Assembly (NCBI RefSeq): GCF_009664835.1
Contig: NZ_CP045929.1
Span: 2,542,001 to 2,606,000 of the forward strand
Length of the DNA stretch: 64,000 nucleotides
Source: Allosaccharopolyspora coralli
Lineage (GTDB): Bacteria; Actinomycetota; Actinomycetes; Mycobacteriales; Pseudonocardiaceae
Reading direction: 5' to 3'
The first letter of the stretch is position 1. Each line of letters starts with the position of its first letter. The notes beneath the pieces were generated by a model, which saw only the letters and a program-made list of their open reading frames with translations, was not told the origin of the DNA and did no database searches. Positions 1 through 64,000 of the stretch are shown in pieces. Made by a program: the position numbers and the translations under genes.

Positions 1-58
1 GCCCGGCGTCGACCCGTGCGACGAAGTCGATGTCCGGTCGCTTGGAGTGCGCGTTCAT
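1..58 (-). CDS. 5' end of an unidentified gene, cut by the window edge
   Basis: An ATG at 58-56 opens a reading frame that runs off the left edge (begins MNAHSKRPDIDFVARVDAG). The ATG overlaps the TGA of the upstream minus-strand gene as ATGA, which is good evidence for a real, translationally coupled start. Nineteen residues are too few to name a family. Confidence 0.5.
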   Translation of the reverse strand, partial: MNAHSKRPDIDFVARVDAG

Positions 59-927
59 CGGGGTTGCTCCCTGCGCGAGGATCGCGGCCGCTGCGTCCGT
101 TCCCCGGTACCCGGTCGCTTCTTGCGTTCACTCGCCCGTTCTTCGGACTGAGCGGCGCCACGGGGCGCCTTGCCTGCCGTGCTGCGTGCGGTGTCGCCGA
201 CGTCCTCGGCAACCTTGCGCGCCCCGCCAGCGGCGTCCTCGGTCGCACTCGCTGCGCCTTCACCTACATCGCCTGCCGCACTGCCCGCGCCCTCGCCGAC
301 GCTTTCAGTCGCACTGCCGGCGCCCTCGCCGACGCTCTCGGTCGCACTTCCGGCACCGCGACCCACGCTTTCCGTCGCGCTTCCGGCGCCCGACCCCACC
401 TCGCGGACCGCGCTCCCTGCGCCCTCACCCAGACTTTCGGCGGCCTCCCCCGCGCCCGAACCGACCTCGCGAACAGCGCCCCCGGCACCCTCGCCGACCT
501 CACGTGCCGCCGTTCCGAGACCGTGCGTCAGGTTCTCGAGGATCTGCGGGTTCCGGTCGATGGTCTTGAGGACGCGTTCCAGGATCCCGGCAACGTTGTC
601 GAGGCGGACCTTCAGCAGGGCCTGCGCCTCGACACCCTTGATCTCCAACGCGACCCGACCGAGATGGACGTCCGCTCCGACGTTGAGCTTGACCAGGTCC
701 AACACCTCGGCCTGCAACGACACCTTCGCCCGCAGGTCCTCGACTTCCAGGTTGATCTCGTCGACCCGCAGGTCGGGCACGTCGAGCAGGACGTCCGGCT
801 CCGCGCTGTTCTTGACGGCGGTGTCGGTCGCGTCGGCGGTGCCCGCGTCGTCCGAACCGGCGCCGTCGTCGAGGTACTCCCCCGACCGACCTTCGTCGTC
901 GCGGTCGAACTCCGTCGCGTCGGCCAT
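55..927 (-). CDS. Conserved actinobacterial protein with a C-terminal Gly/Ala/Ser repeat tract
   Basis: Predicted 290 aa. I chose the ATG at 927 because a purine-rich Shine-Dalgarno sequence (GAAGGGGGG) lies just upstream; the frame stays open further up without one. Residues 1-42 are acidic and disordered. Residues 43-135 (from DVLLDVPDLRVDEI) alternate hydrophobic and charged residues, as in amphipathic strands or helices, and look like the conserved domain. Residues 140-245 are near-perfect 11-residue repeats of the type GAGSATESVGE, giving an amphipathic low-complexity tract. The last 25 residues are very basic and could bind nucleic acid or polyanions. No signal peptide or membrane segment is seen. 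Function is unknown. It is coupled to the gene at the left edge by ATGA. Confidence 0.7.
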   Translation of the reverse strand: MADATEFDRDDEGRSGEYLDDGAGSDDAGTADATDTAVKNSAEPDVLLDVPDLRVDEINLEVEDLRAKVSLQAEVLDLVKLNVGADVHLGRVALEIKGVEAQALLKVRLDNVAGILERVLKTIDRNPQILENLTHGLGTAAREVGEGAGGAVREVGSGAGEAAESLGEGAGSAVREVGSGAGSATESVGRGAGSATESVGEGAGSATESVGEGAGSAAGDVGEGAASATEDAAGGARKVAEDVGDTARSTAGKAPRGAAQSEERASERKKRPGTGERTQRPRSSRREQPR

Positions 928-1201
928 AGCTCCCCCCTTCGCCTGGTCCCACTCCGCGCGTCGGCAGTGGCCACAGACGGATTCCAGGAGAACACAGGCC
1001 GGCAGGCACCGCACGGCTTTCCGACGTAGCACCTTTCAGCTGCGAATTCGCGCTCGGTTGACGAATCGCACCCTGCATGTCGTTCCGTAGAGAAGAACAC
1101 TCTGTCCCTCAGGGCGTAACTGGCGCACGATGGGGCGTACATCCGGTAGCCCGTGGTCACGTCCGCCGGCCCACAGCCGACGCCCCCGAGGAGCCAGACT
1201 C
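928..1201. promoter_or_regulatory. Divergent intergenic region
   Basis: This 274-bp gap separates the repeat protein (minus) from the FAD monooxygenase (plus) and must hold both promoters. I see no convincing operator palindrome. The right end carries the GAGGAG ribosome-binding site (1188-1193) of the monooxygenase. Confidence 0.35.
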
Positions 1202-3196
1202 GTGCAGTTCTATCTCAACGGTTACAAGCCCGGTGACCCGTTCGTCGCGGATCCTCACCCCGGCCTGGCCGAGCGTTCGACCGGCCTGCCTGACACGGCC
1301 GACGTGGTGATCGTCGGGTGCGGCCCTGCGGGGCTCGTGTTGGCTGCCCAGCTCGCCGAGTTCCCCGAGCTGCGCACCGTGATCGTCGACCGCCGCGACG
1401 GACCGCTCGAGGTCGGCCAGGCCGACGGGGTCGCGTGCCGCACGGTCGAGATGTTCGAGGCGTTCGGCCTGGCCGAGAAGCTCATCCACGAGGGCTACCA
1501 GGTCAACGAGGTGACCTTCTGGCGACCGGATCCCGCCGACCACGCCTCGATCGTGCGCACCGGACGCATCAACGACGTCGAGGACGACCTCTCCGAGATG
1601 CCGCACATGATCGTCAACCAGGCGCGGATGCTCACCTACCTGCGGGACCACATGAGCCGCTCCGCCGCCCGTGCCGAGCCCTACTACGGGCTGCACGCCG
1701 CCGACGTTCAGGTCGACCCCGACCCCGGCGCAGAGCATCCGGTCACGGTCACGCTGGAGCACCTCGAGAACTTCGAACCGACCGGCGAGACCTCGACCGT
1801 CCGAGCCCGCTACGTCGTCGGCTGCGACGGCGCGCGCAGCGGAACTCGGCAGGCCATCGGCCGCAGCCTCGAAGGCGACGCGACCAACCAGTCGTGGGGC
1901 GTGCTGGACGTCCTCGCGGTCACCGACTTCCCCGACATCCGGCTCAAGTCCGCCGTCACCTCCGAGCACGGCAGCATCCTGATCATCCCGCGCGAAGGCG
2001 GGTACCTCGTGCGGCTCTACATCGAGCTGGACAACGAACGCGACGCCGAGATGCTTCGCGACCGCAGCGTGACCCCGGAGAAGCTCGCGGAGGTCGCCAA
2101 CCGGATCCTGCACCCGTACAGCATCGACGTGAAGCACGTCGGCTGGTGGGCGGTCTACTCGGTCGGGCAGCGTCTCTGTGCCCGCTTCGACGACGTGCCC
2201 GACGACGAAGCCGACACCCGCCTGCCCCGGGTGTTCATCGCAGGCGACGCCTGCCACACGCACAGCGCGAAAGCCGGGCAGGGCATGAACGTCTCGATGG
2301 CCGACGCCTGGAACCTCGGGTGGAAACTCGGCACCGTGCTCCGCGGGATCTCGCGGCCGGAGGTCCTGCGCACCTACTCGGCGGAGCGCCAGGAGGTCGC
2401 CCGTGAACTCATCGACTTCGACCGCGAGTTCGCGGCGCTGTTCAGCGCGCGGCCGGACGACGAGCAGGACACCGACCCGACGCGGTTCCAGCGCTACTTC
2501 CGCGACCAGGGCCGGTTCACCGCCGGGGTCGCCGTCCGCTACGAATCCTCGATTCTCACCGCGAAACCGACACATCAGCAGCTGGCGGAGGGCTTGCCGG
2601 TCGGGATGCGCTTCCACTCCGCGCCGGTCATCCGATTGGCCGACGCGAAGCCGATGCAGCTCGGCCACGTGGCTCGCGCCGACGGAGCATGGCGCCTTTA
2701 CGCGTTCGCCGACCCTGCCCACCCGGGTGCACGGGAGTCCCGACTGCGGCAACTGGCCGATTTCCTGGCCTCGGAGGACTCCCCGATGGCCAGGTTCACC
2801 CCGCCCGGCGCCGATCCCGACTCGGTGATCGATGTCCGGGCCGTGCTGCAGCAGGGACACCGCGACGTCACCGTCGATGAACTGCCGCCGGTTCTTCTCC
2901 CTCGTAAGGGGCCGTTCGAGCTCGTTGACTACGAGAAGACCTTCTGCCCGGACCCGGCGACCGACATCTTCGACCTGCGGGGCGTGAACCGGGAACACGG
3001 AGCCCTCGTGGTCGTGCGGCCGGACCAGTACGTCGCCCACGTGCTCCCCCTCGACGCGCACCAAGAGCTCGTCGAATTCCTCCACCAGTCACTGGTCGAG
3101 GTCAGGGCCACCGCGCCCAGGAGGGAGCGAGCCGACGCGCCGCTGCGGGCCGGTGAACAGCCGGCTCCGACGGTCACGCGCGGACGCGCTGTTTGA
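1202..3196 (+). CDS. FAD-dependent aromatic hydroxylase (phenol 2-monooxygenase / 3-hydroxybenzoate 4-monooxygenase family)
   Basis: Predicted 664 aa, a normal length for this family. The GTG at 1202 sits 8 nt after GAGGAG. The N-terminal Rossmann motif (VVIVGCGPAGLVLA) binds the ADP part of FAD. The DG motif (GCDGARSGTRQ) and the GD motif (FIAGDACHTHSAKAGQG, with NVSMADAWNLGWKLG) complete the class A flavoprotein hydroxylase fold. The last ~170 residues match the thioredoxin-like C-terminal domain of PheA/MobA enzymes. The family hydroxylates phenols or hydroxybenzoates ortho or para to an existing hydroxyl using NAD(P)H and O2. No ring-cleavage gene is adjacent, so the substrate cannot be named. 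The 3' end overlaps the convergent PAS-GGDEF locus by 23 bp. Confidence 0.88.
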   Translation: MQFYLNGYKPGDPFVADPHPGLAERSTGLPDTADVVIVGCGPAGLVLAAQLAEFPELRTVIVDRRDGPLEVGQADGVACRTVEMFEAFGLAEKLIHEGYQVNEVTFWRPDPADHASIVRTGRINDVEDDLSEMPHMIVNQARMLTYLRDHMSRSAARAEPYYGLHAADVQVDPDPGAEHPVTVTLEHLENFEPTGETSTVRARYVVGCDGARSGTRQAIGRSLEGDATNQSWGVLDVLAVTDFPDIRLKSAVTSEHGSILIIPREGGYLVRLYIELDNERDAEMLRDRSVTPEKLAEVANRILHPYSIDVKHVGWWAVYSVGQRLCARFDDVPDDEADTRLPRVFIAGDACHTHSAKAGQGMNVSMADAWNLGWKLGTVLRGISRPEVLRTYSAERQEVARELIDFDREFAALFSARPDDEQDTDPTRFQRYFRDQGRFTAGVAVRYESSILTAKPTHQQLAEGLPVGMRFHSAPVIRLADAKPMQLGHVARADGAWRLYAFADPAHPGARESRLRQLADFLASEDSPMARFTPPGADPDSVIDVRAVLQQGHRDVTVDELPPVLLPRKGPFELVDYEKTFCPDPATDIFDLRGVNREHGALVVVRPDQYVAHVLPLDAHQELVEFLHQSLVEVRATAPRRERADAPLRAGEQPAPTVTRGRAV

Positions 3197-4357
3197 CGAC
3201 GTACATCTGCTGGTCCGCCCGGTCGAGCAGGAAATGGCTCGGTGTCTTGGGATTCTGCGTCGTAGCGAGGCCGACGCTCGCCGTCATCGTCAACGACAGC
3301 CCCGAGACGACCGTGCTGCCGTCGAGCCGCCGGACCACGCGATCACGTAACGCCTCGGCTTCAGCGAAGTCGGGCACCCACGCGGCGACGACGAACTCGT
3401 CACCGCCGAGGCGTGCGACCGTATCCGTCGCCCGAACGGCGCTGATCAATTCCTGAGCCACGGCGGTGAGCAGCTGGTCGCCCACCACGTGCCCGTGCCG
3501 GTCGTTGACCGGTTTGAACCGGTCGAGATCGATCATCAGTACTGCGAGCACACCGCCCCGTTCCCCGAGCTCGGCCAACTCCTGCTCGACACGGTCACTC
3601 AGCAGCGTGCGATTGGCCAGACCGGTCAACGGGTCGTGCAAGGCCATCCTGGTGAGCCGTTCGAAGCGTTCCTCGCTCAACCGCACTCCCGAGCCCAGCG
3701 GCTCGTACTGGCCCACCAAGTACACCGGCCGATCGTCGGCGCCGGGTACCATGCTCAGCCGGATCAGGAGCCAGAACGGAGCGCCGTCCTGGTGGCGGAA
3801 ACGCACCTCCAGGGTCGCCGAGGTCTCCCGGCTCTCGCACAGTGCGGCGAACGCGGCACCGTGCGCATTCCGATCGTCGAGATCATCGATCAACATCGCG
3901 CCGGAACTGCCGATCAGCTCCTGCCGGTCGTAGCCGACGAGTTCGCACAGCTTCTCGTTGACCTCGGTCCAGTGACCGTCGAGATCCAACAGCGCCATCC
4001 CGATCGGAGCGTTGCTCACCGTCTGGCGCCACAACAGCTGCAGTTCCCGGTACCTGCTGATGTCGTGGAACTGGCACACGACACACGCGGCCGTCCCCCG
4101 GGAGTCTCTGATCAAGGAGGTCTGGACGAGCACCCAGTGACGAGCTTGTCGACGTTCTCCTGCCCGATCGGTTCGTCCCCGGGGTGGATCACATCGCGAG
4201 GAGCACGCTTGAGCAACTCGTCCCGCTCATAGCCGAGCATGCCGCACATCGCCGGATTCACGTCGACGTGGCGGGCTTGCAGGTCGAGCACCGCGACGGG
4301 TCCCACGACCTGCTGCCACATCGCGTCCAACGGAAGCCGGGACGGACCGCCGCTCAT
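3174..4357 (-). pseudogene. PAS-PAS-GGDEF diguanylate cyclase, broken by an internal deletion and frameshift
   Basis: The 5' frame (ATG 4357) encodes most of a PAS domain (VAVLDLQARHVDVNPAMCGM, then ENVDKLVTG) and stops at 4112. A second frame resumes with the PAC-like motif RHWVLVQTSLIRD, a second PAS (APIGMALLDLDGHWTEVNEK) and a full GGDEF domain with intact LGGDEF active-site loop, ending at 3174. About 20 PAS residues plus one frame step are missing at 4125-4140. The same CGTCAC hexamer lies at both sides of the expected gap, as in a microhomology deletion. The intact protein would have made cyclic di-GMP in response to a ligand or redox signal. The downstream PAS-GGDEF part (from 4133) might still be made separately. 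Confidence 0.75.
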
Positions 4358-4483
4358 CCCGAAACCATACGTCGCGACCAGGTGAAGCCGACAGCAACAG
4401 CTACCGGCACACCGGAGGTGTCCTTCCTGGACGGCTGGCAGGGCCCTCGGCGAGTTCGCCACGCCGGTTGCCAGAGTGGTCCC

Positions 4484-5650
4484 ATGCCGGGCTTCCGTTC
4501 TTCTCCCGCTTTTCGGCTGTTGCTCGCCGCCACCGCCTTGGGTTTCGGCAGTTACGCGCTGCTCCTACCGGTGCTGCCGCTGTGGGTCGCCACGGGCGGC
4601 GCGGGTGAGTTCGGCGCGGGACTCACCACCGGGGTCTTCATGGCGGGCACGGTCGTGACGCAGCTCGGGGTCCCGCGGTTGCTGCGCGCGATAGGCCACC
4701 GCACGGTGCTGCTGATCGGTTTCCTGCTGCTCGGACTCCCGTCACCGCTGCTGGCGCTCACCACCGACCTGGCTCCGGCCGTCGGTGTGTCGGCGGTGCG
4801 CGGCATCGGGTTCGGGATGGTGACCGTCGCGGGCAGCGCCTCGGTCGCAGAACTGGTCACGCCCTCGTCGCACGGTCGAGCCTCCGCGCGGTACGGGTAC
4901 GCGGTCGCCTTCCCGCAGTTGCTGTTCCTTCCGGCCGGTGTCGCCGTGACCGACGTACTCGGGTTCACCGGCGTCTTCGTTCTGGCCGGAGTCACTCCGC
5001 TGATCGCCGCCGCGGTGTGCCTCTTCCTTCGAGTCCCTGCCCCGCGGCGCCCCGAATCGGCGGCGCCGAGCCGTTCCCGCGGTCGGCGAGGCGGTGTCCT
5101 CTCGGCACTGCGGGCGGGGCCCGTCGTGGCACTCACGGCGTGCGCGGTGGCTCAGGCCGGGGTGATCACGTTCGGTCCGCTGCTCGCGCCCGACGCTCGC
5201 CGAGCGGTCCTCGCGACGTTGTTCGTCCTGCCGCTCGGCATGCTCGTCGGACGCGCGATCTCCGGGACGCTCACCGACCGGTCACAACGACCAGGCGGGC
5301 TCCTCGGAACGGGCACGCTGCTGACGGCGGCCGGCATGCTCGCGGTGGTCGCCTCGACGGCAGCGCCGCTCCTGCTTCCCCTCGGCGGCGCGCTCGTCGG
5401 GCTCGGGTTCGGCATGGTGCAGAACGACGCGATGGTCGCCCTGTTCGCCGCCGGTCCGGCGCACTACAGCACGGCCAGCGCGGCGTGGAACATCGGCTAC
5501 GACGCCGGGACCGGCCTCGGCGCGACCGCGTTGGGTGCTCTCGCGGAGCCGTTCGGCATCGGACTCGCGTTCACCGGATCCGTGGTGCTGCTGCTCGTCG
5601 TCACCCCGTTCGTCCGCGTTTCCCGGCATGAACACCGCTCACCCGTGTGA
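4484..5650 (+). CDS. MFS drug/sugar efflux-type permease
   Basis: Predicted 388 aa with about 12 hydrophobic helices. The ATG at 4484 (MPGFRSSPAFRLLL) places TM1 directly at the N terminus; the frame is open further upstream but only over antisense of the PAS gene. Features are a TM1 GSYALLLPVLPLW segment and a short arginine-rich loop between the halves (about residue 190), as in compact DHA1-like exporters. The substrate is unknown. It is monocistronic and divergent from the broken cyclase. Confidence 0.8.
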   Translation: MPGFRSSPAFRLLLAATALGFGSYALLLPVLPLWVATGGAGEFGAGLTTGVFMAGTVVTQLGVPRLLRAIGHRTVLLIGFLLLGLPSPLLALTTDLAPAVGVSAVRGIGFGMVTVAGSASVAELVTPSSHGRASARYGYAVAFPQLLFLPAGVAVTDVLGFTGVFVLAGVTPLIAAAVCLFLRVPAPRRPESAAPSRSRGRRGGVLSALRAGPVVALTACAVAQAGVITFGPLLAPDARRAVLATLFVLPLGMLVGRAISGTLTDRSQRPGGLLGTGTLLTAAGMLAVVASTAAPLLLPLGGALVGLGFGMVQNDAMVALFAAGPAHYSTASAAWNIGYDAGTGLGATALGALAEPFGIGLAFTGSVVLLLVVTPFVRVSRHEHRSPV

Positions 5651-5670
5651 CCTTCCCCACCGGTGCGCTC

Positions 5671-5687
5671 CACTTTCGATGAAAGTG
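5671..5687 (+). terminator. Small hairpin after the MFS gene
   Basis: CACTTTC-GAT-GAAAGTG is a perfect 7-bp inverted repeat with a 3-nt loop, 20 nt after the MFS stop. There is no T-run, so a terminator role is tentative. Confidence 0.3.
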
Positions 5688-5780
5688 TGGTTCCGCATTC
5701 CGGAAACGTCCGGCTCAGGCTGCGGTGGAGCTTCCCCGCTACCCTGAGGTGCGCTGGGGCGAAGCACCTAGTGTGTCCGT

Positions 5781-6881
5781 ATGGCTTTGGTTGAACGTTC
5801 TTTGCTCGGTCCGGGTCCCACGAACGCCTATCCCGAGGCGACGGCCGGGTTGGCCGCTCCGATGCTGGGTCACCTGGATCCGGAGTTCCTGGCGATGCTG
5901 GACGAGACGGGCAGGCGCCTGCGCACGGTCTGGGGCACCGGGAACCTCCGGACGCTCCCACTGTCCGGCACCGGCTCGATCGGGATGGAAGCTGCCTTCG
6001 TCAACTTCGTGCACCCGGGAGACGTCGTCGTGGTCGCCGTGAACGGCCTGTTCGGCGAGCGGATGTGCGACGTCGCCTCCCGCTACGGTGCCGAAGTCGT
6101 CCGCGTGGACCACACCTGGGGGCAGCCGGTCGACGTCGAGCGTGTCCTGGCCGCGCACCCCAGCCCGTCCATCGTCGCCGCCGTTCACGCCGAAACCTCG
6201 ACAGGTGTCCGCAGCGACATCGAGCACCTCGGAGCCGCGCTGCGCGAACGCGACGAGCGCACCCTGCTGCTGGCCGACTGCGTCACCTCCATCGGAGGGG
6301 AACAGATCGACCTGGACGGCTGGAACGTGGACATCGCCTACGCCGGAACGCAGAAGTGCCTCGGCGTGCCACCCGGCCTCGCCCCGTTCACCGTCTCGGA
6401 GCGCGCTTGGCACCGGCGCGTCGAGAAGCCGACGACCTGGTACCTCGACCTCGGCCTCATCGGTAACTACGTCACCGGAGGCGGTTCCGGTGGCCGCGCC
6501 TACCACCACACCGCGCCCACCGCCATGGTGGCGTCACTGCACGCCGCACTCGGGCGTCTCCTGGAAGAGGGCATCGCCGCCGCAGCCGAACGTCACCGCG
6601 AAGCCGGGGAGGCACTGCAGACCGGCCTCCAGGAGATGGGCCTGGATCTGTTCGCGGCCGAAGGCAACCGGCTGCACCAGCTCACGAGTGTCGTCGTGCC
6701 CGACCACGTGGACTCCGCGGACGTGCGCAAGCGCCTGCTCAACGACTACGGCATCGAGATCGGCGGCGGCGTCGGCCAGTACGCCAACACCGTGTGGCGC
6801 ATCGGCCTCATGGGCCCCAACGCAGGCCTCGACCGCGTCGAGCTCCTGCTCGGCAGCCTCCGCCGAATTCTCGGCCGCTGA
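5781..6881 (+). CDS. Class V PLP aminotransferase (serine/alanine-glyoxylate aminotransferase-like)
   Basis: Predicted 366 aa, the usual length. It opens with the GPGPTNAYPEA motif typical of the alanine-glyoxylate/serine-glyoxylate family. The glycine-rich LSGTGSIGMEA segment contacts PLP phosphate, and the Schiff-base lysine is K192 in AYAGTQKCLGVPPGL. The family transaminates serine or alanine to glyoxylate, or acts on related 2-aminoethyl substrates. No partner gene is adjacent. The strong hairpin at 6897-6924 closes the unit. Confidence 0.85.
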   Translation: MALVERSLLGPGPTNAYPEATAGLAAPMLGHLDPEFLAMLDETGRRLRTVWGTGNLRTLPLSGTGSIGMEAAFVNFVHPGDVVVVAVNGLFGERMCDVASRYGAEVVRVDHTWGQPVDVERVLAAHPSPSIVAAVHAETSTGVRSDIEHLGAALRERDERTLLLADCVTSIGGEQIDLDGWNVDIAYAGTQKCLGVPPGLAPFTVSERAWHRRVEKPTTWYLDLGLIGNYVTGGGSGGRAYHHTAPTAMVASLHAALGRLLEEGIAAAAERHREAGEALQTGLQEMGLDLFAAEGNRLHQLTSVVVPDHVDSADVRKRLLNDYGIEIGGGVGQYANTVWRIGLMGPNAGLDRVELLLGSLRRILGR

Positions 6882-6896
6882 CCGTGCCCTGCCGTG

Positions 6897-6924
6897 GCCC
6901 GGCCGCCGCAACCGGCGGCCGGGC
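6897..6924 (+). terminator. Strong GC hairpin terminator
   Basis: GCCCGGCCGCCG-CAAC-CGGCGGCCGGGC is a perfect 12-bp stem with a 4-nt loop, 15 nt after the aminotransferase stop. It sits between convergent genes and may serve both strands. Confidence 0.7.
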
Positions 6925-7012
6925 GGCGGCGGAACCAGCCTGGTGACGGCCGCCGCACAAGCTTGATCCACACGCGTTTACGGGCACAAACGCCAGCTCC
7001 GAAAAATGCACT

Positions 7013-7933
7013 CTACGGATTCTCCCGGCGGGTCGTGAAGGACACGGTGATCCAGTTGTCCGGCTCGGCACCGCCGAGACGCTCGCTGATGTCGGCGCGG
7101 ATCCGGTCCCAGTCTTCCAACGATCGCGGCGGCAACCCGGTCGGGACGAGGAAGACCATTTCGATCTGCTTCGCTCGGCCGAGCTGTGCGACGTACACGC
7201 GGTGACCGTCGAAACCCTCGGCCTCGACGACCGCCTCCGCCGTCCGCTCGGCCTCGTCCTGCAGCTCGGGAGGCGCGACCAACGCGATGTCGGCGACGGC
7301 CTTACGCAGCGTCGGCACGGGGACCGGCAGCAGCACCAGCGCCACCACCATCAGCACCGCTGGATCGACGTACGGCCGCATCCACTCGAACCGAGTGCCC
7401 ACGAGAGCAAATCCGATGACGAAGGCGACCAGCAACGCCGCGGTGACGGATCCCGCGACGAGCCACCCCTTGACGTCCATGGCGACCAGCGCCGAGCGGA
7501 GCCTGCGGTTCGCACGATGCTCCAGGAAGCCGACCGTCGCCGACAACACCACGACGATCACGGCGTAGACGATCGCCGGTCCGAACTCGACGTCCCTGCC
7601 GCCGCTGAGCAGCGTCGAGACGGACTGAATCACGGCGTAGGCCGACACCGAGATCAGCACCAGCGCGTTGACGGCGAGGACCATGGGTTCGAAGTGCCAG
7701 AACCCCATCGTGAAACGCCTGGCCATGCCGGGCGAGAGGTCGTTGACGGCGGAGCGGGCGATGAGCCCGGCGACGACGATCGAAACCACCGACATCACCG
7801 CGTCGACCAGCGAGACGACGCCGTCGAAGATGATCGCGATCGAGCCCGTGACGAGGCCGAATCCGATCCCGAGAGCCGCGAACGTCAGGATCGCACCGAG
7901 CGAGACCTTCAGCGCTTGCTGCTCGGTGCGCAC
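7013..7933 (-). CDS. Cation diffusion facilitator (CDF) transporter
   Basis: Predicted 306 aa. I prefer the GTG at 7933 (VRTEQQALK) because AGGAGG ends 4-5 nt upstream; the ATG 18 nt earlier would place that ribosome-binding site inside the coding region. Six hydrophobic helices are followed by a C-terminal cytosolic domain (from about residue 215). TM2 carries the metal-site pattern FDGVVSLVD (D37, D44) of the subfamily that lacks the usual histidine. CDF proteins export Zn, Mn, Fe or Co in exchange for protons. The metal cannot be called from sequence. Confidence 0.85.
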   Translation of the reverse strand: MRTEQQALKVSLGAILTFAALGIGFGLVTGSIAIIFDGVVSLVDAVMSVVSIVVAGLIARSAVNDLSPGMARRFTMGFWHFEPMVLAVNALVLISVSAYAVIQSVSTLLSGGRDVEFGPAIVYAVIVVVLSATVGFLEHRANRRLRSALVAMDVKGWLVAGSVTAALLVAFVIGFALVGTRFEWMRPYVDPAVLMVVALVLLPVPVPTLRKAVADIALVAPPELQDEAERTAEAVVEAEGFDGHRVYVAQLGRAKQIEMVFLVPTGLPPRSLEDWDRIRADISERLGGAEPDNWITVSFTTRRENP

Positions 7934-8100
7934 CGATCCTCCTGAACGCACGACACGGACTCCGGCCCGAACAAGGCGAGTCGGAGCCTACGGCGGCGCC
8001 CGATGTCCCGCCGCCGACGCACGCCAGCCGACTGCGAGGTGAGGTCCACTACGGAACCACCAACGCAGACCAACCCACGCGAGGTCTGATGCAACGACCG

Positions 8101-9819
8101 CTACGACTGCTCGGTCGGGCTGACGACCGACTCGTCTCGACTGCGCTCTCGCCAGGCACGACGGAAGGCAATCGCGGCCTCGACCACCATCCACAGCGCC
8201 AGCACGAAGATCACCATGTCCAGCGGCGCGAGGAAGAACATCTGCATTGGATCATTCGACGCGACGAACTCCCCGAACTGCACGATCAGCGCCCACGAGG
8301 TCATCACCACGAGGAACGCCCACGGCACGAGGACCGCGATCGGGTTGCGGTTGCTCTTGGTCACCCACACCGCGATCACGGCCAACGCCAGGCCGGCGGT
8401 GAGCTGGTTGGTGGTGCCGAACAGCTGCCACAACGTTCCGAAGGCGAAGTCACCGGGCAGCAGCGCGATCGACAGCGGGATCAGGATGGCGACCACGGTC
8501 GCGGCGGTCAGGTTGCGGGCCAGCGGCTTGAACCGGACGAGTTCGGCGATGTCCTGGACGATGTAGCGCTGCAATCGCACCGCTGTGTCCAGACTGGTCG
8601 CCGCGAAGCTGATCACCACCAGCGAAGCGAAGATGGTCCCGATACCGGCAGGTACGCCGAGATTGCCTGCGAACTGGGCAACGCCGTCGACGAAATAGCC
8701 GGTGGCGCTGTCGGAGGCCATGTCGAAGTCGCTGTAGAGGCTGTTCCAATCCGCTGTCGTGGCGGCCACGCCCGCCGTGCAGGCGAGGATGGCACACAGG
8801 GCGAGCAGTCCTTCACCGGAGGAGGCGAGGTAGCCGACGTAGCGCGCGTCGGTCTCCTTGTCCAACTGCTTCGCGGTGGTGCCGGAGCCGACGAGGCTGT
8901 GGAACCCGGACACCGCACCACAGGCGATGGTGACGAACAGCAGCGGGAACCACGGTGGTGAGTCCGGGGGCACGTCGTTCACGGCTGGAGCGACGATGGT
9001 GTTCCACCCGATGACGATCCCGAGGATGATGACCGCCAGTGCCACCACCATCTGCATCTGGTTGATGTAGTCACGCGGCTGCAACAGCATCCACACCGGC
9101 AGTCGCGAGGTGAAGAACGTGTAGACGAAGATCAACAGGATCCACAGGGTCTCGGCGTCGAGACCGATCGCGTTCGCCACCGGGTCCACCGTGATGGGCC
9201 ACGCCTGCCCGACCGGGATGCTCACGTAGACCAGCGCCATGGCGACCATCGCAGGCACGAGCGCCGTGGTGCGCTTGCGGTAGACGTACTGCCCCAACCC
9301 GATCGCGAACGGGATGGTGAGCAGCACCGGCAGCACCGCCTCGGGGTTCTCCGTGAACAGCTGTGCGATGACCACGGCGAACACGGCGTTGACCATCGTC
9401 AACAGGAAGAAGATGATCAGTAGGAACAGGGTGCGCGCGCGAGTCGTGATGATGTCGCTGGTCAGCGTGCCGATGCTGCGGGCCTTGTGGCGTACCGAGA
9501 TCGCCAGTGAGCCGAAGTCGTGCACCCCGGCAGCGAAGATCGTGCCGAGCACCACCCACAACAGCGCTGGTCCCCACCCCCAGAACACCGCGGTCGCCGG
9601 GCCGACGATCGGCGCGGCGCCCGCCACCGAGATGAAGTGATGGCTGAAGACGATGTGCTTGTTCGTGGGCACGTAGTCCACACCGTCGTTGTACGTGTGG
9701 GCCGGAGTGACGAAGTCCGGGTCGAGCGCGTAGACGCGCTTGGCCAAATACGCCGAGTAGTAGCGGTAGGCCAGCGCGAGTGCCGCGATCGCGACTGCCA
9801 GCACGACGGCTGCGGGCAT
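8101..9819 (-). CDS. cstA: CstA-family carbon starvation / peptide-pyruvate transporter
   Basis: Predicted 572 aa, matching the shorter Gram-positive CstA proteins. The frame is open far upstream, but the ATG at 9819 (MPAAVVLAVAIAALALAYRY) starts at TM1 and has CGAGGGA upstream. Diagnostic segments are YVPTNKHIVFSHHF, SVAGAAPIVGPA and LFGTTNQL. About 16 hydrophobic helices are visible. CstA proteins take up peptides or pyruvate during carbon limitation. Here the gene is divergent from the 277-aa gene at 9955. No YbdD-like small partner is seen next to it. Confidence 0.9.
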   Translation of the reverse strand: MPAAVVLAVAIAALALAYRYYSAYLAKRVYALDPDFVTPAHTYNDGVDYVPTNKHIVFSHHFISVAGAAPIVGPATAVFWGWGPALLWVVLGTIFAAGVHDFGSLAISVRHKARSIGTLTSDIITTRARTLFLLIIFFLLTMVNAVFAVVIAQLFTENPEAVLPVLLTIPFAIGLGQYVYRKRTTALVPAMVAMALVYVSIPVGQAWPITVDPVANAIGLDAETLWILLIFVYTFFTSRLPVWMLLQPRDYINQMQMVVALAVIILGIVIGWNTIVAPAVNDVPPDSPPWFPLLFVTIACGAVSGFHSLVGSGTTAKQLDKETDARYVGYLASSGEGLLALCAILACTAGVAATTADWNSLYSDFDMASDSATGYFVDGVAQFAGNLGVPAGIGTIFASLVVISFAATSLDTAVRLQRYIVQDIAELVRFKPLARNLTAATVVAILIPLSIALLPGDFAFGTLWQLFGTTNQLTAGLALAVIAVWVTKSNRNPIAVLVPWAFLVVMTSWALIVQFGEFVASNDPMQMFFLAPLDMVIFVLALWMVVEAAIAFRRAWRERSRDESVVSPTEQS

Positions 9820-9954
9820 GGAATCCCTCGTGTCCCATTGCTGTGACCGAACCCCGGTTCGGCCTTCGGGGCATTGGGCCCTGCACAGCCGCAACGAGGG
9901 TCGGCTAAAGTTCGCCTGCGAACATAGCAACTCACGGCGCCGATACATAGGGTC

Positions 9955-10788
9955 ATGCGGGACGAGATGATCACGGCTTGGTCGCGAGCCGTCACGGCCG
10001 AGATTCTGTGGCACACGGTGCGCGGTCCGCGCGGTATGCCCGTGGTGCCGCTGACCTGGCCGCAGGACCGCACACCGTGCGCTGCCGTCCCGCTGTCGCA
10101 TCTCGACGACGTGGATTCCCTCCCCCACCGCGCCGCGTTCACGGTCCACACCGGCCACGGGCACCCGAAGACCCTGGTGGCCACCGGCCGCGTGGACCTC
10201 CACTGGGATCTCAGCGGTGCGGAGTTCGTCGACCACCTGCTCCCGCAGGAGCTGGCCAAGCACCCACCCACGCGGCTGCGCGCGGACAGTCTCATGGCCC
10301 GCCGGGAGAACTGGTGGTGGATTCCCCGGGCACTGGTCACCCTCCGCGACATCACCCGGGTCGACACCCTTCCTGCGCGCACGCACCCCGGCGACGCTCT
10401 GCTCGTACGTCAGCCGCACAGCGACGATCCGGAGGAACCGCGGACCACCGTGGTCACTGCTGCGCGCTGGCCCGAGCCGGGGCAGCAATCCGTAGAGCTC
10501 TGGCCCCGCGACGGTGCCGCACTCGCAGGCGAAGGTGAGGCCGCTTTCGTGCTGGGACATCGGTACAGCCCGGATTTCGAACGCTGGGAACGCTGGTACC
10601 GCAGCGGAACGGTCGACGGCGAGATCCTGCACGTCTGGTCCGGTGACGGCGCACCGCAACCGGGAGACGAGCACCCCGGAACCGCCGCACCGCTGAGTCT
10701 GCTCGACCGGTTGTCGCACCACCGCCGCGTGGCGAAAGCGTGCAAGGCCGGAATCACCACGGTGGAACGGCGGGAAAGCCGCTCGTAG
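9955..10788 (+). CDS. Hypothetical protein, possibly a flavin-binding split-barrel protein
   Basis: Predicted 277 aa, no signal peptide or membrane helix. The region from residue 20 to 200 has strand-rich stretches (MPVVPLTWPQD, HRAAFTVHTG, TLVATGRVDLHWD) that recall pyridoxamine-5'-phosphate-oxidase-like barrels, but no diagnostic motif is present, so this is a guess. The C-terminal half contains FERWERWYRSGTVDGEILHV. It is divergent from cstA with about 135 bp between starts, so the two may share control. Confidence 0.5.
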   Translation: MRDEMITAWSRAVTAEILWHTVRGPRGMPVVPLTWPQDRTPCAAVPLSHLDDVDSLPHRAAFTVHTGHGHPKTLVATGRVDLHWDLSGAEFVDHLLPQELAKHPPTRLRADSLMARRENWWWIPRALVTLRDITRVDTLPARTHPGDALLVRQPHSDDPEEPRTTVVTAARWPEPGQQSVELWPRDGAALAGEGEAAFVLGHRYSPDFERWERWYRSGTVDGEILHVWSGDGAPQPGDEHPGTAAPLSLLDRLSHHRRVAKACKAGITTVERRESRS

Positions 10789-10906
10789 ACGCGACTCGTC
10801 TCGTCCCGGTGGCCGGGTCTGTCGACAGGCGGGAAGGTGTCCTCAGGTCGTCTCGGGCGCGAGCGGTCAGCACGCCGCGCACACCCACGAGCCAGGAGCG
10901 AACACC

Positions 10907-12157
10907 ATGCCAGAGACCGTGTTCCGTGTGGATCAGTCCCAGTCGATGCGCGAGCAGGAGGTTCCCGGACACAACCGGTGGCATCCCGACATTCCGGCAG
11001 CCGTCTCGGTCCGGCCCGGCGACGTCTTCCGCATCGAATGCAAGGACTGGACCGACGGCCAGGTCGTCAACGACGACTCGGCGAACGACATCCGCGACAT
11101 GGTCCTCGACCACAACCACATGCTCTCCGGGCCGATCCACGTCGAGGGCGCCGAGCCCGGTGACCTGCTGGTCGTGGACTACCTCGACCTCGGGGCCGCC
11201 CACAGCGGCGCCTCCGGTGTGGGTGACGAGCCCGGCGAGGGCTGGGGTTACACGGGAATCTTCGCCCAAAGCAACGGCGGCGGGTTCCTCACCGACCACT
11301 ACCCCTCCGCAGGCAAGGCCGTCTGGGACTTCCACGGCAAGTACGCGACCTCTCGGCACCTGCCCGGCGTCAGGATCGCCTCCAACGTGCACGCGGGCCT
11401 GGCGGGCTGCGCCCCGTCGGCGGAACTGCTGGCCAAGTGGAATCGCCGAGAACAAGCACTGATCGACACCGACCCGCAGCGCGTGCCGCCACTGGCTCTG
11501 CCGCCGCTGGAGGACCACGCGCTGCTGGGCACCCTGAGCGGCGGCGAGCTCCAGCGCGCCGCCCGCGAAGCCGCGCGCACCGTGCCCCCGCGCGAGCACG
11601 GCGGCAATGTCGACATCAAGAATCTCTCCATCGGCTCCCGGGTGCTCTACCCGGTGTACGTCCCGGGTGCGAAGTTCTCGATCGGCGATCTGCACTTCGC
11701 GCAGGGCGACGGCGAGATCAGCTTCTGCGGCGCGGTCGAGATGGGCGGTTACGTCGACGTCCACGTGGACCTGATCAAAGACGGCGTGAACAAGTACAAG
11801 GCCACCACGCCGATCTTCCAGCCGGGCAGGCACGAGCCGCGCTACGACGAGTTCGTGTCGTTCATCGGCATCTCGGTCGACGAGGCGGGCGACCAGCACT
11901 ACATGAACGCGACCGTCGCCTACAAACGCGCCTGCCTGCACGCGATCGACTACCTGACCCAGTTCGGCTACACCGGCGAACAGGCCTATCTCATCCTCTG
12001 CGCCGCGCCGATCGAGGGACGGGTCAGCGGCATCGTCGACATTCCCAACGCCTGCTGCTCGCTGTACCTGCCCACCGGCATCTTCGACGTCGACATCCGC
12101 CCGACCGGGGACGGGCCCACCACCGTCGACCGTGGACAGTGCGCCACGGCGAGCTGA
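10907..12157 (+). CDS. fmdA: Formamidase
   Basis: Predicted 416 aa, the typical FmdA length. AGGAG precedes the ATG at 10907. Family marks include WTDGQVVNDDSANDIRD, GPIHVEGAEPGDLLVVD, HAGLAGCAPS and VDIPNACCSLYLPTG. The enzyme hydrolyses formamide to formate and ammonia in the cytoplasm. No fmdD/E transporter genes or FmdB-type zinc-ribbon gene are adjacent, so it is probably a stand-alone nitrogen-scavenging gene. It converges with the sugar cluster at 12271. Confidence 0.92.
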   Translation: MPETVFRVDQSQSMREQEVPGHNRWHPDIPAAVSVRPGDVFRIECKDWTDGQVVNDDSANDIRDMVLDHNHMLSGPIHVEGAEPGDLLVVDYLDLGAAHSGASGVGDEPGEGWGYTGIFAQSNGGGFLTDHYPSAGKAVWDFHGKYATSRHLPGVRIASNVHAGLAGCAPSAELLAKWNRREQALIDTDPQRVPPLALPPLEDHALLGTLSGGELQRAAREAARTVPPREHGGNVDIKNLSIGSRVLYPVYVPGAKFSIGDLHFAQGDGEISFCGAVEMGGYVDVHVDLIKDGVNKYKATTPIFQPGRHEPRYDEFVSFIGISVDEAGDQHYMNATVAYKRACLHAIDYLTQFGYTGEQAYLILCAAPIEGRVSGIVDIPNACCSLYLPTGIFDVDIRPTGDGPTTVDRGQCATAS

Positions 12158-12270
12158 ACGCGAGCCCACCCTGAGCCGTTGGGCGGTCAACGAGGCTTTC
12201 GGCGGCACCGGAGCTCTTCGCGTGGGTGCGTGCCACGGGCAGTCCGGCCCGGATTGTCCGGCCGAGTCGG

Positions 12271-13122
12271 TCAGAACAGGTTCTCGTACCCGAGTGTCAC
12301 GAGGTTGTCGCGGGAGGTCTTCAGGCAGTCGTACGGGTCCCGGCCGTACTGCTGGTCCTGCTCGATGAACAGGTACTCGGCGCCGGAAGCCAGTGACTCA
12401 TCGACGATCTCGGTCCAGTCGAGGTTGCCCTCGCCGACCTCACCGAACTGCACCACCCCGGTGAAAGCCTGCATGAACGCGGCGCGGTCCCCGTTCTGCA
12501 GCGCCTCGAACGCGGCCGGTTCCAGCTCACCAACGCGGTAGTCCTTGAGATGCACGAGGTCCACCAGGCCCGCGTATCTCTGCAAGGTGCGGACGGGGTC
12601 CTTCCCGCCGCGCTGCACCCAGTGCACGTCGATCTCGAGGCGCATCGTGGGTGCTTCGGTCCGGATGATGTCGAGCAGGGTGCTGCCCCCGCGCTTCGCG
12701 AACTCGATGTGATGGTTGTGGTAATAGAGCGTGATGTCCTCGTCGGCGAGACGGGTGGAGACGTCCTCCGCCTGGCGACAGAACTCCAACAGCGCCTCGT
12801 GCGAGGCCATCGCCGGGAACGGCATCATGCCGATACGCAGCCGGGAGGAACCCAACTCCTTGGCGTCCTTGACGATCTTGCCGAAGTCCTCCAAGAGGGA
12901 ATCGTTCGGCCCGCCACCCAGTCCGGCGGACAAGGCGCCGAAGTCGGTGCCGAGTTCGTCCTTGGCGCGGCGCATTTCGGCCACGTTCTCCGGGGTCATC
13001 GCGATCTGCGAGACCTCGACGGCGGAGAATCCCGAGTCCCGGAGGCGCCGGAGGACCTCGTACGGCCCTGTCTGCTCGACCTTGTCCTTCAGCATCATCA
13101 TCTGGACACCGATCTTGGGCAT
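12271..13122 (-). CDS. Sugar phosphate isomerase/epimerase-like TIM barrel (AP endonuclease 2 superfamily)
   Basis: Predicted 283 aa; AAAGGAG lies before the ATG at 13122. The xylose-isomerase-like barrel is recognised by LYYHNHHIEF (metal-binding His), RLEIDVHWVQRGG and VHLKDYRVGE, with a C-terminal LFIEQDQQYGRDPYDCLKTS. These members epimerise or beta-eliminate 3-keto sugars or inososes with a divalent metal. It is the last gene of a three-gene minus-strand unit (63 bp after the dehydrogenase), whose promoter region carries the TTGCC operator. Confidence 0.82.
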   Translation of the reverse strand: MPKIGVQMMMLKDKVEQTGPYEVLRRLRDSGFSAVEVSQIAMTPENVAEMRRAKDELGTDFGALSAGLGGGPNDSLLEDFGKIVKDAKELGSSRLRIGMMPFPAMASHEALLEFCRQAEDVSTRLADEDITLYYHNHHIEFAKRGGSTLLDIIRTEAPTMRLEIDVHWVQRGGKDPVRTLQRYAGLVDLVHLKDYRVGELEPAAFEALQNGDRAAFMQAFTGVVQFGEVGEGNLDWTEIVDESLASGAEYLFIEQDQQYGRDPYDCLKTSRDNLVTLGYENLF

Positions 13123-13185
13123 GGGTACTCCTTTGTCCTCAGTAGAGGGTTCTCCCGGCCGGACGGGACAGTTCGTCGTGTCGTG

Positions 13186-14199
13186 TCAGCCGACGGTGGT
13201 CAGCCGGTTCTGGACGAGGTCGCTCTGGATGTAGACGTCTTTGAGGACGCGCAGCGACTTCATTGCTTCGCGCGGACTGATCCAGAACGACTCCTCATCG
13301 CCCAGCCGGGCGTAGAAGTCCCGGATGAGAACCTCGTGCGAGACGCCCCAGTAGGCGCGTCCGGTCGACGAGGCCCGGCGTTCCTTGACCGTCTCCACAC
13401 GACCGTCGGCGTACGTGGTGGTGAGATCTCCCCGAATCGAGAGGGTGCCCCGCTCGGCGGTGATCTCGATCGTGACGGGAGCGTGCACCACGTTGGCGAG
13501 TGAGCCGTAGACGACGCTGCGAGACCCGCCTTCGTGGGCCAGCAGCATCTCGGCAGTGTCTTCGACCTCGATGAGGTCGCCGTACAGGCGTGTGGAGGCG
13601 TTGCCCTTGACGTCGACGACACCGCCGACGAGCCACTGCACCAGGTCGAGGGTGTGGATGACCTGGTTGATGAGCAGCCCACCGCCGGCGGTCTCCCACT
13701 TCCCCCGCCACGGTTTGCGCCGGTAGTAGTCGGGGGTGCGGGTCCACATCACCGTGGCGCTCGCGCCGAGCACGGCGCCCACCTCGCCGGAGTCGAGCAG
13801 CTGGCGGGCGGCCTGCGAGGTGGCGTTGTAGCGGTTCTGGAAGCACACACCGATGCGGGTGTCGGTGCGCTCAGCGGCCTCGACGAGACGCTCGGCCTCG
13901 CCGACGGTGTGCGCGAGCGGCTTCTCGACGAGCACGTGCACACCGGCGTCGAGGAGGTCCAGTGCCACGGGCACGTGCTGGTGGTGCGGGGTACAGACGT
14001 GGGCGACGTCGGGGCGGAGCTGCGACAGGAGGGTGCGGTGGTCGCCGAACCCGGGGACGCCGTACCGCTCGACGGCCGCCGCGAGAGCTGCCGGGTCGGT
14101 GTCGCACACGGCGATGAGTTCGCTGTCCTCCACCGCTCGGATGGCCGCGGCGTGGACACCCGAGACGTCACCGCATCCAATGATCGCTGCTGTCGTCAC
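13186..14199 (-). CDS. Gfo/Idh/MocA-family sugar dehydrogenase
   Basis: Predicted 337 aa. The GTG at 14199 overlaps the TGA of the upstream isomerase gene as GTGA, which fixes the start. N-terminal Rossmann motif is AAIIGCGDVSGVHA, followed by CTPHHQHVPVA and the catalytic-region lysine in VLVEKPLAHT; the C-terminal half has INQVIHTLDLVQWLVG. These enzymes oxidise a secondary sugar hydroxyl with NAD(P)+. Together with two isomerase-like proteins and a second dehydrogenase it forms a sugar or cyclitol catabolic set. Confidence 0.85.
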   Translation of the reverse strand: MTTAAIIGCGDVSGVHAAAIRAVEDSELIAVCDTDPAALAAAVERYGVPGFGDHRTLLSQLRPDVAHVCTPHHQHVPVALDLLDAGVHVLVEKPLAHTVGEAERLVEAAERTDTRIGVCFQNRYNATSQAARQLLDSGEVGAVLGASATVMWTRTPDYYRRKPWRGKWETAGGGLLINQVIHTLDLVQWLVGGVVDVKGNASTRLYGDLIEVEDTAEMLLAHEGGSRSVVYGSLANVVHAPVTIEITAERGTLSIRGDLTTTYADGRVETVKERRASSTGRAYWGVSHEVLIRDFYARLGDEESFWISPREAMKSLRVLKDVYIQSDLVQNRLTTVG

Positions 14200-15023
14200 C
14201 GGTACTCCATCCCCTCGGACTTCAGGAGGTCGGTGAACGCCTGCCATGCCTCGGTGAACAGGTCCGGGCCGGAGAAGCCTCCGAGGCTGTGCGCCTTCGA
14301 CAGGTGCGGTTCGAGTGAGAAATACCCGTCGAAACCGTCCCGGTGCAGCGCGCGGACGGTTTCCGCGATCTCGCCGTCACCACGGCCTGCGGCACACACC
14401 TCGCCGTCGGCCAGGTGGGCGTCCTTGATCTGGACGTATTCGAGGTGCGGACGAATGCTCGCGTAGCCCTCGGTGAAGGGCCGCACGCCTACCTGGACGA
14501 AGTTGGCGGCGTCCCACGCCGCGCGGAGGTTCGGTGACCCGACCGAGTCGAGGATGTCGACGCACCGGCGCGGGACGTCGCCGTAGATCTCCTTCTCGTT
14601 CTCGTGCAACAGGATCACCCCGCCCTCCTCCGCCACGTCGGCCACGGCGCGCATCCGGCGCAGCACCTCGTCGCGGTGGTCGTCCGGGTCGTCGCCGGGC
14701 CGGATGAAGAAGGAGAAGACACGGATGTACGGGGCGCCGAAGTGATGGGCGACGTCGACAGCGTGGCGGGCGCGGTCGAGGTGGACTGCGAAGTCCTCGT
14801 CGACGAAGATCTTCCCGATCGGGGACCCGATACTCGACACCGCCAGGCCGTGAGCGTCGAGGATCTCCTTCGCCCGGGAGAGCTGCTCGGCGTCCAGGTC
14901 GAGCACAGTGGTCTCCCATGCGCTGCGGAACTCGACGGAGGACATCCCGAGCTTCTCGACGAGGGCAGCCTGCTCGTCGAGGTCGGGGGAGATCTCGTCG
15001 GAGAATCCCGACAGTGTCCACAT
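14196..15023 (-). CDS. Sugar phosphate isomerase/epimerase-like TIM barrel, first gene of the operon
   Basis: Predicted 275 aa from the ATG at 15023 (MWTLSGFSDEISPDLDEQ), which has GAGGAG upstream. Barrel signatures are YIRVFSFF, ILLHENEKEIYG (metal Glu), AAWDAANFVQVG and VQIKDAHLADGE. It differs clearly from the other isomerase at 12271, so the two probably act on successive intermediates, as the paired LgdB1/LgdB2 enzymes do in levoglucosan degradation (analogy only). Its start lies 75 bp from the inverted TTGCC operator. Confidence 0.82.
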   Translation of the reverse strand: MWTLSGFSDEISPDLDEQAALVEKLGMSSVEFRSAWETTVLDLDAEQLSRAKEILDAHGLAVSSIGSPIGKIFVDEDFAVHLDRARHAVDVAHHFGAPYIRVFSFFIRPGDDPDDHRDEVLRRMRAVADVAEEGGVILLHENEKEIYGDVPRRCVDILDSVGSPNLRAAWDAANFVQVGVRPFTEGYASIRPHLEYVQIKDAHLADGEVCAAGRGDGEIAETVRALHRDGFDGYFSLEPHLSKAHSLGGFSGPDLFTEAWQAFTDLLKSEGMEYR

Positions 15024-15097
15024 AGGGGTGCTCCTCACTCGGCCAGATCGACGGATCGTTCCGCCACCATGAGCGGTGAGCGACCGGTCGGACCATC

Positions 15098-15157
15098 GGT
15101 TGCCGTTTGTTGCCGCACCTGTGACAGCCGCGCCGGGTGCGGCAACATCTGGCAACC
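15098..15157. promoter_or_regulatory. Symmetric operator with four TTGCC half-sites
   Basis: Two tandem TTGCC elements (15100-15104 and 15110-15114) face two GGCAA elements (15141-15145 and 15151-15155). Within each pair the spacing is 10 bp, one helical turn. The inner arms form a perfect 11-bp inverted repeat, GTTGCCGCACC (15109-15119) and GGTGCGGCAAC (15136-15146). It lies between divergent operons starting at 15023 and 15254. GGCAA pairs with the same 10-bp spacing occur again before the MFS gene at 16726. A single regulator binding as paired dimers is likely; it is not encoded nearby. Confidence 0.7.
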
Positions 15158-15253
15158 CGTGGTCGACCTCGAGACGCGCCCGCACAGTGAACAGCGCAAC
15201 GGTGCCGCACGGCGGGCCCGTCCGCCCGTCCACGATGCGAAGGAGAACCGCCC

Positions 15254-16435
15254 ATGTCCGGAAAGGTCAGGCTCGGGATCATCGGGTTCGGGGCCCAGGG
15301 GTCCATGTACGCCAAGTTCATCAAGGACGGCATGGTCCCGAACATGGAGATCGGCGCCATCGCCGAGATCGACTCCGAGACGCGGGCGGCGGCCACCGCG
15401 GAGTACGGCGTGCCCGTGCACGAGGACTACCAGTCCCTGCTGGCGAGCGGCGACGTGGATGCGGTCGTGACGACGGTGCCGCACTACCTGCACCCGGAGA
15501 TCGGGATCGCCGCGCTGAACAGGGGCGTGCACGCGTTGGTGGAGAAACCGGCTGGGGTCTACACCAAGCAGGTCACCGAGCTCAACGAGTTCGCCGCCCA
15601 GCACCCCGAGCTGACGTTCGCGATCATGTTCAATCAGCGCAACAATCCGCTGTACCAGCGGATCAAACAGATCGTGGACGCCGGCGAGATCGGCAGGATC
15701 CGCCGGACGAACTGGATCATCACCACCTGGTGGCGTCCGCAGGGCTACTACGAGCAGTCCGCGTGGCGGGCCACCTGGGGCGGTGAGGGTGGCGGCGTGC
15801 TGGTCAACCAGGCGCCGCACCAGCTCGACCTGTGGCAGTGGATCTGCGGCGTCCCGAAGTCGGTCTACTCCAAAGTGGCGTACGGCTTTCGCCGGGACAT
15901 CGCCGTGGAGGACGAGGTCACCGCCGTCGTCGACTACGGCGACGGCGCCACCGGCACGTTCGTCACCGCGGTCCACGACCTGACGGGAACCGACCGGCTG
16001 GAGATTCTGGGCGATGCGGGCAAGATCGTCGTCGACGGCTCCAAGTCCGCCACGGTCACCCGCTTGGTGAAGGACGAGCGGGAACTCTCGGACGGCATGG
16101 GCATGAGCGACGTGCGCAAGCTGTTCAAGGGCGAGATGGATCCGACCGCGCTCTACTCACAGGAGGTCGTCGAGTTCGACTCGGTCTGGGGTGCGCAGCA
16201 TTCGGGCGTGCTCGAGAACTTCGCGGCGAACATCCTCGACGGCACCCCGCTGCTGGCGCCGGGCAGCGACGGCGTCAACGGCGTGCGGCTGGCCAACGCG
16301 ATTCACTTGTCCAGCTGGCTCGGCCACGAGGTCCCGCTCGACTTCGACGAGAACGTCTACCTGGCCGAACTCAACAAGCGGATCCGCTCCGAGGGGACGT
16401 TTCCCGAGCGTGAGGCGATGCCCGGCGCCCGCTGA
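15254..16435 (+). CDS. Gfo/Idh/MocA-family sugar dehydrogenase
   Basis: Predicted 393 aa, with AAGGAG upstream of the ATG. The Rossmann motif is LGIIGFGAQGSMYAKFI. The catalytic lysine region is ALVEKPAGVYTKQV, and the substrate-side His-Asp pair is in LVNQAPHQLDLWQWI. The longer C terminus (about 390 aa) resembles glycoside-type or levoglucosan-type dehydrogenases more than inositol dehydrogenases, but the substrate is inferred. It is divergent from the isomerase operon and shares its operator, so it likely performs the first oxidation of the imported sugar. Confidence 0.87.
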   Translation: MSGKVRLGIIGFGAQGSMYAKFIKDGMVPNMEIGAIAEIDSETRAAATAEYGVPVHEDYQSLLASGDVDAVVTTVPHYLHPEIGIAALNRGVHALVEKPAGVYTKQVTELNEFAAQHPELTFAIMFNQRNNPLYQRIKQIVDAGEIGRIRRTNWIITTWWRPQGYYEQSAWRATWGGEGGGVLVNQAPHQLDLWQWICGVPKSVYSKVAYGFRRDIAVEDEVTAVVDYGDGATGTFVTAVHDLTGTDRLEILGDAGKIVVDGSKSATVTRLVKDERELSDGMGMSDVRKLFKGEMDPTALYSQEVVEFDSVWGAQHSGVLENFAANILDGTPLLAPGSDGVNGVRLANAIHLSSWLGHEVPLDFDENVYLAELNKRIRSEGTFPEREAMPGAR

Positions 16436-16547
16436 CGTCGGTCACGACGCCCCGGCATCGCCCCACGCGGGCGGCGCCGGGGAATCGTGCGCGCGGACAC
16501 CGAATCGGAACGAGGGAGTTCCGTTGGCACGTCGCGCGGCGCATGAC

Positions 16548-16587
16548 GGCAAATGCGCGAAAGTCCTTTGAGGGCAACAAATGGCAA
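16548..16587. promoter_or_regulatory. GGCAA half-sites upstream of the sugar MFS gene
   Basis: GGCAA occurs at 16548-16552, 16573-16577 and 16583-16587; the last two have the same 10-bp spacing as in the operator at 15098-15157. A GCACCTGTCACA segment follows at 16608-16619, close to GCACCTGTGACA at 15115-15126 in the first operator region. Shared spacing and flanking sequence argue for common regulation. Confidence 0.55.
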
Positions 16588-16725
16588 CCGCTTCTCTCGC
16601 GACGTGGCACCTGTCACACATGATGACGCCCCGATTCGACTGAGGGGCGGCACCCGCCGGCACCGTTTCGTCCGTTCCCACACACCGGCGGCCGCGCAAT
16701 GCAGAGCGGTGAAAGGGAAACCCCC

Positions 16726-18078
16726 ATGAGCACGAACCACTTCGCGGATTCAGATTCCGGCACGACAAGCACCGGCAACGTCACGGTGGCCCCCGACGAC
16801 GACAGCACCGCACCTCCCAAGGGCCGCGGCAAGGCAGTCGGGACGCTCGCGGTGGCGTACTCGGTCGACAACACCGAGAACAGTCTGATCAACACCTTTT
16901 TTCCGCTGATCCGCGACGCCTTCGGGCTCAGCCTCGGCGCCCTGGGAATTCTGGCCAGCCTCTCGCGCTTCGCCCGCATGATCGCCGGGCCTGCATGGGC
17001 CATGGCCGCCGACCGATTCGGTCGCAAGAAGGTGCTTTTCCTCGTCACCGGACTCTGGGGACTGTGGACCGCATCGGCCGGTCTCGCGCAGAACTTCACG
17101 ATGCTGCTGGTCCTCTACGGCATCGGCGTCCTCGGCACCGTCGCTTCCGAGCCGATCATCTACGGCCTGCTCGGTGATCTCTTCCGGGACGAGCAACGTG
17201 GCCGTGCCTTCGGCACCGTCCGCGGTGTGGGAGCGCTCATCGCCATGGGCCTGGGGCCGGCGATCGCACTGTTCGCCAACGACCCCAACGGATGGCGTTA
17301 CGGCATGTTCGTCATGGGCGGTCTGAGTGTGCTGTCCGGCTTCGGCATTCTGGCGTTCGTCCAGGAGCCGGAGCGCACCACCGCTGTCTCCGACGATCCG
17401 GATGTCGGTCGGTTCCGGATCGGGGATGCCGTCAAGCTGTTCAAGATCCCCACGATCGCCCTGCTCGCGGGAATGCTCCCGCTCGTGACCAGCCTCGTGC
17501 TGTACACGTTTCTCGTCACCTTCTTCGTCGACGCCCGTGGTTGGGAAGTCCCGTCCGCTGCGCTGCTGTTCGCCGTGTTCTCCGGCGGTATGGCGCTGTC
17601 CTCCATCGTCGGCGGATTCCTCGGCGACTGGTTCGTCCGGTGCTTCGGGCTCAAGGGCCGCGTCATGCTCATGCAGCTCTACCTGGTCGCAGCCGCCGTG
17701 GCCTCTGTCGTGGCACTGCAGATCGACTGGGGCCAAGGCTTGGTCGCCTACGTCGTGATGTTCCTCTTCGGCCTTGTCATGTCGATCGGTTTCTCCGCCT
17801 GCGTGTTCCCGATGGTCTCCACCGTGGCACCCAAGCAGCTTTCCGCCACGGCATTCGGCGTGCTGTTCTCGCTGATTCAGGGCGGACTGGCCGGTCTGAT
17901 GACGCTGGCGATGGGCTACCTCGGCGAGGCGCTCGGTCTGACCCAGGTGATGTTCTACTTCGTGACCGTGCCCTACCTGCTCAACGCGGTGTACTGGTTC
18001 GTCTTCTACCGGACCTACCCCCAGGACGCCGCCAAACAGGACGAGCGCACGGCCGCCATCGACACGGGCACGTTCTGA
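16726..18078 (+). CDS. MFS transporter, probable importer of the cluster's sugar
   Basis: Predicted 450 aa from the ATG at 16726 (MSTNHFADSD), preceded by GAAAGGGA; an in-frame ATG at 16699 lacks such a site. Residues 1-40 are polar, then about 12 helices. The loop after TM2 has DRFGRKKVLF, the MFS signature. It has the sugar dehydrogenase regulator motif upstream, so it is likely the uptake system for the Gfo/Idh/MocA pathway. Substrate unknown. Confidence 0.83.
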   Translation: MSTNHFADSDSGTTSTGNVTVAPDDDSTAPPKGRGKAVGTLAVAYSVDNTENSLINTFFPLIRDAFGLSLGALGILASLSRFARMIAGPAWAMAADRFGRKKVLFLVTGLWGLWTASAGLAQNFTMLLVLYGIGVLGTVASEPIIYGLLGDLFRDEQRGRAFGTVRGVGALIAMGLGPAIALFANDPNGWRYGMFVMGGLSVLSGFGILAFVQEPERTTAVSDDPDVGRFRIGDAVKLFKIPTIALLAGMLPLVTSLVLYTFLVTFFVDARGWEVPSAALLFAVFSGGMALSSIVGGFLGDWFVRCFGLKGRVMLMQLYLVAAAVASVVALQIDWGQGLVAYVVMFLFGLVMSIGFSACVFPMVSTVAPKQLSATAFGVLFSLIQGGLAGLMTLAMGYLGEALGLTQVMFYFVTVPYLLNAVYWFVFYRTYPQDAAKQDERTAAIDTGTF

Positions 18079-18208
18079 CCGACCTGTCGGCAGCACACGA
18101 CGTCGCCGATCTGCATTCGGCCTGCTCGGCACACGGGGCTCAGCCGCTGCCCAGCCACCGTCCGGGAGTCCGGCACACCAACGGCCGGACCGCCGGACGG
18201 TGGATCCA

Positions 18209-19096
18209 TCAACGCCGACCCCTGTCGTCCTCGGCGACGCTGGTCTCGTCGGACGCGTTGCCGGGCCCGTCGCGTTCAGCTCGGCGGATCCGTGCGATTT
18301 TCCATAGCACCACCACGAGAGCGGTGACCATGAGCACCAGCAGAACGGCGGTGTTCGACACTTCCGCGACGATCTGCTGCAGCCACGCCTGCATCGCGAA
18401 CTGGCTGTCGACGTCACCGAGGCCACCCAGGTTCGCAGTCCCCTCGGTGAGCACGAACATCAGTCCGATCGCGACGAACACAAGGCCGGAGACGAGGTTG
18501 GTGGTGTGCAGGCGCAGCGGCCCGATGGCGACCTCCCGCCCGCGCAGCCACGCCCGTTTGCCGAGCTGGAACCGTTCCCAGAGCAGGGCCAGCAGGAACA
18601 GCGGAAAGGCCATCCCGAACGCGAACAGGGCGAGCAGGATCGCGCCGTAGAGCGGCTCGCCTCCGGCGGCCGACACGGTGAGCACGCTGCCGAGCAGCGG
18701 TCCGGCGCAGAACCCGGCCAACCCGTAGACCGTGCCGAGTGCGTACACCGACAGGCCGGAAGAGATCCGAATGCGGCCGGTCATCCGCTGCGCCGCGGCG
18801 AATCCGAAGCCCTTGCCGGAGATCTGCAGTAGCCCCAGGCCGATCAGCACCGCGCCGCTGACCAGGGTCACCGTTGTGCGGTGTTGGGTCAGCAGCGCGC
18901 CGAAGAGCCCGGCCGCGGCCCCGAGCGGGACCAGCGTGCTCGCCAGTCCGAGGTAGAAGACGGCGGTGCGGGCGACCAGCTTGCCGAGACCGTCGAAGGC
19001 GTAGGCGAAAAAGGACGGCAGCAGCATCGCCGCGCACGGGCTGAGCAGGGTCAGTAGTCCGCCGAGGAATGCGCCGAGCAGTCCGATCTCGTTCAT
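18209..19096 (-). CDS. ccdA: CcdA-like transmembrane thiol reductase (DsbD beta-domain family)
   Basis: Predicted 295 aa. The ATG at 19096 overlaps the TGA of the dsbA-like gene (ATGA). The first helix carries LLTLLSPCAAMLLP and the fourth GLAGFCAGPLLGSVL, the paired membrane cysteines that shuttle electrons from cytosolic thioredoxin to extracytoplasmic thiols. About seven helices and a short polar tail are visible. No ccsA/resB cytochrome c genes are adjacent, so it probably serves the neighbouring DsbA rather than cytochrome maturation. Confidence 0.85.
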   Translation of the reverse strand: MNEIGLLGAFLGGLLTLLSPCAAMLLPSFFAYAFDGLGKLVARTAVFYLGLASTLVPLGAAAGLFGALLTQHRTTVTLVSGAVLIGLGLLQISGKGFGFAAAQRMTGRIRISSGLSVYALGTVYGLAGFCAGPLLGSVLTVSAAGGEPLYGAILLALFAFGMAFPLFLLALLWERFQLGKRAWLRGREVAIGPLRLHTTNLVSGLVFVAIGLMFVLTEGTANLGGLGDVDSQFAMQAWLQQIVAEVSNTAVLLVLMVTALVVVLWKIARIRRAERDGPGNASDETSVAEDDRGRR

Positions 19097-19800
19097 TGCG
19101 CCGCGGCCTTGGCCTGCTCGATGGCGTTGACGAACTGGTCGAGTGGCTGGGCTCCGAGAATCGGATCGCCGTTGACCAGGAACGTCGGTGTGCTCGACAC
19201 GCCGATCTGCGAGCCTTCCGTCGCGTCCGTGCGGATGGCCGACATCGTGGCGGGATTGTTCATGTCGGCCTCGAACTCGGCGAGGTCGGTGATCCCGACC
19301 TGCTGCGCGTAGTCGACGAGTTTCTCGCGCGGCAGCGACGGGTGCCCGCGTTCCGGCGCGTCTTGGTGGATCGCACCGAGGTAGTCCCAGAACTTGCCTT
19401 GCGCCGCCGCCGCGCGCCCGGCCTTGGCGGCTTCGAGCGACTCCTCGCCGAAGATCGGGAAGTCTCGCCACTCGATACGCAGGACCCCGGCGTCCACATA
19501 GCGTTGGATCAGTTCGGGCTCGATGTCGCGGGAGAACTTCGCGCAGTACGGGCACCGGAAGTCGGAGTAATTGAGCATGACGACCGGGGCGTCCGGCTTC
19601 CCGAGCGCCATCGGGTCGTCGGGCACGCGACGCGCCAGCTGCGCCAGCGGGTTCTCCTGCTGCGTCTCGGCCTGCTGCTGCGCCGCCTGGTTCGACCCGC
19701 CCTGTGCGGCCATCATGTATCCCAGCAGGAACACGACCGCGACGACGAGCACTCCCGCCATCACACTCAGCCATTTCTTCTGCACGCCCGTGCCGTCCAC
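19093..19800 (-). CDS. Membrane-anchored DsbA-family thiol oxidoreductase
   Basis: Predicted 235 aa from the GTG at 19800, 9 nt after GAAGGAG. Residues 10-32 form a single N-terminal membrane anchor, followed by a Gln/Ala-rich linker (residues 33-55). The thioredoxin fold carries the active site C83-P-Y-C86 in SDFRCPYCAKFS and the cis-proline loop SSTPTF. A helical insertion lies between, as in DsbA/DsbG. It acts outside the membrane on protein thiols and is co-transcribed and translationally coupled with ccdA, which probably recycles it. The BlaI-type operator is 37 bp upstream. Confidence 0.88.
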   Translation of the reverse strand: MDGTGVQKKWLSVMAGVLVVAVVFLLGYMMAAQGGSNQAAQQQAETQQENPLAQLARRVPDDPMALGKPDAPVVMLNYSDFRCPYCAKFSRDIEPELIQRYVDAGVLRIEWRDFPIFGEESLEAAKAGRAAAAQGKFWDYLGAIHQDAPERGHPSLPREKLVDYAQQVGITDLAEFEADMNNPATMSAIRTDATEGSQIGVSSTPTFLVNGDPILGAQPLDQFVNAIEQAKAAAQ

Positions 19801-19836
19801 CGGTCACCACTCCTTCGCTCGGCCGCCACGAGCGTA

Positions 19837-19857
19837 ACTACTACGATGCATAGTAGT
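19837..19857. promoter_or_regulatory. BlaI-type operator upstream of dsbA-ccdA
   Basis: A perfect palindrome ACTACTA-N7-TAGTAGT (21 bp). BlaI/MecI repressors recognise TACTA/TAGTA cores. It matches 16 of 21 positions of the operator at 21991-22011, with identical arm spacing, and lies 37-57 bp before the start codon, where it would block transcription. Confidence 0.75.
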
Positions 19858-19978
19858 CGACTGGGGCCCGAGAAGGTTGGTGAGATCTAGCCTGGGTAGC
19901 GCACCGGCCACCGGCGCGGGCGGTTCGCGCATGTGCAGGGACCGAGAATCGGGGCGGATCAGGTCTGCGAGGGCACGG

Positions 19979-20917
19979 TCACAGAACCTTGAGGGCGAAG
20001 CAGTACAGCAGAACCAAGCATGCTGCGGCACCGACCGCGACGATCGCAGGCGTGGCGGAAGCGAGTACGGCGGCCACGTATCTCGCCCGGTGCCGACCGA
20101 ACGCAGGCGCGGCCTGCAGCCAGTGCAGCCGCAGCCGCACCGACTCCCGCGACATCGCCAGCGAGGTGGCCGGCGTCGCCTCACCGGTCACCGCGCACAG
20201 CGCCGCGCACACCGACCCCGCACCACAGTGCCGGGCTGCCCTGGCGTCCGCGGCGAGCTCGACGAGCAGCCGCACCGCAGGGGACGCGGCCCGAAACAGT
20301 GGCACAAACGGCAACGCCTTGGCGAGCGCCGTCACGAACAGGACCAGACCGTGGTGCCGTCCGGACAGGTGGGCGCGTTCGTGCGCGAGAACCGCGTCAC
20401 GGACCTCGCCGTCGAGACGATCCACCCCGGTGGTCGCCACGATCGCGCCGCGTCGGCCGCCCATGCTGTAGGCCACCGGCACCGCCTGGTCCAGCCACAA
20501 CACCGCCGAGTCCGGGTCCGCACGGGACAGCAGCCGCACCGAGGTCAGGTGGCGACGGCGTGTCGCAACGTCTTTCCGCACGAGCCCGACCGTCACGGTC
20601 AGCACCCGCAGCGCCGCCCCCGCCACGAGCGCCGCGCCGCACAACCGGGCGAGATACTCCCACGCCGCCGTGTCACCGTGCACCACGTTGATGCAGCTCT
20701 GCGCCATGCCGATGAGACCGTCGACGGACTCGTTGTGCGGGACCAGCAGCAACGACGCACCGGCGACCGCGGCCCCGATCGCCACCAACGGAGACGCAAC
20801 CCATCCGGCCAGCGCGATACCGGGACGCACCCGTGGGTGCAGCAACGCCCGCAGATACACGGGACCGAACACGGCGACCACCATCGCTCCGACCAGCAAC
20901 CCGATCGCGATCGTCAT
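19979..20917 (-). CDS. M56-family (BlaR1-like) membrane metalloprotease without sensor domain
   Basis: Predicted 312 aa. The ATG at 20917 overlaps the blaI stop (ATGA). Four to five membrane helices surround a cytosolic zinc-protease segment with the HEXXH motif HERAH in AVLAHERAHLSGRHH (about residue 180) and a distal LAADARAARHC metal-ligand region. Unlike staphylococcal BlaR1 it has no C-terminal penicillin-binding domain, as is common in actinobacteria. Its presumed job is to cleave the adjacent BlaI repressor in response to an envelope signal, but what it senses is unknown. Confidence 0.85.
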   Translation of the reverse strand: MTIAIGLLVGAMVVAVFGPVYLRALLHPRVRPGIALAGWVASPLVAIGAAVAGASLLLVPHNESVDGLIGMAQSCINVVHGDTAAWEYLARLCGAALVAGAALRVLTVTVGLVRKDVATRRRHLTSVRLLSRADPDSAVLWLDQAVPVAYSMGGRRGAIVATTGVDRLDGEVRDAVLAHERAHLSGRHHGLVLFVTALAKALPFVPLFRAASPAVRLLVELAADARAARHCGAGSVCAALCAVTGEATPATSLAMSRESVRLRLHWLQAAPAFGRHRARYVAAVLASATPAIVAVGAAACLVLLYCFALKVL

Positions 20918-21276
20918 GGCGTTTCGTGTCCGTTCTCGAGAGCTCGCCGGAGAAGCTCCGACTCACGTTCGGACACCGAGGCGGCGAAGTGCAGCAGGAC
21001 GGACTCGGCATCGCCGGACGAGTCGAGCACCTCGCGAAGCACGTGCGCCCCCGCCTCTTCCCGCGAGCGCACGGGCCAGTAACTGTAGGCACGTCCGGTG
21101 CGAGTGCGCCGCACCCAGCCCTTGTCGTGCAGGTGGTCGAGCACCGTCATGATCGTGGTGTAGGCGAACGCCCGCTCGCCGGCGAGTCGACCGAGCACGT
21201 CACGCACGCGGAGCTGCTCGTCAGCCGCCCACAGGACGTCCATCACCTTGAGTTCCAGCTCACCGAGCCCGAGCAT
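20914..21276 (-). CDS. blaI: BlaI/MecI-family transcriptional repressor
   Basis: Predicted 120 aa from the ATG at 21276, after GGAGGT. It begins LGLGELELKVMDVLWAADEQ, the winged-helix start of the family, continues AYTTIMTVLDHLHDKGWVRR (recognition helix) and ends with a helical dimerisation and cleavage region (SERESELLRRALEN). It is translationally coupled to the M56 protease gene. No TACTA operator precedes it directly; autoregulation would run from the site at 21991-22011, 53 bp before the CPTC gene, if the three genes are one unit. Confidence 0.9.
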   Translation of the reverse strand: MLGLGELELKVMDVLWAADEQLRVRDVLGRLAGERAFAYTTIMTVLDHLHDKGWVRRTRTGRAYSYWPVRSREEAGAHVLREVLDSSGDAESVLLHFAASVSERESELLRRALENGHETP

Positions 21277-21440
21277 CACACCTCCACCGCCCGCCAGCGT
21301 AGAAGAGAGTGCGCGGAGTGATCTGCGTTGGTGGTTCCGTGGATCTCGCCGAGGTGTTTCGGGAGCACCGGGGAGCAAACCTTCCGAGGGCCACACTCGC
21401 GGCACGAAGGCTGATGCCGGTGTGTGCGGTTCGCAGCGGA

Positions 21441-21938
21441 TCACGCACCATCAGTGCCCCGCACTCCCCCGGAGTCAAGAACCGAAACGGAGCTGTTCGG
21501 GACGGGACAACTTTCGGCGTTGCGCAAGCGGCTCCGCAGCGCGAGACCGAGTAGCACCAACGACAGCACCGCGAGCACCGGCTGCAGCGGCTGGAACCAG
21601 GTCACCGCCCCACTCGCGCCCAGCGCCAGCACCACGAGCATGTTGCAAGTCGGACACCCGACCGCGAACCAGGCGAGCAAGACTGCCCCCAGAGTGGGCC
21701 GATGCTGCGCCGAGTCGGACCGCTTCACCTGCCCCCGCGGTGTCACGTACGTGCCGACGATCAACCCGAGCAGCACCGCCGAAGTGATCCACACCAGGTA
21801 GGCCCACCACGGGGTCGGGATCATCCGGACGAACACCGGATTGTCGATGATCGCGGTCGCCATCCCCATCAGCAGAGCCGTGCCGATCGCCGCCACGCCC
21901 GCTGCGCCCCACTGCCGCACCGTCCATGCGCGCACCAC
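21441..21938 (-). CDS. Small membrane protein with an intramembrane CPTC motif
   Basis: Predicted 165 aa, GTG start at 21938. Four hydrophobic helices are visible (residues 11-30, 45-62, 85-105, 112-135). The third contains VGCPTCNMLVVLALG, a CxxC pair inside or at the edge of the membrane, as expected of a thiol-disulfide carrier. No family name can be assigned. It lies 164 bp before blaI and has a BlaI-type operator in its promoter, and the same operator controls dsbA-ccdA. This suggests a redox partner of that system. Confidence 0.7.
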   Translation of the reverse strand: MVRAWTVRQWGAAGVAAIGTALLMGMATAIIDNPVFVRMIPTPWWAYLVWITSAVLLGLIVGTYVTPRGQVKRSDSAQHRPTLGAVLLAWFAVGCPTCNMLVVLALGASGAVTWFQPLQPVLAVLSLVLLGLALRSRLRNAESCPVPNSSVSVLDSGGVRGTDGA

Positions 21939-21990
21939 GCACCGCCCTTCTTCGCCCAGCAGACGCCGAAACAGCGTCCCGAAGCAGTTA

Positions 21991-22011
21991 TATACTACGC
22001 GCTTTAGTAGT
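21991..22011. promoter_or_regulatory. Second BlaI-type operator, upstream of the CPTC gene and blaI
   Basis: TACTACG at 21993-21999 and TAGTAGT at 22005-22011 reproduce the dsbA operator with the same spacing. It lies 53 bp upstream of the CPTC gene start on the minus strand. Confidence 0.7.
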
Positions 22012-22053
22012 CATCATCGAGTCACGCCCGGACAGGGCTTGGGCGTGCGTGCA

Positions 22054-23172
22054 TTACCTCGCCGACGCGGGTCCGGATGGCGCGTCGCGGCGCCGGGACA
22101 GGTGCGCGAGGTGGTGGGAGGTCGCCATCGAAATCCACTTGCTGGACGTGCCGACAGCAGGTGTCGGCGACGAACGGCAGTTGTGGATGTATCGGTCGCC
22201 CCAGGAGAAGTCGGCACCAGCGAACTCGGGGTGGTGTACGAGCTCATCCGCAACCTCGAGGAAGTGCTGCTCGGCCGCGCCGATCGGCGGTCTTCCACCT
22301 CGTCCTCGTCCCAGGATCCTGCGGGCGATGGACAACGTCCCGTCCGGGATCGTGTAGTGGAGGTACGGGTTCGGCCAGCCGTACCCCTTCGTGTCGGGTG
22401 GCGGCTCCGGGTGCACGACACCATAGTCCCCGTACCCGAGCTCGCGATCACAACCGTCGTTGACAGCTCGCCACAGGTGCACCTCAGGCCGTTCCCGTAC
22501 GTGCGTCTCGTAGTTGACCCGCGTCGGCGGAGTCGATCCCGACAACACGCTGCCGGAGGCGAGTTCGTGGTGCTCGCCCACGGTGAGCGCCACGTCCACC
22601 AACTCCCCGACACGTCGCCCGTCGACATGGTCGACGAAACCTTCGTCGAGGACCAGGTGCACGTCTTGAGTACTGATGCGCAGGACGCTGGCGATTCGCT
22701 CAAGCTGACCGGTCAGGTGCCGCGCACGTTGCCTTGACGCCCTGCGGAACCGCACGGCGACGCGCCGCGGCTTGTGTTCGAGAAGCATCCGGACCCTGAA
22801 CAACTCCCGCTCATCAGCCGCCGCGGCAACAACCGGGATGACAGTCGCACCGTCCGCCGCGGAGAAGATCTCGTTCTCGAGTTCCGCCTCGATCCTCTCC
22901 TCGAAGTGCTCCAGCGGTCCACGCGGAAGCTCGCCGAGTGAACTCGACGCACTCAGCCACGTCGTGTCGAGCTAGAGGGATCGCCCCGCACGAACAGCCT
23001 GAACCCCTGCCTGCACGACCTTCGCTGCTGTCGACCCCCCGGCTCTTGCACTGTTGAGTAGCTCAATCATCACGACAACATCGCCACCGGTGAACGGCGT
23101 GTTGAGCACGGCGTTCAACTCACCCAGCTTGCTCTTCACTGCCACGAGCGGCTGCGTCGCCGTCTCCCTCAC
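22054..23172 (-). pseudogene. Beta-protein family gene interrupted by an in-frame amber codon
   Basis: A GTG at 23172 (overlapping the preceding small gene's TGA as GTGA) opens a frame with LVAVKSKLGELNAVLN, typical of the start of phage T4-type Beta proteins. After 66 codons an in-frame TAG (22972-22974) interrupts it. The same frame then continues without gaps (TWLSASSSLGELPRGPLEHF) to LGYGDYGVVHPEPPPDTKGY, the family's C-terminal mark, and stops at 22054. Total length (about 371 residues) equals a full family member, so a single nonsense change is the only visible lesion. The 3' part has possible internal starts. Function of the family is unknown; it often sits in phage or defence regions. 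Confidence 0.65.
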
Positions 23173-23303
23173 CACCGAGCCCCCTCCAGCCGACCGCATT
23201 GGACGACATCATCGAGTGACGAGCGCTCCATCCGGGCGACGAGTCGGACCCGATCCCCGGGGGCACGCGCAACTTCTGGAGATTCCCAGCCCCGGAGCCG
23301 CAT
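23169..23303 (-). CDS. Small ORF coupled to the Beta-family pseudogene
   Basis: An ATG at 23303 gives a 44-residue product (begins MRLRGWESPEVARAPGDR) that ends in GTGA overlap with the Beta-family gene. In-frame coding-like sequence continues upstream for about 29 codons (ERNRVVRAVLEGHPFGCWI) without a start codon, so this may be the tail of a decayed partner gene. No family recognised. Confidence 0.35.
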   Translation of the reverse strand: MRLRGWESPEVARAPGDRVRLVARMERSSLDDVVQCGRLEGARW

Positions 23304-23391
23304 GATCCAGCAGCCGAACGGGTGTCCTTCGAGGACGGCCCGAACAACCCTGTTTCGTTCTCTCTCACTCCAGGGGTCAAGCCGCTATCGG

Positions 23392-23653
23392 GAGGACACG
23401 ACGCGGTCTGGTCGATGGATGGTGTCCACGGCGGGTCACCATCCATCGACCGGCTCACCGATCTCCCATCCCGCTTTCGTCCATTCACTGCGACGTGGGA
23501 GTGGGACCCGTTTCACACCCGGAAGAATCTCCGCGATCGGCGTGACGTGGGCGGGCTGCTCGCTGATCCGGAGCGCATCAGCCGTCCTCGGCTGCCCAGC
23601 CGAGAATGCCGACGACGCGAAGCACCAGGAGACGGGTGAAGGGCTGATCACGG
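23392..23653. other. Unassigned stretch in a decayed region
   Basis: No reading frame here shows a recognisable family on either strand. It lies between the Beta-family locus and the oxidoreductase remnant and is probably eroded sequence. Confidence 0.3.
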
Positions 23654-23854
23654 TACTGGGAGTTCCAGGGGACCCGCGAGCAAGTACTCGACGACCTCGC
23701 TGGTCTGCGCGCGCAGGGCGTGACCGAGGTCTTCTTGGACCTGAACTTCTCGCACCAAGTGGTTTCCCACAACGTCGGCGTGGCCCTCACGTACGCCGAG
23801 CGCGTGCTCGACGCGTTCGCCCCCACTCACACGCCTGGTGGTGTGTCCGCGTAG
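23654..23854 (+). pseudogene. 3' remnant of a luciferase-like (LLM, F420-dependent) oxidoreductase
   Basis: A 66-codon frame reads YWEFQGTREQVLDDLAGLRA, then GVTEVFLDLNFSHQVVSHNV and YAERVLDAFAP, ending in TAG at 23852. This matches the C-terminal TIM-barrel strand and last helix of LLM-class flavin or F420 oxidoreductases. The first ~200 residues of such an enzyme are absent and there is no start codon, so it is a truncated relic. Confidence 0.6.
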
Positions 23855-23994
23855 GGCGTGACCGTGGTGCTCGCGATGCGGGCCGGCCCACCCGAGCATT
23901 CGCGTCGACTGACGGCAGAAACACACCATCGCCGTCAGGGCACCTGCCAAACCGTGGTCGTGCCCGGTCCTCGCCTTTGGCAGGATGTTCGTTC

Positions 23995-24684
23995 GTGAGA
24001 GCGGTCGAGGCAACCGGTGGTGAGGGCGAACCCGTTTGGGAGCGCTACCTCGAGCCGTTCGTGCTCGTCGCGGCGGTGGCGTCGGTACCCGCTGTGTTCC
24101 TCGCTACGTTCGACGGCCCTTTCGCCGTCGTGGGCGTGGTACTGAACTGGCTGTCGATGATCGTGTTGACCGCGGAGTCAGCACTGCTGTTGTGGTCCAG
24201 TGCAGACAGGATGCGTTGGCTGCGGTCCCACTGGTGGCTGGTGGTCATCACGGTGGTGACGATCCCGGCGGTGATCTTCGCCATCGGCCCGGTGCAGGTA
24301 CTGCGGCTGGTGCGCGTCGTCGCGGCGATTCAGCTGGTCCGGGTGACACGACTGGTCACGGTGGCGCGTGTGCTGCGCCGCCGACTACATCTCTACGGTC
24401 CGCGGTGGCACGCGGTTCGAGCCGGTTTGCTGTTGCTGGCGGTCGTGTTCCTGTCCGTGCTGCTCTCGGACCCGACCAGCACGAGTCGGAGGTTGCTCGG
24501 GTCGGCGATCGAGTCGATCGGTCCAGTCACCGTCGCGACGATCGGCCTCATCACCGTGCTGGTTCCCGTGATGACCTGGCTGCTGGTGCGCACGCTCCAG
24601 CGCCGTACGGACTACCGTTGCCCACGCCACGAGCACGGCCCAGCGGATGACGTTCCCCTCGAGGGCACGGATGAGCGGAAGTAG
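23995..24684 (+). CDS. Voltage-sensor-like membrane protein lacking a potassium filter
   Basis: Predicted 229 aa from the GTG at 23995 (VRAVEATGGEGEP). Helices lie at about residues 20-40, 48-62, 78-96, then an arginine-rich helix (VLRLVRVVAAIQLVRVTRL, followed by VARVLRRRL) with positive charges every third or fourth residue, the pattern of an S4 voltage sensor. Two more helices follow (LLLLAVVFLSVLL and VTVATIGLITVLVPVMTWLL). A potassium channel would have TVGYG between them; here only GSAIESIGPVTVATIG is present. It is therefore an ion-channel relative with a degenerate pore, or a stand-alone sensor. The Cys/His-rich tail (YRCPRHEHGP) is odd. Confidence 0.6.
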   Translation: MRAVEATGGEGEPVWERYLEPFVLVAAVASVPAVFLATFDGPFAVVGVVLNWLSMIVLTAESALLLWSSADRMRWLRSHWWLVVITVVTIPAVIFAIGPVQVLRLVRVVAAIQLVRVTRLVTVARVLRRRLHLYGPRWHAVRAGLLLLAVVFLSVLLSDPTSTSRRLLGSAIESIGPVTVATIGLITVLVPVMTWLLVRTLQRRTDYRCPRHEHGPADDVPLEGTDERK

Positions 24685-25130
24685 ACGGCACGCCCGTCGC
24701 CGACCTCGCTGTCCCGCCTGCACCCGAGGCTCCGGCGCCTCGCCGGGGTATCCCCATCCGTCTCGTCTGAACAAGCCCTTCCATTCCGCAGCGCAGCATG
24801 ATCACCATGGGCACTGCTGCCACAGTGCTGGCAGTGGATTTCCCAGACGTAGAGCGCGCTCGGCCACCGCCCAGCCCCGGCATGCCATGAGCGGCAACAG
24901 CAATCCGCTGGTTCACAGCACGAGGGCAGTCACGAGAGCACGGGTCGGCGCACCTCGCGGCAGTACGCCGGACGGCCATGTGCTCGACCACGGCAACCGC
25001 ATCCGGATCGGGCTGTCCCGCCGCGTCACCCGGGCACTCACCGGCATCTGTGTCGGTGAGTGATCCAGTGCCGGATCACCTGCGGGTTGAACGGGCCGCG
25101 GGTTGCGGATAAGGCGTACTGTCGGCTCGC
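24685..25130. other. Intergenic stretch without recognisable genes
   Basis: Open frames on both strands here are GC-driven and show no family motif. Nothing else is seen. Confidence 0.4.
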
Positions 25131-25259
25131 ATGATCAGCATGATCGCGGGTAGGAACATGCTGCGCACTCACGCCCGAAGGCACTGGTGCTCCAAACGCT
25201 GCGGGGACCGCGTACGCGCCGCGCGCTCATACGCCCGCCGCAACCACGAGGGCTCCTGA
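25131..25259 (+). CDS. Mini-ORF with a CGNR-type zinc finger
   Basis: ATG at 25131 gives 42 residues ending in RRHWCSKRCGDRVRAARSYA. This is the C-terminal CGNR zinc-finger signature (W-C-S-x2-C-G-[ND]-R-x-[RK]-x2-R) of stress-regulator proteins about 190 aa long. The N-terminal ABATE-like domain is absent. Either a remnant or a free-standing finger. Confidence 0.4.
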   Translation: MISMIAGRNMLRTHARRHWCSKRCGDRVRAARSYARRNHEGS

Positions 25260-25336
25260 CGCGGACCGTCAGCGCTCGGCCGCGGCGACACGGCCTCTCG
25301 GCGTCGCCGCTGCCGTCGTGACGCCGAGACCGTTCG

Positions 25337-25753
25337 TCAGTCGGTGCTGGTCGGTGGGGTGCCGTACTCCTCGTCGGTGACGTGTCGGCCCCAGGTCACG
25401 GGCTTGCCTGACTCGTCGGTCTGTTGGATGGCGATGTGGACCATGAACCGGTTCGGTGCTGCGCCGTGCCAGTGGTGTTCCTCGGGCTCGAAGAACACGC
25501 GGTCGCCGGGGCGGATGATCTCGACCGGGCCGCCCTCCCGCTGACACAGACCCATGCCTTCGGTGACGAAGATCGTCTGCCCGTGTGGGTGGGTGTGCCA
25601 GGCGGTGCGTGCGCCGGGGCTGAAGTGCACGGCAGCGGCGGCGAAGGTCGAAGTACCGGCGGGAGCGGCGACCGCATCGATGTAGACATCGCCGGTGAAG
25701 TAGTCGGCGGGGCCCTTCTGAGTGTCGGTGCTGCTGCTTCGGGTGATCTGCAT
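25337..25753 (-). CDS. Single-domain cupin, hydroxynitrile-lyase/carboxymuconolactone-associated type
   Basis: Predicted 138 aa. GGGGAG lies upstream of the ATG at 25753. Cupin motif 1 is AWHTHPHGQTIFVTEGMG and motif 2 PGDRVFFEPEEHHWHG, giving the His/Gln/His metal site of Mn-cupins of the bacterial mandelonitrile-lyase group. Most members are of unknown substrate. It is the last gene of a minus-strand run with three aldo/keto reductases. Confidence 0.8.
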   Translation of the reverse strand: MQITRSSSTDTQKGPADYFTGDVYIDAVAAPAGTSTFAAAAVHFSPGARTAWHTHPHGQTIFVTEGMGLCQREGGPVEIIRPGDRVFFEPEEHHWHGAAPNRFMVHIAIQQTDESGKPVTWGRHVTDEEYGTPPTSTD

Positions 25754-25836
25754 GAGGTACTCCCCTTTCGTCTGCCTGGACACCGGCCGGGCCGAGCGGG
25801 ACCTCGCGGGCGTTGGCTGGGTAGGTCGCTCGCGTG

Positions 25837-26808
25837 TCAGTTGAGGGTCTTGAGTGTGGCGATGTCCTCGTCGGTGCGGTTGCCGTGGATCTCGATCGTG
25901 GAGAGTTCGGACTCGATCCTGTCGAACTCGTCGTCGGTCAGCTCCACGTCGGCGGCTGCGAGGTTCTCCTGGATGCGGTCGAGTGTGCGTGAGCCGGGGA
26001 TGGGGACGATGAAGTCGTTCTTGTGCAGCATCCAGGCCAGGGAGATCTGCGCCGCGGTGGCGCCCTTTTCGCGCGCGACGGCGGTGAGCAGGTCCAGCAG
26101 CGGCTGGTTGGCGCGGATGTTGTCACTGTCGAAGCGGGTGATGACCCGGCGGACGTCGTCTCCGGTGTAGGAGTCTTCGGCGGTGACCGTGCCGGCCAGG
26201 AAGCCGCTGGCGAGCGGACTGAACGGCACGAAGCCGATGCCGAGTTCCGCGCAAGTGGGAATCACGTCGGCTTCGAACATGCGCTCCATGATCGAATACT
26301 CGCTCTGGACCGCGGCCAGCGGTGTGACCTCGTGTGCGCGGCGAATCTGCTCGGCGGTGGCCTGGGACTGTCCCCAGCCGAGGATCTTGCCTTCGGAGAT
26401 CAATTCGTTCATCACACCGGCGACGTCCTCCACGGGAACCGAGTCGGAGACCCGGTGCTGGTAGTACAGCTCCACGTGGTCGGTTCCGAGGCGCGACAAG
26501 GATGCGTCGAGTTTGCCGCGAATCTCCTTGGCCGCCTCCGCGGGGGTTCTGGCGTCGCCGTGGTGGAATTTCGTGGCGATGACGACCCGATCGCGGACAG
26601 GGGCGAGCGCCCGGCCGACCAACTCCTCGTTGGCGCCTGCGCCGTAGGCCTCGGCGGTGTCGAAGAAGGTGCACCCGAGGTCGTAGGCCGTGTGCATCAG
26701 GTCGACGGCGTCGTCACCGGTGGCACCGGGACCGTAGCCGTGGCTGAAGCCCATCGCGCCCAGACCGACGGCGGAGACCTCGAGCGACCCGATGATCCTG
26801 GTCTTCAT
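25837..26808 (-). CDS. Aldo/keto reductase
   Basis: Predicted 323 aa from the ATG at 26808 ([20 protein letters not shown]). Catalytic tetrad positions are visible: Asp and Tyr in CTFFDTAEAYGAGANEE, Lys in VVIATKF, His in YYQHRV. NADPH-binding C terminus includes VPIPGSRTLDRIQENL. It reduces aldehydes or ketones; physiological substrate unknown. About 46% of positions by eye resemble the next AKR (27066), so the two are paralogues of the AKR13-like group. Confidence 0.87.
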   Translation of the reverse strand: MKTRIIGSLEVSAVGLGAMGFSHGYGPGATGDDAVDLMHTAYDLGCTFFDTAEAYGAGANEELVGRALAPVRDRVVIATKFHHGDARTPAEAAKEIRGKLDASLSRLGTDHVELYYQHRVSDSVPVEDVAGVMNELISEGKILGWGQSQATAEQIRRAHEVTPLAAVQSEYSIMERMFEADVIPTCAELGIGFVPFSPLASGFLAGTVTAEDSYTGDDVRRVITRFDSDNIRANQPLLDLLTAVAREKGATAAQISLAWMLHKNDFIVPIPGSRTLDRIQENLAAADVELTDDEFDRIESELSTIEIHGNRTDEDIATLKTLN

Positions 26809-26904
26809 GGGTGATTCCTTTCTGACGCCGAGGTCACCCGCCCGGTGTGGCGACCTCGTGTGTGGTGCGGGACAAACCACGTGGCTGTCCCTGGTCGCCA
26901 CAGG

Positions 26905-27030
26905 TCAGGGGGTCAGCAGGGCCTTGATCGCGCGGCGTTCGTCCATGGCCCGATAGGCCTCGGCCGTCTGTTCCAGGGGCAGGGTGAGGTCGAAGACCTT
27001 GCCGGGGTTGATCTCGCGGCGTGACAGAAT
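26905..27030 (-). pseudogene. 3' remnant of a zinc-type alcohol dehydrogenase
   Basis: Reads SRREINPGKVFDLTLPLEQT then AEAYRAMDERRAIKALLTP and stops at 26905. This is the conserved C terminus of medium-chain Zn alcohol dehydrogenases. A TGA lies in frame just upstream at about 27031 and no catalytic or Rossmann part is present, so only about 40 codons survive. Confidence 0.65.
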
Positions 27031-27065
27031 TCATTTCTGGCCCCAGCATTGTCGGCAGCGCGAGC

Positions 27066-28951
<1,886 letters not shown>

Positions 28952-29136
28952 GACATCGACGCTAAGCGAGTGCCGACCCCTGTGGGAGTGCCTTCGGAGC
29001 CGGGTACTCCCATTCCCCCCAAGCGGGCGACGTTCTGTCGTGCCCGGGGTCCTCCGCTCCACAGTGCCCCGTACTCCTCGCACCCGGGGTACTGACCGTC
29101 CCTCCCACCTTCGCGTGCACGGCCTAGCCTGGAGGT

Positions 29137-30032
29137 ATGGGCCAGAGCGACCACCGCACCGTAGTCCGCGAATTCCTCAGCTCGCGCCGGGCACGCATCA
29201 CGCCCGAGCAGGCCGGGCTTCCTGCCTACGGCGGCAAGCGACGGGTCAAGGGGCTGCGCCGCGAAGAGGTCGCGATGCTCGCCGGTGTCTCCGTCGACTA
29301 CTACGTGCGCATGGAACGCGGGAACCTCGCCGGGGCCTCCGAACCCGTGCTCGACGCCCTCTGTCGTGCCTTGCAGCTGAACGAGGCCGAACGTGACCAC
29401 CTGTTCGATCTCGCCAGGGCTTCCGGGGAAGGCCCCAAGCGTCGTCGCACCCCGCCGACCAGTGTGCGCCCCACCGTGCAGCACGTACTCGACGCGATCA
29501 CCGAGGCCCCTGCCTGGGTGCGCAACGCACGGCACGACATCGTCGCCATGAACCACCTCGCTCGGGCCCTGTACTCCCCTGTGCTCGAAGACCCGCGCCG
29601 CCCGGCCAACACCGCGCGGTTCGTCTACCTGAATCCGGCCGCCCAGAACTTCTTCGTTGACTGGAACAAGGTCGCCAACGACGCCGCGGCGATGCTGCGC
29701 CTGGAAGCCGGGCGCAGCCCGCACGACCAAGCCCTCATCGAACTCGTCGGCGAACTGTCCACCCAAAGCGACATCTTCCGCCAGCGTTGGGCCTCACACG
29801 ACGTGCAATTCCACCGCAGCGGCCAAAACGCCTGCGCCACCCCGTCGTCGGCCAGCTCGACCTCAACTACGAGTCGATGGAACTGCCCTCCGAACCCGGC
29901 CTGGCACTCAACGTCTACACCGCACCCCCGGACAGCCCCACCGCCGACGCACTGAAGATGCTCGCCAGCTGGTCAGCCACCCAAGACCTGACCGAGAACA
30001 CCCCGGCCTCACCTGCCAACGACGACAGCTGA
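29137..30032 (+). pseudogene. MmyB-type XRE regulator with a late frameshift
   Basis: The N-terminal helix-turn-helix is intact (RRVKGLRREEVAMLAGVSVD, YYVRMERGN), followed by the MmyB ligand-binding domain (APAWVRNARHDIVAMN, ARFVYLNPAAQNFFVDW). At about 29825 one base is missing: the frame leaves the family sequence after VQFHRSG, while the +2 frame continues with KRLRHPVVGQLDLNYESMEL through LALNVYTAPPDS to the stop at 30032. The lesion affects the last ~65 of ~298 residues. This family often controls divergent reductase genes, here the AKR run. Loss might make the AKRs constitutive. Confidence 0.75.
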
Positions 30033-30170
30033 CCAGGTCTTGCTGCTGCGAGCCCCCACCGTTCGGGGCATGGGGTGGTGCTGGATGTGGTGACGGCGGA
30101 GTGGGGGCGGGCGCATGAGCGGACCGCGGGGCGGTTCGTGCGTTCGGAGCCGCGTGCGCGGGAGTACTGG

Positions 30171-30613
30171 GTGACCTCTTCTCGCCGGACAACATCGACA
30201 GCACCGGCAGGCGCTGGTGACATCCCAAGAGAACAACCTCAAGAGCGGGCAGCACGAGCCGGTCAAGAAGCGCACGGCGGACGAAGCGAGGCTTCGCAAG
30301 TTTCAGGACGCTATCGCGACTGGGATGGATCCAGCGGCGCTGGTCGAAGCGATCAACGAAGCCCGCTGCGGCCACGGCCGAGCTGGACGAAACTCCCGCA
30401 TCGCCTGAGCTTACCGACGCCGATGTCTACGCCATGCGTGACTCACTCGGTGACATCGGACAAGCGCTGAACGGGGCCGACCAGTCGAGGCTGGAAGAAC
30501 GCTATGCGGCCCTGCGGCTCGACATGGTCTACGAACCTGAAGCGCGGGCCGTGGAAGTCGAGGCAGGCTGGGTAAGGGTCGTAAGTGCATCCGAGGGGCG
30601 AGTTGCGCACTAA
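30171..30613 (+). pseudogene. 3' remnant of a large serine recombinase, with frameshifts
   Basis: Fragments in shifting frames read LFSPDNIDST, ALVTSQENNLKSG, KKRTADEARLRKFQDAIATG then MDPAALVEAINEA, then TAELDETPASPELTDADVYA and LEERYAALRLDMVYEPEARA. This is the coiled-coil/C-terminal part of actinobacterial serine integrases. At least two frameshifts are present and the catalytic N-terminal domain is absent. A related remnant in the same orientation lies at 49890-50512. Confidence 0.7.
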
Positions 30614-30794
30614 CCACCCGGTTGCGGTTGTCGGGGCCGCGGTCGTGGGTTGACCGCTTTGGTGATCGGCAGTGACCGGCTTTGTGGGTGCCGGGACGAG
30701 CAGTCAGGGTTCGTACCCAGCGGTTGAAGAAACAGCCGGTGGGGTCCGGCTGGCCTCGTAGGCGGAGCCCTCTCTGTGCAGCACGAGACTGAAG

Positions 30795-30826
30795 GATAAT
30801 GTTACTACATTTGTGGTAACATTATC
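30795..30826. promoter_or_regulatory. Perfect palindromic operator of the VapBC locus
   Basis: GATAATGTTAC (30795-30805) and GTAACATTATC (30816-30826) form a perfect 11-bp inverted repeat with a 10-bp spacer. It ends 3 nt before the antitoxin ATG, so it must overlap the promoter; the mRNA may be nearly leaderless. Autoregulation by the antitoxin-toxin complex is the expected role. Confidence 0.75.
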
Positions 30827-30829
30827 GGT

Positions 30830-31078
30830 ATGGATTCGGTTGGGATGCGGGAGTTGAGCCACCACACGAGTCGGTACATGGCCAGGGTCAAGGCCGGTCG
30901 GACTCTGGAGATCACCGAGCGTGGCAGGGTGGTTGCGGTGGTGAGCCCGGCGGGTCGTGTTGAAGAGCCTCGTGCGCCGCGGCCTCGAATCGGCGGGTAT
31001 CGCAGCGGAGGAGCGCTCACTGCTGAGGAGATTGACACGGAGTTGGCCGAAGGATTCGGCGATGATGCTCGTCGTTGA
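30830..31078 (+). CDS. vapB: Phd/YefM-type antitoxin
   Basis: Predicted 82 aa. The sequence MRELSHHTSRYMARVKAGRT and LEITERGRVVAVVSPAG is the classic Phd/YefM N-terminal DNA-binding fold. The last 30 residues (TAEEIDTELAEGFGDD) form the toxin-neutralising tail. An internal ATG at 30845 is an alternative start. It overlaps the toxin gene by 17 bp. Confidence 0.88.
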   Translation: MDSVGMRELSHHTSRYMARVKAGRTLEITERGRVVAVVSPAGRVEEPRAPRPRIGGYRSGGALTAEEIDTELAEGFGDDARR

Positions 31079-31499
31079 CACCAGTGGGGTGCTGGCGTCC
31101 AAGGATGAGGACCATCCGCAGCACTCCGCGGTCGCTGAGGTGTTACGCAGCGGCGGGGATGAGTTGTTGCTGTCCCCGTTTGTGTTGGCCGAATGTGACT
31201 ACATGTTGGCAACTCGCCTTGGTGATGCGGCCGCGCGTGAGTTCCTCGGCGAGGTCGCCGACGGTGCCTTTGAACTTGCGGACTTCGACCCGGGCGATGT
31301 CGCCACAGCCAATGGTGTGATCGATCGTTACCAGGATCTGTCCATTGGGGCGGCGGATGCGTCGCTGGTCGTGATTGCCGCGCGCTATGAGACCACCCGC
31401 GTGCTGACCTTCGACCAGCGCCATTTCCGTGCGGTGGCGCCACTGTGGGGTGCCGCCAGCTTTACGATCCTTCCGTCTGACGACGAGCACGCGAGCTGA
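31062..31499 (+). CDS. vapC: PIN-domain ribonuclease toxin
   Basis: Predicted 145 aa; start at ATG 31062 (or 31065), 7 nt after GAAGGA. PIN-domain acidic residues are visible in LVVDTSGVLAS (D), VLAECDYM (E), SIGAADASLVV (D) and LTFDQRHF (D). VapC toxins cleave tRNA or rRNA when freed from VapB. Gene overlap and the shared palindromic operator show the pair is intact. Confidence 0.88.
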   Translation: MMLVVDTSGVLASKDEDHPQHSAVAEVLRSGGDELLLSPFVLAECDYMLATRLGDAAAREFLGEVADGAFELADFDPGDVATANGVIDRYQDLSIGAADASLVVIAARYETTRVLTFDQRHFRAVAPLWGAASFTILPSDDEHAS

Positions 31500-31649
31500 G
31501 GCGACTGCCTGCGCCGTTGCCGCACACACCGCGCCGTTTCCCTACCTGAGTGGGGCTTGTCGCCTACCGTGCTCAATCCGGCCGTTTCGGTTGTGAGTCG
31601 CGTCGCCACCTCGGCGGGCGAGCGTGGTCTGGGATCGGAGTCGGGCTGA

Positions 31650-32903
31650 TTGAATGACGACATGGTCAGCGCCGAGGTGGAGCGGGTTCGCCGGTTGATC
31701 GATGGGTTGCGGCGGGATCGCCGTGCTCATCCACGGTACGGCCGCAGGGAGTATTCACAGCTGGCTCGAGAGGTCCATGCTGCGTGTGTGCAGCTGCTGG
31801 CTGTCGAACCAACAGCCGTGCCTGCGCTGAGCAGACGCGCGGTGGAGCGGGTCACCACGGCGTTAACCCATATGGATGACTCCTCCGGCGGTGTCGGTGC
31901 TGATTTGCATGCGTTGATGGAGGTGCACGCACAGGCGTGTTCCCTGGCTCCGCCCGATACGAAACGCCTCGCGGCCTGGCTGGCCAAGATTCGGCTTGAT
32001 GGGCCGGGCTGGCCGGACTTTGAGCTGCGCGATTACGCGACCGCGCTGGGCGAGAACGGCCGTGCCGAGCTCGGCCACATCGTCGAGGAACGCGCGGCCA
32101 CGGCCGAGGCGGATGTGTTCGGCAGCACGCCGTTCGAGATCCGTATCTTGCGTGAGCAGTTGGCCGAGGTGTCCGGCGACGTCGACTACTACGTCTCCGT
32201 CGTCGCTGCGGATCTGCGTACGGCCCGGCAGTTCCTCAAGATCGTCAACGCGTTGCGCGATGCCGACCGTGCCTGCGAGGCGGAACAATGGGCCTGTCGC
32301 GGGCTTGGCCAGCTTGGCAATCCGATCGAGATGGACCGGCTCCGGGACGTTTACGTCGAATTGCTGCTGGATCGTGGCGCCGAGGCGGAGGCGCTCGCCC
32401 TGCGGCAGCAGCTGTTCGACGAGCATCCAGTGCAGTCGCGGTACTTCGCGCTGCGTCGCACGGCCGAGCGCACCGACGACTGGCCGGGACTGCGTGCGGA
32501 GGCGCTGCAACGATTGCGTGATGCCGTTGCTGCCCGGTCGGCCTTTGTCGAGGAGTTGCTCGGCGTGCTGTTGGATGAACACGAGCACGCCGAGGCGTGG
32601 CAGGTCGCGGTTGCTCACGATGACGTGGTGAGCGAGTCACGTTGGAAACAGCTGATCGAATTGCGTCAGCCAATGCATCCCGCGGATGTCATCGAGCCCT
32701 GGAAGCGGTTGATCGAGCAGCGGCTGGCCATGACAAGCGACAAGTACCGCTACCGTCGCGCCATCACGATGCTCCGGCGGCTGTCCGAGGCGTACCGGGC
32801 CAGCGGCAATGACACCGGCTTCCAGCTCTACCTCGCGGATTTGCGACACCGGCACAAGCGCAAGACTTCGTTGCTGGCCAAGCTCGACAACGTCGAGCGC
32901 TGA
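31650..32903 (+). CDS. Helical hypothetical protein, DUF6880-like
   Basis: Predicted 417 aa; no membrane segment. Highly helical with repeated paired helices (EAEALALRQQLFDEHPVQSR, YRYRRAITMLRRLSEAYRAS), as in TPR-like solenoids. It resembles the conserved C-terminal region found with or beside SWIM zinc-finger proteins in actinobacteria (DUF6880-type). No SWIM motif (CxCx-n-CxH) is present in this gene or nearby, so the partner may be elsewhere. It follows vapBC by 150 bp and ends at a strong terminator. Confidence 0.6.
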   Translation: MNDDMVSAEVERVRRLIDGLRRDRRAHPRYGRREYSQLAREVHAACVQLLAVEPTAVPALSRRAVERVTTALTHMDDSSGGVGADLHALMEVHAQACSLAPPDTKRLAAWLAKIRLDGPGWPDFELRDYATALGENGRAELGHIVEERAATAEADVFGSTPFEIRILREQLAEVSGDVDYYVSVVAADLRTARQFLKIVNALRDADRACEAEQWACRGLGQLGNPIEMDRLRDVYVELLLDRGAEAEALALRQQLFDEHPVQSRYFALRRTAERTDDWPGLRAEALQRLRDAVAARSAFVEELLGVLLDEHEHAEAWQVAVAHDDVVSESRWKQLIELRQPMHPADVIEPWKRLIEQRLAMTSDKYRYRRAITMLRRLSEAYRASGNDTGFQLYLADLRHRHKRKTSLLAKLDNVER

Positions 32904-32909
32904 GTACCA

Positions 32910-32940
32910 CCGACGGTGAACGCCCCCCGTTCACCGTCGG
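32910..32940 (+). terminator. Intrinsic-type terminator hairpin
   Basis: CCGACGGTGAACG (32910-32922) and CGTTCACCGTCGG (32928-32940) make a perfect 13-bp stem with a CCCCC loop, 6 nt after the stop of the 417-aa gene. Confidence 0.75.
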
Positions 32941-33034
32941 CGTCCAGGGAGTTCGTGCCGTCACTCAGCGATCAAGGATGCCAGCCGCTAGCTAGGCGGC
33001 GGCGTGCCGGGTCCTCGCCGGTGAGGTGGCTGGG

Positions 33035-33268
33035 TCAGCCGGCGGGTGTGTGGTGTTCGAGGCGTTCGGCGAGCCAGACTTTGATCACGGATTGGCGGGT
33101 GACGCCGAGTCGGCGGGCTTCGCGATCGAGGGCGGCGATCATCCAGACAGGGAAGTCGACGTTGACGCGTCGTTGTTCCTCGCCCAGCCGGTGGACTTTC
33201 GCGACGTCGAGTGCTCCGGTGCCGTCCTCGCCGCGGTCGAACTTGTCGTCGAACTCGTCAGCCTTCAT
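33035..33268 (-). CDS. brnA: BrnA-like ribbon-helix-helix antitoxin
   Basis: Predicted 77 aa. The C-terminal RRVNVDFPVWMIAALDREA and RRLGVTRQSVIKVWLAERL is a CopG/RHH DNA-binding domain; the acidic N terminus would bind the toxin. Its ATG (33268) overlaps the end of the brnT frame by 10 bp. Confidence 0.78.
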   Translation of the reverse strand: MKADEFDDKFDRGEDGTGALDVAKVHRLGEEQRRVNVDFPVWMIAALDREARRLGVTRQSVIKVWLAERLEHHTPAG

Positions 33269-33481
33269 AGATGGCTACCTCCTCGACTCGGGAGCGGCGG
33301 ACGGAGATGATCCGGATGATGTTGTCCTCACATGTGGTGATCACGGCTGACCAGTGCTTGCCGTCGATGAGGCCAATGACCAACCATGGGGCTCGTCAAC
33401 AATTCGGGCAAAGATCTCCACCCGGGCGGAGTCCTGCCACAGCTGCTGAGCTTCGACGAAGTCGATGACTCGAACCCCCAC
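33259..33481 (-). pseudogene. BrnT-family ribonuclease toxin, frameshifted
   Basis: From GTG 33481 the frame reads VGVRVIDFVEAQQLWQDSA and VEIFARIVDEP; one base is then missing near 33392, and the next frame continues WLVIGLIDGKHWSAVITTCE, DNIIRIISVRRSRVEEVAIYEG to the stop at 33259. Joined, this is a complete ~74-residue BrnT toxin. The antitoxin downstream is intact, the expected survivor when a toxin dies first. Confidence 0.72.
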
Positions 33482-33541
33482 ACGCGAAATCGCTGATCAG
33501 CCCAATGAACACTCACAGTAACTGACCTTGCTCACTAAAAT

Positions 33542-33567
33542 CCCCAGGTCAGAAGCTTGACCTGGGG
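33542..33567. repeat. Perfect inverted repeat next to a tRNA-3'-end-like sequence
   Basis: CCCCAGGTCA (33542-33551) and TGACCTGGGG (33558-33567) form a 10-bp stem with a 6-nt loop. It directly precedes the att-like sequence at 33576-33595. Confidence 0.55.
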
Positions 33568-33575
33568 TTCGTGAT

Positions 33576-33595
33576 GTGTCCGAGGGGGGACTTGA
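33576..33595. repeat. Att-like direct repeat, copy 1
   Basis: GTGTCCGAGGGGGG followed by ACTTGA matches 50502-50520 with one extra G. The complement looks like the T-arm and 3' acceptor end of a tRNA, the usual target of integrases. Confidence 0.5.
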
Positions 33596-33834
33596 CCAAT
33601 ACGCCCACGCCTTCGACCAGCGTAAACTCCTCGCTCTCGAAGACTCCCCCGCCATTGACCAGCACCCAGACAAGACACTCGCGCTCTTCGAAGGAAAGTC
33701 TGTGGATGCCGACAGGACCGGCGGTGATCGTCGATGACCGCCGCCCAACAGGCCGTCCAACGGACGGTCACGGTCATCATGGCGTCACGCACGGGTGGGC
33801 CAACAGGGTGTCGGCCACTTCGTCCGGCGTGCCG
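33596..33834. other. Intergenic region after the att-like repeat
   Basis: A short plus-strand frame (AHAFDQRKLLALEDSPAIDQ) is coding-like but has no start codon and no recognised family. Nothing else is seen. Confidence 0.3.
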
Positions 33835-35463
33835 TCACTCAATGCGGGCCGAGGCGCTGTCCTTCTCGCCCTCGCCGTCCGGCAGGCAAATCTCGTTGAC
33901 CGCGATGTTGACCTCGAGGCCGGACGTCTTGCGCTGTTCGGGCAGCACCCCTTGTTCGATCGCCATTTGCCTGGCGATGCGTGGTGCGGTCCAGAGGGTG
34001 GGCAGCATGACGAATCCGACGGGGACGGCGGTGACGACGATGAAGTACTGCAGGGCGGTGATGCCCCCGTCGCCGATGACGATCAGCACTGCTGCTGCGG
34101 CGCCCATCAGCACGCCCCAGAACGCTCGCACTGCGATTGCGGGTTCTCCGTGCCGGGTTGTGGCGGCGGCGATGCTGTAGGACATCGAATCGGCGGTGGT
34201 GGCAACGAAAGTGACCGTCAACAGCAGCAAGACGATCGCGATCAGCCCGCCGAAAGGGAGTTGTTCGGAGATGGAGATGACCGCGGCGTCCATGCCGGAG
34301 TTGGCCAGCGGTTGTGAGAGCAGGCCGGGTTGGCGCTGTTCGAACAGGATGCCGGTGCCGCCGAACACGGTGAACCACAGCGTGGTCGCGATCGGGGGCA
34401 CGATCGCTGTGCTGACCACGAGGTCACGCAGGGTGCGACCTCGGGAGATGCGTGCGACGAAGATGGCCATCAGCGGTCCGTAGCCGAGGAACCAGCCGAA
34501 GAAGAACACCGTCCAAGAGCCCAGCCACTGCTGGTCGCCTCGGTACAGGGCCATCGGCACGAAGTCGCGCACGTACTGGGCGAATCCTCCGAGGAAGGAA
34601 TCCAGCACGAAGCCGGCGGATCCGAGTACGAGGAAGGCCAGCATGAGCAGGACCGCCAGCCAGATGTTGAGTCGGCTCAGGAACTGGATACCGCGGTCGA
34701 TGCCGCTGATCACCGACAGCACCGCGATCGCGGTCAACCCGACGATGACGGTGAGCTGGACCGGGTAGGTGTCGGGGGTGCCGAACACTCGCGACAGCCC
34801 GTAGGAGACCTGCAATCCGAGGAATCCGATCGGTCCGACGGTGCCGGCTACCACGGCGATGATGCAGGTGACGTCGACTGCGGTTCCTAGTCGGGAGTGA
34901 CGGATGCGCTCGCCCAGCAGTGGGTAGAGCAGCGTGCGCGGGCGAAGGGGCATTCCGTGTTGCAGGCCCCGCATCATCACGATCGAGCCGAGGGAGCCGA
35001 GGACGGCCCAGGCCAGGAAGCCCCAGTGCGTGAAGCTTTGTGCCAGTGCCGAGTTGACGGCTTCCTGAGAGCCGGGGCGGACGTCTGCGTACAGCGGCGG
35101 TGGGGAGACGAAGTGCTCGAGCGGTTCGGCAGCGGCGAAGAAGACACCGCCACCGGCCAGCAACGTGCACATGATCATCGCGATCCACTTGAACCGGCTG
35201 TATTCGGGTCGGTTCCGGTCACCCATGCGCACGCTGCCGCATCGCGAGCACGCCAATGCGACGGCCACGGCGAACGTCGCCAGCAGCAGGACCTGCCACA
35301 GCGCACCAAACCCTCGGGATGCCAGATCAAACCCGGCGGTCACGGCATGACCAGTCGCCGTGGGTGCGGCCAGGGCCGCGATGACGAACACGACCAGCAG
35401 CCCGCCGCTGATCGCCAGCACCGTGACGTCGGTGCGCCGACCGTGCATGCGCGGGGTGGTCAT
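33835..35463 (-). CDS. BCCT-family (betaine/carnitine/choline-type) transporter
   Basis: Predicted 542 aa, about 12 helices; AGGAG precedes the ATG at 35463. The family signature region is SWTVFFFGWFLGYGPLMAIF followed by ARISRGRTLRDLVV. The usual tryptophan box is altered (Phe, Leu and Tyr replace several Trp), so the ligand may not be glycine betaine. The first residues are short, lacking the osmosensory basic C-terminal extension of BetP. It is the last gene of a six-gene operon and its ATG overlaps the ridA stop. Confidence 0.88.
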   Translation of the reverse strand: MTTPRMHGRRTDVTVLAISGGLLVVFVIAALAAPTATGHAVTAGFDLASRGFGALWQVLLLATFAVAVALACSRCGSVRMGDRNRPEYSRFKWIAMIMCTLLAGGGVFFAAAEPLEHFVSPPPLYADVRPGSQEAVNSALAQSFTHWGFLAWAVLGSLGSIVMMRGLQHGMPLRPRTLLYPLLGERIRHSRLGTAVDVTCIIAVVAGTVGPIGFLGLQVSYGLSRVFGTPDTYPVQLTVIVGLTAIAVLSVISGIDRGIQFLSRLNIWLAVLLMLAFLVLGSAGFVLDSFLGGFAQYVRDFVPMALYRGDQQWLGSWTVFFFGWFLGYGPLMAIFVARISRGRTLRDLVVSTAIVPPIATTLWFTVFGGTGILFEQRQPGLLSQPLANSGMDAAVISISEQLPFGGLIAIVLLLLTVTFVATTADSMSYSIAAATTRHGEPAIAVRAFWGVLMGAAAAVLIVIGDGGITALQYFIVVTAVPVGFVMLPTLWTAPRIARQMAIEQGVLPEQRKTSGLEVNIAVNEICLPDGEGEKDSASARIE

Positions 35464-35867
35464 GGCTGGCTCCTCTCATCACTGCCGGTGGGCGCTACTG
35501 CGCCGATGGCGTCGATCTCGATCCGCGTGGCTCCCCGGAAAGCTGCGACCTGGATCGTCGTTCGGGGAGGTAGCGGTATGCCTTCCAGTCGCGTGAGGTA
35601 GGCGTTGTTGTATGTGTCGAAGTCGGCCAGATCCGCCAGGTACACGGTCAGTTTGAGTAGATGGTGCAGATCACCGCCCGCCTCATGGAGCACTGCGGCG
35701 AGATTGTCCAGTGCGACGACGACCTGTTCGGACAGATCGTCAGGTGTGGTCCCGTCCGGTCTGCGCGGGAGTTGTCCGCACGCGTAAACCACTCCCTGGT
35801 GCACCGCAGCAGCGGCGTACGGGCGATGCGCAGCATCAGGATGGGTGTACAGGGTCGGCATACTCAT
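35460..35867 (-). CDS. RidA/YjgF-family protein
   Basis: Predicted 135 aa. ATGA overlaps fix both ends (start 35867, stop 35460). The sequence has YAAAAVHQGVVYACGQLPRR near the N terminus and LTVYLADLADFDTYNNAYL, PPRTTIQVAAFRG and RIEIDAIGAV at the end; the Arg of PPRTT is the residue that binds the carboxylate in RidA enzymes. RidA hydrolyses reactive enamines or imines from PLP or amine-oxidising reactions, which would fit catabolism of an amine here. Confidence 0.87.
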   Translation of the reverse strand: MSMPTLYTHPDAAHRPYAAAAVHQGVVYACGQLPRRPDGTTPDDLSEQVVVALDNLAAVLHEAGGDLHHLLKLTVYLADLADFDTYNNAYLTRLEGIPLPPRTTIQVAAFRGATRIEIDAIGAVAPTGSDERSQP

Positions 35868-36640
35868 CCTTGATCTGTGGACGTGTTGGCCTGTTCGGGA
35901 ACGAGGAATCGGCGGGCGGCGCGGTGCACCGACGCCCAGACGTCGCCGGGCACCTCCAGTCCGTCGCGCATCGCCTCCGCGCGGCGGTCCATTCGTTCCT
36001 CCGGTGTCGAGATGACGGGCCATTCACTGTGTTGTGTTACGTGTGAAGGAAAATGGGCGATAGACAGACCACCGTGAAGTCCAGTGACACCGGAGCGCGT
36101 CGTGCTGTGCACCACGTGGGTGAACCCGGCGGGGTCGTCGGAGACGTGGACACGGCCGTAGCTGTCGCAGGCCAACGCGCATGTCGTAGCGCTGGTTCCG
36201 TCGACCCCGGCGAGCACGGTCATCCCCTGCGCGCGCTTGGCATGTTCCACTGCGAAGAACAACAGTGCGCGATCAAAGCCGAGCCCGTGCACGAACACGC
36301 GGCCGGACACTTTCCGGGCTGCTTGTGCTGCCACGACATCGAACACCGAGCGACCGAGTAACAAGGCGCCTCGGCGTGCTGGGTCGTCCACAACGAACCC
36401 GCCGTTGGTATCACCATGCACTGGCGCAGGAACCTGTCCCGGAAGGGTGTCGATCTCGTGCAGCAGAGCGTGGAGGCCGCCCCATCCCTGGATCTCGGCT
36501 TCCAACACGGCCGTCGCGGCAGCGGCAGCCTCTCCCGAGGACACGCCTGCGGCGCGCACTGCGCGGAACGCGTTCTCGTGCACTTCGCGTGTGCTCACGT
36601 GCTCGGTCGTGCGGGTTCCGGTGGCCGAAGATCCGTTCAT
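35864..36640 (-). CDS. Unidentified 258-aa protein of the amine operon
   Basis: No signal peptide or membrane helix. It begins with a helical segment (STREVHENAFRAVRAAGVSS, GEAAAAATAVLEAEIQGWGG) that recalls DUF3726-type proteins found near dipeptidase-like genes, and continues with strand-rich sequence containing SGRVFVHGLGFDRALLFFA. I cannot assign an activity. ATGA overlaps on both sides place it firmly in the operon, so it is likely a subunit or enzyme of the same pathway. Confidence 0.6.
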   Translation of the reverse strand: MNGSSATGTRTTEHVSTREVHENAFRAVRAAGVSSGEAAAAATAVLEAEIQGWGGLHALLHEIDTLPGQVPAPVHGDTNGGFVVDDPARRGALLLGRSVFDVVAAQAARKVSGRVFVHGLGFDRALLFFAVEHAKRAQGMTVLAGVDGTSATTCALACDSYGRVHVSDDPAGFTHVVHSTTRSGVTGLHGGLSIAHFPSHVTQHSEWPVISTPEERMDRRAEAMRDGLEVPGDVWASVHRAARRFLVPEQANTSTDQG

Positions 36641-37629
36641 CGTGGCACCTCCGGGACGAGCACCTCAGCGAACAGCCGCATCCAGTTCTCTCCCAGCACA
36701 CCGCGCACGGTCTTCTCGTCGAGTCCGGCCTGATCGAGTCCGTCCGCGAGAACGGGGAAATCGGCGGGCCCGGTGAACCACTGCGGCCAGGCAGGCCACG
36801 TCGGAGGTGTCGGATTGGCCTCAGGGGGTTGCCACCGGCCATTGCGGAGCCAGGCCACGAAACTCTCGGACCAGTTCTGCGTGCAGTCGCTGCCCACCGC
36901 GACATGGTCGGGGCCGATCTCGTCGACCAGCCTGGCGATCATGGTGCAGAACTGCTCGCGGGTGGTGTGTTCACCCCCGAGCACGTTGGGGTACAGGCAG
37001 CAACCGATGACGCCACCGCGGTCGGCGAGCGCACAGATCACCTCGGCAGGCTTGTTCCTCGGAGTGTCGAAGAACCAGGTGGGGTTGGAATGAGTGATCG
37101 ACACCGGCACAGCGGAGGCGTCGATGCCGTCCCGGCAGGTGCGGTTTCCCACGTGGGAGAGGTCGATCATCATGCCGACCCGGTTCATCTCGGACACGAC
37201 GTGGCGACCGAAGCGGGTCAGGCCCGAGTCGTCCGGGTCGTAGCAGGCGCCGCCGACCAGGTTCTGGATGTTGTAGGTCAGTTGCGCGATCTGGACGCCG
37301 AGCCTTCGGAAGACCTCGACCATCCGGTAGTCGTCCCCGAAAGGAGAGGTGTTCTGGAACCCGAGCAAGACGGCGACCCTGCCTGTTTCCCGGGCACGGC
37401 GGATCTCGTCCACACCGTCAGCGAGGACCACCAGATCAGGGTTCTGCGCGGCTAACTGGCACCAGGCGCCCACCGCACGAAGCGTTTCCTCTGGCCCTTC
37501 CCAGACCGCGCAGGTCGCGTTCACCGCGTCGATGCCGCCGGTGCGCAGCTGTTCCAGCAGGCCCCGGTCCCAGTTGTTGATCTGCAAACCGTCGACGACG
37601 AGCCCGTCGTGCTGCTGCAACGCGGTCAC
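36637..37629 (-). CDS. M19 renal-dipeptidase-like protein, betaine-catabolism clade
   Basis: Predicted 330 aa. The TIM barrel is clear: VAVLLGFQNTSPFGDD, LTYNIQNLVGGACYDPDDSG, GRHVVSEMNRVGMMIDLSHV and VAVGSDCTQNW. In true dipeptidases an N-terminal HxD binds zinc; here the segment is VVDGLQINNWDRGL, without it. The same substitution is found in the M19-like protein encoded beside the dimethylglycine/betaine genes of Pseudomonas (PA5396 type, from memory). It is therefore probably not a dipeptidase but an enzyme of small quaternary-amine or N-methyl compound breakdown. Confidence 0.82.
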   Translation of the reverse strand: MTALQQHDGLVVDGLQINNWDRGLLEQLRTGGIDAVNATCAVWEGPEETLRAVGAWCQLAAQNPDLVVLADGVDEIRRARETGRVAVLLGFQNTSPFGDDYRMVEVFRRLGVQIAQLTYNIQNLVGGACYDPDDSGLTRFGRHVVSEMNRVGMMIDLSHVGNRTCRDGIDASAVPVSITHSNPTWFFDTPRNKPAEVICALADRGGVIGCCLYPNVLGGEHTTREQFCTMIARLVDEIGPDHVAVGSDCTQNWSESFVAWLRNGRWQPPEANPTPPTWPAWPQWFTGPADFPVLADGLDQAGLDEKTVRGVLGENWMRLFAEVLVPEVPR

Positions 37630-39392
37630 GTGTGCTCTCCTTCCGGTTTCCGGGTGAACAGCCAGTCGTCGTCGTTGACACCCGCTGCGATGTCAGCCGC
37701 CCGCGGGGCGCCCGAAAACAACGTGACGCGCAGCCAGTCGGTCGACTGGGGGCTGTAGTTGTCCATGCCGTACACCGCGAGCTGGAACCGCTGCAGGTGC
37801 AGCGGCAGGAAGTCGCGAGCGAGCAGGTTGGCCTGTGTCTCCGCCCACGGCACGGTGGCCAGCGACTGCACGCGGCAGACAGCACCGCGATGCCACGGTG
37901 CGCTGAGCAGGAACTCCGCGACGCTCGTGGCCCGGTCGGCGGCACGGAGATCGCGGCGTAGTGCCGAGACGGCACGGGCGATGTCCACGGGTTGCTCGAC
38001 CTGCTCCCCGGGGTCGTGGCCTCGTCGACCGCGCCGGGGCTCTTCGCTGTTCGCCGAGACGAACCAAAAGTAGTACGACTGCTCCGGATCGTCGAAGTCG
38101 AAGTGGTCGACCCAGGCATAGCCTGACTCGATGAGCTCCAACAGTGCCTGGCAGCTCTGCTCTGCTCGCAGACCGAGGGACTCGTCGCAGCGCAGCATCA
38201 GTTCGATGTCGTCGTCGAGCTCGTCGTAGAGCTCAACCAACAGGGACTCCAGCACTCCGCGTGCCTCGGGATGGACATGGTCGGCGGCATCGTGCAGTGC
38301 GCGCCACGCGAATGTCGTGCTGTGCCCGGCAATCTGACCCGAGTCCTGGTACTGCTCCAGCAAGCCCCGCAAGGTCGCGAGATGGTCGGCCAGGTCGGGG
38401 CCGGACAGATACGGATCCGTGGCCAATCCTCCTCGTTCGGCGAAGTAGTGGCGGGCCCTGGACAGCAAGCCGGCCAGCCGGGACACGCGCCCGTCATCGG
38501 GTTCGGTCGACTGCGCGAGCGCGTAGGCCAGCGGCAGTTCTCTCAACGCGCACCAGGCATCCAGCACGCGGGGATGGTTGACGATGTAGGGCACCATGCC
38601 CAGCCCGGTGGCGTTGCCCAGACCGAGGAAACGCCGCCACTGCCCGGACAACGCGACCGCGTGGGTACTCCGTTGCCGGGCGCAGTGCTCGACGAGGTCG
38701 TAGCTGAGTTCACGCAGCAACCAGGCCGCCAGCATCTGCGCGCGGTACGGGACCGCCAGCGGGTGTTGCACCGGCAATCCCTCGAAGTCACGCAGACCGA
38801 ACTTTCCGTTGCTGTAGAACGCGGTGCTGCGCAGGATGTAGGCGGCATCACCCAGCACCTCTGGCTCCGGTTGCAGGCCGGCGGCAAGCCGGTCGACGGT
38901 GTAGTCGAAGAACCGCTGGCTGCGGTTGGCGCGAGTCCACACCAGACTCCCCACGTCGGCGCGGCCCGTCTCCTGGCCGGGCACGTTCTCCCGCAGGAAT
39001 GCCATTCGTTCGTCCGGGAGGTCGCCCTCGATCAACGCGGCGGTGACGTCCCAGGACGCCGCGATCACGCGGTCGGTGCGCTGATCGTCGCCGATGGTGG
39101 TCGAGAAGATCACGAAACGGAGCTGGATTCCTTCAGCGTCGACGCGATACACCGCTTCCCCGCGCCCCCCGACGTCCATCTCCCAACGCTCGCGGGTGAC
39201 CTGCCACCGCCGGTCGCCGGCGTGCCGCAGCATCGACCGGGCGAAGCTGTGCCGGGTGAGCCGGCAGGTGCCCATGACCTCCGGCGACGCGACGACACCG
39301 GCGCTGCGCGCGCGCTCCTGCGCCCAACGCAGCCTCTCGGTCGGGCGCCAGAGCACGGTGTCCGTGCTCCGGCGCTCGTGGACGGCGGTCAT
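37626..39392 (-). CDS. Large protein of unknown family (588 aa) in the amine operon
   Basis: No membrane helix or signal peptide. Residues 1-130 appear strand-rich with VAASWDVTAALIEGDLPDER; residues 150-400 are mainly helical; a Tyr/Trp-rich segment EQSYYFWFVSANSEEPRRGR lies near residue 465. The last 90 residues include VPWAETQANLLARDFLPLHL and DWLRVTLFSGAPRAA. I recognise no family. Both ends are set by ATGA overlaps, so its stoichiometry is coupled to the aldehyde dehydrogenase before it and the M19-like protein after it. Confidence 0.75.
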   Translation of the reverse strand: MTAVHERRSTDTVLWRPTERLRWAQERARSAGVVASPEVMGTCRLTRHSFARSMLRHAGDRRWQVTRERWEMDVGGRGEAVYRVDAEGIQLRFVIFSTTIGDDQRTDRVIAASWDVTAALIEGDLPDERMAFLRENVPGQETGRADVGSLVWTRANRSQRFFDYTVDRLAAGLQPEPEVLGDAAYILRSTAFYSNGKFGLRDFEGLPVQHPLAVPYRAQMLAAWLLRELSYDLVEHCARQRSTHAVALSGQWRRFLGLGNATGLGMVPYIVNHPRVLDAWCALRELPLAYALAQSTEPDDGRVSRLAGLLSRARHYFAERGGLATDPYLSGPDLADHLATLRGLLEQYQDSGQIAGHSTTFAWRALHDAADHVHPEARGVLESLLVELYDELDDDIELMLRCDESLGLRAEQSCQALLELIESGYAWVDHFDFDDPEQSYYFWFVSANSEEPRRGRRGHDPGEQVEQPVDIARAVSALRRDLRAADRATSVAEFLLSAPWHRGAVCRVQSLATVPWAETQANLLARDFLPLHLQRFQLAVYGMDNYSPQSTDWLRVTLFSGAPRAADIAAGVNDDDWLFTRKPEGEHT

Positions 39393-40873
39393 GACCGGTC
39401 CCCGCGAGGCGTCGCGGTCCGCAGATAGGCGGTCTTGCTCCAGGTGAAGAAGTCGGCGCTGCTGTCGCCGTTCTGCTCACGCGGAGCCGGAAACGTCGAA
39501 TCCTTGAGCCCGCCGAAAGGTGCGTGCAGCTCCGAGCCGGTATTGGGCGAGTTCACCTTGATCAGACCGGCGTCGAGTTCAGCCAGACCCTGCCGCACGG
39601 CGCGCTCGTCGGTGGTGAACAGGGCCGCGGTGAGGCCGTAGCGGGTGTCGTTGGCGATCGAGATCGCCTCGTCGAGGTCGTCGGCCCGCAGCACGGTGAC
39701 CACCGGTCCGAACACCTCTTCCCGGCAGATGGTGAGTTCGGGCGTTCCCGCCAGCACGGTCGGGGCGACGAAGTGGCCATCCGTGGGCAGCCGAGCGGCC
39801 GATCGCGCCACGACCTCGGCGCCCTCGCGCACCGCCTGCTCCACCGCGTGGTCGATCTCAGCTCGGGCACGCTCGTTGATCACAGGCCCGACCTGGGAGT
39901 CGGCGAGGCTGCCGTCCCCCACTTTCAGTGCCTCGAACCGCTTGGCCAGTTCCGGCAGCAGCTCGTCGTAGGCGGTACCGACCGCGATGACCCGACGGGT
40001 CGCGGTGCATTTCTGTCCCGTGGCACCGACAACCGCACCGACCAGCACCTCAGCGGCCTCCGCCGGGTCGACGTCGGGCAGCACGATCGCGGCGTTGTGG
40101 CCGCCAAGTTCCATCTGCAGCTTCGCCCCGCGAGGCACCACGGCCTCCCGGATGAGCCTGCCCACCGCGTCGGAACCCGTGAACGTGACCCCCGCGACCT
40201 CGTCCCTGGCCACCAGGGCAGAACCCAGCGCACCCGGCCCGAGCACGAGGTTGACCGCACCGGCCGGCACACCCGCGTCGTGCAACACCTCGGCGAACGC
40301 GGCGGCTACGGCCGGAGTGTCACTGGCAGGCTTCCACACCACCGCGTTGCCCCACAGCAGCGCCGGGGCTAGCTTCCAGACCGGGATCTGCAGCGGGAAG
40401 TTCCACGGGGTGATCGCCGCGACCACGCCCAGCGGGCGACGCACAGTGCGCACAACCTCGTCGGGGTGGCCCGACGGGTAGGTCGAACCGTCGGCAGCAC
40501 GAGCGCGAGAAGCGTGGTAGTGCAAGGTCTCGACGCTGCCCGCGACCTCGCCCCGCGACTCCGGGAGTGTCTTGCCGTGCTCGCGGGTCATCAGCACCGC
40601 GATGTCCTCACTGCGCTCGGCCAGCAGTTCGGCGGCTCGCCGCAGGATGCGGCCACGCTGGATCAGACCCAGGTCCTGCCAGCATCGCTGCGCCACCTCG
40701 GCGGCCCGCACGGCCTGGTCGAGCTCCTCGGAACCAGCCATCCGGTAGGACGCGACGACCACGTCGGGGTGAGCGGGATCGGCGCTGTGGGCCGGTTCGC
40801 CGCTGCCGTCGATCCACCGCCCACCGACGAGATGGCGGAGTGGAACCGAGCTCGAGTTCTGAATCGTTGTCAC
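39389..40873 (-). CDS. NAD(P)-dependent aldehyde dehydrogenase, first gene of the operon
   Basis: Predicted 494 aa from the GTG at 40873, with GGGAG 6 nt before. Signature parts: cofactor segment ITPWNFPLQIPVWKLAPALL, FTGSDAVGRLI, catalytic Glu in LQMELGGHNAAIVL, catalytic Cys in ATGQKCTATRRVIAV, and EEVFGPVVTVLRAD. It oxidises an aldehyde to an acid; in this operon the aldehyde may come from an amine or betaine (inference). It starts the ATGA-coupled run and is divergent from the LysR gene. Confidence 0.9.
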   Translation of the reverse strand: MTTIQNSSSVPLRHLVGGRWIDGSGEPAHSADPAHPDVVVASYRMAGSEELDQAVRAAEVAQRCWQDLGLIQRGRILRRAAELLAERSEDIAVLMTREHGKTLPESRGEVAGSVETLHYHASRARAADGSTYPSGHPDEVVRTVRRPLGVVAAITPWNFPLQIPVWKLAPALLWGNAVVWKPASDTPAVAAAFAEVLHDAGVPAGAVNLVLGPGALGSALVARDEVAGVTFTGSDAVGRLIREAVVPRGAKLQMELGGHNAAIVLPDVDPAEAAEVLVGAVVGATGQKCTATRRVIAVGTAYDELLPELAKRFEALKVGDGSLADSQVGPVINERARAEIDHAVEQAVREGAEVVARSAARLPTDGHFVAPTVLAGTPELTICREEVFGPVVTVLRADDLDEAISIANDTRYGLTAALFTTDERAVRQGLAELDAGLIKVNSPNTGSELHAPFGGLKDSTFPAPREQNGDSSADFFTWSKTAYLRTATPRGDRS

Positions 40874-40985
40874 GTACTGCTCCCAAGAGGCGGGGACACG
40901 CGCGCCGGTGTGATCTGGACAACCGGCGCCTTGTGCACGCAACGCTAAGCGCGGCAAAGCCGCAGGTGAAGGACGTATTGCGGAA

Positions 40986-40998
40986 CGCTTGATAAGCG
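40986..40998. promoter_or_regulatory. Short palindrome at the LysR start
   Basis: CGCTT-GAT-AAGCG directly precedes the LysR ATG (40999) within the 125-bp divergent promoter region. LysR proteins bind such dyads, often for autoregulation, but the arms are short. Confidence 0.35.
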
Positions 40999-41925
40999 AT
41001 GAGTATCAGTGGGGTGGAGATTCGTCAGCTTCGATACTTCGTGGCCGTTGCCGAGGAGAAGAACTTCCGCCGCGCCGCCGAGCGCCTCCATGTCGCACAG
41101 CCCGCACTGAGCCAGCAGATCCGCAAGCTGGAACAGCAGCTGAAGACAACGCTGCTGGAGCGCACGACCCGGCGGGTGGAACTGACCGACGCGGGGACCG
41201 TGCTGCTGGAGACCGGGCGTCGGGTGCTGGCCGAAGCCGAGCACGCCGAGACCGCGGTCAGGCACACCGCGCTGGGGGAGATCGGCACCCTCCGCATCGG
41301 GTTCGTCAGCTCGGCCGCACTCACCCTCGTGCCCAGGATCGTGCATGCACTCCGCGCCAAGCGCCCAGGACTGCACGTGGACCTCACAGAGCGCACCACC
41401 GACCGTCAACTCGACGCGATCGACGACGGTTCGCTCGACGTGGGAATCGTGCGCGAAGTCGGCTCCCCCACCGGACTGAACATCCACGAACTCGCGCGCG
41501 AACCCCTACTCGTCGCACTCCCGCAGACCCACCCACTGGCCGAACGCGAGTCGATCCGGCTCAGCGAGCTCGCCGACGAGGACTTCGTGGTCTTCCCTCG
41601 CGGCCAGGTGTCCCGGCTCTACGACCACATCGCCGCACTGTGCCACCACGCCGGATTCCGCATGCGCCCCTCCCAGCAAGCCGTCCAGTTCCCCACGATC
41701 CTGGGCCTGGTCGCAGCGGGAACCGGTATCGCCGTCGTCCCGGACTCCCTGCGACACCTCCAACTTCCCGGACTCGTCTACGCGCGGTTGGACGATCCCG
41801 AGGCCGTGTCACACCTCGCCGTCGTCTGCCGACCCGACCGTGCTGACCACCCGCCCGTCAGCACGCTTGTCGAACTGTGCGACCAAGACCTGTCCGGCCA
41901 CGAACCCGGCAGCCTCAACACGTGA
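40999..41925 (+). CDS. LysR-family transcriptional regulator
   Basis: Predicted 308 aa. N-terminal winged helix: IRQLRYFVAVAEEKNFRRAA, ERLHVAQPALSQQIRKLEQQ. The effector domain follows with TLRIGFVSSAALTLVPRIV, LDVGIVRE and LGLVAAGTGIAVVPDSL. LysR regulators usually control a divergent operon in response to its substrate. Here that is the six-gene unit starting at 40873, so it is the likely activator of amine catabolism. Confidence 0.88.
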   Translation: MSISGVEIRQLRYFVAVAEEKNFRRAAERLHVAQPALSQQIRKLEQQLKTTLLERTTRRVELTDAGTVLLETGRRVLAEAEHAETAVRHTALGEIGTLRIGFVSSAALTLVPRIVHALRAKRPGLHVDLTERTTDRQLDAIDDGSLDVGIVREVGSPTGLNIHELAREPLLVALPQTHPLAERESIRLSELADEDFVVFPRGQVSRLYDHIAALCHHAGFRMRPSQQAVQFPTILGLVAAGTGIAVVPDSLRHLQLPGLVYARLDDPEAVSHLAVVCRPDRADHPPVSTLVELCDQDLSGHEPGSLNT

Positions 41926-42020
41926 CCACCCCAGCACAGCAGCCAGACGGACGGTATCCACTTCGACAGCGTCATCACGTGGATGCGGATCAGCGCAACG
42001 ATGTTGTCCCGTCCCCGGCG

Positions 42021-42225
42021 TCAGGGCGCCACGGCCCACTTACCATCCACCATCACCGCCGACACCGCCGCGTCGCGAAGTCCTTCCGGCCCGAGGATGT
42101 CGAAGTCGCGGTCCAGCGCGACGAGGTCGGCGCGCTGGCCCACGGCCAGCGTTCCGGCCTGCCGGTGGTCCCCGACCAACCAGTGGCTGTCCTGTATTGC
42201 GCGTTGCGGGTTGGTCCGCTGGTGT
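42021..42225 (-). pseudogene. 3' remnant of an amidohydrolase
   Basis: Reads SHWLVGDHRQAGTLAVGQRA, DLVALDRDFDILGPEG and VSAVMVDGKWAVAP, the conserved C-terminal strand set of the amidohydrolase-3 superfamily, stopping at 42021. No catalytic part is present. Upstream it is replaced by glycosidase debris. Confidence 0.6.
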
Positions 42226-42264
42226 GTGCCCAGGACCTGGCCGTCGTGGGTGCGACGGCTGGTC

Positions 42265-42381
42265 GCCGACCACATGGTCCGTGGACCCGTACTGGGTGCG
42301 CAACACGTCGATGTCGCCGTACCGCGCGTACAGCGTCCAGGGAACGGCGTCACACCAGCCGGCCATCGCCGGGTTGCCGGG
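42265..42381 (-). pseudogene. Internal fragment of an alpha-L-rhamnosidase (GH78-like)
   Basis: About 37 codons read AMAGWCDAVPWTLYARYGDI then DVLRTQYGS, the segment following the catalytic region of bacterial GH78 enzymes, with a short internal deletion. No other part of the enzyme is seen. Confidence 0.5.
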
Positions 42382-42386
42382 TGGCA

Positions 42387-42959
42387 ATGGGACAGTGGCT
42401 CACCGACGGCCTCCGCAGCTCCCCGGCACGCTGGGACCTACTCAGCCAGCAGGTGTTCTTCTCCCAGGTCGACCTGGCACTTGGCGGAGAACAAGCCTTC
42501 AACCCCGATGCGTGGGACGACTACGTCGCCAACCGCGACCGGATCGCCACCACCTTGTCCACACCGCGCAACGCCGTCGTGCTCACCGGCGACGAGCACA
42601 AACACTGGGCAGCAGAAGTGGAGGCGAATTGGGCCGACCCCGGCTCGAAGACGGTCTCCCCCGAGTTCGTCACGACCTCGATCACGAGTTGTGGTGTCGG
42701 CTCAGACGATCCCGATGACCAAGCGCTGGCCGAGAACCCGCATCTGAAGTTCTACCGGGATCGGGAACTCCGCGCCGACCACCGAACCCTGACCTACGTG
42801 TCCAACCGGACGCTCCGGCGGAGACCGCGCATAGTTTCGCGGTCGGGATGGCGAACCCCGCCTCAACCCGCTGTGAGGTCACCCCCGACACATCGTGCAC
42901 CTTTCCCGTCGTCCAACCCATTGAAGCCGGTCGAAGATCCGGGATGCCCAGCCCGCTAG
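42387..42959 (+). pseudogene. 3' remnant of a PhoD-like alkaline phosphatase
   Basis: From 42387 the frame reads GQWLTDGLRSSPARWDLLSQ, QVFFSQVDLALGG and VVLTGDEHKHWAAEVEANW, then EFVTTSITSCGVGSD, the metal-binding C-terminal half of PhoD (Asp/His of GDEH). Past about 42790 the frame loses similarity, and a shifted frame carries RCEVTPDTSCTF, like the family's end. The N-terminal half is missing. Confidence 0.6.
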
Positions 42960-43499
42960 CTACGACCGGCATCCCGCCACCGCCATCTAGGCGGGAAGTC
43001 CGCGCCCACGGACGCCATGAATCAGAGCGGGGTGCCCGTTCCAAGCGAGAACACCTGGCCGTCGGCGACGGCGGTGATCTGGCCGCCGAAGTCGACTCGG
43101 ACCGGCGCGGCCCGCTGTTGGTCGCTGGCCAGGCCCGCCGGGTGGCGGAGCACGACGTGGCTCATGAGTTCCTGTCGCCCACAGGGCACTGGCTCGGTGG
43201 CGGCCGGTGGCCTGGTTCCGACGCCGGCTGCGTTCAGGTGCAGGAACAGCCAGTGGCTGCTCGCTGCCCTGAACTCGGTCTTGTACGGCCGTTTCCGTTA
43301 CGTCGAGAGGTACATGTAATCCGGCCGAGCCCGGCGTTGGCCCGTGGGGACGCACCCAAGCAGCTTGAGGATCCCCTCGGTGCGCGCAAGCCGAGCTCCG
43401 CGAACGGCCGCGACCTTTGCCCACCTCGTCGCCTGCGCCGGGACCAGCACCCGCGGCGCGGCGCACGAGCTGAAAGGCTGTAGGCCACCGGGCGTTAGT
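42960..43499. other. Decayed sequence, no assignable gene
   Basis: A minus-strand frame with coding-like content (SHVVLRHPAGLASDQQRAAP) ends at about 43011, but it is interrupted near 43310 and matches no family I recognise. The segment continues the remnant zone from 42021. Confidence 0.35.
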
Positions 43500-44471
43500 T
43501 CATCGCAAGACTCGTTCTTTGCGGGCATTTCCGGGAAGGGTCCGGGATCCGGCGGGTTCGGGCAGGGCATGGAGCATGGGGTAGGACGGTTGCGCGCCTG
43601 GGTGTTGCACGCTGTGTGCGCTCACGCGCGTGGCCCATCGGGCTGCGTCGGGAAGGGCGTCGCCTTGGCTGAGGCGCCAGGCCACTGTCGCAGCGAAGGC
43701 GTCACCGGCGCCGGTGGTGTCGACCGCCTCAACGACCACGCCGGGAATGTGTTCGGTGTGGTCGCCCTCGGCCACGGCGGCGCCGTCGCCGCCAAGCGTC
43801 ACCACGGCCGATCGCGCTCCGAGGCCGCGGAGTGCCACGGCGTCGCCTGTTCCAGATGGACCCGTGGGCGGGGTACCGCTGCGGTGGAGGATTTCCCGTG
43901 CTTCGTGCTCGTTGACGATCAAAGGATCCGCGAGTGCCAGCACGTCCTCCGGAAGGTCGAGCACCGGTGAGAGGTTCAGCACGACCCGAGCTGCGGCGGA
44001 GCGCGCGGCGCGGCTGGCCGCCACCACGGTGTCGACCGGGATCTCGAGAACCAGGGAGACTACGCGCGCCGAACCGATCAAGGAATGGGCGTCGGCGATG
44101 TCTTCGGGGGACAACCGCGCGTTGGCCGCTGCCGAGACGACGATGCTGTTCTCGCCTGTGTTCGCGACTGTGATCAGCGCGGTTCCTGTGGGTGTGTCGC
44201 TGTCGTGGACGGTGTGCGTGGTGTCCACGCCGTCGGTCCGCAGCGCCTCCAGCAGGGTGTCCGCGTGCGCGTCTGTGCCGACTCGGCCGATCATGGCGGT
44301 GCGGGCTCCCAGCCGGGCAGCGGCGACCGCCTGGTTGGCACCCTTGCCGCCCGCGCAGGTGGTCAGTTCAGCCGCCCGCACCGTCTCACCCGGCATCGGG
44401 TGCCGAGCCACGCGCGCGGTCAGATCAACGTTCAGCGAGCCCACAACGACCAGGTCCACAGTGGATACCAT
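43500..44471 (-). CDS. rbsK: Ribokinase
   Basis: Predicted 323 aa from the ATG at 44471 (MVSTVDLVVVGSLNVDLTAR). PfkB signatures are both present: GGKGANQAVAAARLG near the N terminus and DTTGAGDAFAATVAWRL with the catalytic Asp. It phosphorylates ribose to ribose-5-phosphate. It is the last gene of the gntR - nucleoside hydrolase - ribokinase unit (32 bp after the hydrolase) and would process the ribose that the hydrolase frees. Confidence 0.88.
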   Translation of the reverse strand: MVSTVDLVVVGSLNVDLTARVARHPMPGETVRAAELTTCAGGKGANQAVAAARLGARTAMIGRVGTDAHADTLLEALRTDGVDTTHTVHDSDTPTGTALITVANTGENSIVVSAAANARLSPEDIADAHSLIGSARVVSLVLEIPVDTVVAASRAARSAAARVVLNLSPVLDLPEDVLALADPLIVNEHEAREILHRSGTPPTGPSGTGDAVALRGLGARSAVVTLGGDGAAVAEGDHTEHIPGVVVEAVDTTGAGDAFAATVAWRLSQGDALPDAARWATRVSAHSVQHPGAQPSYPMLHALPEPAGSRTLPGNARKERVLR

Positions 44472-44503
44472 GGGACAGCAAGTCCTTCCTCGGTCGACAG
44501 TGG

Positions 44504-45487
44504 CTACGCGACGTGACGAGAACCAGCGCCGGGCGAGCCGCACAACTGCTCGGCCAACCTCCCGGGAAATGTCCGTTCGGTCGCGAGCACGACTCGCACG
44601 CTGGCCCCCTCCTGGGCCGGAAAACCCCGGTACTTCCCGCGAGTGTCGGCGATGGTGACGCCGCGGGCCGGACCGTCACCGGTTTCCACCTCGACCGCAA
44701 CGATCGGCCCCAGCACGACGGGAACATCGCCCACCGCAATCGCCGCTGCGAGGGGGTCGTGGCACGCGGCTCGCCGAACGCCGAAAACATCCTGCTCGTA
44801 GAAGTCGAGGTAGTGCTCCAGGATCGTCGCCGCGAAGGTGGCGACCGGCGAATCCGCCGCGCCGAGCCGGTTCTTGACCTCTTCGGTGAGGACTTCGGCC
44901 ATCGTGACGTCCAGCGGCACGAGGGTGACGTTCCATCCGGCCTGGAGCACCATCCCGGCGGCCTCGGGATCGTTGTGGATGTTCGCTTCGGCCGCAGGGG
45001 TGGCATTGCCCGGGTGGTGGATCGCACCGCCCATGACGGTGACATGCTTCACGAGATCGGGCAGCTTCGGCTCCAGCAGCAACGCCGTCGCCAGGTTCGT
45101 CAGGGGACCGATCGCGAGTAGATGCAACTCTCCGGGGGACTCCCGTGCGAGCCGTACGATCAGTTCCGCGGCGGGCTCCGAAATCGGTGTCGACCTCGGT
45201 GCGGGCAGGCCCGTGTCGCCCAGCCCGTCATCCCCGTGCACGGACGGTGCCGGAGAGAAGGTCCCGCGCCAATTGCTGCGGGCACCGACGGCCACAGGGA
45301 TGTGCTGCCGCCCCACGAGTTCGAGCACGCGCAGCGAGTTGTCCGCAGCCGTGTCGGCGTCGGTGTTGCCGAAAACCGTCGTCACCGCACGGATGTCGAC
45401 GTCCGGATCGTGGAGGAGGTAGAGCAACGCCAGCGCATCATCGATGCCGGTGTCGCAATCGACGATCAACGTTTCCTTCGGCGCCAT
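44504..45487 (-). CDS. Inosine/uridine-preferring nucleoside hydrolase
   Basis: Predicted 327 aa from the ATG at 45487 (MAPKETLIVDCDTGIDDALA). The DCDTGIDDA motif binds calcium; VTVMGGAIHHPGNATPAAEA, NIHNDPEAA and ACHDPLAAA complete the active site. The enzyme splits ribonucleosides to base and ribose. With adenosine deaminase (47982) and ribokinase (43500) it completes a purine-nucleoside route. It lies 47 bp after gntR. Confidence 0.9.
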   Translation of the reverse strand: MAPKETLIVDCDTGIDDALALLYLLHDPDVDIRAVTTVFGNTDADTAADNSLRVLELVGRQHIPVAVGARSNWRGTFSPAPSVHGDDGLGDTGLPAPRSTPISEPAAELIVRLARESPGELHLLAIGPLTNLATALLLEPKLPDLVKHVTVMGGAIHHPGNATPAAEANIHNDPEAAGMVLQAGWNVTLVPLDVTMAEVLTEEVKNRLGAADSPVATFAATILEHYLDFYEQDVFGVRRAACHDPLAAAIAVGDVPVVLGPIVAVEVETGDGPARGVTIADTRGKYRGFPAQEGASVRVVLATERTFPGRLAEQLCGSPGAGSRHVA

Positions 45488-45534
45488 CGGTTGCCTTGCC
45501 TTTCTCCTTGACAGCGGATCGGTGACGCGATGCC

Positions 45535-46314
45535 TCATCGCGACTGCCGCACGGCGATGCCCGGTGCCCCACTGGGCAACACGTACTTGGTCGCCAGCAA
45601 GGGCATGCGGTCGACGGAGACGACCTGGGTGATCAGGACGACGGGCGTGTCCGGCGAGCGCTCGAACGTCAACCCGCGCCGACGGCCCAGCACGGTCGCG
45701 GTGACAGTACTGGCCCCGCTCAGCGGCAGGCCGGGATCTGCGGACGCGAGCGCGTGCAACATCGTGTGCGGCTGCGCTGTCCCGTCCTCCAGTGCCTGGA
45801 CCAACGCGGGATCAACCGCGGCGAGCGCCTCGTCGTGGACGGACCACTCCTCCACCAGGCACACCGCAACGCCCTCGACGTCGACGACGCTCTCCCAGAA
45901 ACGCACTTCGCAGCTAGCCGGGACCGGCAAGTGCTGCATCACGAGGTCGGTCGGCTCCTCGATGTCGCGCACAAGAGGCCGAACCTTGGCGGTGTCGACA
46001 CCCAGCAGGCTCTCGATCGGCTGCAACCGCTCGAAACCACGACGGGCGGGTCCGTCGCTGACGGTCCTGCCCACGCCGCGCCGAACGGTGATCACGCCGT
46101 CCTCCTGCAGCAGGATCAGCGCCTCCCGGAGTGCCGGCCTACTCACACCGAGCGACGAGGCGAGCTCGGGCTCGGACGGCAGCGTCGAACCCGCCGGATA
46201 GGTCCCCACACGAATCGCGTCGACGATTCGTTCGTAAAGCTCCACGACTGGACGCCGCTGCGGTCGTCTGCCCGCCACGGTGCGCACCCCCTGAGTACGG
46301 TTGCTGTCAGACAA
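45535..46314 (-). CDS. GntR-family (HutC/UTRA) repressor of the nucleoside locus
   Basis: Predicted 259 aa. The wHTH is IVDAIRVGTYPAGSTLPSEP, ELASSLGVSRPALREALILL; a UTRA-like ligand domain follows (CEVRFWESVVDVEGVAVCLV). The best start is a TTG at 46314 (leading to MSDSNRTQG), because AGGATGGG lies upstream; a downstream GTG at 46287 is an alternative. The TTG lies inside the half-operator at 46305-46316, implying tight autoregulation. Confidence 0.8.
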   Translation of the reverse strand: MSDSNRTQGVRTVAGRRPQRRPVVELYERIVDAIRVGTYPAGSTLPSEPELASSLGVSRPALREALILLQEDGVITVRRGVGRTVSDGPARRGFERLQPIESLLGVDTAKVRPLVRDIEEPTDLVMQHLPVPASCEVRFWESVVDVEGVAVCLVEEWSVHDEALAAVDPALVQALEDGTAQPHTMLHALASADPGLPLSGASTVTATVLGRRRGLTFERSPDTPVVLITQVVSVDRMPLLATKYVLPSGAPGIAVRQSR

Positions 46315-46316
46315 GT
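46303..46316. promoter_or_regulatory. GntR half-operator overlapping the regulator's start codon
   Basis: GCTGTCAGACAAGT matches 12 of 14 positions of the perfect site at 46448-46462 and covers the TTG start codon of gntR. Confidence 0.6.
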
Positions 46317-46447
46317 AAAGAACCCATCCTGACTTCCGTCAAGACTTCGGAGCGATGCGTTCAGGAAGTAAACGGGCAGGAAGTCACCAGCACCCGGACC
46401 CTTGACTCCTCGAGCGTGAAGCGGTAAACCCTTCCCTCAACCGAGTC

Positions 46448-46462
46448 ACTTGTCTGACAAGT
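46448..46462. promoter_or_regulatory. Perfect palindromic GntR operator
   Basis: ACTTGTC-T-GACAAGT, a perfect 15-bp palindrome, lies about 100 bp upstream of the MFS gene (46560) and 134 bp from the gntR start. GntR/HutC regulators bind GT-N-AC sites of this kind; it should control both divergent units. Confidence 0.75.
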
Positions 46463-46559
46463 CGGCCCCGTCACACACGAAGACCGTTACTGCTCCACGT
46501 CGCCGCCCACCAGTACGCGGCCGACCTCCGCACCCGACCTCTCAAGGTGGAGGTTCCTC

Positions 46560-47969
46560 ATGACGACGGTCCATGACCAGTCGTTCGCCACGGCGTCACC
46601 AGCACGCCACGCCAGCCTGCTGACGGCCCTGGTGCTCGCGGTCGCCGGTTACCAGATCAACGCCACCATGCTCGCACCCGCGCTGCCCGACGTGATGGAG
46701 CGACTGCACACAAGCAGCGGGCCGGCCGGACTCGCCCAGACCCTGTTCTTCCTGTTCGCCGCCATCGGACAGATCACGATTGCACGGCTCAGCGACTACC
46801 TGGGCCGACGGCGAATGCTGCTCACGACGTTACTGTTCCTGATCCTTGGCGAGGCGGTATGCGCGCTCGCCCCGAACATCGAGATCTTCATCGTGGGCCG
46901 GATGCTGCAAGGCCTGTCCGCTGCGACGTTCGCCCTCTCTTACCTGATTTTGCACGAGTTGCTGTCGCCCGGGAAGTTCGGGCGTGCGCTCGGCATCATC
47001 ACCGCGGTCAACGGCGGTATCGCCGGCGTGGACGCGATCGTCGGCGGCACGGTGGCCGACACCGTCGGGTTCCGCGGCATCTTCCTGCTCAGCCTGCTGC
47101 TCACGCTGGTCGCTATCGGCGTCGTGTACTTCTCGGTTCCTGCCACGAACGTGCCGCGCCCGGGCACGATGGACTGGAAGGGAGCCAGCCTGCTGGCTGT
47201 CGGCCTCACCGGCGTCCTGCTCGCTCTCAACGAGGGCGGGAACTCGGGCTGGGTCTCTCCCGGCCCTCTCGTCCTCCTGGTCGGCGGGCTGCTCTGCCTC
47301 GTGCTGTTCCCCCGCGTGGAGAGAGGGAATCCCGACGCTCTCATCGACACCTCGGCCCTGGCGTCCCGCCGAGTCTGGCCCCTGCTGCTGACGACCGTGT
47401 TCACGCTGGCCGGGGTGTTCGGGATGCTCAACTTCACCATTCCGCTGCTCACCCAGACCCCAGACGCCGGGTACGGGATGTCGGCCACCACCTCGGCCGT
47501 CCTGTTCCTCGCCCCGGCGTCCGCCCTCGGTGTCATCGCGGCTCCCCTAGCCGGGCAGTTCGCACCTCGCATCGGCTGGCGACGTTCGGTGCTGATCGGT
47601 GTCATCGGCACGGCCGCCGCTTTCGTTCCGCTCGTGCTCTTCCCCGGAGCCCCTTGGGCCGTATTCGCCGCACTGGCTGTCCTCGGCATCACCTACACCG
47701 GATACAGCCTGACCGCGCTGACCGGCCTGGCCGTCGAGTCCGCCCCCGCGGACAAGCCCGGCTCCGTGCCCGGCCTCAACGGAGCGTGCTTCGGCATCGG
47801 CGCCTCCCTGGGCATCGCCGTCGCCGCCAGCGTCGTGGACGCCGTCACCGGTGGTGGCCCACCGACGTCCGGTGCTTTCCACGCCGCGCTCTGGTCGTCC
47901 GCCGCCTTCGTGGCCCTCGCTCTGATCACCGCCTTTCTCATCAAACCCGCATCACAACCGAACGAATAG
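46560..47969 (+). CDS. MFS transporter (14-helix DHA2-like), probable nucleoside permease
   Basis: Predicted 469 aa with about 14 helices. Loop 2-3 motif is RLSDYLGRRRMLLTTLLFLI. It lies 12 bp before the adenosine deaminase gene and behind the GntR operator, so uptake of nucleosides is the likely role; by family alone it could also be a drug exporter. Confidence 0.8.
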   Translation: MTTVHDQSFATASPARHASLLTALVLAVAGYQINATMLAPALPDVMERLHTSSGPAGLAQTLFFLFAAIGQITIARLSDYLGRRRMLLTTLLFLILGEAVCALAPNIEIFIVGRMLQGLSAATFALSYLILHELLSPGKFGRALGIITAVNGGIAGVDAIVGGTVADTVGFRGIFLLSLLLTLVAIGVVYFSVPATNVPRPGTMDWKGASLLAVGLTGVLLALNEGGNSGWVSPGPLVLLVGGLLCLVLFPRVERGNPDALIDTSALASRRVWPLLLTTVFTLAGVFGMLNFTIPLLTQTPDAGYGMSATTSAVLFLAPASALGVIAAPLAGQFAPRIGWRRSVLIGVIGTAAAFVPLVLFPGAPWAVFAALAVLGITYTGYSLTALTGLAVESAPADKPGSVPGLNGACFGIGASLGIAVAASVVDAVTGGGPPTSGAFHAALWSSAAFVALALITAFLIKPASQPNE

Positions 47970-47981
47970 GAGGTAACCGTC

Positions 47982-49115
47982 GTGCACGATGTGCCGACCC
48001 CCGACCAGATCCAGCGTGCCCCGAAGGTGCTACTCCACGACCACCTCGACGGTGGAGTACGCCCGAAGACAGTGGCGGAGCTGGCAGAACTGACCGGATA
48101 CGACGCGCTGCCAACGTCCGATGTGGACGGCCTCACGAAGTGGTTCGCTGCGGCGACCGAAGCCGGGTCGCTGGAGGAGTACCTGGAACGATTCGTGCAC
48201 ACGGTCGGGATCATGCAAACCGCTGCCGCGATCAGCCGGGTGGCCGCGGAATGCGCGGAGGACCTCGCGGCCGACGGCGTCGTGTACGCCGAAGTGCGTT
48301 ACGCGCCCGAGCTGAGCACCCACAAGGGGCTGTCGCTCGACGAGGTAGTCGAAGCGATCCTCGACGGTTTCCGCCAAGGCACCGCCCGTGCGGGTCACTC
48401 CGGACACCATATCCGCGTCGGTGTGCTGTTGTGCGCGATGCGCCAGGAGTCCCGGGCGAAGGAGATCGCCGAGCTCGCGGTGAAGTACCGCGACCACGGT
48501 GTCGTCGGCTTCGACATCGCCGGGCCGGAAGCGGGTTTCCCACCCACCCGGTCACTCGACGCCTTCGAGTACCTGCGGCGGGAGAACTGCCACTTCACCA
48601 TTCACGCCGGGGAAGGCTTCGGCTTGCCGTCCATCTGGGAGGCCATCCAGTGGTGCGGCGCCGCGCGCCTCGGCCACGGAGTCCGCATCGTCGAGGACAT
48701 CGCTGTGGCTGAGGACGGCAGCACCCGGCTCGGACGGCTGGCGTCCTTCGTGCGGGACCGGCGCATCCCGTTGGAGATGTGCCCCCGGTCGAACGTCCAC
48801 ACGGGCACTGTCAGCTCGCTCGCGGACCACCCGATCGCCCTGTTGCGACAGCTGAACTTCCGGGTCACGGTCAACACCGACAACCGGTTGATGAGCCAGA
48901 CTTCGATGACCCGCGAGTTCGCCGAACTGGCCGAGCACTTCGGCTACGGACTCGACGATCTCCAGTGGTTCACGATCAACGCGATGAAATCCGCCTTCAT
49001 CCCGTTCGACCAGCGCCTCGCGCTGATCGACGAGGTCATCAAACCCGGTTACGCCGCACTGCGATCGGAGTTCGTGTTCGACTCGGTGGCTCAGTACACC
49101 GCCGCGCGGCGCTGA
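47982..49115 (+). CDS. add: Adenosine deaminase
   Basis: Predicted 377 aa from the GTG at 47982, after a strong AGGAGGTAA. Zinc ligands are in [12 protein letters not shown] and [19 protein letters not shown] and [12 protein letters not shown] supply the remaining ligand region, where the usual NTDDP is NTDNR. The NTDD-to-NTDN change alters one Asp of the conserved pair but the first Asp ligand remains. It converts adenosine to inosine for the nucleoside hydrolase. Confidence 0.92.
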
Positions 49116-49128
49116 GCCGACGAGATCG

Positions 49129-49170
49129 GCGTGGGTGTGCCTCGCTCGGCCAAGCCCGGCACACCCACGC
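49129..49170 (+). terminator. Strong terminator hairpin after adenosine deaminase
   Basis: GCGTGGGTGTGCC (49129-49141) and GGCACACCCACGC (49158-49170) form a perfect 13-bp stem with a 16-nt loop, 13 nt after the stop. Confidence 0.75.
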
Positions 49171-49428
49171 TCGAACACCTACCTGTTCACCGTGGAGGGC
49201 CGTCGTGTTCCGTTCCACGCCCAACCAACCCTTCGACGTCGCCTTCGCCACGTGGCTGACCAGCGGATCCTTCCGCTGTACGGGGTGATACGAACTCGCG
49301 CGAGGTGATCAGATCCTGCATTGGCCCCATTGCCGATGTCAGTTCTTGGCAGATCGAACGAGAGCGCAGCCATTGACCCTAAACGCTGTCTTCTAATTGA
49401 TCTTCTGGTGGTGTGGTGGGGCTTGCGG

Positions 49429-49890
49429 TCAGCCGGTGAGGGCGAGGTTGCGGAGGTAGGCGATTCCGGAGGCGGTGTCGGCGAGGGTGTGGGCGGCGCG
49501 TCGGTAGTCACGCAGGCTCTTCCAGGTCTTCATGCCTACCAGGGCGTGTTCGACGCGGGCTCGGACTCGTCGGTGGGTGGCATTGAGATCTTCTTGCCAC
49601 TCGCTGCCGTCGGCGATCACCGGCCGTCCGACAAGGGTCTGTTCGATGCCGGATTCCCGATAGACGGTGCAGGAGTTGCGGTTACCCGGCTGCTAGTCAC
49701 CGGTGGCAACCACGAGGCGGCTGTCGGCGTCGATAGCGACCTGCAGGTTGGTCGAGTACCGATCGTCTTTCGACGGCGCAGCCAATCGATGGTCCCGCGT
49801 GGGCACCAGCGTGCCGTCCACGATCGCGACCTGATCTGTACAGCGTTTGCGCACCGGGGCCAAAGCCAGCAGCGGACCGAGCGTGTCCAC
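49429..49890 (-). pseudogene. Decayed IS5-type transposase, copy A
   Basis: In broken frames the minus strand reads DQVAIVDGTLVPTRDH, DRYSTNLQVAIDADSRLVVA, ATHRRVRARVEHALVGMKTW and YLRNLALTG. This is the DDE_Tnp_4 transposase of actinobacterial IS5-type elements (VDGTLVPTRDH and ARVEHALVGMKTWK are diagnostic). The N-terminal half is missing and at least one frameshift is present. Copy B lies at 57339-57890 in the same orientation. Confidence 0.68.
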
Positions 49891-50512
49891 CGTTGCGCGG
49901 CGTGCGAACGGAAGATGGAAGGCAGCCCTCGCGCACACGGCATGTACTACCGCTGCCCTGCCCGCACGCTGGCACCCGGCTCGGCGGTCCTGGCATCCCA
50001 TCCCCCGGCGGTATATCTCCGCGAGGACCTCATTCGCGACGCTGTCAACGGTTGGCTCGGATACCTCTTCCACCCGGACAACGTGGACGGCACCGTGGCG
50101 GCGTTGGTCACTTTCCAGGACGAGCCGTCCGCGTGTCCCAAGGATCACGAGAAGCTGAAGAAGCGGGTCGCCGATACCGAGGCTCGGCTACGGCGCTGCC
50201 AAGCCGCTATCGAGTCAGGAGTAGACCCGCCGCGTTGGTCGAGGTGATCAACGATGCCCAAGCGCAGCGCGCAGCCGCGAAAGCCGAACTGGAGAGCGCG
50301 CCCGCACCGAACGCCCTCGGTCACGCCGAGGTACACGCGATGATCGATTCTCTCTCGGCGACGTAGGCGAGGCGCTGTCCCGAGAGAAACCGGACAGCTT
50401 GGCGAACCTCTACACGGCCGTTGGCCTGCAAGTTCGCTACGAGAGCGAGGCTCGTACTGCGAATGTGACTATCCAACCAGTAAGCCGGGTGAATAGTGTG
50501 CGTGTCCGAGGG
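49891..50512 (+). pseudogene. Serine recombinase remnant ending at an att-like site
   Basis: Frames read RCAACERKMEGSPRAHGMYY and YLREDLIRDAVNGWLGYLFH, then AALVEVINDAQAQRAAAKAE, then EKPDSLANLYTAVGLQVRYE to VSRVNSVRVRGG. This is the zinc-ribbon, coiled-coil and C-terminal part of a large serine integrase; two frameshifts are visible and the catalytic domain has been replaced by transposase debris. The gene ends in the att-like sequence, as is usual for an integrase beside its attachment site. Confidence 0.7.
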
Positions 50513-50520
50513 GGACTTGA
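50502..50520. repeat. Att-like direct repeat, copy 2
   Basis: GTGTCCGAGGGGGACTTGA repeats 33576-33595. On the minus strand it continues as a T-arm-like stem (GGGGG TTCAAGT CCCCC) with a 3' acceptor-like CGGACAC. A complete tRNA is not supported. Probable integrase attachment site. Confidence 0.5.
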
Positions 50521-50600
50521 ACCCCCACCAGTGGGAGCGATCCCCGAACCGGGGATTCATCTCCATGCCACAGACACTAAGGGACACCGCCCAGACCTAA

Positions 50601-51471
50601 GACGATGTCTCATTTGGTCTTCTGGAGGCGTTTGAAGCAGACGAGCATTGCGGCCAGGGCGAGGAAGGCTTTGAAGGTGTCGGCGCGGCGTTCGTAGCGC
50701 AGGGTCAGGCGGCGGTAGCCGGACAACCAGGAAAAAGAACGTTCGACGACCCAACGGTGCCGACCGAGCCTTTCGCTGGACTCGACGCCTTTGCGGGCCA
50801 GACGAGGACGAATGCCGTGGTCACGGAGCCAGCGGCGGCGATCCGCGCTGTTGTAGGCCTTGTCTCCGTGCAGCTTGGCGGGTTTCCGGCGACGCGGCCC
50901 GCGCCGGCACCGGATCGCCGGGAGCGCGTTGACCAGCGGAATCATCGCGTACCCGTCGGCGGTGTTAGCCGCCGAGATCCCGGTCGACAACGGCAGCCCG
51001 CTCACGTCGGTCAGGACGTGGAGTTTCGAGCCGGGTTTCGCCCGGTCAACCGGACTCGGTCCGGTCATGCCGCCCCTTTTTTGGCCCTCACGGCGGCGGC
51101 GTCGACCACGGCACGGGACCAGTCGACCAGGCCCTGGCTGCCTAACTCGTCGAGGACGGCGTGATGAATCCGGGCCCACAGCCCGGCTTCGGTCCAGCGC
51201 ACGAACCACCGGTGCGCGGTCGGGACCGTCACCCCGAACGACGGCGGCAGATACCGCCACGCACACCCGCTGGTCACTACGTACACGATCGCGGTGAACA
51301 CCTTCCGCGAATCCACCGCAGCCCGACCACCGCCCTGCGGACGGCCCTTGACCTCGGGAATCAACGGCTCCACCAGCTCCCACAGCTCGTCAGGAACAAG
51401 CCTTCGCGACAACGCATCCACAATGGATGATCATCCCCTATCAGCACCCAAGATCCAAACGAGACATCGTC
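50601..51471. mobile_element. Intact IS5-family (IS427 group) insertion sequence, 871 bp
   Basis: Both ends begin GACGATGTCTC and continue with imperfect inverted repeats of about 24 bp. A 3-bp target duplication TAA flanks it (50598-50600 and 51472-51474). It carries a two-frame transposase on the minus strand with a slippery A6G run. The clean ends and direct repeats suggest a recent insertion into the arsenic island. Confidence 0.82.
50610..51421 (-). CDS. IS5-family transposase made by programmed -1 frameshifting
   Basis: The first frame (51421-51065, 118 aa, MDALSRRLVPDELWELVEPL) holds the N-terminal domain. It ends RAKKGAA* after the slippery CCAAAAAAGGGG (complement of 51073-51084 region, T6 at 51077-51082). 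A -1 shift joins frame two, with PVDRAKPGSKLHVLTDVSGL, KLHGDKAYNSADRRRWLRDH and GRHRWVVERSFSWLSGYRRL, the DDE catalytic core, ending at 50610. Fused length is about 270 aa, normal for this group. Confidence 0.82.
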
Positions 51472-51472
51472 T

Positions 51473-51992
51473 AAGCAAGCATCCTCGATTCGCCCGTGTT
51501 GACTCGGCCAGGAGGAAGCCGTCCCTCCCAGCGCTGCTCCTCAATCGGCGCTGTCGACGACCATCCAACACGTCCACCCGGGCTGCTCCGGACGCACCAA
51601 AGGTCACGAACACAACGCTCGTCGCGATCCCGTCCGGATCCACCAACCGGTCCTGTGAGAGCGGCCGGCGGGATTTGACCCCTTGACTGCCAGAGCAGTC
51701 CACACAGGACGGTGACCTGCGCAGACGGAGAATCCCCAGGTAGCGGCTATTCACCTGGGTGCAGCTTGGCGCAGTACAACCCACCGCGCGACAACTACGT
51801 CCTCCCACTTTCCTCCCACCGCCAGCGACAAAGACGTGTTGACGCGACCTGCTCGGAGCCACACCAACGCGCGCAAGCGCTGCCCGCTCCTGTCCTCCAC
51901 CATCCGATCGCGCCGAGACGACCGCGCGACGTGCGGTGTTCGTGGTCAATGCTGTCGGGGCCCCGGCACGGGTTGGGACACCGACGGGCAGC
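51473..51992. other. Region between IS and VOC gene, no gene recognised
   Basis: No reading frame shows family motifs. A small hairpin GACTGC-CAGA-GCAGTC lies at 51685-51700. It is probably debris of the target region. Confidence 0.35.
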
Positions 51993-52457
51993 TCAGGCGC
52001 TGGCTGCTGCCGAGGTGGTCTCGGTGGTGCAGCACTCCGACCCGCAGCACTCTGCCGGTTCGGTGGCAAGGCTGTCCTGGCCGAACTCTGCTGAGTCGGC
52101 CTTGACAACGTAGACCTCCCACGGCTCGCGACCGGGCCCGTGTACCCAGACCTTGTCCTGGGTGGCGTAGCAACACGTGGTGTCGTCTTCGACCTGAGTG
52201 AACAGGCCGAGCTCCGACAACCGCTGAGTGGCGTCGTGGACGGTGTCGCTGTCGGCGACCTCGACACCGAGGTGGTCCATCACCGTGTCCTGACCGGACT
52301 CGCCTTCCAGGAGGACGAGCTTCAGCGGCGGCTCGGCCACGGCGAAGTTGGCGTAGCCCGGCCGGAGCTTGACCGGCTCGGTGCCGAACAACTTGCTGTA
52401 GAACTCGATCGACCCCTGCAGGTCACCGACCCGCAGAGCCAGCTGGATCCGGGACAT
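51993..52457 (-). CDS. VOC-family metal/metalloid resistance protein (ArsI/CadI-like)
   Basis: Predicted 154 aa from the ATG at 52457, after AAGGAGTAGC. Vicinal-oxygen-chelate fold: MSRIQLALRVGDLQGSIEFY, DHLGVEVADSDTVHDATQRL and PWEVYVVKADS. The cysteine pair in TTCCYATQDKVW and the Cys-rich C terminus (ECCGSECCTTE) are typical of ArsI C-As lyases and CadI. ArsI cleaves the carbon-arsenic bond of organoarsenicals; CadI is cadmium-induced. The arsenic setting favours the first. An ArsR-type operator lies 63 bp upstream. Confidence 0.82.
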   Translation of the reverse strand: MSRIQLALRVGDLQGSIEFYSKLFGTEPVKLRPGYANFAVAEPPLKLVLLEGESGQDTVMDHLGVEVADSDTVHDATQRLSELGLFTQVEDDTTCCYATQDKVWVHGPGREPWEVYVVKADSAEFGQDSLATEPAECCGSECCTTETTSAAASA

Positions 52458-52519
52458 CGCTACTCCTTGATTAGATGCTTCTCGAACCAATACTTGTAGT
52501 TTGCTCCCTGCCTCGACAG

Positions 52520-52545
52520 CTGTCAACATAGAGACCTGTCGAAAT
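52520..52545. promoter_or_regulatory. ArsR-type operator upstream of the VOC gene and arsD
   Basis: CTGTCAA-N-ATAGAG-N3-TGTCGAA matches 54849-54873 at the arsR start with few changes. It lies between the VOC gene and arsD, so it can control both directions. Confidence 0.65.
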
Positions 52546-52613
52546 AAGGTGCGGCGTGGCTGTGGTCGCTGACCGCCGCCCGCGCCTGTGTCCGCGTCAA
52601 GGGAGCCTGAAGG

Positions 52614-52994
52614 ATGTCTGTGGTCGAGGTGTATGACCCGGCGATGTGTTGTTCCACCGGTGTGTGCGGTCCGTCGGTGGATCCGGCGTTGACCCAGTTC
52701 GCTGCCGACATGGATTGGCTCGGTGGGGCTGGAGTGACCGTGCAGCGTTTCGGTTTGGCGTCCGAGCCCGGCAAGTTCACCGAGAACACGGCGGTCAGCA
52801 CGTTGCTCACCGAACAGGGCGAGAAGGCACTGCCGGCGGTGCTGGTCGACGGCACGCTGCAGTGTTCCGGTCGGTATCCGACCCGGGTGGAGCTGGCCGT
52901 CTGGACCGGTATGGCCACCGAGCGGCCCAGTGTGCCCATCGTTGAGCAGTCCGGCGCTGACGGTGGCTGCGGCTGCGGGCCTGGGGAGTGCTGA
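52614..52994 (+). CDS. arsD: ArsD arsenite metallochaperone
   Basis: Predicted 126 aa. Cys12, Cys13 and Cys18 (MCCSTGVC) keep the same spacing and numbering as the arsenite-binding cysteines of plasmid R773 ArsD. The C terminus (GGCGCGPGEC) is Cys-rich. ArsD delivers As(III) to the ArsA ATPase, whose gene follows 2 bp later; the frameshift in ArsA may leave it without a partner. Confidence 0.9.
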   Translation: MSVVEVYDPAMCCSTGVCGPSVDPALTQFAADMDWLGGAGVTVQRFGLASEPGKFTENTAVSTLLTEQGEKALPAVLVDGTLQCSGRYPTRVELAVWTGMATERPSVPIVEQSGADGGCGCGPGEC

Positions 52995-52996
52995 AG

Positions 52997-54792
52997 ATGC
53001 CAGGAGCGGACATCGGCCGGGTGCTCGGTGGCTTGCTCGATGCCGCCACCCCGTTCGTGTTCTTCACGGGCAAAGGGGGCGTGGGCAAGACCTCGACGGC
53101 TGCGGCGACGGCGATCGGGTTGGCCGATGCGGGTCGCCGGGTCCTGCTAGTCAGCACCGATCCGGCGTCCAACCTCGACGAGGTCCTGGGGATGCAGGCG
53201 GGGCAGTCTCCGGTGCCGGTGTCCGAGGTGGCCGGGCTGCGGGCGATGAACATCGACCCGGAGACTGCGGCGGCCCAGTACCGGGAGAAGGTCATCGGGC
53301 CGTATCGGAGAGTCTGCCGGCCTCGGCGATCAGGCAGATCGAAGAGCAGCTTTCCGGGGCCTGCACGGTGGAGATCGCCGCGTTCAACGAGTTCGTTGCT
53401 CTGCTGACCGATCCGGACATCACCGCACGGTTCGATCACGTCGTGTTCGACACGGCCCCGACCGGGCACACGCTGCGGTTGCTCAGCCTGCCCAGCGCGT
53501 GGTCGGACTTCCTGGTCACCAACCCCGGCGGCGATTCCTGCCTCGGACCGCTGTCGGAACTGGGTGCCCAGCAGCAGCGCTACGCCGAGGCCATGGGGGT
53601 GTTGGCCACGCCGGCACGGACCACCATCGCGCTAGTCACCCGGCCCGAGACCGGCGCTCTGTCCGAAGCCGCCCGGGCCGCCGCGGAACTGCGGGCACTG
53701 GGCATCACCGAGCAGCGGCTGGTCGTCAACGGCGAGTTCACCGCACTGAGCCTGGATGATCCGCTGGCTGCCGCATGGCAACAGCGCGCCCAGGATGCGC
53801 TGGCGAACATGCCCACCGACCTCGCCGAGATCGCCGACGTCGACCGCGTGCCGCTGCTGCCGAGCCTGCCGATGGGCATCTCGGGTCTGCGCGACATGCT
53901 CGATCCGCCACTGCTGGCCGAGCCCAACACGGGGGAGGTCAACCCGGTGGTGGACGGTGACAGCACGGGATTGGCGGAGCAGGTCGACGAGATCGCAGCA
54001 AGCGGTCGCGGCTTGGTCATGACCATGGGCAAGGGCGGGGTCGGCAAGACCACCGTCGCCGCGGCCCTCGCCGTCGCGCTGGCTCGCCGAGGCCATCCGG
54101 TCACGCTGACCACCACCGACCCGGCCGCCCACGTGGCGTCGGCGATCGGCCCGGAGGTCGAGAACCTGGAGATCACCCGGATCGATCCGGCCGCCGAGAC
54201 GGCCGCCTACACCGACTCGGTGCTGGCCGAGGCCGGGGCCCACCTCGACGACGAGGGGCGACGGCTGCTCCTCGAGGACCTGCGGTCCCCCTGCACGGAG
54301 GAGATCGCGGTCTTTCATGCCTTCGCCCGCACTGTGGCCGCAGCCGCCGACCGGTTCGTCGTCGTCGACACCGCTCCGACCGGGCATACGCTGCTGCTGC
54401 TGGACGCCTCCCGCAGCTACCAACGGCAATTGGCACAGCAAACCAGGCAGGAACCACCAGCCGAGGCCGTCGAACTACTCAACCGGCTGACCGACCCAGA
54501 CTTCACCCGCATTCTGCTGGTGACCCTGCCGGAGGCCACGCCGGTGCACGAGGCGGCGGCTCTGCAAGCCGATCTGGCCCGCGCCGGCATCAAGCCCTAC
54601 GGGTGGGTGGTCAACCAGAGCCTGACCGCTGCCGGCCCGACAGACCCGTTGCTGGTGGCTCGGGTCGGTTCTGAACGGCGCTACCTCACCGAGGTGGCCA
54701 CCGAACACGCCCCACGCACCGCCGTGCTGCCCTTCACCGCCACAGCCCCGGTCGGCGTGGAGCAGCTGAGCGCGCTCGTCACCGGCGGATGA
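52997..54792 (+). pseudogene. arsA: ArsA arsenite-efflux ATPase with one frameshift
   Basis: Two ATPase halves are complete: A1 has FFTGKGGVGKTS and DTAPTGHTLRLLSLPSAW, A2 has TMGKGGVGKTTVAAAL and DTAPTGHTLLLLDASRS; metal-site cysteines occur in GACTVEIAAF and SPCTEEIAVF. Near 53305 one base is missing: after EKVIGPYR the frame changes, and ESLPASAIRQIEEQLSGACT resumes in the next frame. The rest runs uninterrupted to 54792. Either a real lesion or a sequence error; by length (about 598 aa) all else is normal. It should energise Acr3 with ArsD. Confidence 0.85.
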
Positions 54793-54848
54793 TGCCCCGC
54801 CGGTGACCTGTGCCCCGCCGCACGGCGAGTTGCCCACTGCATTGATGA

Positions 54849-54873
54849 CTGTCAAGATAGAGCTATGTCGAAT
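54849..54873. promoter_or_regulatory. ArsR operator overlapping the arsR start codon
   Basis: CTGTCAA-G-ATAGAG-CTA-TGTCGAA covers the ATG of arsR (54865) and matches the site at 52520-52545, the sign of autoregulation. Confidence 0.65.
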
Positions 54874-55227
54874 CAAGCGCAGGGCCCGCAGCGGTGGTGC
54901 TGCTCGCCGACGACGGGGGAGCCGCTGTCGGCCGAGCAGGCCGGGGACCTGTCGGCGGTGTTCAAAGCTTTGGGTGATCCGGTGCGGCTGCGGCTGCTGT
55001 CGTTGATCGCCGCCCACGCCGGCGGGGAGGCGTGCGTGTGCGATCTGACCGGGGCTTTTGAGCTGTCCGGGCCGACGATCTCGCATCATCTCAAGGTGCT
55101 GCGTGAGGCCGGGATCATCACCGGTGAGCGGCGCGGTACCTGGATCTACTACCGGGTGCTGCCGGAAACGTTGCAGCAGTTGACGTCGGTGCTGGGCCCC
55201 GCCCCGGTCACGCCCATGACGGCCTGA
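54865..55227 (+). CDS. arsR: ArsR-family arsenite-responsive repressor
   Basis: Predicted 120 aa. DNA-binding helix is TGAFELSGPTISHHLKVLRE. Possible As(III) ligands are C12-C13 (WCCSP) and C57/C59 (EACVCDL), the arrangement of the Corynebacterium ArsR type rather than the CVCDL-only R773 type. Its operator covers its own start codon. It sits between arsA and acr3. Confidence 0.9.
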   Translation: MSNQAQGPQRWCCSPTTGEPLSAEQAGDLSAVFKALGDPVRLRLLSLIAAHAGGEACVCDLTGAFELSGPTISHHLKVLREAGIITGERRGTWIYYRVLPETLQQLTSVLGPAPVTPMTA

Positions 55228-55378
55228 CCGGCGATCTTCGTTGCGGTGATCTGCCATGACGCTGGCACCGCCGGATCGCAGTACAACGTCGGGCACGGCG
55301 CGAGTTGACTTGCAAGAAGTAACGGCGAGCGGAGTGTGTCCGCCTCGCCGATAACGACCACGAGTGAAAGGTGCCGCA

Positions 55379-56482
55379 GTGACCAACACGGTGGAAGAAC
55401 CGGCAACCACAGTGGTCCAGCGCCTGTCGGTGCTGGACCGGTTCTTGCCGGTGTGGATCGGGGCGGCCATGGTGCTCGGGCTGCTGGCGGGCCGGTTCAT
55501 CCCCGGGCTGAACACCGCGTTGAACTCGCTGCACGTGGTCTCCGGAGTGTCACTGCCGATCTTCATCGGGCTGCTGGTGATGATGTATCCGGTCCTTGCC
55601 AAGGTCCGCTACGACCGGCTGGACACCGTCACCAGCGACAAACGCCTGCTGGTGTCCTCACTGCTGATCAACTGGATCGCCGGCCCGGCGGTCATGTTCG
55701 CACTGGCCTGGACCTTCCTGCCCGACCTGCCGGAGTACCGCACCGGGCTGATCATCGTCGGGCTGGCCCGCTGCATTGCCATGGTCATCATCTGGAACGA
55801 CCTGGCCTGCGGCGACCGTGAGGCCGCCGCCGTGCTCGTGGCACTGAACTCCGTGTTCCAGGTCCTGGCCTTCGCCGGGCTGGGCTGGTTCTACCTCAAC
55901 GTGCTCCCCGGCTGGCTCGGCCTGCCCCAAGTCGGACTCGACGTCTCCGCGTGGCAGATCGCCCAATCCGTGCTGATCTTCCTCGGCATCCCCCTGATCG
56001 CAGGCTATCTGTCCCGCCGGTTCGGCGAGCGCGCCAAGGGCCGCCAATGGTACGAGACGCGGTTCCTGCCCAAGATCGGCCCGATCGCGCCGTACGGGCT
56101 GCTGTTCACCATCGTCGTGCTGTTCTCCCTGCAGGGCGAGGCGATCACCAGCCAGCCTCTCGACGTGGCCCGTATCGCGCTGCCGCTGCTGATCTACTTC
56201 GTGATCATGTGGGCGGGCACCTTCGCCCTCGGCAAGGGCCTACGGATGTCGTACGAGCGGTCGACAACGCTGGCATTCACCGCCGCCGGCAACAACTTCG
56301 AACTGGCCATCGCCGTGGCCGTCGCCACCTTCGGCGTCACCAGCGGCCAAGCCCTCGCCGGCGTCGTCGGCCCCCTCATCGAGGTCCCCGTCCTCGTCGG
56401 GCTCGTCTACGTGTCTCTGGCCGCCCGCCGCTGGTTCACCCCCACCTCCTCGGAGGCCGACCATGCCCGACCAACCACCTAG
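55379..56482 (+). CDS. acr3: Acr3 arsenite efflux permease
   Basis: Predicted 367 aa from the GTG at 55379, 7 nt after GAAAGG. Ten helices; the conserved cysteine in GLARCIAMVIIWNDLACGDR (helix 4) is the residue needed for transport in Acr3, and FTAAGNNFELAIAVAV (helix 9) carries the essential Glu region. It exports As(III) and probably Sb(III). It sits 137 bp behind arsR. Confidence 0.93.
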   Translation: MTNTVEEPATTVVQRLSVLDRFLPVWIGAAMVLGLLAGRFIPGLNTALNSLHVVSGVSLPIFIGLLVMMYPVLAKVRYDRLDTVTSDKRLLVSSLLINWIAGPAVMFALAWTFLPDLPEYRTGLIIVGLARCIAMVIIWNDLACGDREAAAVLVALNSVFQVLAFAGLGWFYLNVLPGWLGLPQVGLDVSAWQIAQSVLIFLGIPLIAGYLSRRFGERAKGRQWYETRFLPKIGPIAPYGLLFTIVVLFSLQGEAITSQPLDVARIALPLLIYFVIMWAGTFALGKGLRMSYERSTTLAFTAAGNNFELAIAVAVATFGVTSGQALAGVVGPLIEVPVLVGLVYVSLAARRWFTPTSSEADHARPTT

Positions 56483-56701
56483 CCACCGCCACGACACCGA
56501 GGAACATCGGCTGAGGAATCCCCAGTTAGCCGAACTCCTCAACCGAACCGCCGCCGATCTACACCCAATATCCGCGCCGTGGTCACCGAGTCCTACACCA
56601 CGCTCAACGCCACGGCGCGGGTGCATACCTACCTCGCCACACTCGCGACACGCTTGGCCCATGAGCGGCTGACCGCCACCGCGAAGAACCAAGGAGACCT
56701 C
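56463..56701 (+). pseudogene. Decayed N-terminal three-helix-bundle domain before arsC
   Basis: From ATG 56463 one frame has RNPQLAELLNRTAADL; the next carries VVTESYTTLNATARVHTYLA then ATRLAHERL. Together these resemble the three-helix dimerisation domain that is fused in front of low-molecular-weight phosphatase ArsC proteins in actinobacteria, but a deletion and frameshift separate the halves. Confidence 0.55.
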
Positions 56702-57121
56702 GTGTCCGCTGCCCCCGAAGTTCTGTTCGTCTGCGTGCACAACGCCGGACGCTCGCAAATGGCCGCCGCGCTGCTGGCCCACCGTGCCCAAGGCACAGTC
56801 ACCGTCCGCTCCGCCGGCTCCGCACCGGCCGAGACCATCAACCCAGCGGTGGTCACCGCCATGGACGAAATCGGCCTGGACCTCACCGAGGAGTTCCCCA
56901 AGCCCCTGACCTACGAGTCAGTCGAAGCCGCCGATGTCGTCATCACCATGGGCTGCGGCGACGCATGCCCGGTCTTTCCCGGCAAGCGCTACCTCGACTG
57001 GCACCTCGACGATCCCGCCGGTCAGCCCCTCAAGACCGTCCGCGTCATCCGCGACGACATCGACACGCGCGTGCAACAGCTCCTGACCGAGCTCGTGGGC
57101 GGAAAGGAAACCACCCAGTGA
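56702..57121 (+). CDS. arsC: Arsenate reductase, low-molecular-weight phosphatase type
   Basis: Predicted 139 aa from the GTG at 56702, 5 nt after AAGGAG, so it can be made without the decayed N-terminal domain. P-loop C11-x5-R17 is VCVHNAGRSQMAAALL; the distal Asp is in WHLDDPAGQ, and GCGDACPVFPGKRY carries the resolving cysteine region. It reduces As(V) to As(III) for export by Acr3. Its stop overlaps the GTG of the trxB remnant (GTGA). Confidence 0.9.
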   Translation: MSAAPEVLFVCVHNAGRSQMAAALLAHRAQGTVTVRSAGSAPAETINPAVVTAMDEIGLDLTEEFPKPLTYESVEAADVVITMGCGDACPVFPGKRYLDWHLDDPAGQPLKTVRVIRDDIDTRVQQLLTELVGGKETTQ

Positions 57122-57177
57122 CCGGCGACGACGTCCGAAACGTGATCATCGTGGGCTCCGGCCCCGCCGGCTACACC
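57118..57177 (+). pseudogene. trxB: 5' remnant of thioredoxin reductase
   Basis: GTG at 57118 overlaps the arsC stop. It reads TGDDVRNVIIVGSGPAGYT, the FAD dinucleotide-binding start of TrxB, then loses the family at about 57178. All catalytic parts are gone. In intact ars operons TrxB recycles the thiol used by ArsC. Confidence 0.7.
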
Positions 57178-57338
57178 CGAGGACGTCCACTCCCTCGACC
57201 TGAACGGCGATGTGAAGTCCGTCTTAGCGAACGCCGAGGCCGGGGAGCACCCCACATCCACGAGCGCAAGGCCACTCAACCACGTCTCTGAACTGGCAAA
57301 ACAGAGCTGAGCGTTGACTTTTCGGCGTGTACTACCGG
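57178..57338. other. Break-point region between trxB remnant and IS remnant
   Basis: A plus-strand frame (DVHSLDLNGDVKSVLANAEA) remains open for about 40 codons to a TGA at 57310 but has no start and no known family. It may be the tail of the gene that recombined with trxB. Confidence 0.3.
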
Positions 57339-57890
57339 TTACCCCGTGCCGGCCAGCGTGTCGGCCACGCGTCGGTAGTCGCGCAGGATCTTCCAGCGCT
57401 TCATTCCGGCCAAGGCGTGTTTGTCCCGTGCCCGAACTGTGCGGTGGGTGATGCGCTCTTCCTGCCAGGCGGTCAGAGGCCGTCGGCACGCCGGTGTTGC
57501 CTGGTTGCCGCTGTCGGCCATTACCGATCGTCCGGCCAGGGCACGCTCGGTGCCGGACTCGCGATAGACGGTGCAGTCGTTGCCGTTGCCGGGTTGCGGG
57601 CCTCAGCGGCGACCACGAGGCGGGTGTCGACGTTCGATGGCGCCCTGCAGGTTGGTCAAGTACCGGTAGCAGGGCAACCTCGACGCGCGACCTGATCATC
57701 CGTCGCGTGCGCACCGGCGCCAGCAACGGTGGGAGCTTCAATCACCCGGTGCGCCGCGGAGTGGCGCACCGTCAGGTTAGTCCGCCGGTACACCGCCACA
57801 GCAGAACCCGATCCTCCAGACGCAGCGCCGCCACTGCCGACCAGGACGACCATAGCGCTGCCGAGATGACCTGCATCCATTCATGATCCA
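57339..57890 (-). pseudogene. Decayed IS5-type transposase, copy B
   Basis: In broken frames the minus strand reads ALRLEDRVLLWRCTGGLT (start of the transposase HTH region), NLTVRHSAAHRVIE, then ARDKHALAGMKRWKILRDYR and stops near 57339. Family is the same DDE_Tnp_4 type as copy A, same orientation. Together they bracket the arsenic island. Confidence 0.6.
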
Positions 57891-58131
57891 CCTCAGCTAC
57901 CGAACCCAATGTCCCTATCGACGATAATAGTCCTGTAATGAGAGTCACTCGTACCCGCCCCGATCGATAGTCGGTCCAGCTACTAGAGTGGCTAGTACAG
58001 GTCAATCGAGGTCTACACAGGAACGGCCATACCACCGTGCCAAGGCTACTCAAACGGACGTTCACGTTCCCGACGCGTTACGTTTCGTCGACCGTCCGCA
58101 GCGACCATCCGATGGCGTGAGACGGCAACAG
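57891..58131. other. Intergenic region upstream of the 176-aa membrane protein
   Basis: 241 bp with no gene recognised. It is slightly lower in GC than the flanks, by eye. Confidence 0.3.
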
Positions 58132-58662
58132 ATGCGTTCGCTTGTCCTCGCATTCACGTATAGCATGTTGCTCGTGCAGAAAGCGATCGCGCGACCATGC
58201 CGGAGATGGGGGCTGGTCGCGCTACCTTTCTTGCTGCTTGGTTTCGTTTTCGTCCATTTTGGCCTGCTCTCGAGCGTGATCCAGCCGGCCTACACGGCGA
58301 CCGTGTCCCGTATTGCGGTCGAGGACACGGGCGTCAGTGCCCAGCCTCAGGCGCCGAGCGCCCCACCCGAGGCAGCAGTCCCCGAGTCTCAGCCGAGCGA
58401 GCCCGCACACGATCGCCATGACGGAACTCCGCTCTGCGAGGTGGACTCCCATGGGGCGTGCGTCGCGCCTAACCGGACGGCCGCGGAGGAGCTAGCGGAT
58501 CTGAGTTCCTGGCTCGCGCTGACCTTGGCCGTCGCACCACTGATCGGCGCCGTTCTTGTACTGCGCCGACACGCGGCTCCGGCTGGACCGTGGTCCTCAC
58601 GACCACACTGGCGGCCATCGGGAACCGTTCTCCTATCACTCCACCGCGTATGGCTGACGTGA
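58132..58662 (+). CDS. Two-helix membrane protein of unknown function
   Basis: Predicted 176 aa from the ATG at 58132 (MRSLVLAFTYSMLLVQKAIA); an in-frame start at 57988 is also possible but has no support. Helices are at residues 25-45 (GLVALPFLLLGFVFVHFGLL) and 125-145 (LALTLAVAPLIGAVLVL). The loop between them is Pro/Ala-rich with an isolated cysteine pair (LCEVDSHGACV) that could form a disulfide outside the cell. No family recognised. Confidence 0.5.
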   Translation: MRSLVLAFTYSMLLVQKAIARPCRRWGLVALPFLLLGFVFVHFGLLSSVIQPAYTATVSRIAVEDTGVSAQPQAPSAPPEAAVPESQPSEPAHDRHDGTPLCEVDSHGACVAPNRTAAEELADLSSWLALTLAVAPLIGAVLVLRRHAAPAGPWSSRPHWRPSGTVLLSLHRVWLT

Positions 58663-58966
58663 TTCATGTCGAAGTCGGGATCGCCGGATCGGCAACTTTC
58701 GGTACGGTTTCCTACGGAACCAACCTGAGAAATCAGCTAGAGCAGCCTGAGTAAGAGCTGAGAATCTGAAGGGCTGTCTTAGTCGGTAGGCGCCCTATGT
58801 GCCCGAGCTTCTCGAGCACATCCGACAGATTTCTGGTTGATGCCACGGTCTTGTTCGCAAAGATCCCGTTCGGATCACCCAATCCGCGGTTGTCACTCGC
58901 TGTTCGTTCACCATTCAGCTACCCGTTGCGTCATCGACGTATCGGGCGGCCTCAGGAGGCCCCGAA
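58663..58966. promoter_or_regulatory. Promoter region of the SbnA-like operon
   Basis: 304 bp without a gene. It ends with AGGAGG (58954-58959), the ribosome-binding site of the synthase. No operator palindrome or riboswitch fold was recognised. Confidence 0.35.
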
Positions 58967-59953
58967 GTGATCCATGATTCGGTCGTCAGTTGTGTCGGCG
59001 CTACCCCGATGGTCCGGCTCGACCGCTGTTTCCCTGAATCCGATGCCGAAGTGATCGCCAAGCTGGAGATGCTCAATCCTGGCGGCAGTATGAAGGATCG
59101 GCCCGCCCGGTTCATCGTCGAGCAAGGTCTGCACGAGGGCACGCTGCGTCCGGGTACGCGGCTCGTAGAGAGCACGTCCGGCAACCTCGGCATCGCCCTC
59201 GCGATGGCGGCCGGCCTGTACGGGCTCTCGTTCACCGCAGTCGTCGACCCCAAGACGTCGCCAATCAACCTGCGGCTGCTGCGGCTGTTCGGTGCTGACG
59301 TCGAGATGGTCGACGAGCCGGACGAGTCGGGCGGCTACCTGCACACTCGTGTCCGGCGGGCACGAGAACTGGTCAACTCGATGCCCAATGCGGTCCTCGT
59401 GAACCAGTACGCGAACGACCTCAACTGGCGCTCATACCACGACACTGCCGGTGAGGAGATCCTCGAAGCCGTCGACGGGCCCGTCGACTACCTGGTCGCT
59501 GCTGTGTCGACGACCGGGTCGATCCAAGGCATCGCTCGTCGACTACGGCAAGAGTACCCACATCTCAAGGTCATCGCGGTCGATGCGGTGGGGTCAGTGA
59601 TCTTCGGCGCACCTCCGGCACCTCGGCAGCTTCCTGGTTTCGGAGCGAGCCGGGTCCCCGAGATCCTCGATCGCTCCGCGATCGACGACATCGTGTACGT
59701 CGCCGATGCCGAGTCAGCAGCAGGCTGTCGCCGCCTGCTCGATACAGAAAAGATCTTCGCTGGCGGCTCGTCGGGCGCAGTAGTCGCGGGAATCGAGCAC
59801 CTTGTTTCACGACTCGATCGCCCGTCTCGCATCGTGACCTTGCTGCCCGACCGTGGTGAGCGCTACCTCGACCTCGTCTACGACGACAACTGGGTGGCCA
59901 GCTTGAGCGAGCCGTGGCAGAACCAGGAAGTCGCCGACACGGTGACATCGTGA
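58967..59953 (+). CDS. SbnA-like PLP synthase (N-(2-amino-2-carboxyethyl)-glutamate synthase type)
   Basis: Predicted 328 aa from the GTG at 58967, 7 nt after AGGAGG. Cysteine-synthase fold: VGATPMVRLDRCFPES, PLP lysine K43 in LNPGGSMKDRPARF, phosphate loop ESTSGNLGIAL and glycine loop VSTTGSIQGIARRL. The SbnA-type marks are VDPKTSPINLRLLRLFGADV, ESGGYLHTRVRRARELV and LVNQYANDLNW. SbnA joins O-phosphoserine and glutamate to ACEGA, the precursor of 2,3-diaminopropionate in staphyloferrin B and peptide antibiotics. SbnB is not in the window. The stop overlaps the next gene as GTGA. Confidence 0.88.
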   Translation: MIHDSVVSCVGATPMVRLDRCFPESDAEVIAKLEMLNPGGSMKDRPARFIVEQGLHEGTLRPGTRLVESTSGNLGIALAMAAGLYGLSFTAVVDPKTSPINLRLLRLFGADVEMVDEPDESGGYLHTRVRRARELVNSMPNAVLVNQYANDLNWRSYHDTAGEEILEAVDGPVDYLVAAVSTTGSIQGIARRLRQEYPHLKVIAVDAVGSVIFGAPPAPRQLPGFGASRVPEILDRSAIDDIVYVADAESAAGCRRLLDTEKIFAGGSSGAVVAGIEHLVSRLDRPSRIVTLLPDRGERYLDLVYDDNWVASLSEPWQNQEVADTVTS

Positions 59954-62484
59954 CGCGGACGTTGCAGCGGGAACCCCGGCCACCCGCAGCTTCGCAACAC
60001 CGCAGGCGACGGCCTGACGCCCATAGCAGGAACCTGCTCCTGCTATGGGCCGGCCAGTTCGTCAACACCGCCGGCCTGATGATGCTGGTGCCGATCATGC
60101 CTTTCTACCTCGAGGACATGGGCACCCGCGGAACAACCGAAACCCAGACCTGGGCCGGGGTGGCCATCGCCGCCCCGGCACTGGCCCTGACCGTCGCGAC
60201 CCCGCTATGGGGCAGACTTGGTGACCGCGTCGGACGTAAGTGGATGGTCGTCCGGGCTCTGTTCGGCCTCGTCGCGGCTATGGTGGTGATGGCCGCCGCG
60301 ACCACACCGGTGCTCTTGGTCGTCGGTCGGTTGTTGCAGGGCAGTCTCGGCGGCGTGGTTGAGGCCGCCGCAGCATTCGCGGGCTCAGCCGGAGCCGACA
60401 AGAAGCGGGGCTCATCGCTGGGAAAGTCGTTCAGTGCCACCGCAGCAGGCGCGCTAGCCGGACCGATCGCGGGAGGACTGTTCGTCGGAGCAGGCGGACT
60501 ACGCCAGCTCATGCTGGTCATCGCGGCGGCAGCAGCGGTCATCGCGGTGGCGTGTGCGATTGGTTTGGAAGAGCCCGAACGCGGCCGTCCGAGAAACAAG
60601 GCATCCGATACGCGCCACCGAACACGAGAGCGTCGCTCCTCAGCACTGCACGTTCCCAGCGCCCTGGTATTGGCGCTCGCCGCGATCGGAGCCTACTTCG
60701 GTTCGTACGGCCTCATTCCTGTCTTCGCCGAACAGGTCAAGGACGTTGTTGCCGAACCGGACACAGCAAGCCTGTGGGCGGGTGTGCTGCACTCAGTGAT
60801 GTGGGGCGCAACCTTGGTCGGCTCGTTCTGGTGGGGCAAGCACAACGACCGAACCAACCGCCCGCTACGCACGTTTGCGATCGCCGCTGCCGGAATCTCC
60901 GCAAGCATCGCCGTGCTCAGCCTTCCGCTGGGACCAATCGCCTACATCCCCCTCCGGCTCGTGCAGGGATTCTGTTTCGCTGCCCTCGCACAGTCACTCT
61001 TCCTGCACTTCAGCCACCACGCTCCTGACGACCACAAGAGCTCCTACGTCGGCACCGCCAACAGCTTTCTGCTCATCGGTCAGTCAGCCGGTCCCCTGCT
61101 CGCCGGATCTCTGGTTGCAGTCATGCCCGTGTCCTCAGCGGTCCTGACCATGGCCGCTGCCAGCGGGCTCGGATGTCTGCTAGCGCTGGTTGCCACACGA
61201 CGCGAGAAGCGAACGCTGGAGAGCTCTGACGAAGCAGACGAGGACGAAACCATAGTCCTGCCAACGATCAGTACTTCCGATGCACACGCTAAGGTATCCA
61301 GCACCCCGGCCCGCACCCGCGAGCCTGCCAGAGTCCAACTTCAACCATTCCGAGGGTGGCTCCTCGCCCCGCACCGACTCCAGGACCTCGGCTCACGGTA
61401 TGCCACTCCGTGGGACCACTATGCCGGAAGCTGTGCCCCGGCCGAAGCTGGAAACGCCCTGCGTGCTTGGCAACGCAGCGGCACCCTCGTCCAAGACCGG
61501 CAGCACGCATTCTACGTCTACGAGCAGACCGGTCCGCGGGGTTCTCAACGCGGCGTCATTGCCGGGGTGCATCTGGACAGCCATCTGCTCCCTCACCAAG
61601 AAGTCAGTCCCGACCGTGCGAACAACCTCCTGGATACCGTTCGCGCCGGACAGATGAACCTCGACCCAGTCCTCCTCGGCTACACGGGCAACAGCCGGGT
61701 GACCACGCAGCTGAACGCAGCTGCTCGCCAGTCCCCTGTTTCGGAGACCCTCACGGCGGAGGGCCAACGACATCGTCTGTGGCGCATCACCGAGTCCGAA
61801 GCACTTAACGATATTGCCAGGGAGCTCGCGACAGCGTCGACGTTCATCGCCGATGGGCACCACCGCCACGTCGCCGCCCGCCAGTACCGCCGCGAGCTGC
61901 ACTCCGCCGCATACGGGCCGGGGCCTTGGGACTACCTCACCGGGTACTTCGTCGACCTTGAGCAGAACCCGTTGCATCTAGCGCCGATTCACCGTGTGTT
62001 GCCTGGCGTCGACGCCCACGCAGCTCTGAATCAGGCGGCAACGCGGTACCGAATCCTGCCGCTTGGCGGCGAGCTTGCAGGCTGGCTACGAACACTCAAG
62101 CAATACACACTGCATGGCCCCGCCTTCGTCATCGTAAGCCCGCAGGGCGCGTTCCTGTTGAGCGCACCAGATCGTGCCTTCCTAGCCTGCGAGCTGCAGC
62201 ACCTACCAGAACCACTACACACAATGGACGTCGCGGTACTGCACACCGGCCTGATTCAGGCACTTTGGCGCGTACGCGAAGGACATATCCATTACGAAGC
62301 CAACGCAGCCACAGCAGTCCAGCAGGTCCGTCAGCGGGGAGGCCTGGCGGTGTTGCTCGCACCGCCGCGGCAGGAGGAAGTCAAGCGTGCGCTCGCAGCA
62401 GGCGTGCGGATCCCCCGAAAAGCCTTAGCATTTGGCCCCAAACCCCACCCAGGGCTTGTGCTCCGTACCTTCGACGAAGACTGA
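59950..62484 (+). CDS. MFS transporter fused to a DUF1015 domain
   Basis: Predicted 844 aa from the GTG at 59950, overlapping the synthase stop (GTGA). Residues 27-420 form a 12-helix MFS with the loop motif LWGRLGDRVGRKWMVVRALF. An acidic linker (SSDEADEDE) and proline-rich stretch follow. Residues 460-844 are a DUF1015 domain: VQLQPFRGWLLAPHR, HAFYVYEQTG, GVHLDSHLLPHQEV, the key FIADGHHRH (D635-R639) and KPHPGLVLRTFDED at the end, so it reaches the family's natural C terminus. The ADGHHR motif resembles the active-site motif of ParB/SerK-type serine kinases, hence a possible O-phosphoserine source for the neighbouring synthase (inference). The fusion itself is unusual. Confidence 0.87.
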   Translation: MTRTLQREPRPPAASQHRRRRPDAHSRNLLLLWAGQFVNTAGLMMLVPIMPFYLEDMGTRGTTETQTWAGVAIAAPALALTVATPLWGRLGDRVGRKWMVVRALFGLVAAMVVMAAATTPVLLVVGRLLQGSLGGVVEAAAAFAGSAGADKKRGSSLGKSFSATAAGALAGPIAGGLFVGAGGLRQLMLVIAAAAAVIAVACAIGLEEPERGRPRNKASDTRHRTRERRSSALHVPSALVLALAAIGAYFGSYGLIPVFAEQVKDVVAEPDTASLWAGVLHSVMWGATLVGSFWWGKHNDRTNRPLRTFAIAAAGISASIAVLSLPLGPIAYIPLRLVQGFCFAALAQSLFLHFSHHAPDDHKSSYVGTANSFLLIGQSAGPLLAGSLVAVMPVSSAVLTMAAASGLGCLLALVATRREKRTLESSDEADEDETIVLPTISTSDAHAKVSSTPARTREPARVQLQPFRGWLLAPHRLQDLGSRYATPWDHYAGSCAPAEAGNALRAWQRSGTLVQDRQHAFYVYEQTGPRGSQRGVIAGVHLDSHLLPHQEVSPDRANNLLDTVRAGQMNLDPVLLGYTGNSRVTTQLNAAARQSPVSETLTAEGQRHRLWRITESEALNDIARELATASTFIADGHHRHVAARQYRRELHSAAYGPGPWDYLTGYFVDLEQNPLHLAPIHRVLPGVDAHAALNQAATRYRILPLGGELAGWLRTLKQYTLHGPAFVIVSPQGAFLLSAPDRAFLACELQHLPEPLHTMDVAVLHTGLIQALWRVREGHIHYEANAATAVQQVRQRGGLAVLLAPPRQEEVKRALAAGVRIPRKALAFGPKPHPGLVLRTFDED

Positions 62485-62903
62485 GCGGAGTGGCCCGCCA
62501 ACGTCTTTGCATGAGTTCACTTTGACGTCTTGACCCTCGATAGGCTCAGTTACTGTGAGTTTGGCATGGCCACGTACATGATCGCTTCCACCATGCGAAA
62601 TAAGCGACCCTGGGTCCAGATTCCGCTCCGCCGCAGACAACTCATCCACCACAAGAGAGAGCTTGACAGCAGGTCAGCCAAGATCCAAACTGTTCAGACC
62701 CTTAGTAACAGTTCCACTAAGGTCCGGTCATTGGTAGCCTGTCTCGTGGATGAACGAACTAATCTATGGCATAGTTTTCACGTCGTCATCCGTCCTTTGC
62801 ATTTATCCGAGGTGACCCGGCTAGCGGCGACGCTTTTCGCGTCATCAAGGTTGGGAAGTTCTTGTCGCTCATCCACTGACTCTATCGAACCGGAGGGTCC
62901 CCG
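62485..62903. promoter_or_regulatory. Intergenic region before the class V PLP gene
   Basis: 419 bp without a recognised gene. CCTTAGT (62700-62706) and ACTAAGG (62716-62722) form a perfect 7-bp inverted repeat with 9-nt spacer, a possible operator or terminator. GGAGGG (62892-62897) precedes the next start by 6 nt. GC is lower here than to the left, by eye. Confidence 0.4.
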
Positions 62904-64000
62904 ATGGTCCTATCTCGCCGCAGCATGGTCGCCAGCCTCGGTGCTCTGGCCCCGGCGCTCACCGCGGCACGCGCGCAAGCCAGCCCACCTGCGCTGCGGA
63001 CGCCTAACCCACCAGACGGAAAAAGCCCCACCGAGGTTGCACGGGACGAGCCATACTGGCGCAAGATCGCGGCCCAGTACACCGTCAGCGACGAGTTCGT
63101 CAACCTCGAGCACGGCTACTACGGAATCATGTCCGATCCCGTTCGTCGCACGTTCCACGACAACATAGACCGACTGAACGAGCAGAATTCGCACCTTCTC
63201 AGGGGCGCGTATAAGAAAGAATCAGAAGCAATCAGGCAGGAGGTCGCGACTCAGCTCGGTGCGCGTACTGAAGAGATCGCTCTGACACAAAGTGGCACCG
63301 AAGCCCTCCAGAACTTGATTAGTGGGTACCACGATCTTGGCCCTGGCGATGCGGTTATGTATGCCGATCTCGACTACCCGGACATGACCGATACCATGGA
63401 CTGGCTAGGTGACCGCCGAGGCGTCGACGTTGTCACTTTCTCGATCCCTGAACCCGCCACGCGGCAAGCTGTTCTCGATACCTATGCGTCTGCTTTTCGT
63501 GATCACCCGCGGGTCAAGCTTCTGCTGCTCAGTCACGTGAACAACCGTACCGGCTTGGCCACACCAGTCCGCGAGATCGTCGCCATGGCTCGGGAGCACG
63601 AGATTGATGTCATCGTTGACGCCGCGCACTCGTGGGGCCAGCTGAATTTCACGATTGACGAGTTGGGCGCTGACTTCGTGGGCTTCTCCTTGCACAAATG
63701 GATAGGCGCTCCACTGGGTACCGGGTTCCTGTACATTCGCCAGAACAGGCTTAGCGCCATCGATGTAACTTACGCCGATGAATCACATCCGCCGAGCGAT
63801 ATCCGGTCCAGAGTGGTGTCGGGAACCCGTGACGTCGCGTGTGTCCTGTCGGTACCTTCCGCGCTTGACTTTCACAATTCGATCGGCATCGAAAACAAGC
63901 AGGCCCGACTGCAATACCTACGCGATCGCTGGGTCAATGCGGTGAAAGACGTCGACAATATCGAGATCCTCACTCCGGACGAGCCCTCTATGTACGGGGC
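62904..64000 (+). CDS. Tat-targeted class V PLP enzyme (isopenicillin-N-epimerase-like), partial
   Basis: ATG at 62904 with GGAGGG before it; 365 codons to the window edge, 3' end missing. The N terminus has a twin-arginine motif (LSRRSMVASLGALAPALTAA) and an Ala-x-Ala cleavage site. Then DEFVNLEHGYYGIMSDPVRR, TQSGTEALQNLISG and DVIVDAAHSWGQL; the Schiff-base lysine is K265 in FSLHKWIGAPLG. This is the family of isopenicillin N epimerase, ergothioneine lyase EgtE and cysteine desulfurase-like enzymes. Export of a PLP enzyme is uncommon. Codon use (AAA, GAA, ATT, ACT) is less GC-biased than elsewhere in the window. Confidence 0.85.
   Translation, partial: MVLSRRSMVASLGALAPALTAARAQASPPALRTPNPPDGKSPTEVARDEPYWRKIAAQYTVSDEFVNLEHGYYGIMSDPVRRTFHDNIDRLNEQNSHLLRGAYKKESEAIRQEVATQLGARTEEIALTQSGTEALQNLISGYHDLGPGDAVMYADLDYPDMTDTMDWLGDRRGVDVVTFSIPEPATRQAVLDTYASAFRDHPRVKLLLLSHVNNRTGLATPVREIVAMAREHEIDVIVDAAHSWGQLNFTIDELGADFVGFSLHKWIGAPLGTGFLYIRQNRLSAIDVTYADESHPPSDIRSRVVSGTRDVACVLSVPSALDFHNSIGIENKQARLQYLRDRWVNAVKDVDNIEILTPDEPSMYG

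What the first reader, a model, noticed from the sequence alone, without database searches (positions are those of the whole stretch)
58967..62484. SbnA-like synthase coupled to an MFS-DUF1015 fusion: possible new O-phosphoserine/diaminopropionate system
Seen: GTGA-coupled genes, the second a single 844-residue frame joining a full MFS to a full DUF1015 domain with ADGHHR at 635-639. Known: SbnA uses O-phosphoserine, and in Staphylococcus SbnI, a ParB-like serine kinase in the same cluster, supplies it. Inferred: the DUF1015 domain takes the SbnI role, physically tied to an exporter. A kinase-transporter chimera that feeds the adjacent enzyme would be new.
Basis: partly seen in the sequence, partly recalled or inferred. 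Interest (0 to 1): 0.82.

Follow-up and report, generated by a model that had tools for sequence, protein, structure and literature searches.

The report
Copper-regulon operon with MFS–DUF1015 fusion exporter
An actinobacterium carries a small operon, apparently part of a copper-stress response, that seems to make an amino-acid-like metal binder from phosphoserine and pump it out through an exporter fused to a serine-kinase-like domain, a domain that in this copy has lost its presumed catalytic residue.

Summary
In detail: an SbnA-type synthase (58967-59953) overlaps by GTGA a single 844-residue frame joining an MFS exporter to DUF1015. I compared twelve fused copies in Pseudonocardiaceae, two also in named Saccharopolyspora records, so it is no frame error. 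The synthase keeps the residues reported to select O-phosphoserine, but the genome has no SbnB-family gene, so diaminopropionate is unlikely. A broad DUF1015 profile finds archaeal free serine kinases as four of five PDB hits (best E 0.0013), and serC-serA-DUF1015 clusters occur elsewhere: the SerK idea has support. But this copy has Gln where the other 25 of 26 aligned DUF1015 rows have Glu, the change carried by the SerK E30Q crystal variant; 5 of 12 fused and 0 of 28 non-fused copies lack Glu. The operon lies behind a perfect TACTAG-N5-CTAGTA palindrome; the genome's eight such sites (up to one mismatch) all fall within 96 kb, several beside copper-oxidase, BlaI and thiol-redox genes. Its layout resembles the copper-induced mycobacterial lpqS-cysK2-Rv0849 operon. 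Best reading: a copper-stress operon making and exporting an O-phosphoserine-derived chelator. No expression or biochemical data exist. New variant of a known kind.

The parts
57981..57997 (.). Perfect palindrome TACTAG-N5-CTAGTA, candidate BlaI/CopY-type operator
   Evidence: 0 mismatches; 4 sites at up to 2 mismatches in the window against 0.03 expected from shuffles; 8 sites of the R/Y form at up to 1 mismatch in the whole genome, all within 96 kb. Operator identity inferred from BlaI/M56 neighbours.
58132..58662 (+). Small His-rich membrane protein, LpqS-like in position and layout (start uncertain; frame open from 57988)
   Evidence: Relatives called upstream of sbnA in 19 of 27 operon loci, with the window, L020 and L053 added by inspection or tblastn; no Pfam or NCBIfam match; homology with mycobacterial LpqS not established. 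Hydrophobic stretches judged by eye.
58967..59953 (+). SbnA-type PLP synthase (O-phosphoserine-dependent beta-replacement)
   Evidence: TIGR03945 408.2 bits (cut-off 349.95); closest PDB entry SbnA 5d84, E 3.7e-118; K47, R132, Y152, S185 equivalents conserved; tree.
59950..62484 (+). MFS-DUF1015 fusion protein, 844 aa
60013..61203 (+). MFS exporter half (SbnD-like: 37% to the MFS of the staphyloferrin-B-type cluster in L136)
   Evidence: PF07690; one search match to an MdtG model over residues 34-430; blastp 37%.
61303..62481 (+). DUF1015 half
   Evidence: PF06245; profile similarity to archaeal SerK.
61597..61599 (+). CAA = Gln in place of the DUF1015 HE-motif Glu (aligned with SerK Glu30)
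61849..61866 (+). ADGHHR motif
   Evidence: in 26 of 26 rows of alignment A3.
62904..64000 (+). Tat-leader class-V PLP enzyme (PvdN/SufS-like), continues past the window end; probable last gene of the operon
   Evidence: twin Arg conserved in 5 of 5 aligned homologues; next to the MFS gene in L069, L071, L072, L079. In the window 419 bases separate it from the fusion gene, so co-transcription is inferred.

Best explanation
The finding is the middle of an operon of probably four genes: a small His-rich membrane protein, an SbnA-type synthase, an MFS exporter fused to DUF1015, and a Tat-leader PLP enzyme. It belongs to a copper-stress regulon. In steps: (1) a BlaI-type repressor releases the TACTAG-N5-CTAGTA site (inferred); (2) the synthase replaces the phosphate of O-phosphoserine (OPS) with glutamate, giving ACEGA, N-(2-amino-2-carboxyethyl)-L-glutamate, an aminopolycarboxylate (inferred from conserved residues); (3) without SbnB the product is not cut to diaminopropionate but exported whole by the SbnD-like MFS (export inferred; absence of SbnB shown), perhaps trimmed outside by the PvdN-like enzyme, to bind copper (inferred); (4) the DUF1015 half descends from a SerK-like serine kinase that supplied OPS, but in this copy its presumed catalytic Glu is Gln, so it more likely binds OPS, serine or nucleotide and tunes export, or is decaying, while a separate own DUF1015 gene that keeps Glu, or the SerC route, supplies OPS (inferred).
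For: Synthase family and OPS residues. No SbnB-family match in the genome and no SbnB or IucA/IucC match in 27 of 27 operon loci, while the controls ring. Conserved pairing and fusion. SerK relation; serC-serA-DUF1015. Loss of Glu: 5 of 12 fused copies, 0 of 28 non-fused. Looser constraint: dN/dS 0.35-0.47 for fused DUF1015 in six pairs (62-88% identical) against 0.07-0.23 for SbnA in the same pairs and 0.04-0.14 in six pairs of four separate copper-side copies. Copper context: 16 of 27 operon loci carry at least one copper/metal or BlaI/M56 marker, against 2 of 16 other SbnA-family loci and 1 of 20 other DUF1015 loci; palindromes in the own genome beside MCO, BlaI-M56 and DsbD-type genes. CysK2-type operons carry such markers in 11 of 20 further loci, and the mycobacterial one belongs to the copper-responsive RicR regulon (PMC10470581 and PMC7924339, passages).
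Against: No expression, binding or product data exist for this organism. The palindrome lies ahead of the first gene in a minority of related loci (window, L057, L064, L065; within 1 kb also in L055 and L070), and eight sites are not an excess by number, since the reversed control pattern has 32; only their clustering is striking. One of the eight sites lies by genes I could not name. Marker proteins were mostly taken from operon loci, which biases that count upward; three of the 16 loci have only a DUF305 match; related genomes are not independent. The window's own neighbours are arsenic genes, and L019 has none of the markers; another own copy lies beside a cation-diffusion gene: the inducer could be another metal. 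Gly at site 185 also occurs in other SbnA-family rows (L131-L133, L139, L140), so that site alone does not separate SbnA from CysK2 types, and no residue proves glutamate as second substrate. At about 50% identity separate DUF1015 pairs also show dN/dS 0.39-0.65, and one pair 65% identical shows 0.30. Against the 8 non-fused copies of the window's clade alone the loss of Glu gives p 0.055.
Confidence: 0.5

Rival explanations
1. One reading: the fused DUF1015 domain is an active free-serine kinase that makes OPS at the membrane and hands it to the adjacent synthase, with diaminopropionate as product.
For: SerK-like profile matches; intact ADGHHR; DUF1015 as third gene also in a CysK2-type operon of Streptomyces longwoodensis and in 1 of 20 further CysK2-type loci, i.e. 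beside two distant clades of OPS-type synthases.
Against: Gln replaces the Glu aligned with SerK Glu30; no PF02423 match in the genome; two of the three own sbnA-MFS copies lack an intact DUF1015.
Confidence: 0.17
2. The operon works like mycobacterial CysK2: OPS plus thiosulfate gives S-sulfocysteine (or another sulfur amino acid), exported to bind copper or to feed the exported desulfurase-like enzyme, which releases sulfur outside.
For: Same gene order small membrane protein-synthase-MFS in family f8 loci, two of which match the LpqS model; the class-V enzyme resembles SufS and PvdN; CysK2 is described as an OPS-dependent S-sulfocysteine synthase (Steiner 2014, seen only as a cited title and in citing passages).
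Against: The window synthase lies in the SbnA clade and CysK2-type enzymes in another; it keeps Ser at 185 where all six CysK2-type rows of family f8 have Gly, though some other SbnA-family rows have Gly too.
Confidence: 0.15
3. A stripped-down staphyloferrin-B-type metallophore cluster that serves metal uptake rather than resistance (iron, zinc or copper), in the manner of [S,S]-EDDS of Amycolatopsis.
For: SbnA is 60-61% identical to that of three SbnA-SbnB-IucA clusters of the same family (L083, L084, L136) and the MFS 37% to that of L136; EDDS production is repressed by zinc through Zur in Amycolatopsis japonicum, of the same family (PMC9252823, passages; taxonomy).
Against: No SbnB or IucA/IucC match in 27 of 27 operon loci; neighbours are resistance and regulator genes in 16 of 27. 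Importers were not searched for.
Confidence: 0.15

Closest known systems
Mycobacterial RicR-regulated operon lpqS-cysK2-Rv0849 (beside mmcO)
   Same: Order small secreted/membrane protein, OPS-family PLP synthase, MFS; multicopper oxidase and BlaI-M56 genes in several related loci
   Different: Synthase from another clade (40-43% identity); MFS barely similar to the f8 one (26% over 241 residues, E 0.001); LpqS homology not established; DUF1015 not found in 14 f8 genomes listed without a match; no CsoR-like operator found here
Staphyloferrin B cluster sbnA-I of Staphylococcus aureus (SbnA, SbnD, SbnI)
   Same: SbnA 56% identical with the same OPS-selecting residues; MFS exporter; a kinase-like partner
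   Different: No SbnB or siderophore synthetase; the kinase-like domain is DUF1015 fused to the exporter; copper context
Archaeal free serine kinase SerK (TK0378; PDB 5x0b, 1vk1)
   Same: DUF1015 profile matches three collinear blocks including PHE and DGHHR
   Different: Different family (DUF1015), fused to MFS, Gln instead of Glu30
Synthase-MFS-DUF1015 genes of Streptomyces longwoodensis plasmid NZ_CP107737
   Same: PLP synthase, MFS and DUF1015 side by side, near a heavy-metal-associated-domain protein and a heavy-metal P-type ATPase
   Different: Three separate genes; synthase and MFS of the CysK2/Rv0849 type

Membership tests
SbnA (TIGR03945) | Score above the curated cut-off | tested here: met
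   408.2 bits, cut-off 349.95
SbnA (TIGR03945) | PLP Lys47 and OPS-selecting Arg132, Tyr152, Ser185 (PMC12414870, passages) | tested here: met
   KTSLRQYS identical to S. aureus SbnA at the eight sites checked
SbnA/SbnB diaminopropionate pathway | SbnB (ornithine cyclodeaminase family) in the genome | tested here: not met
   PF02423: 0 matches at E 0.001 in the own genome; the same search rings in 8 of 14 controls
Free serine kinase (SerK/SbnI) | Sequence homology to SerK | tested here: inconclusive
   Profile A3: 1vk1 E 0.0013, three SerK sequences E 0.029-0.035, 4 of 5 hits; narrower profile A1 only E 0.2 and 1.6; the window domain alone: no hit
Free serine kinase (SerK/SbnI) | Glu30 (catalytic role recalled from Nagata 2017, not read) | tested here: not met
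   Gln in the window domain
Free serine kinase (SerK/SbnI) | ParB/SerK fold | tested here: inconclusive
   AlphaFold pLDDT 41.5 with 3 sequences, unusable. [quoted passage not shown]
Free serine kinase (SerK/SbnI) | Phosphorylates free serine | not testable with these tools
   Needs purified protein
lpqS-cysK2-Rv0849 operon | Gene order small membrane protein-synthase-MFS | tested here: met
lpqS-cysK2-Rv0849 operon | First gene is LpqS (NF052429) | tested here: not met
   0 families for the window protein, while L123 and L125 match; hhalign probability 69% over 27 columns
lpqS-cysK2-Rv0849 operon | Synthase in the CysK2 clade | tested here: not met
   Separate clades, quick tree with SH-aLRT support only
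Copper regulon | Shared operator with copper genes | tested here: inconclusive
   Palindrome shared with MCO and BlaI-M56 genes; no binding data; CsoR-like consensus absent

The most novel reading that the evidence does not exclude
An exporter with a built-in serine-kinase-derived pseudokinase: the DUF1015 half has lost catalysis repeatedly after fusion and now senses OPS, serine or nucleotide to gate the MFS, which exports ACEGA, a free SbnA product acting as a copper-binding opine-like chelator in a BlaI-controlled copper regulon. Synthase-exporter operons built on two distant clades of OPS-type synthases (SbnA type and CysK2 type) would then do the same job in actinobacteria.
Probability: 0.2. 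Interest if true: 0.85.

Novelty: new variant of a known kind. Interest (0 to 1): 0.62.

Why it matters
It links a siderophore-type enzyme (SbnA) working without SbnB to copper stress, offers a testable idea for what copper-induced CysK2-MFS operons make and export, gives sequence evidence that the widespread DUF1015 family is related to free serine kinases, and presents a natural set of fusion proteins several of which lack the presumed catalytic residue.

Tried and rejected
Diaminopropionate product: rejected for lack of SbnB. Frame error: rejected. A triple fusion SbnA-MFS-DUF1015, suggested by open frames of 1113-1209 codons, was rejected because the sbnA matches lie in another frame (my arithmetic on the coordinates). 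CsoR-like operator: not found upstream except weak matches in two loci. Shared 9-mers upstream: no excess over shuffles. LpqS homology of the first gene: not established. DUF1015 in viral contigs: none confirmed. Co-occurrence of DUF1015 with the operon over 297 genomes was not used: DUF1015 matches 201 of 297 genomes, and the separate copies fetched there (L198 and others) gave no tblastn match to the window domain at E 1e-30, apart from operon genomes already known. DUF1015 as an obligatory partner: rejected; it is the third gene in only 1 of 20 further CysK2-type loci (in L249 the contig ends just past the MFS) and absent from the 14 family-f8 genomes listed without a match. Monoglobus DUF1015 lies beside homoserine genes, not serC-serA. 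Paper searches: 'DUF1015' gave two papers whose titles and abstract openings concern other subjects (listing only); 'sbnA' with 'copper resistance' and 'DUF1015' with 'serine kinase' gave none. These cover only the held open-access library. The original papers on SbnI, CysK2 and SerK structure were not held or not looked up and are cited from reference lists or recall.
Full report
What is there. The window holds an SbnA-type synthase at 58967-59953 and, overlapping its stop by GTGA, a frame of 844 codons to 62484 with MFS_1 and DUF1015 domains. The synthase scores 408 bits against the SbnA model, cut-off 350, and its closest solved relative is S. aureus SbnA. The frame is no artefact: in 297 genomes of the family, 40 have a match to the fusion protein at E 1e-40 or better, and uninterrupted fusions covering nearly the whole query occur in G152, G216 (two copies), G207, G196, G173 and G232. 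Contigs of S. hirsuta and S. ipomoeae carry them too; their lengths equal those of the G207 and G232 contigs, which places the family as Pseudonocardiaceae. With four shorter or frameshifted ones (L060, L063, L066, L067) I compared 12 fused copies.

Operon. I took stretches of up to 20 kb around 34 places plus the own copies. sbnA and MFS are neighbours in 27 loci of 22 genomes (L069 and L071 hold two pairs each; in L060 the sbnA match covers only residues 239-316). The own genome has three pairs: the window (fused), one at 2.624-2.627 Mb whose DUF1015 is reduced to a remnant beside an IS3-like element, and one at 0.191-0.194 Mb without DUF1015. A His-rich membrane-type protein precedes sbnA in 19 of the 27 loci by clustering, and in the window, L020 and L053 by inspection or tblastn. 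A Tat-leader class-V PLP enzyme follows in five loci, the window included.

Synthase. At the sites reported for SbnA (Lys47, loop residues, Arg132, Tyr152, Ser185; PMC12414870, passages) the window protein is identical to S. aureus SbnA. Six CysK2-type rows of family f8 have Gly at 185, but so do some other SbnA-family rows (L131-L133, L139, L140); own CysK- and CBS-type enzymes lack Arg132. In a quick tree of 57 rows the operon synthases form a clade of 28 rows (SH-aLRT 99) inside a 34-row clade (99) with staphyloferrin-B-type SbnA, apart from eight CysK2-type rows (100); the program warns of long branches between those and the own CysK/CBS rows. In L136 the relative is followed by SbnB (over its cut-off) and an SbnC-like gene. 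The window genome has no SbnB-family match, and none of the 27 operon loci has an SbnB or IucA/IucC match, whereas SbnB rings in 4 and IucA in 5 of 5 control clusters, the query's own included. So the expected product is ACEGA, not diaminopropionate; this is an inference from residues.

DUF1015. No NCBIfam model covers it (three proteins) and Pfam lists it as unknown function. A profile of 26 diverse members finds five PDB sequences at E 10 or better, four of them archaeal SerK or its Pyrococcus homologue (E 0.0013, 0.029, 0.033, 0.035), in three collinear blocks for two of them; a narrower profile gave E 0.2 and 1.6. serC and serA lie beside DUF1015 in 2 of 3 non-actinobacterial loci examined (Bacteroides L144, Prevotella L142; not Monoglobus L143) and in 2 of 20 actinobacterial loci. 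[quoted passage not shown] Together this favours kinship with serine kinases. But Glu follows the motif His in 25 of 26 rows and Gln in the window. That position aligns with SerK Glu30; PDB chains 5x0j and 5x0e carry Gln and Ala there, and I recall, without having read it, that Glu30 is catalytic. Five of 12 fused copies lack Glu (4 Gln, 1 Ala) and none of 28 non-fused copies does, Fisher p 0.0012, not corrected for relatedness; against the 8 non-fused copies of the window's own clade p is 0.055. Fused domains show dN/dS 0.35-0.47 in six pairs 62-88% identical, against 0.04-0.14 in six pairs of four separate copper-side copies 87-98% identical; more distant separate pairs reach 0.30-0.65, so divergence explains part of this. 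The own separate paralogue keeps Glu.

Copper. A perfect palindrome TACTAG-N5-CTAGTA lies at 57981-57997, ahead of the first gene. As TACTAR-N5-YTAGTA with up to one mismatch the genome has eight sites, all between 2,563,993 and 2,659,902 of 4,832,009 bases; the reversed control pattern has 32, so the clustering, not the number, is notable. The sites precede or neighbour BlaI-M56-type gene pairs, a multicopper oxidase with a CsoR-family gene close by, DsbD-type and thioredoxin-like genes, a small Met-rich protein with an export-like leader (by eye), and one place I could not name. In other loci such sites precede the first gene in L057, L064 and L065 but not in most. At least one copper/metal or BlaI/M56 marker lies in 16 of 27 operon loci, 2 of 16 other SbnA-family loci and 1 of 20 other DUF1015 loci; the markers came mostly from operon loci, three of the 16 have only DUF305, and the window's own stretch has none but holds arsenic genes. 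The counterpart in mycobacteria, lpqS-cysK2-Rv0849, belongs to the copper-responsive RicR regulon (PMC10470581, PMC7924339, PMC10956863; passages); L123 and L125 carry a protein over the LpqS model's cut-off ahead of the CysK2-type synthase and MFS. In 20 further CysK2-type loci (of 37 genomes with a match among 345), an MFS lies within about 1.1 kb of the synthase in 19, copper or BlaI/M56 markers lie in 11, and DUF1015 in 1.

Conclusion. Two lineages of OPS-type synthases, each with its own MFS type, occupy look-alike operons, often in copper surroundings. The window's version uses the SbnA lineage and ties a SerK-like domain to the exporter. I commit to export of an OPS-derived chelator, most likely ACEGA, under copper stress (0.5), with the fused domain non-catalytic or regulatory in this copy. 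No search hit reports an sbnA-copper link, within the held library only.

Noticed in passing
L020 10903-12348 (genome about 2,622,900-2,624,350): IS3-like transposase genes (by eye) beside a DUF1015 remnant in the second own sbnA-MFS copy.
   Followed up: partly
window 52930-54792 and 52988-53407: arsA-like coding appears split over two frames in the arsenic gene cluster upstream (by eye); described only.
   Followed up: no
L019, L020, L064-L066, L069-L071, L078, L079 (cluster 3): Genes that look like a NADH dehydrogenase (nuo) operon, by eye, lie near the operon in 10 loci.
   Followed up: no
L081 1267-2226 and 8233-9126: One genome carries an SbnA-type and a CysK2-type synthase about 6 kb apart.
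   Followed up: partly
L076, L077, L085, L086: Separate DUF1015 genes beside a CopA-type ATPase in four loci of one genus, with CsoR- and CopZ-type genes called in three of them.
   Followed up: partly
L021 10480-13243: Own separate DUF1015 gene with the Glu kept, next to a gene that looks (by eye) like an adenylate-forming ligase.
   Followed up: partly
L144 1619-5050, L142, L179, L188: serC-serA-DUF1015 gene order in Bacteroidota and some actinobacteria.
   Followed up: yes
L236 4554-8173 (genome 2,656,553-2,660,172): Palindromes of the same kind ahead of DsbD-type, thioredoxin-like and Met-rich protein genes.
   Followed up: partly
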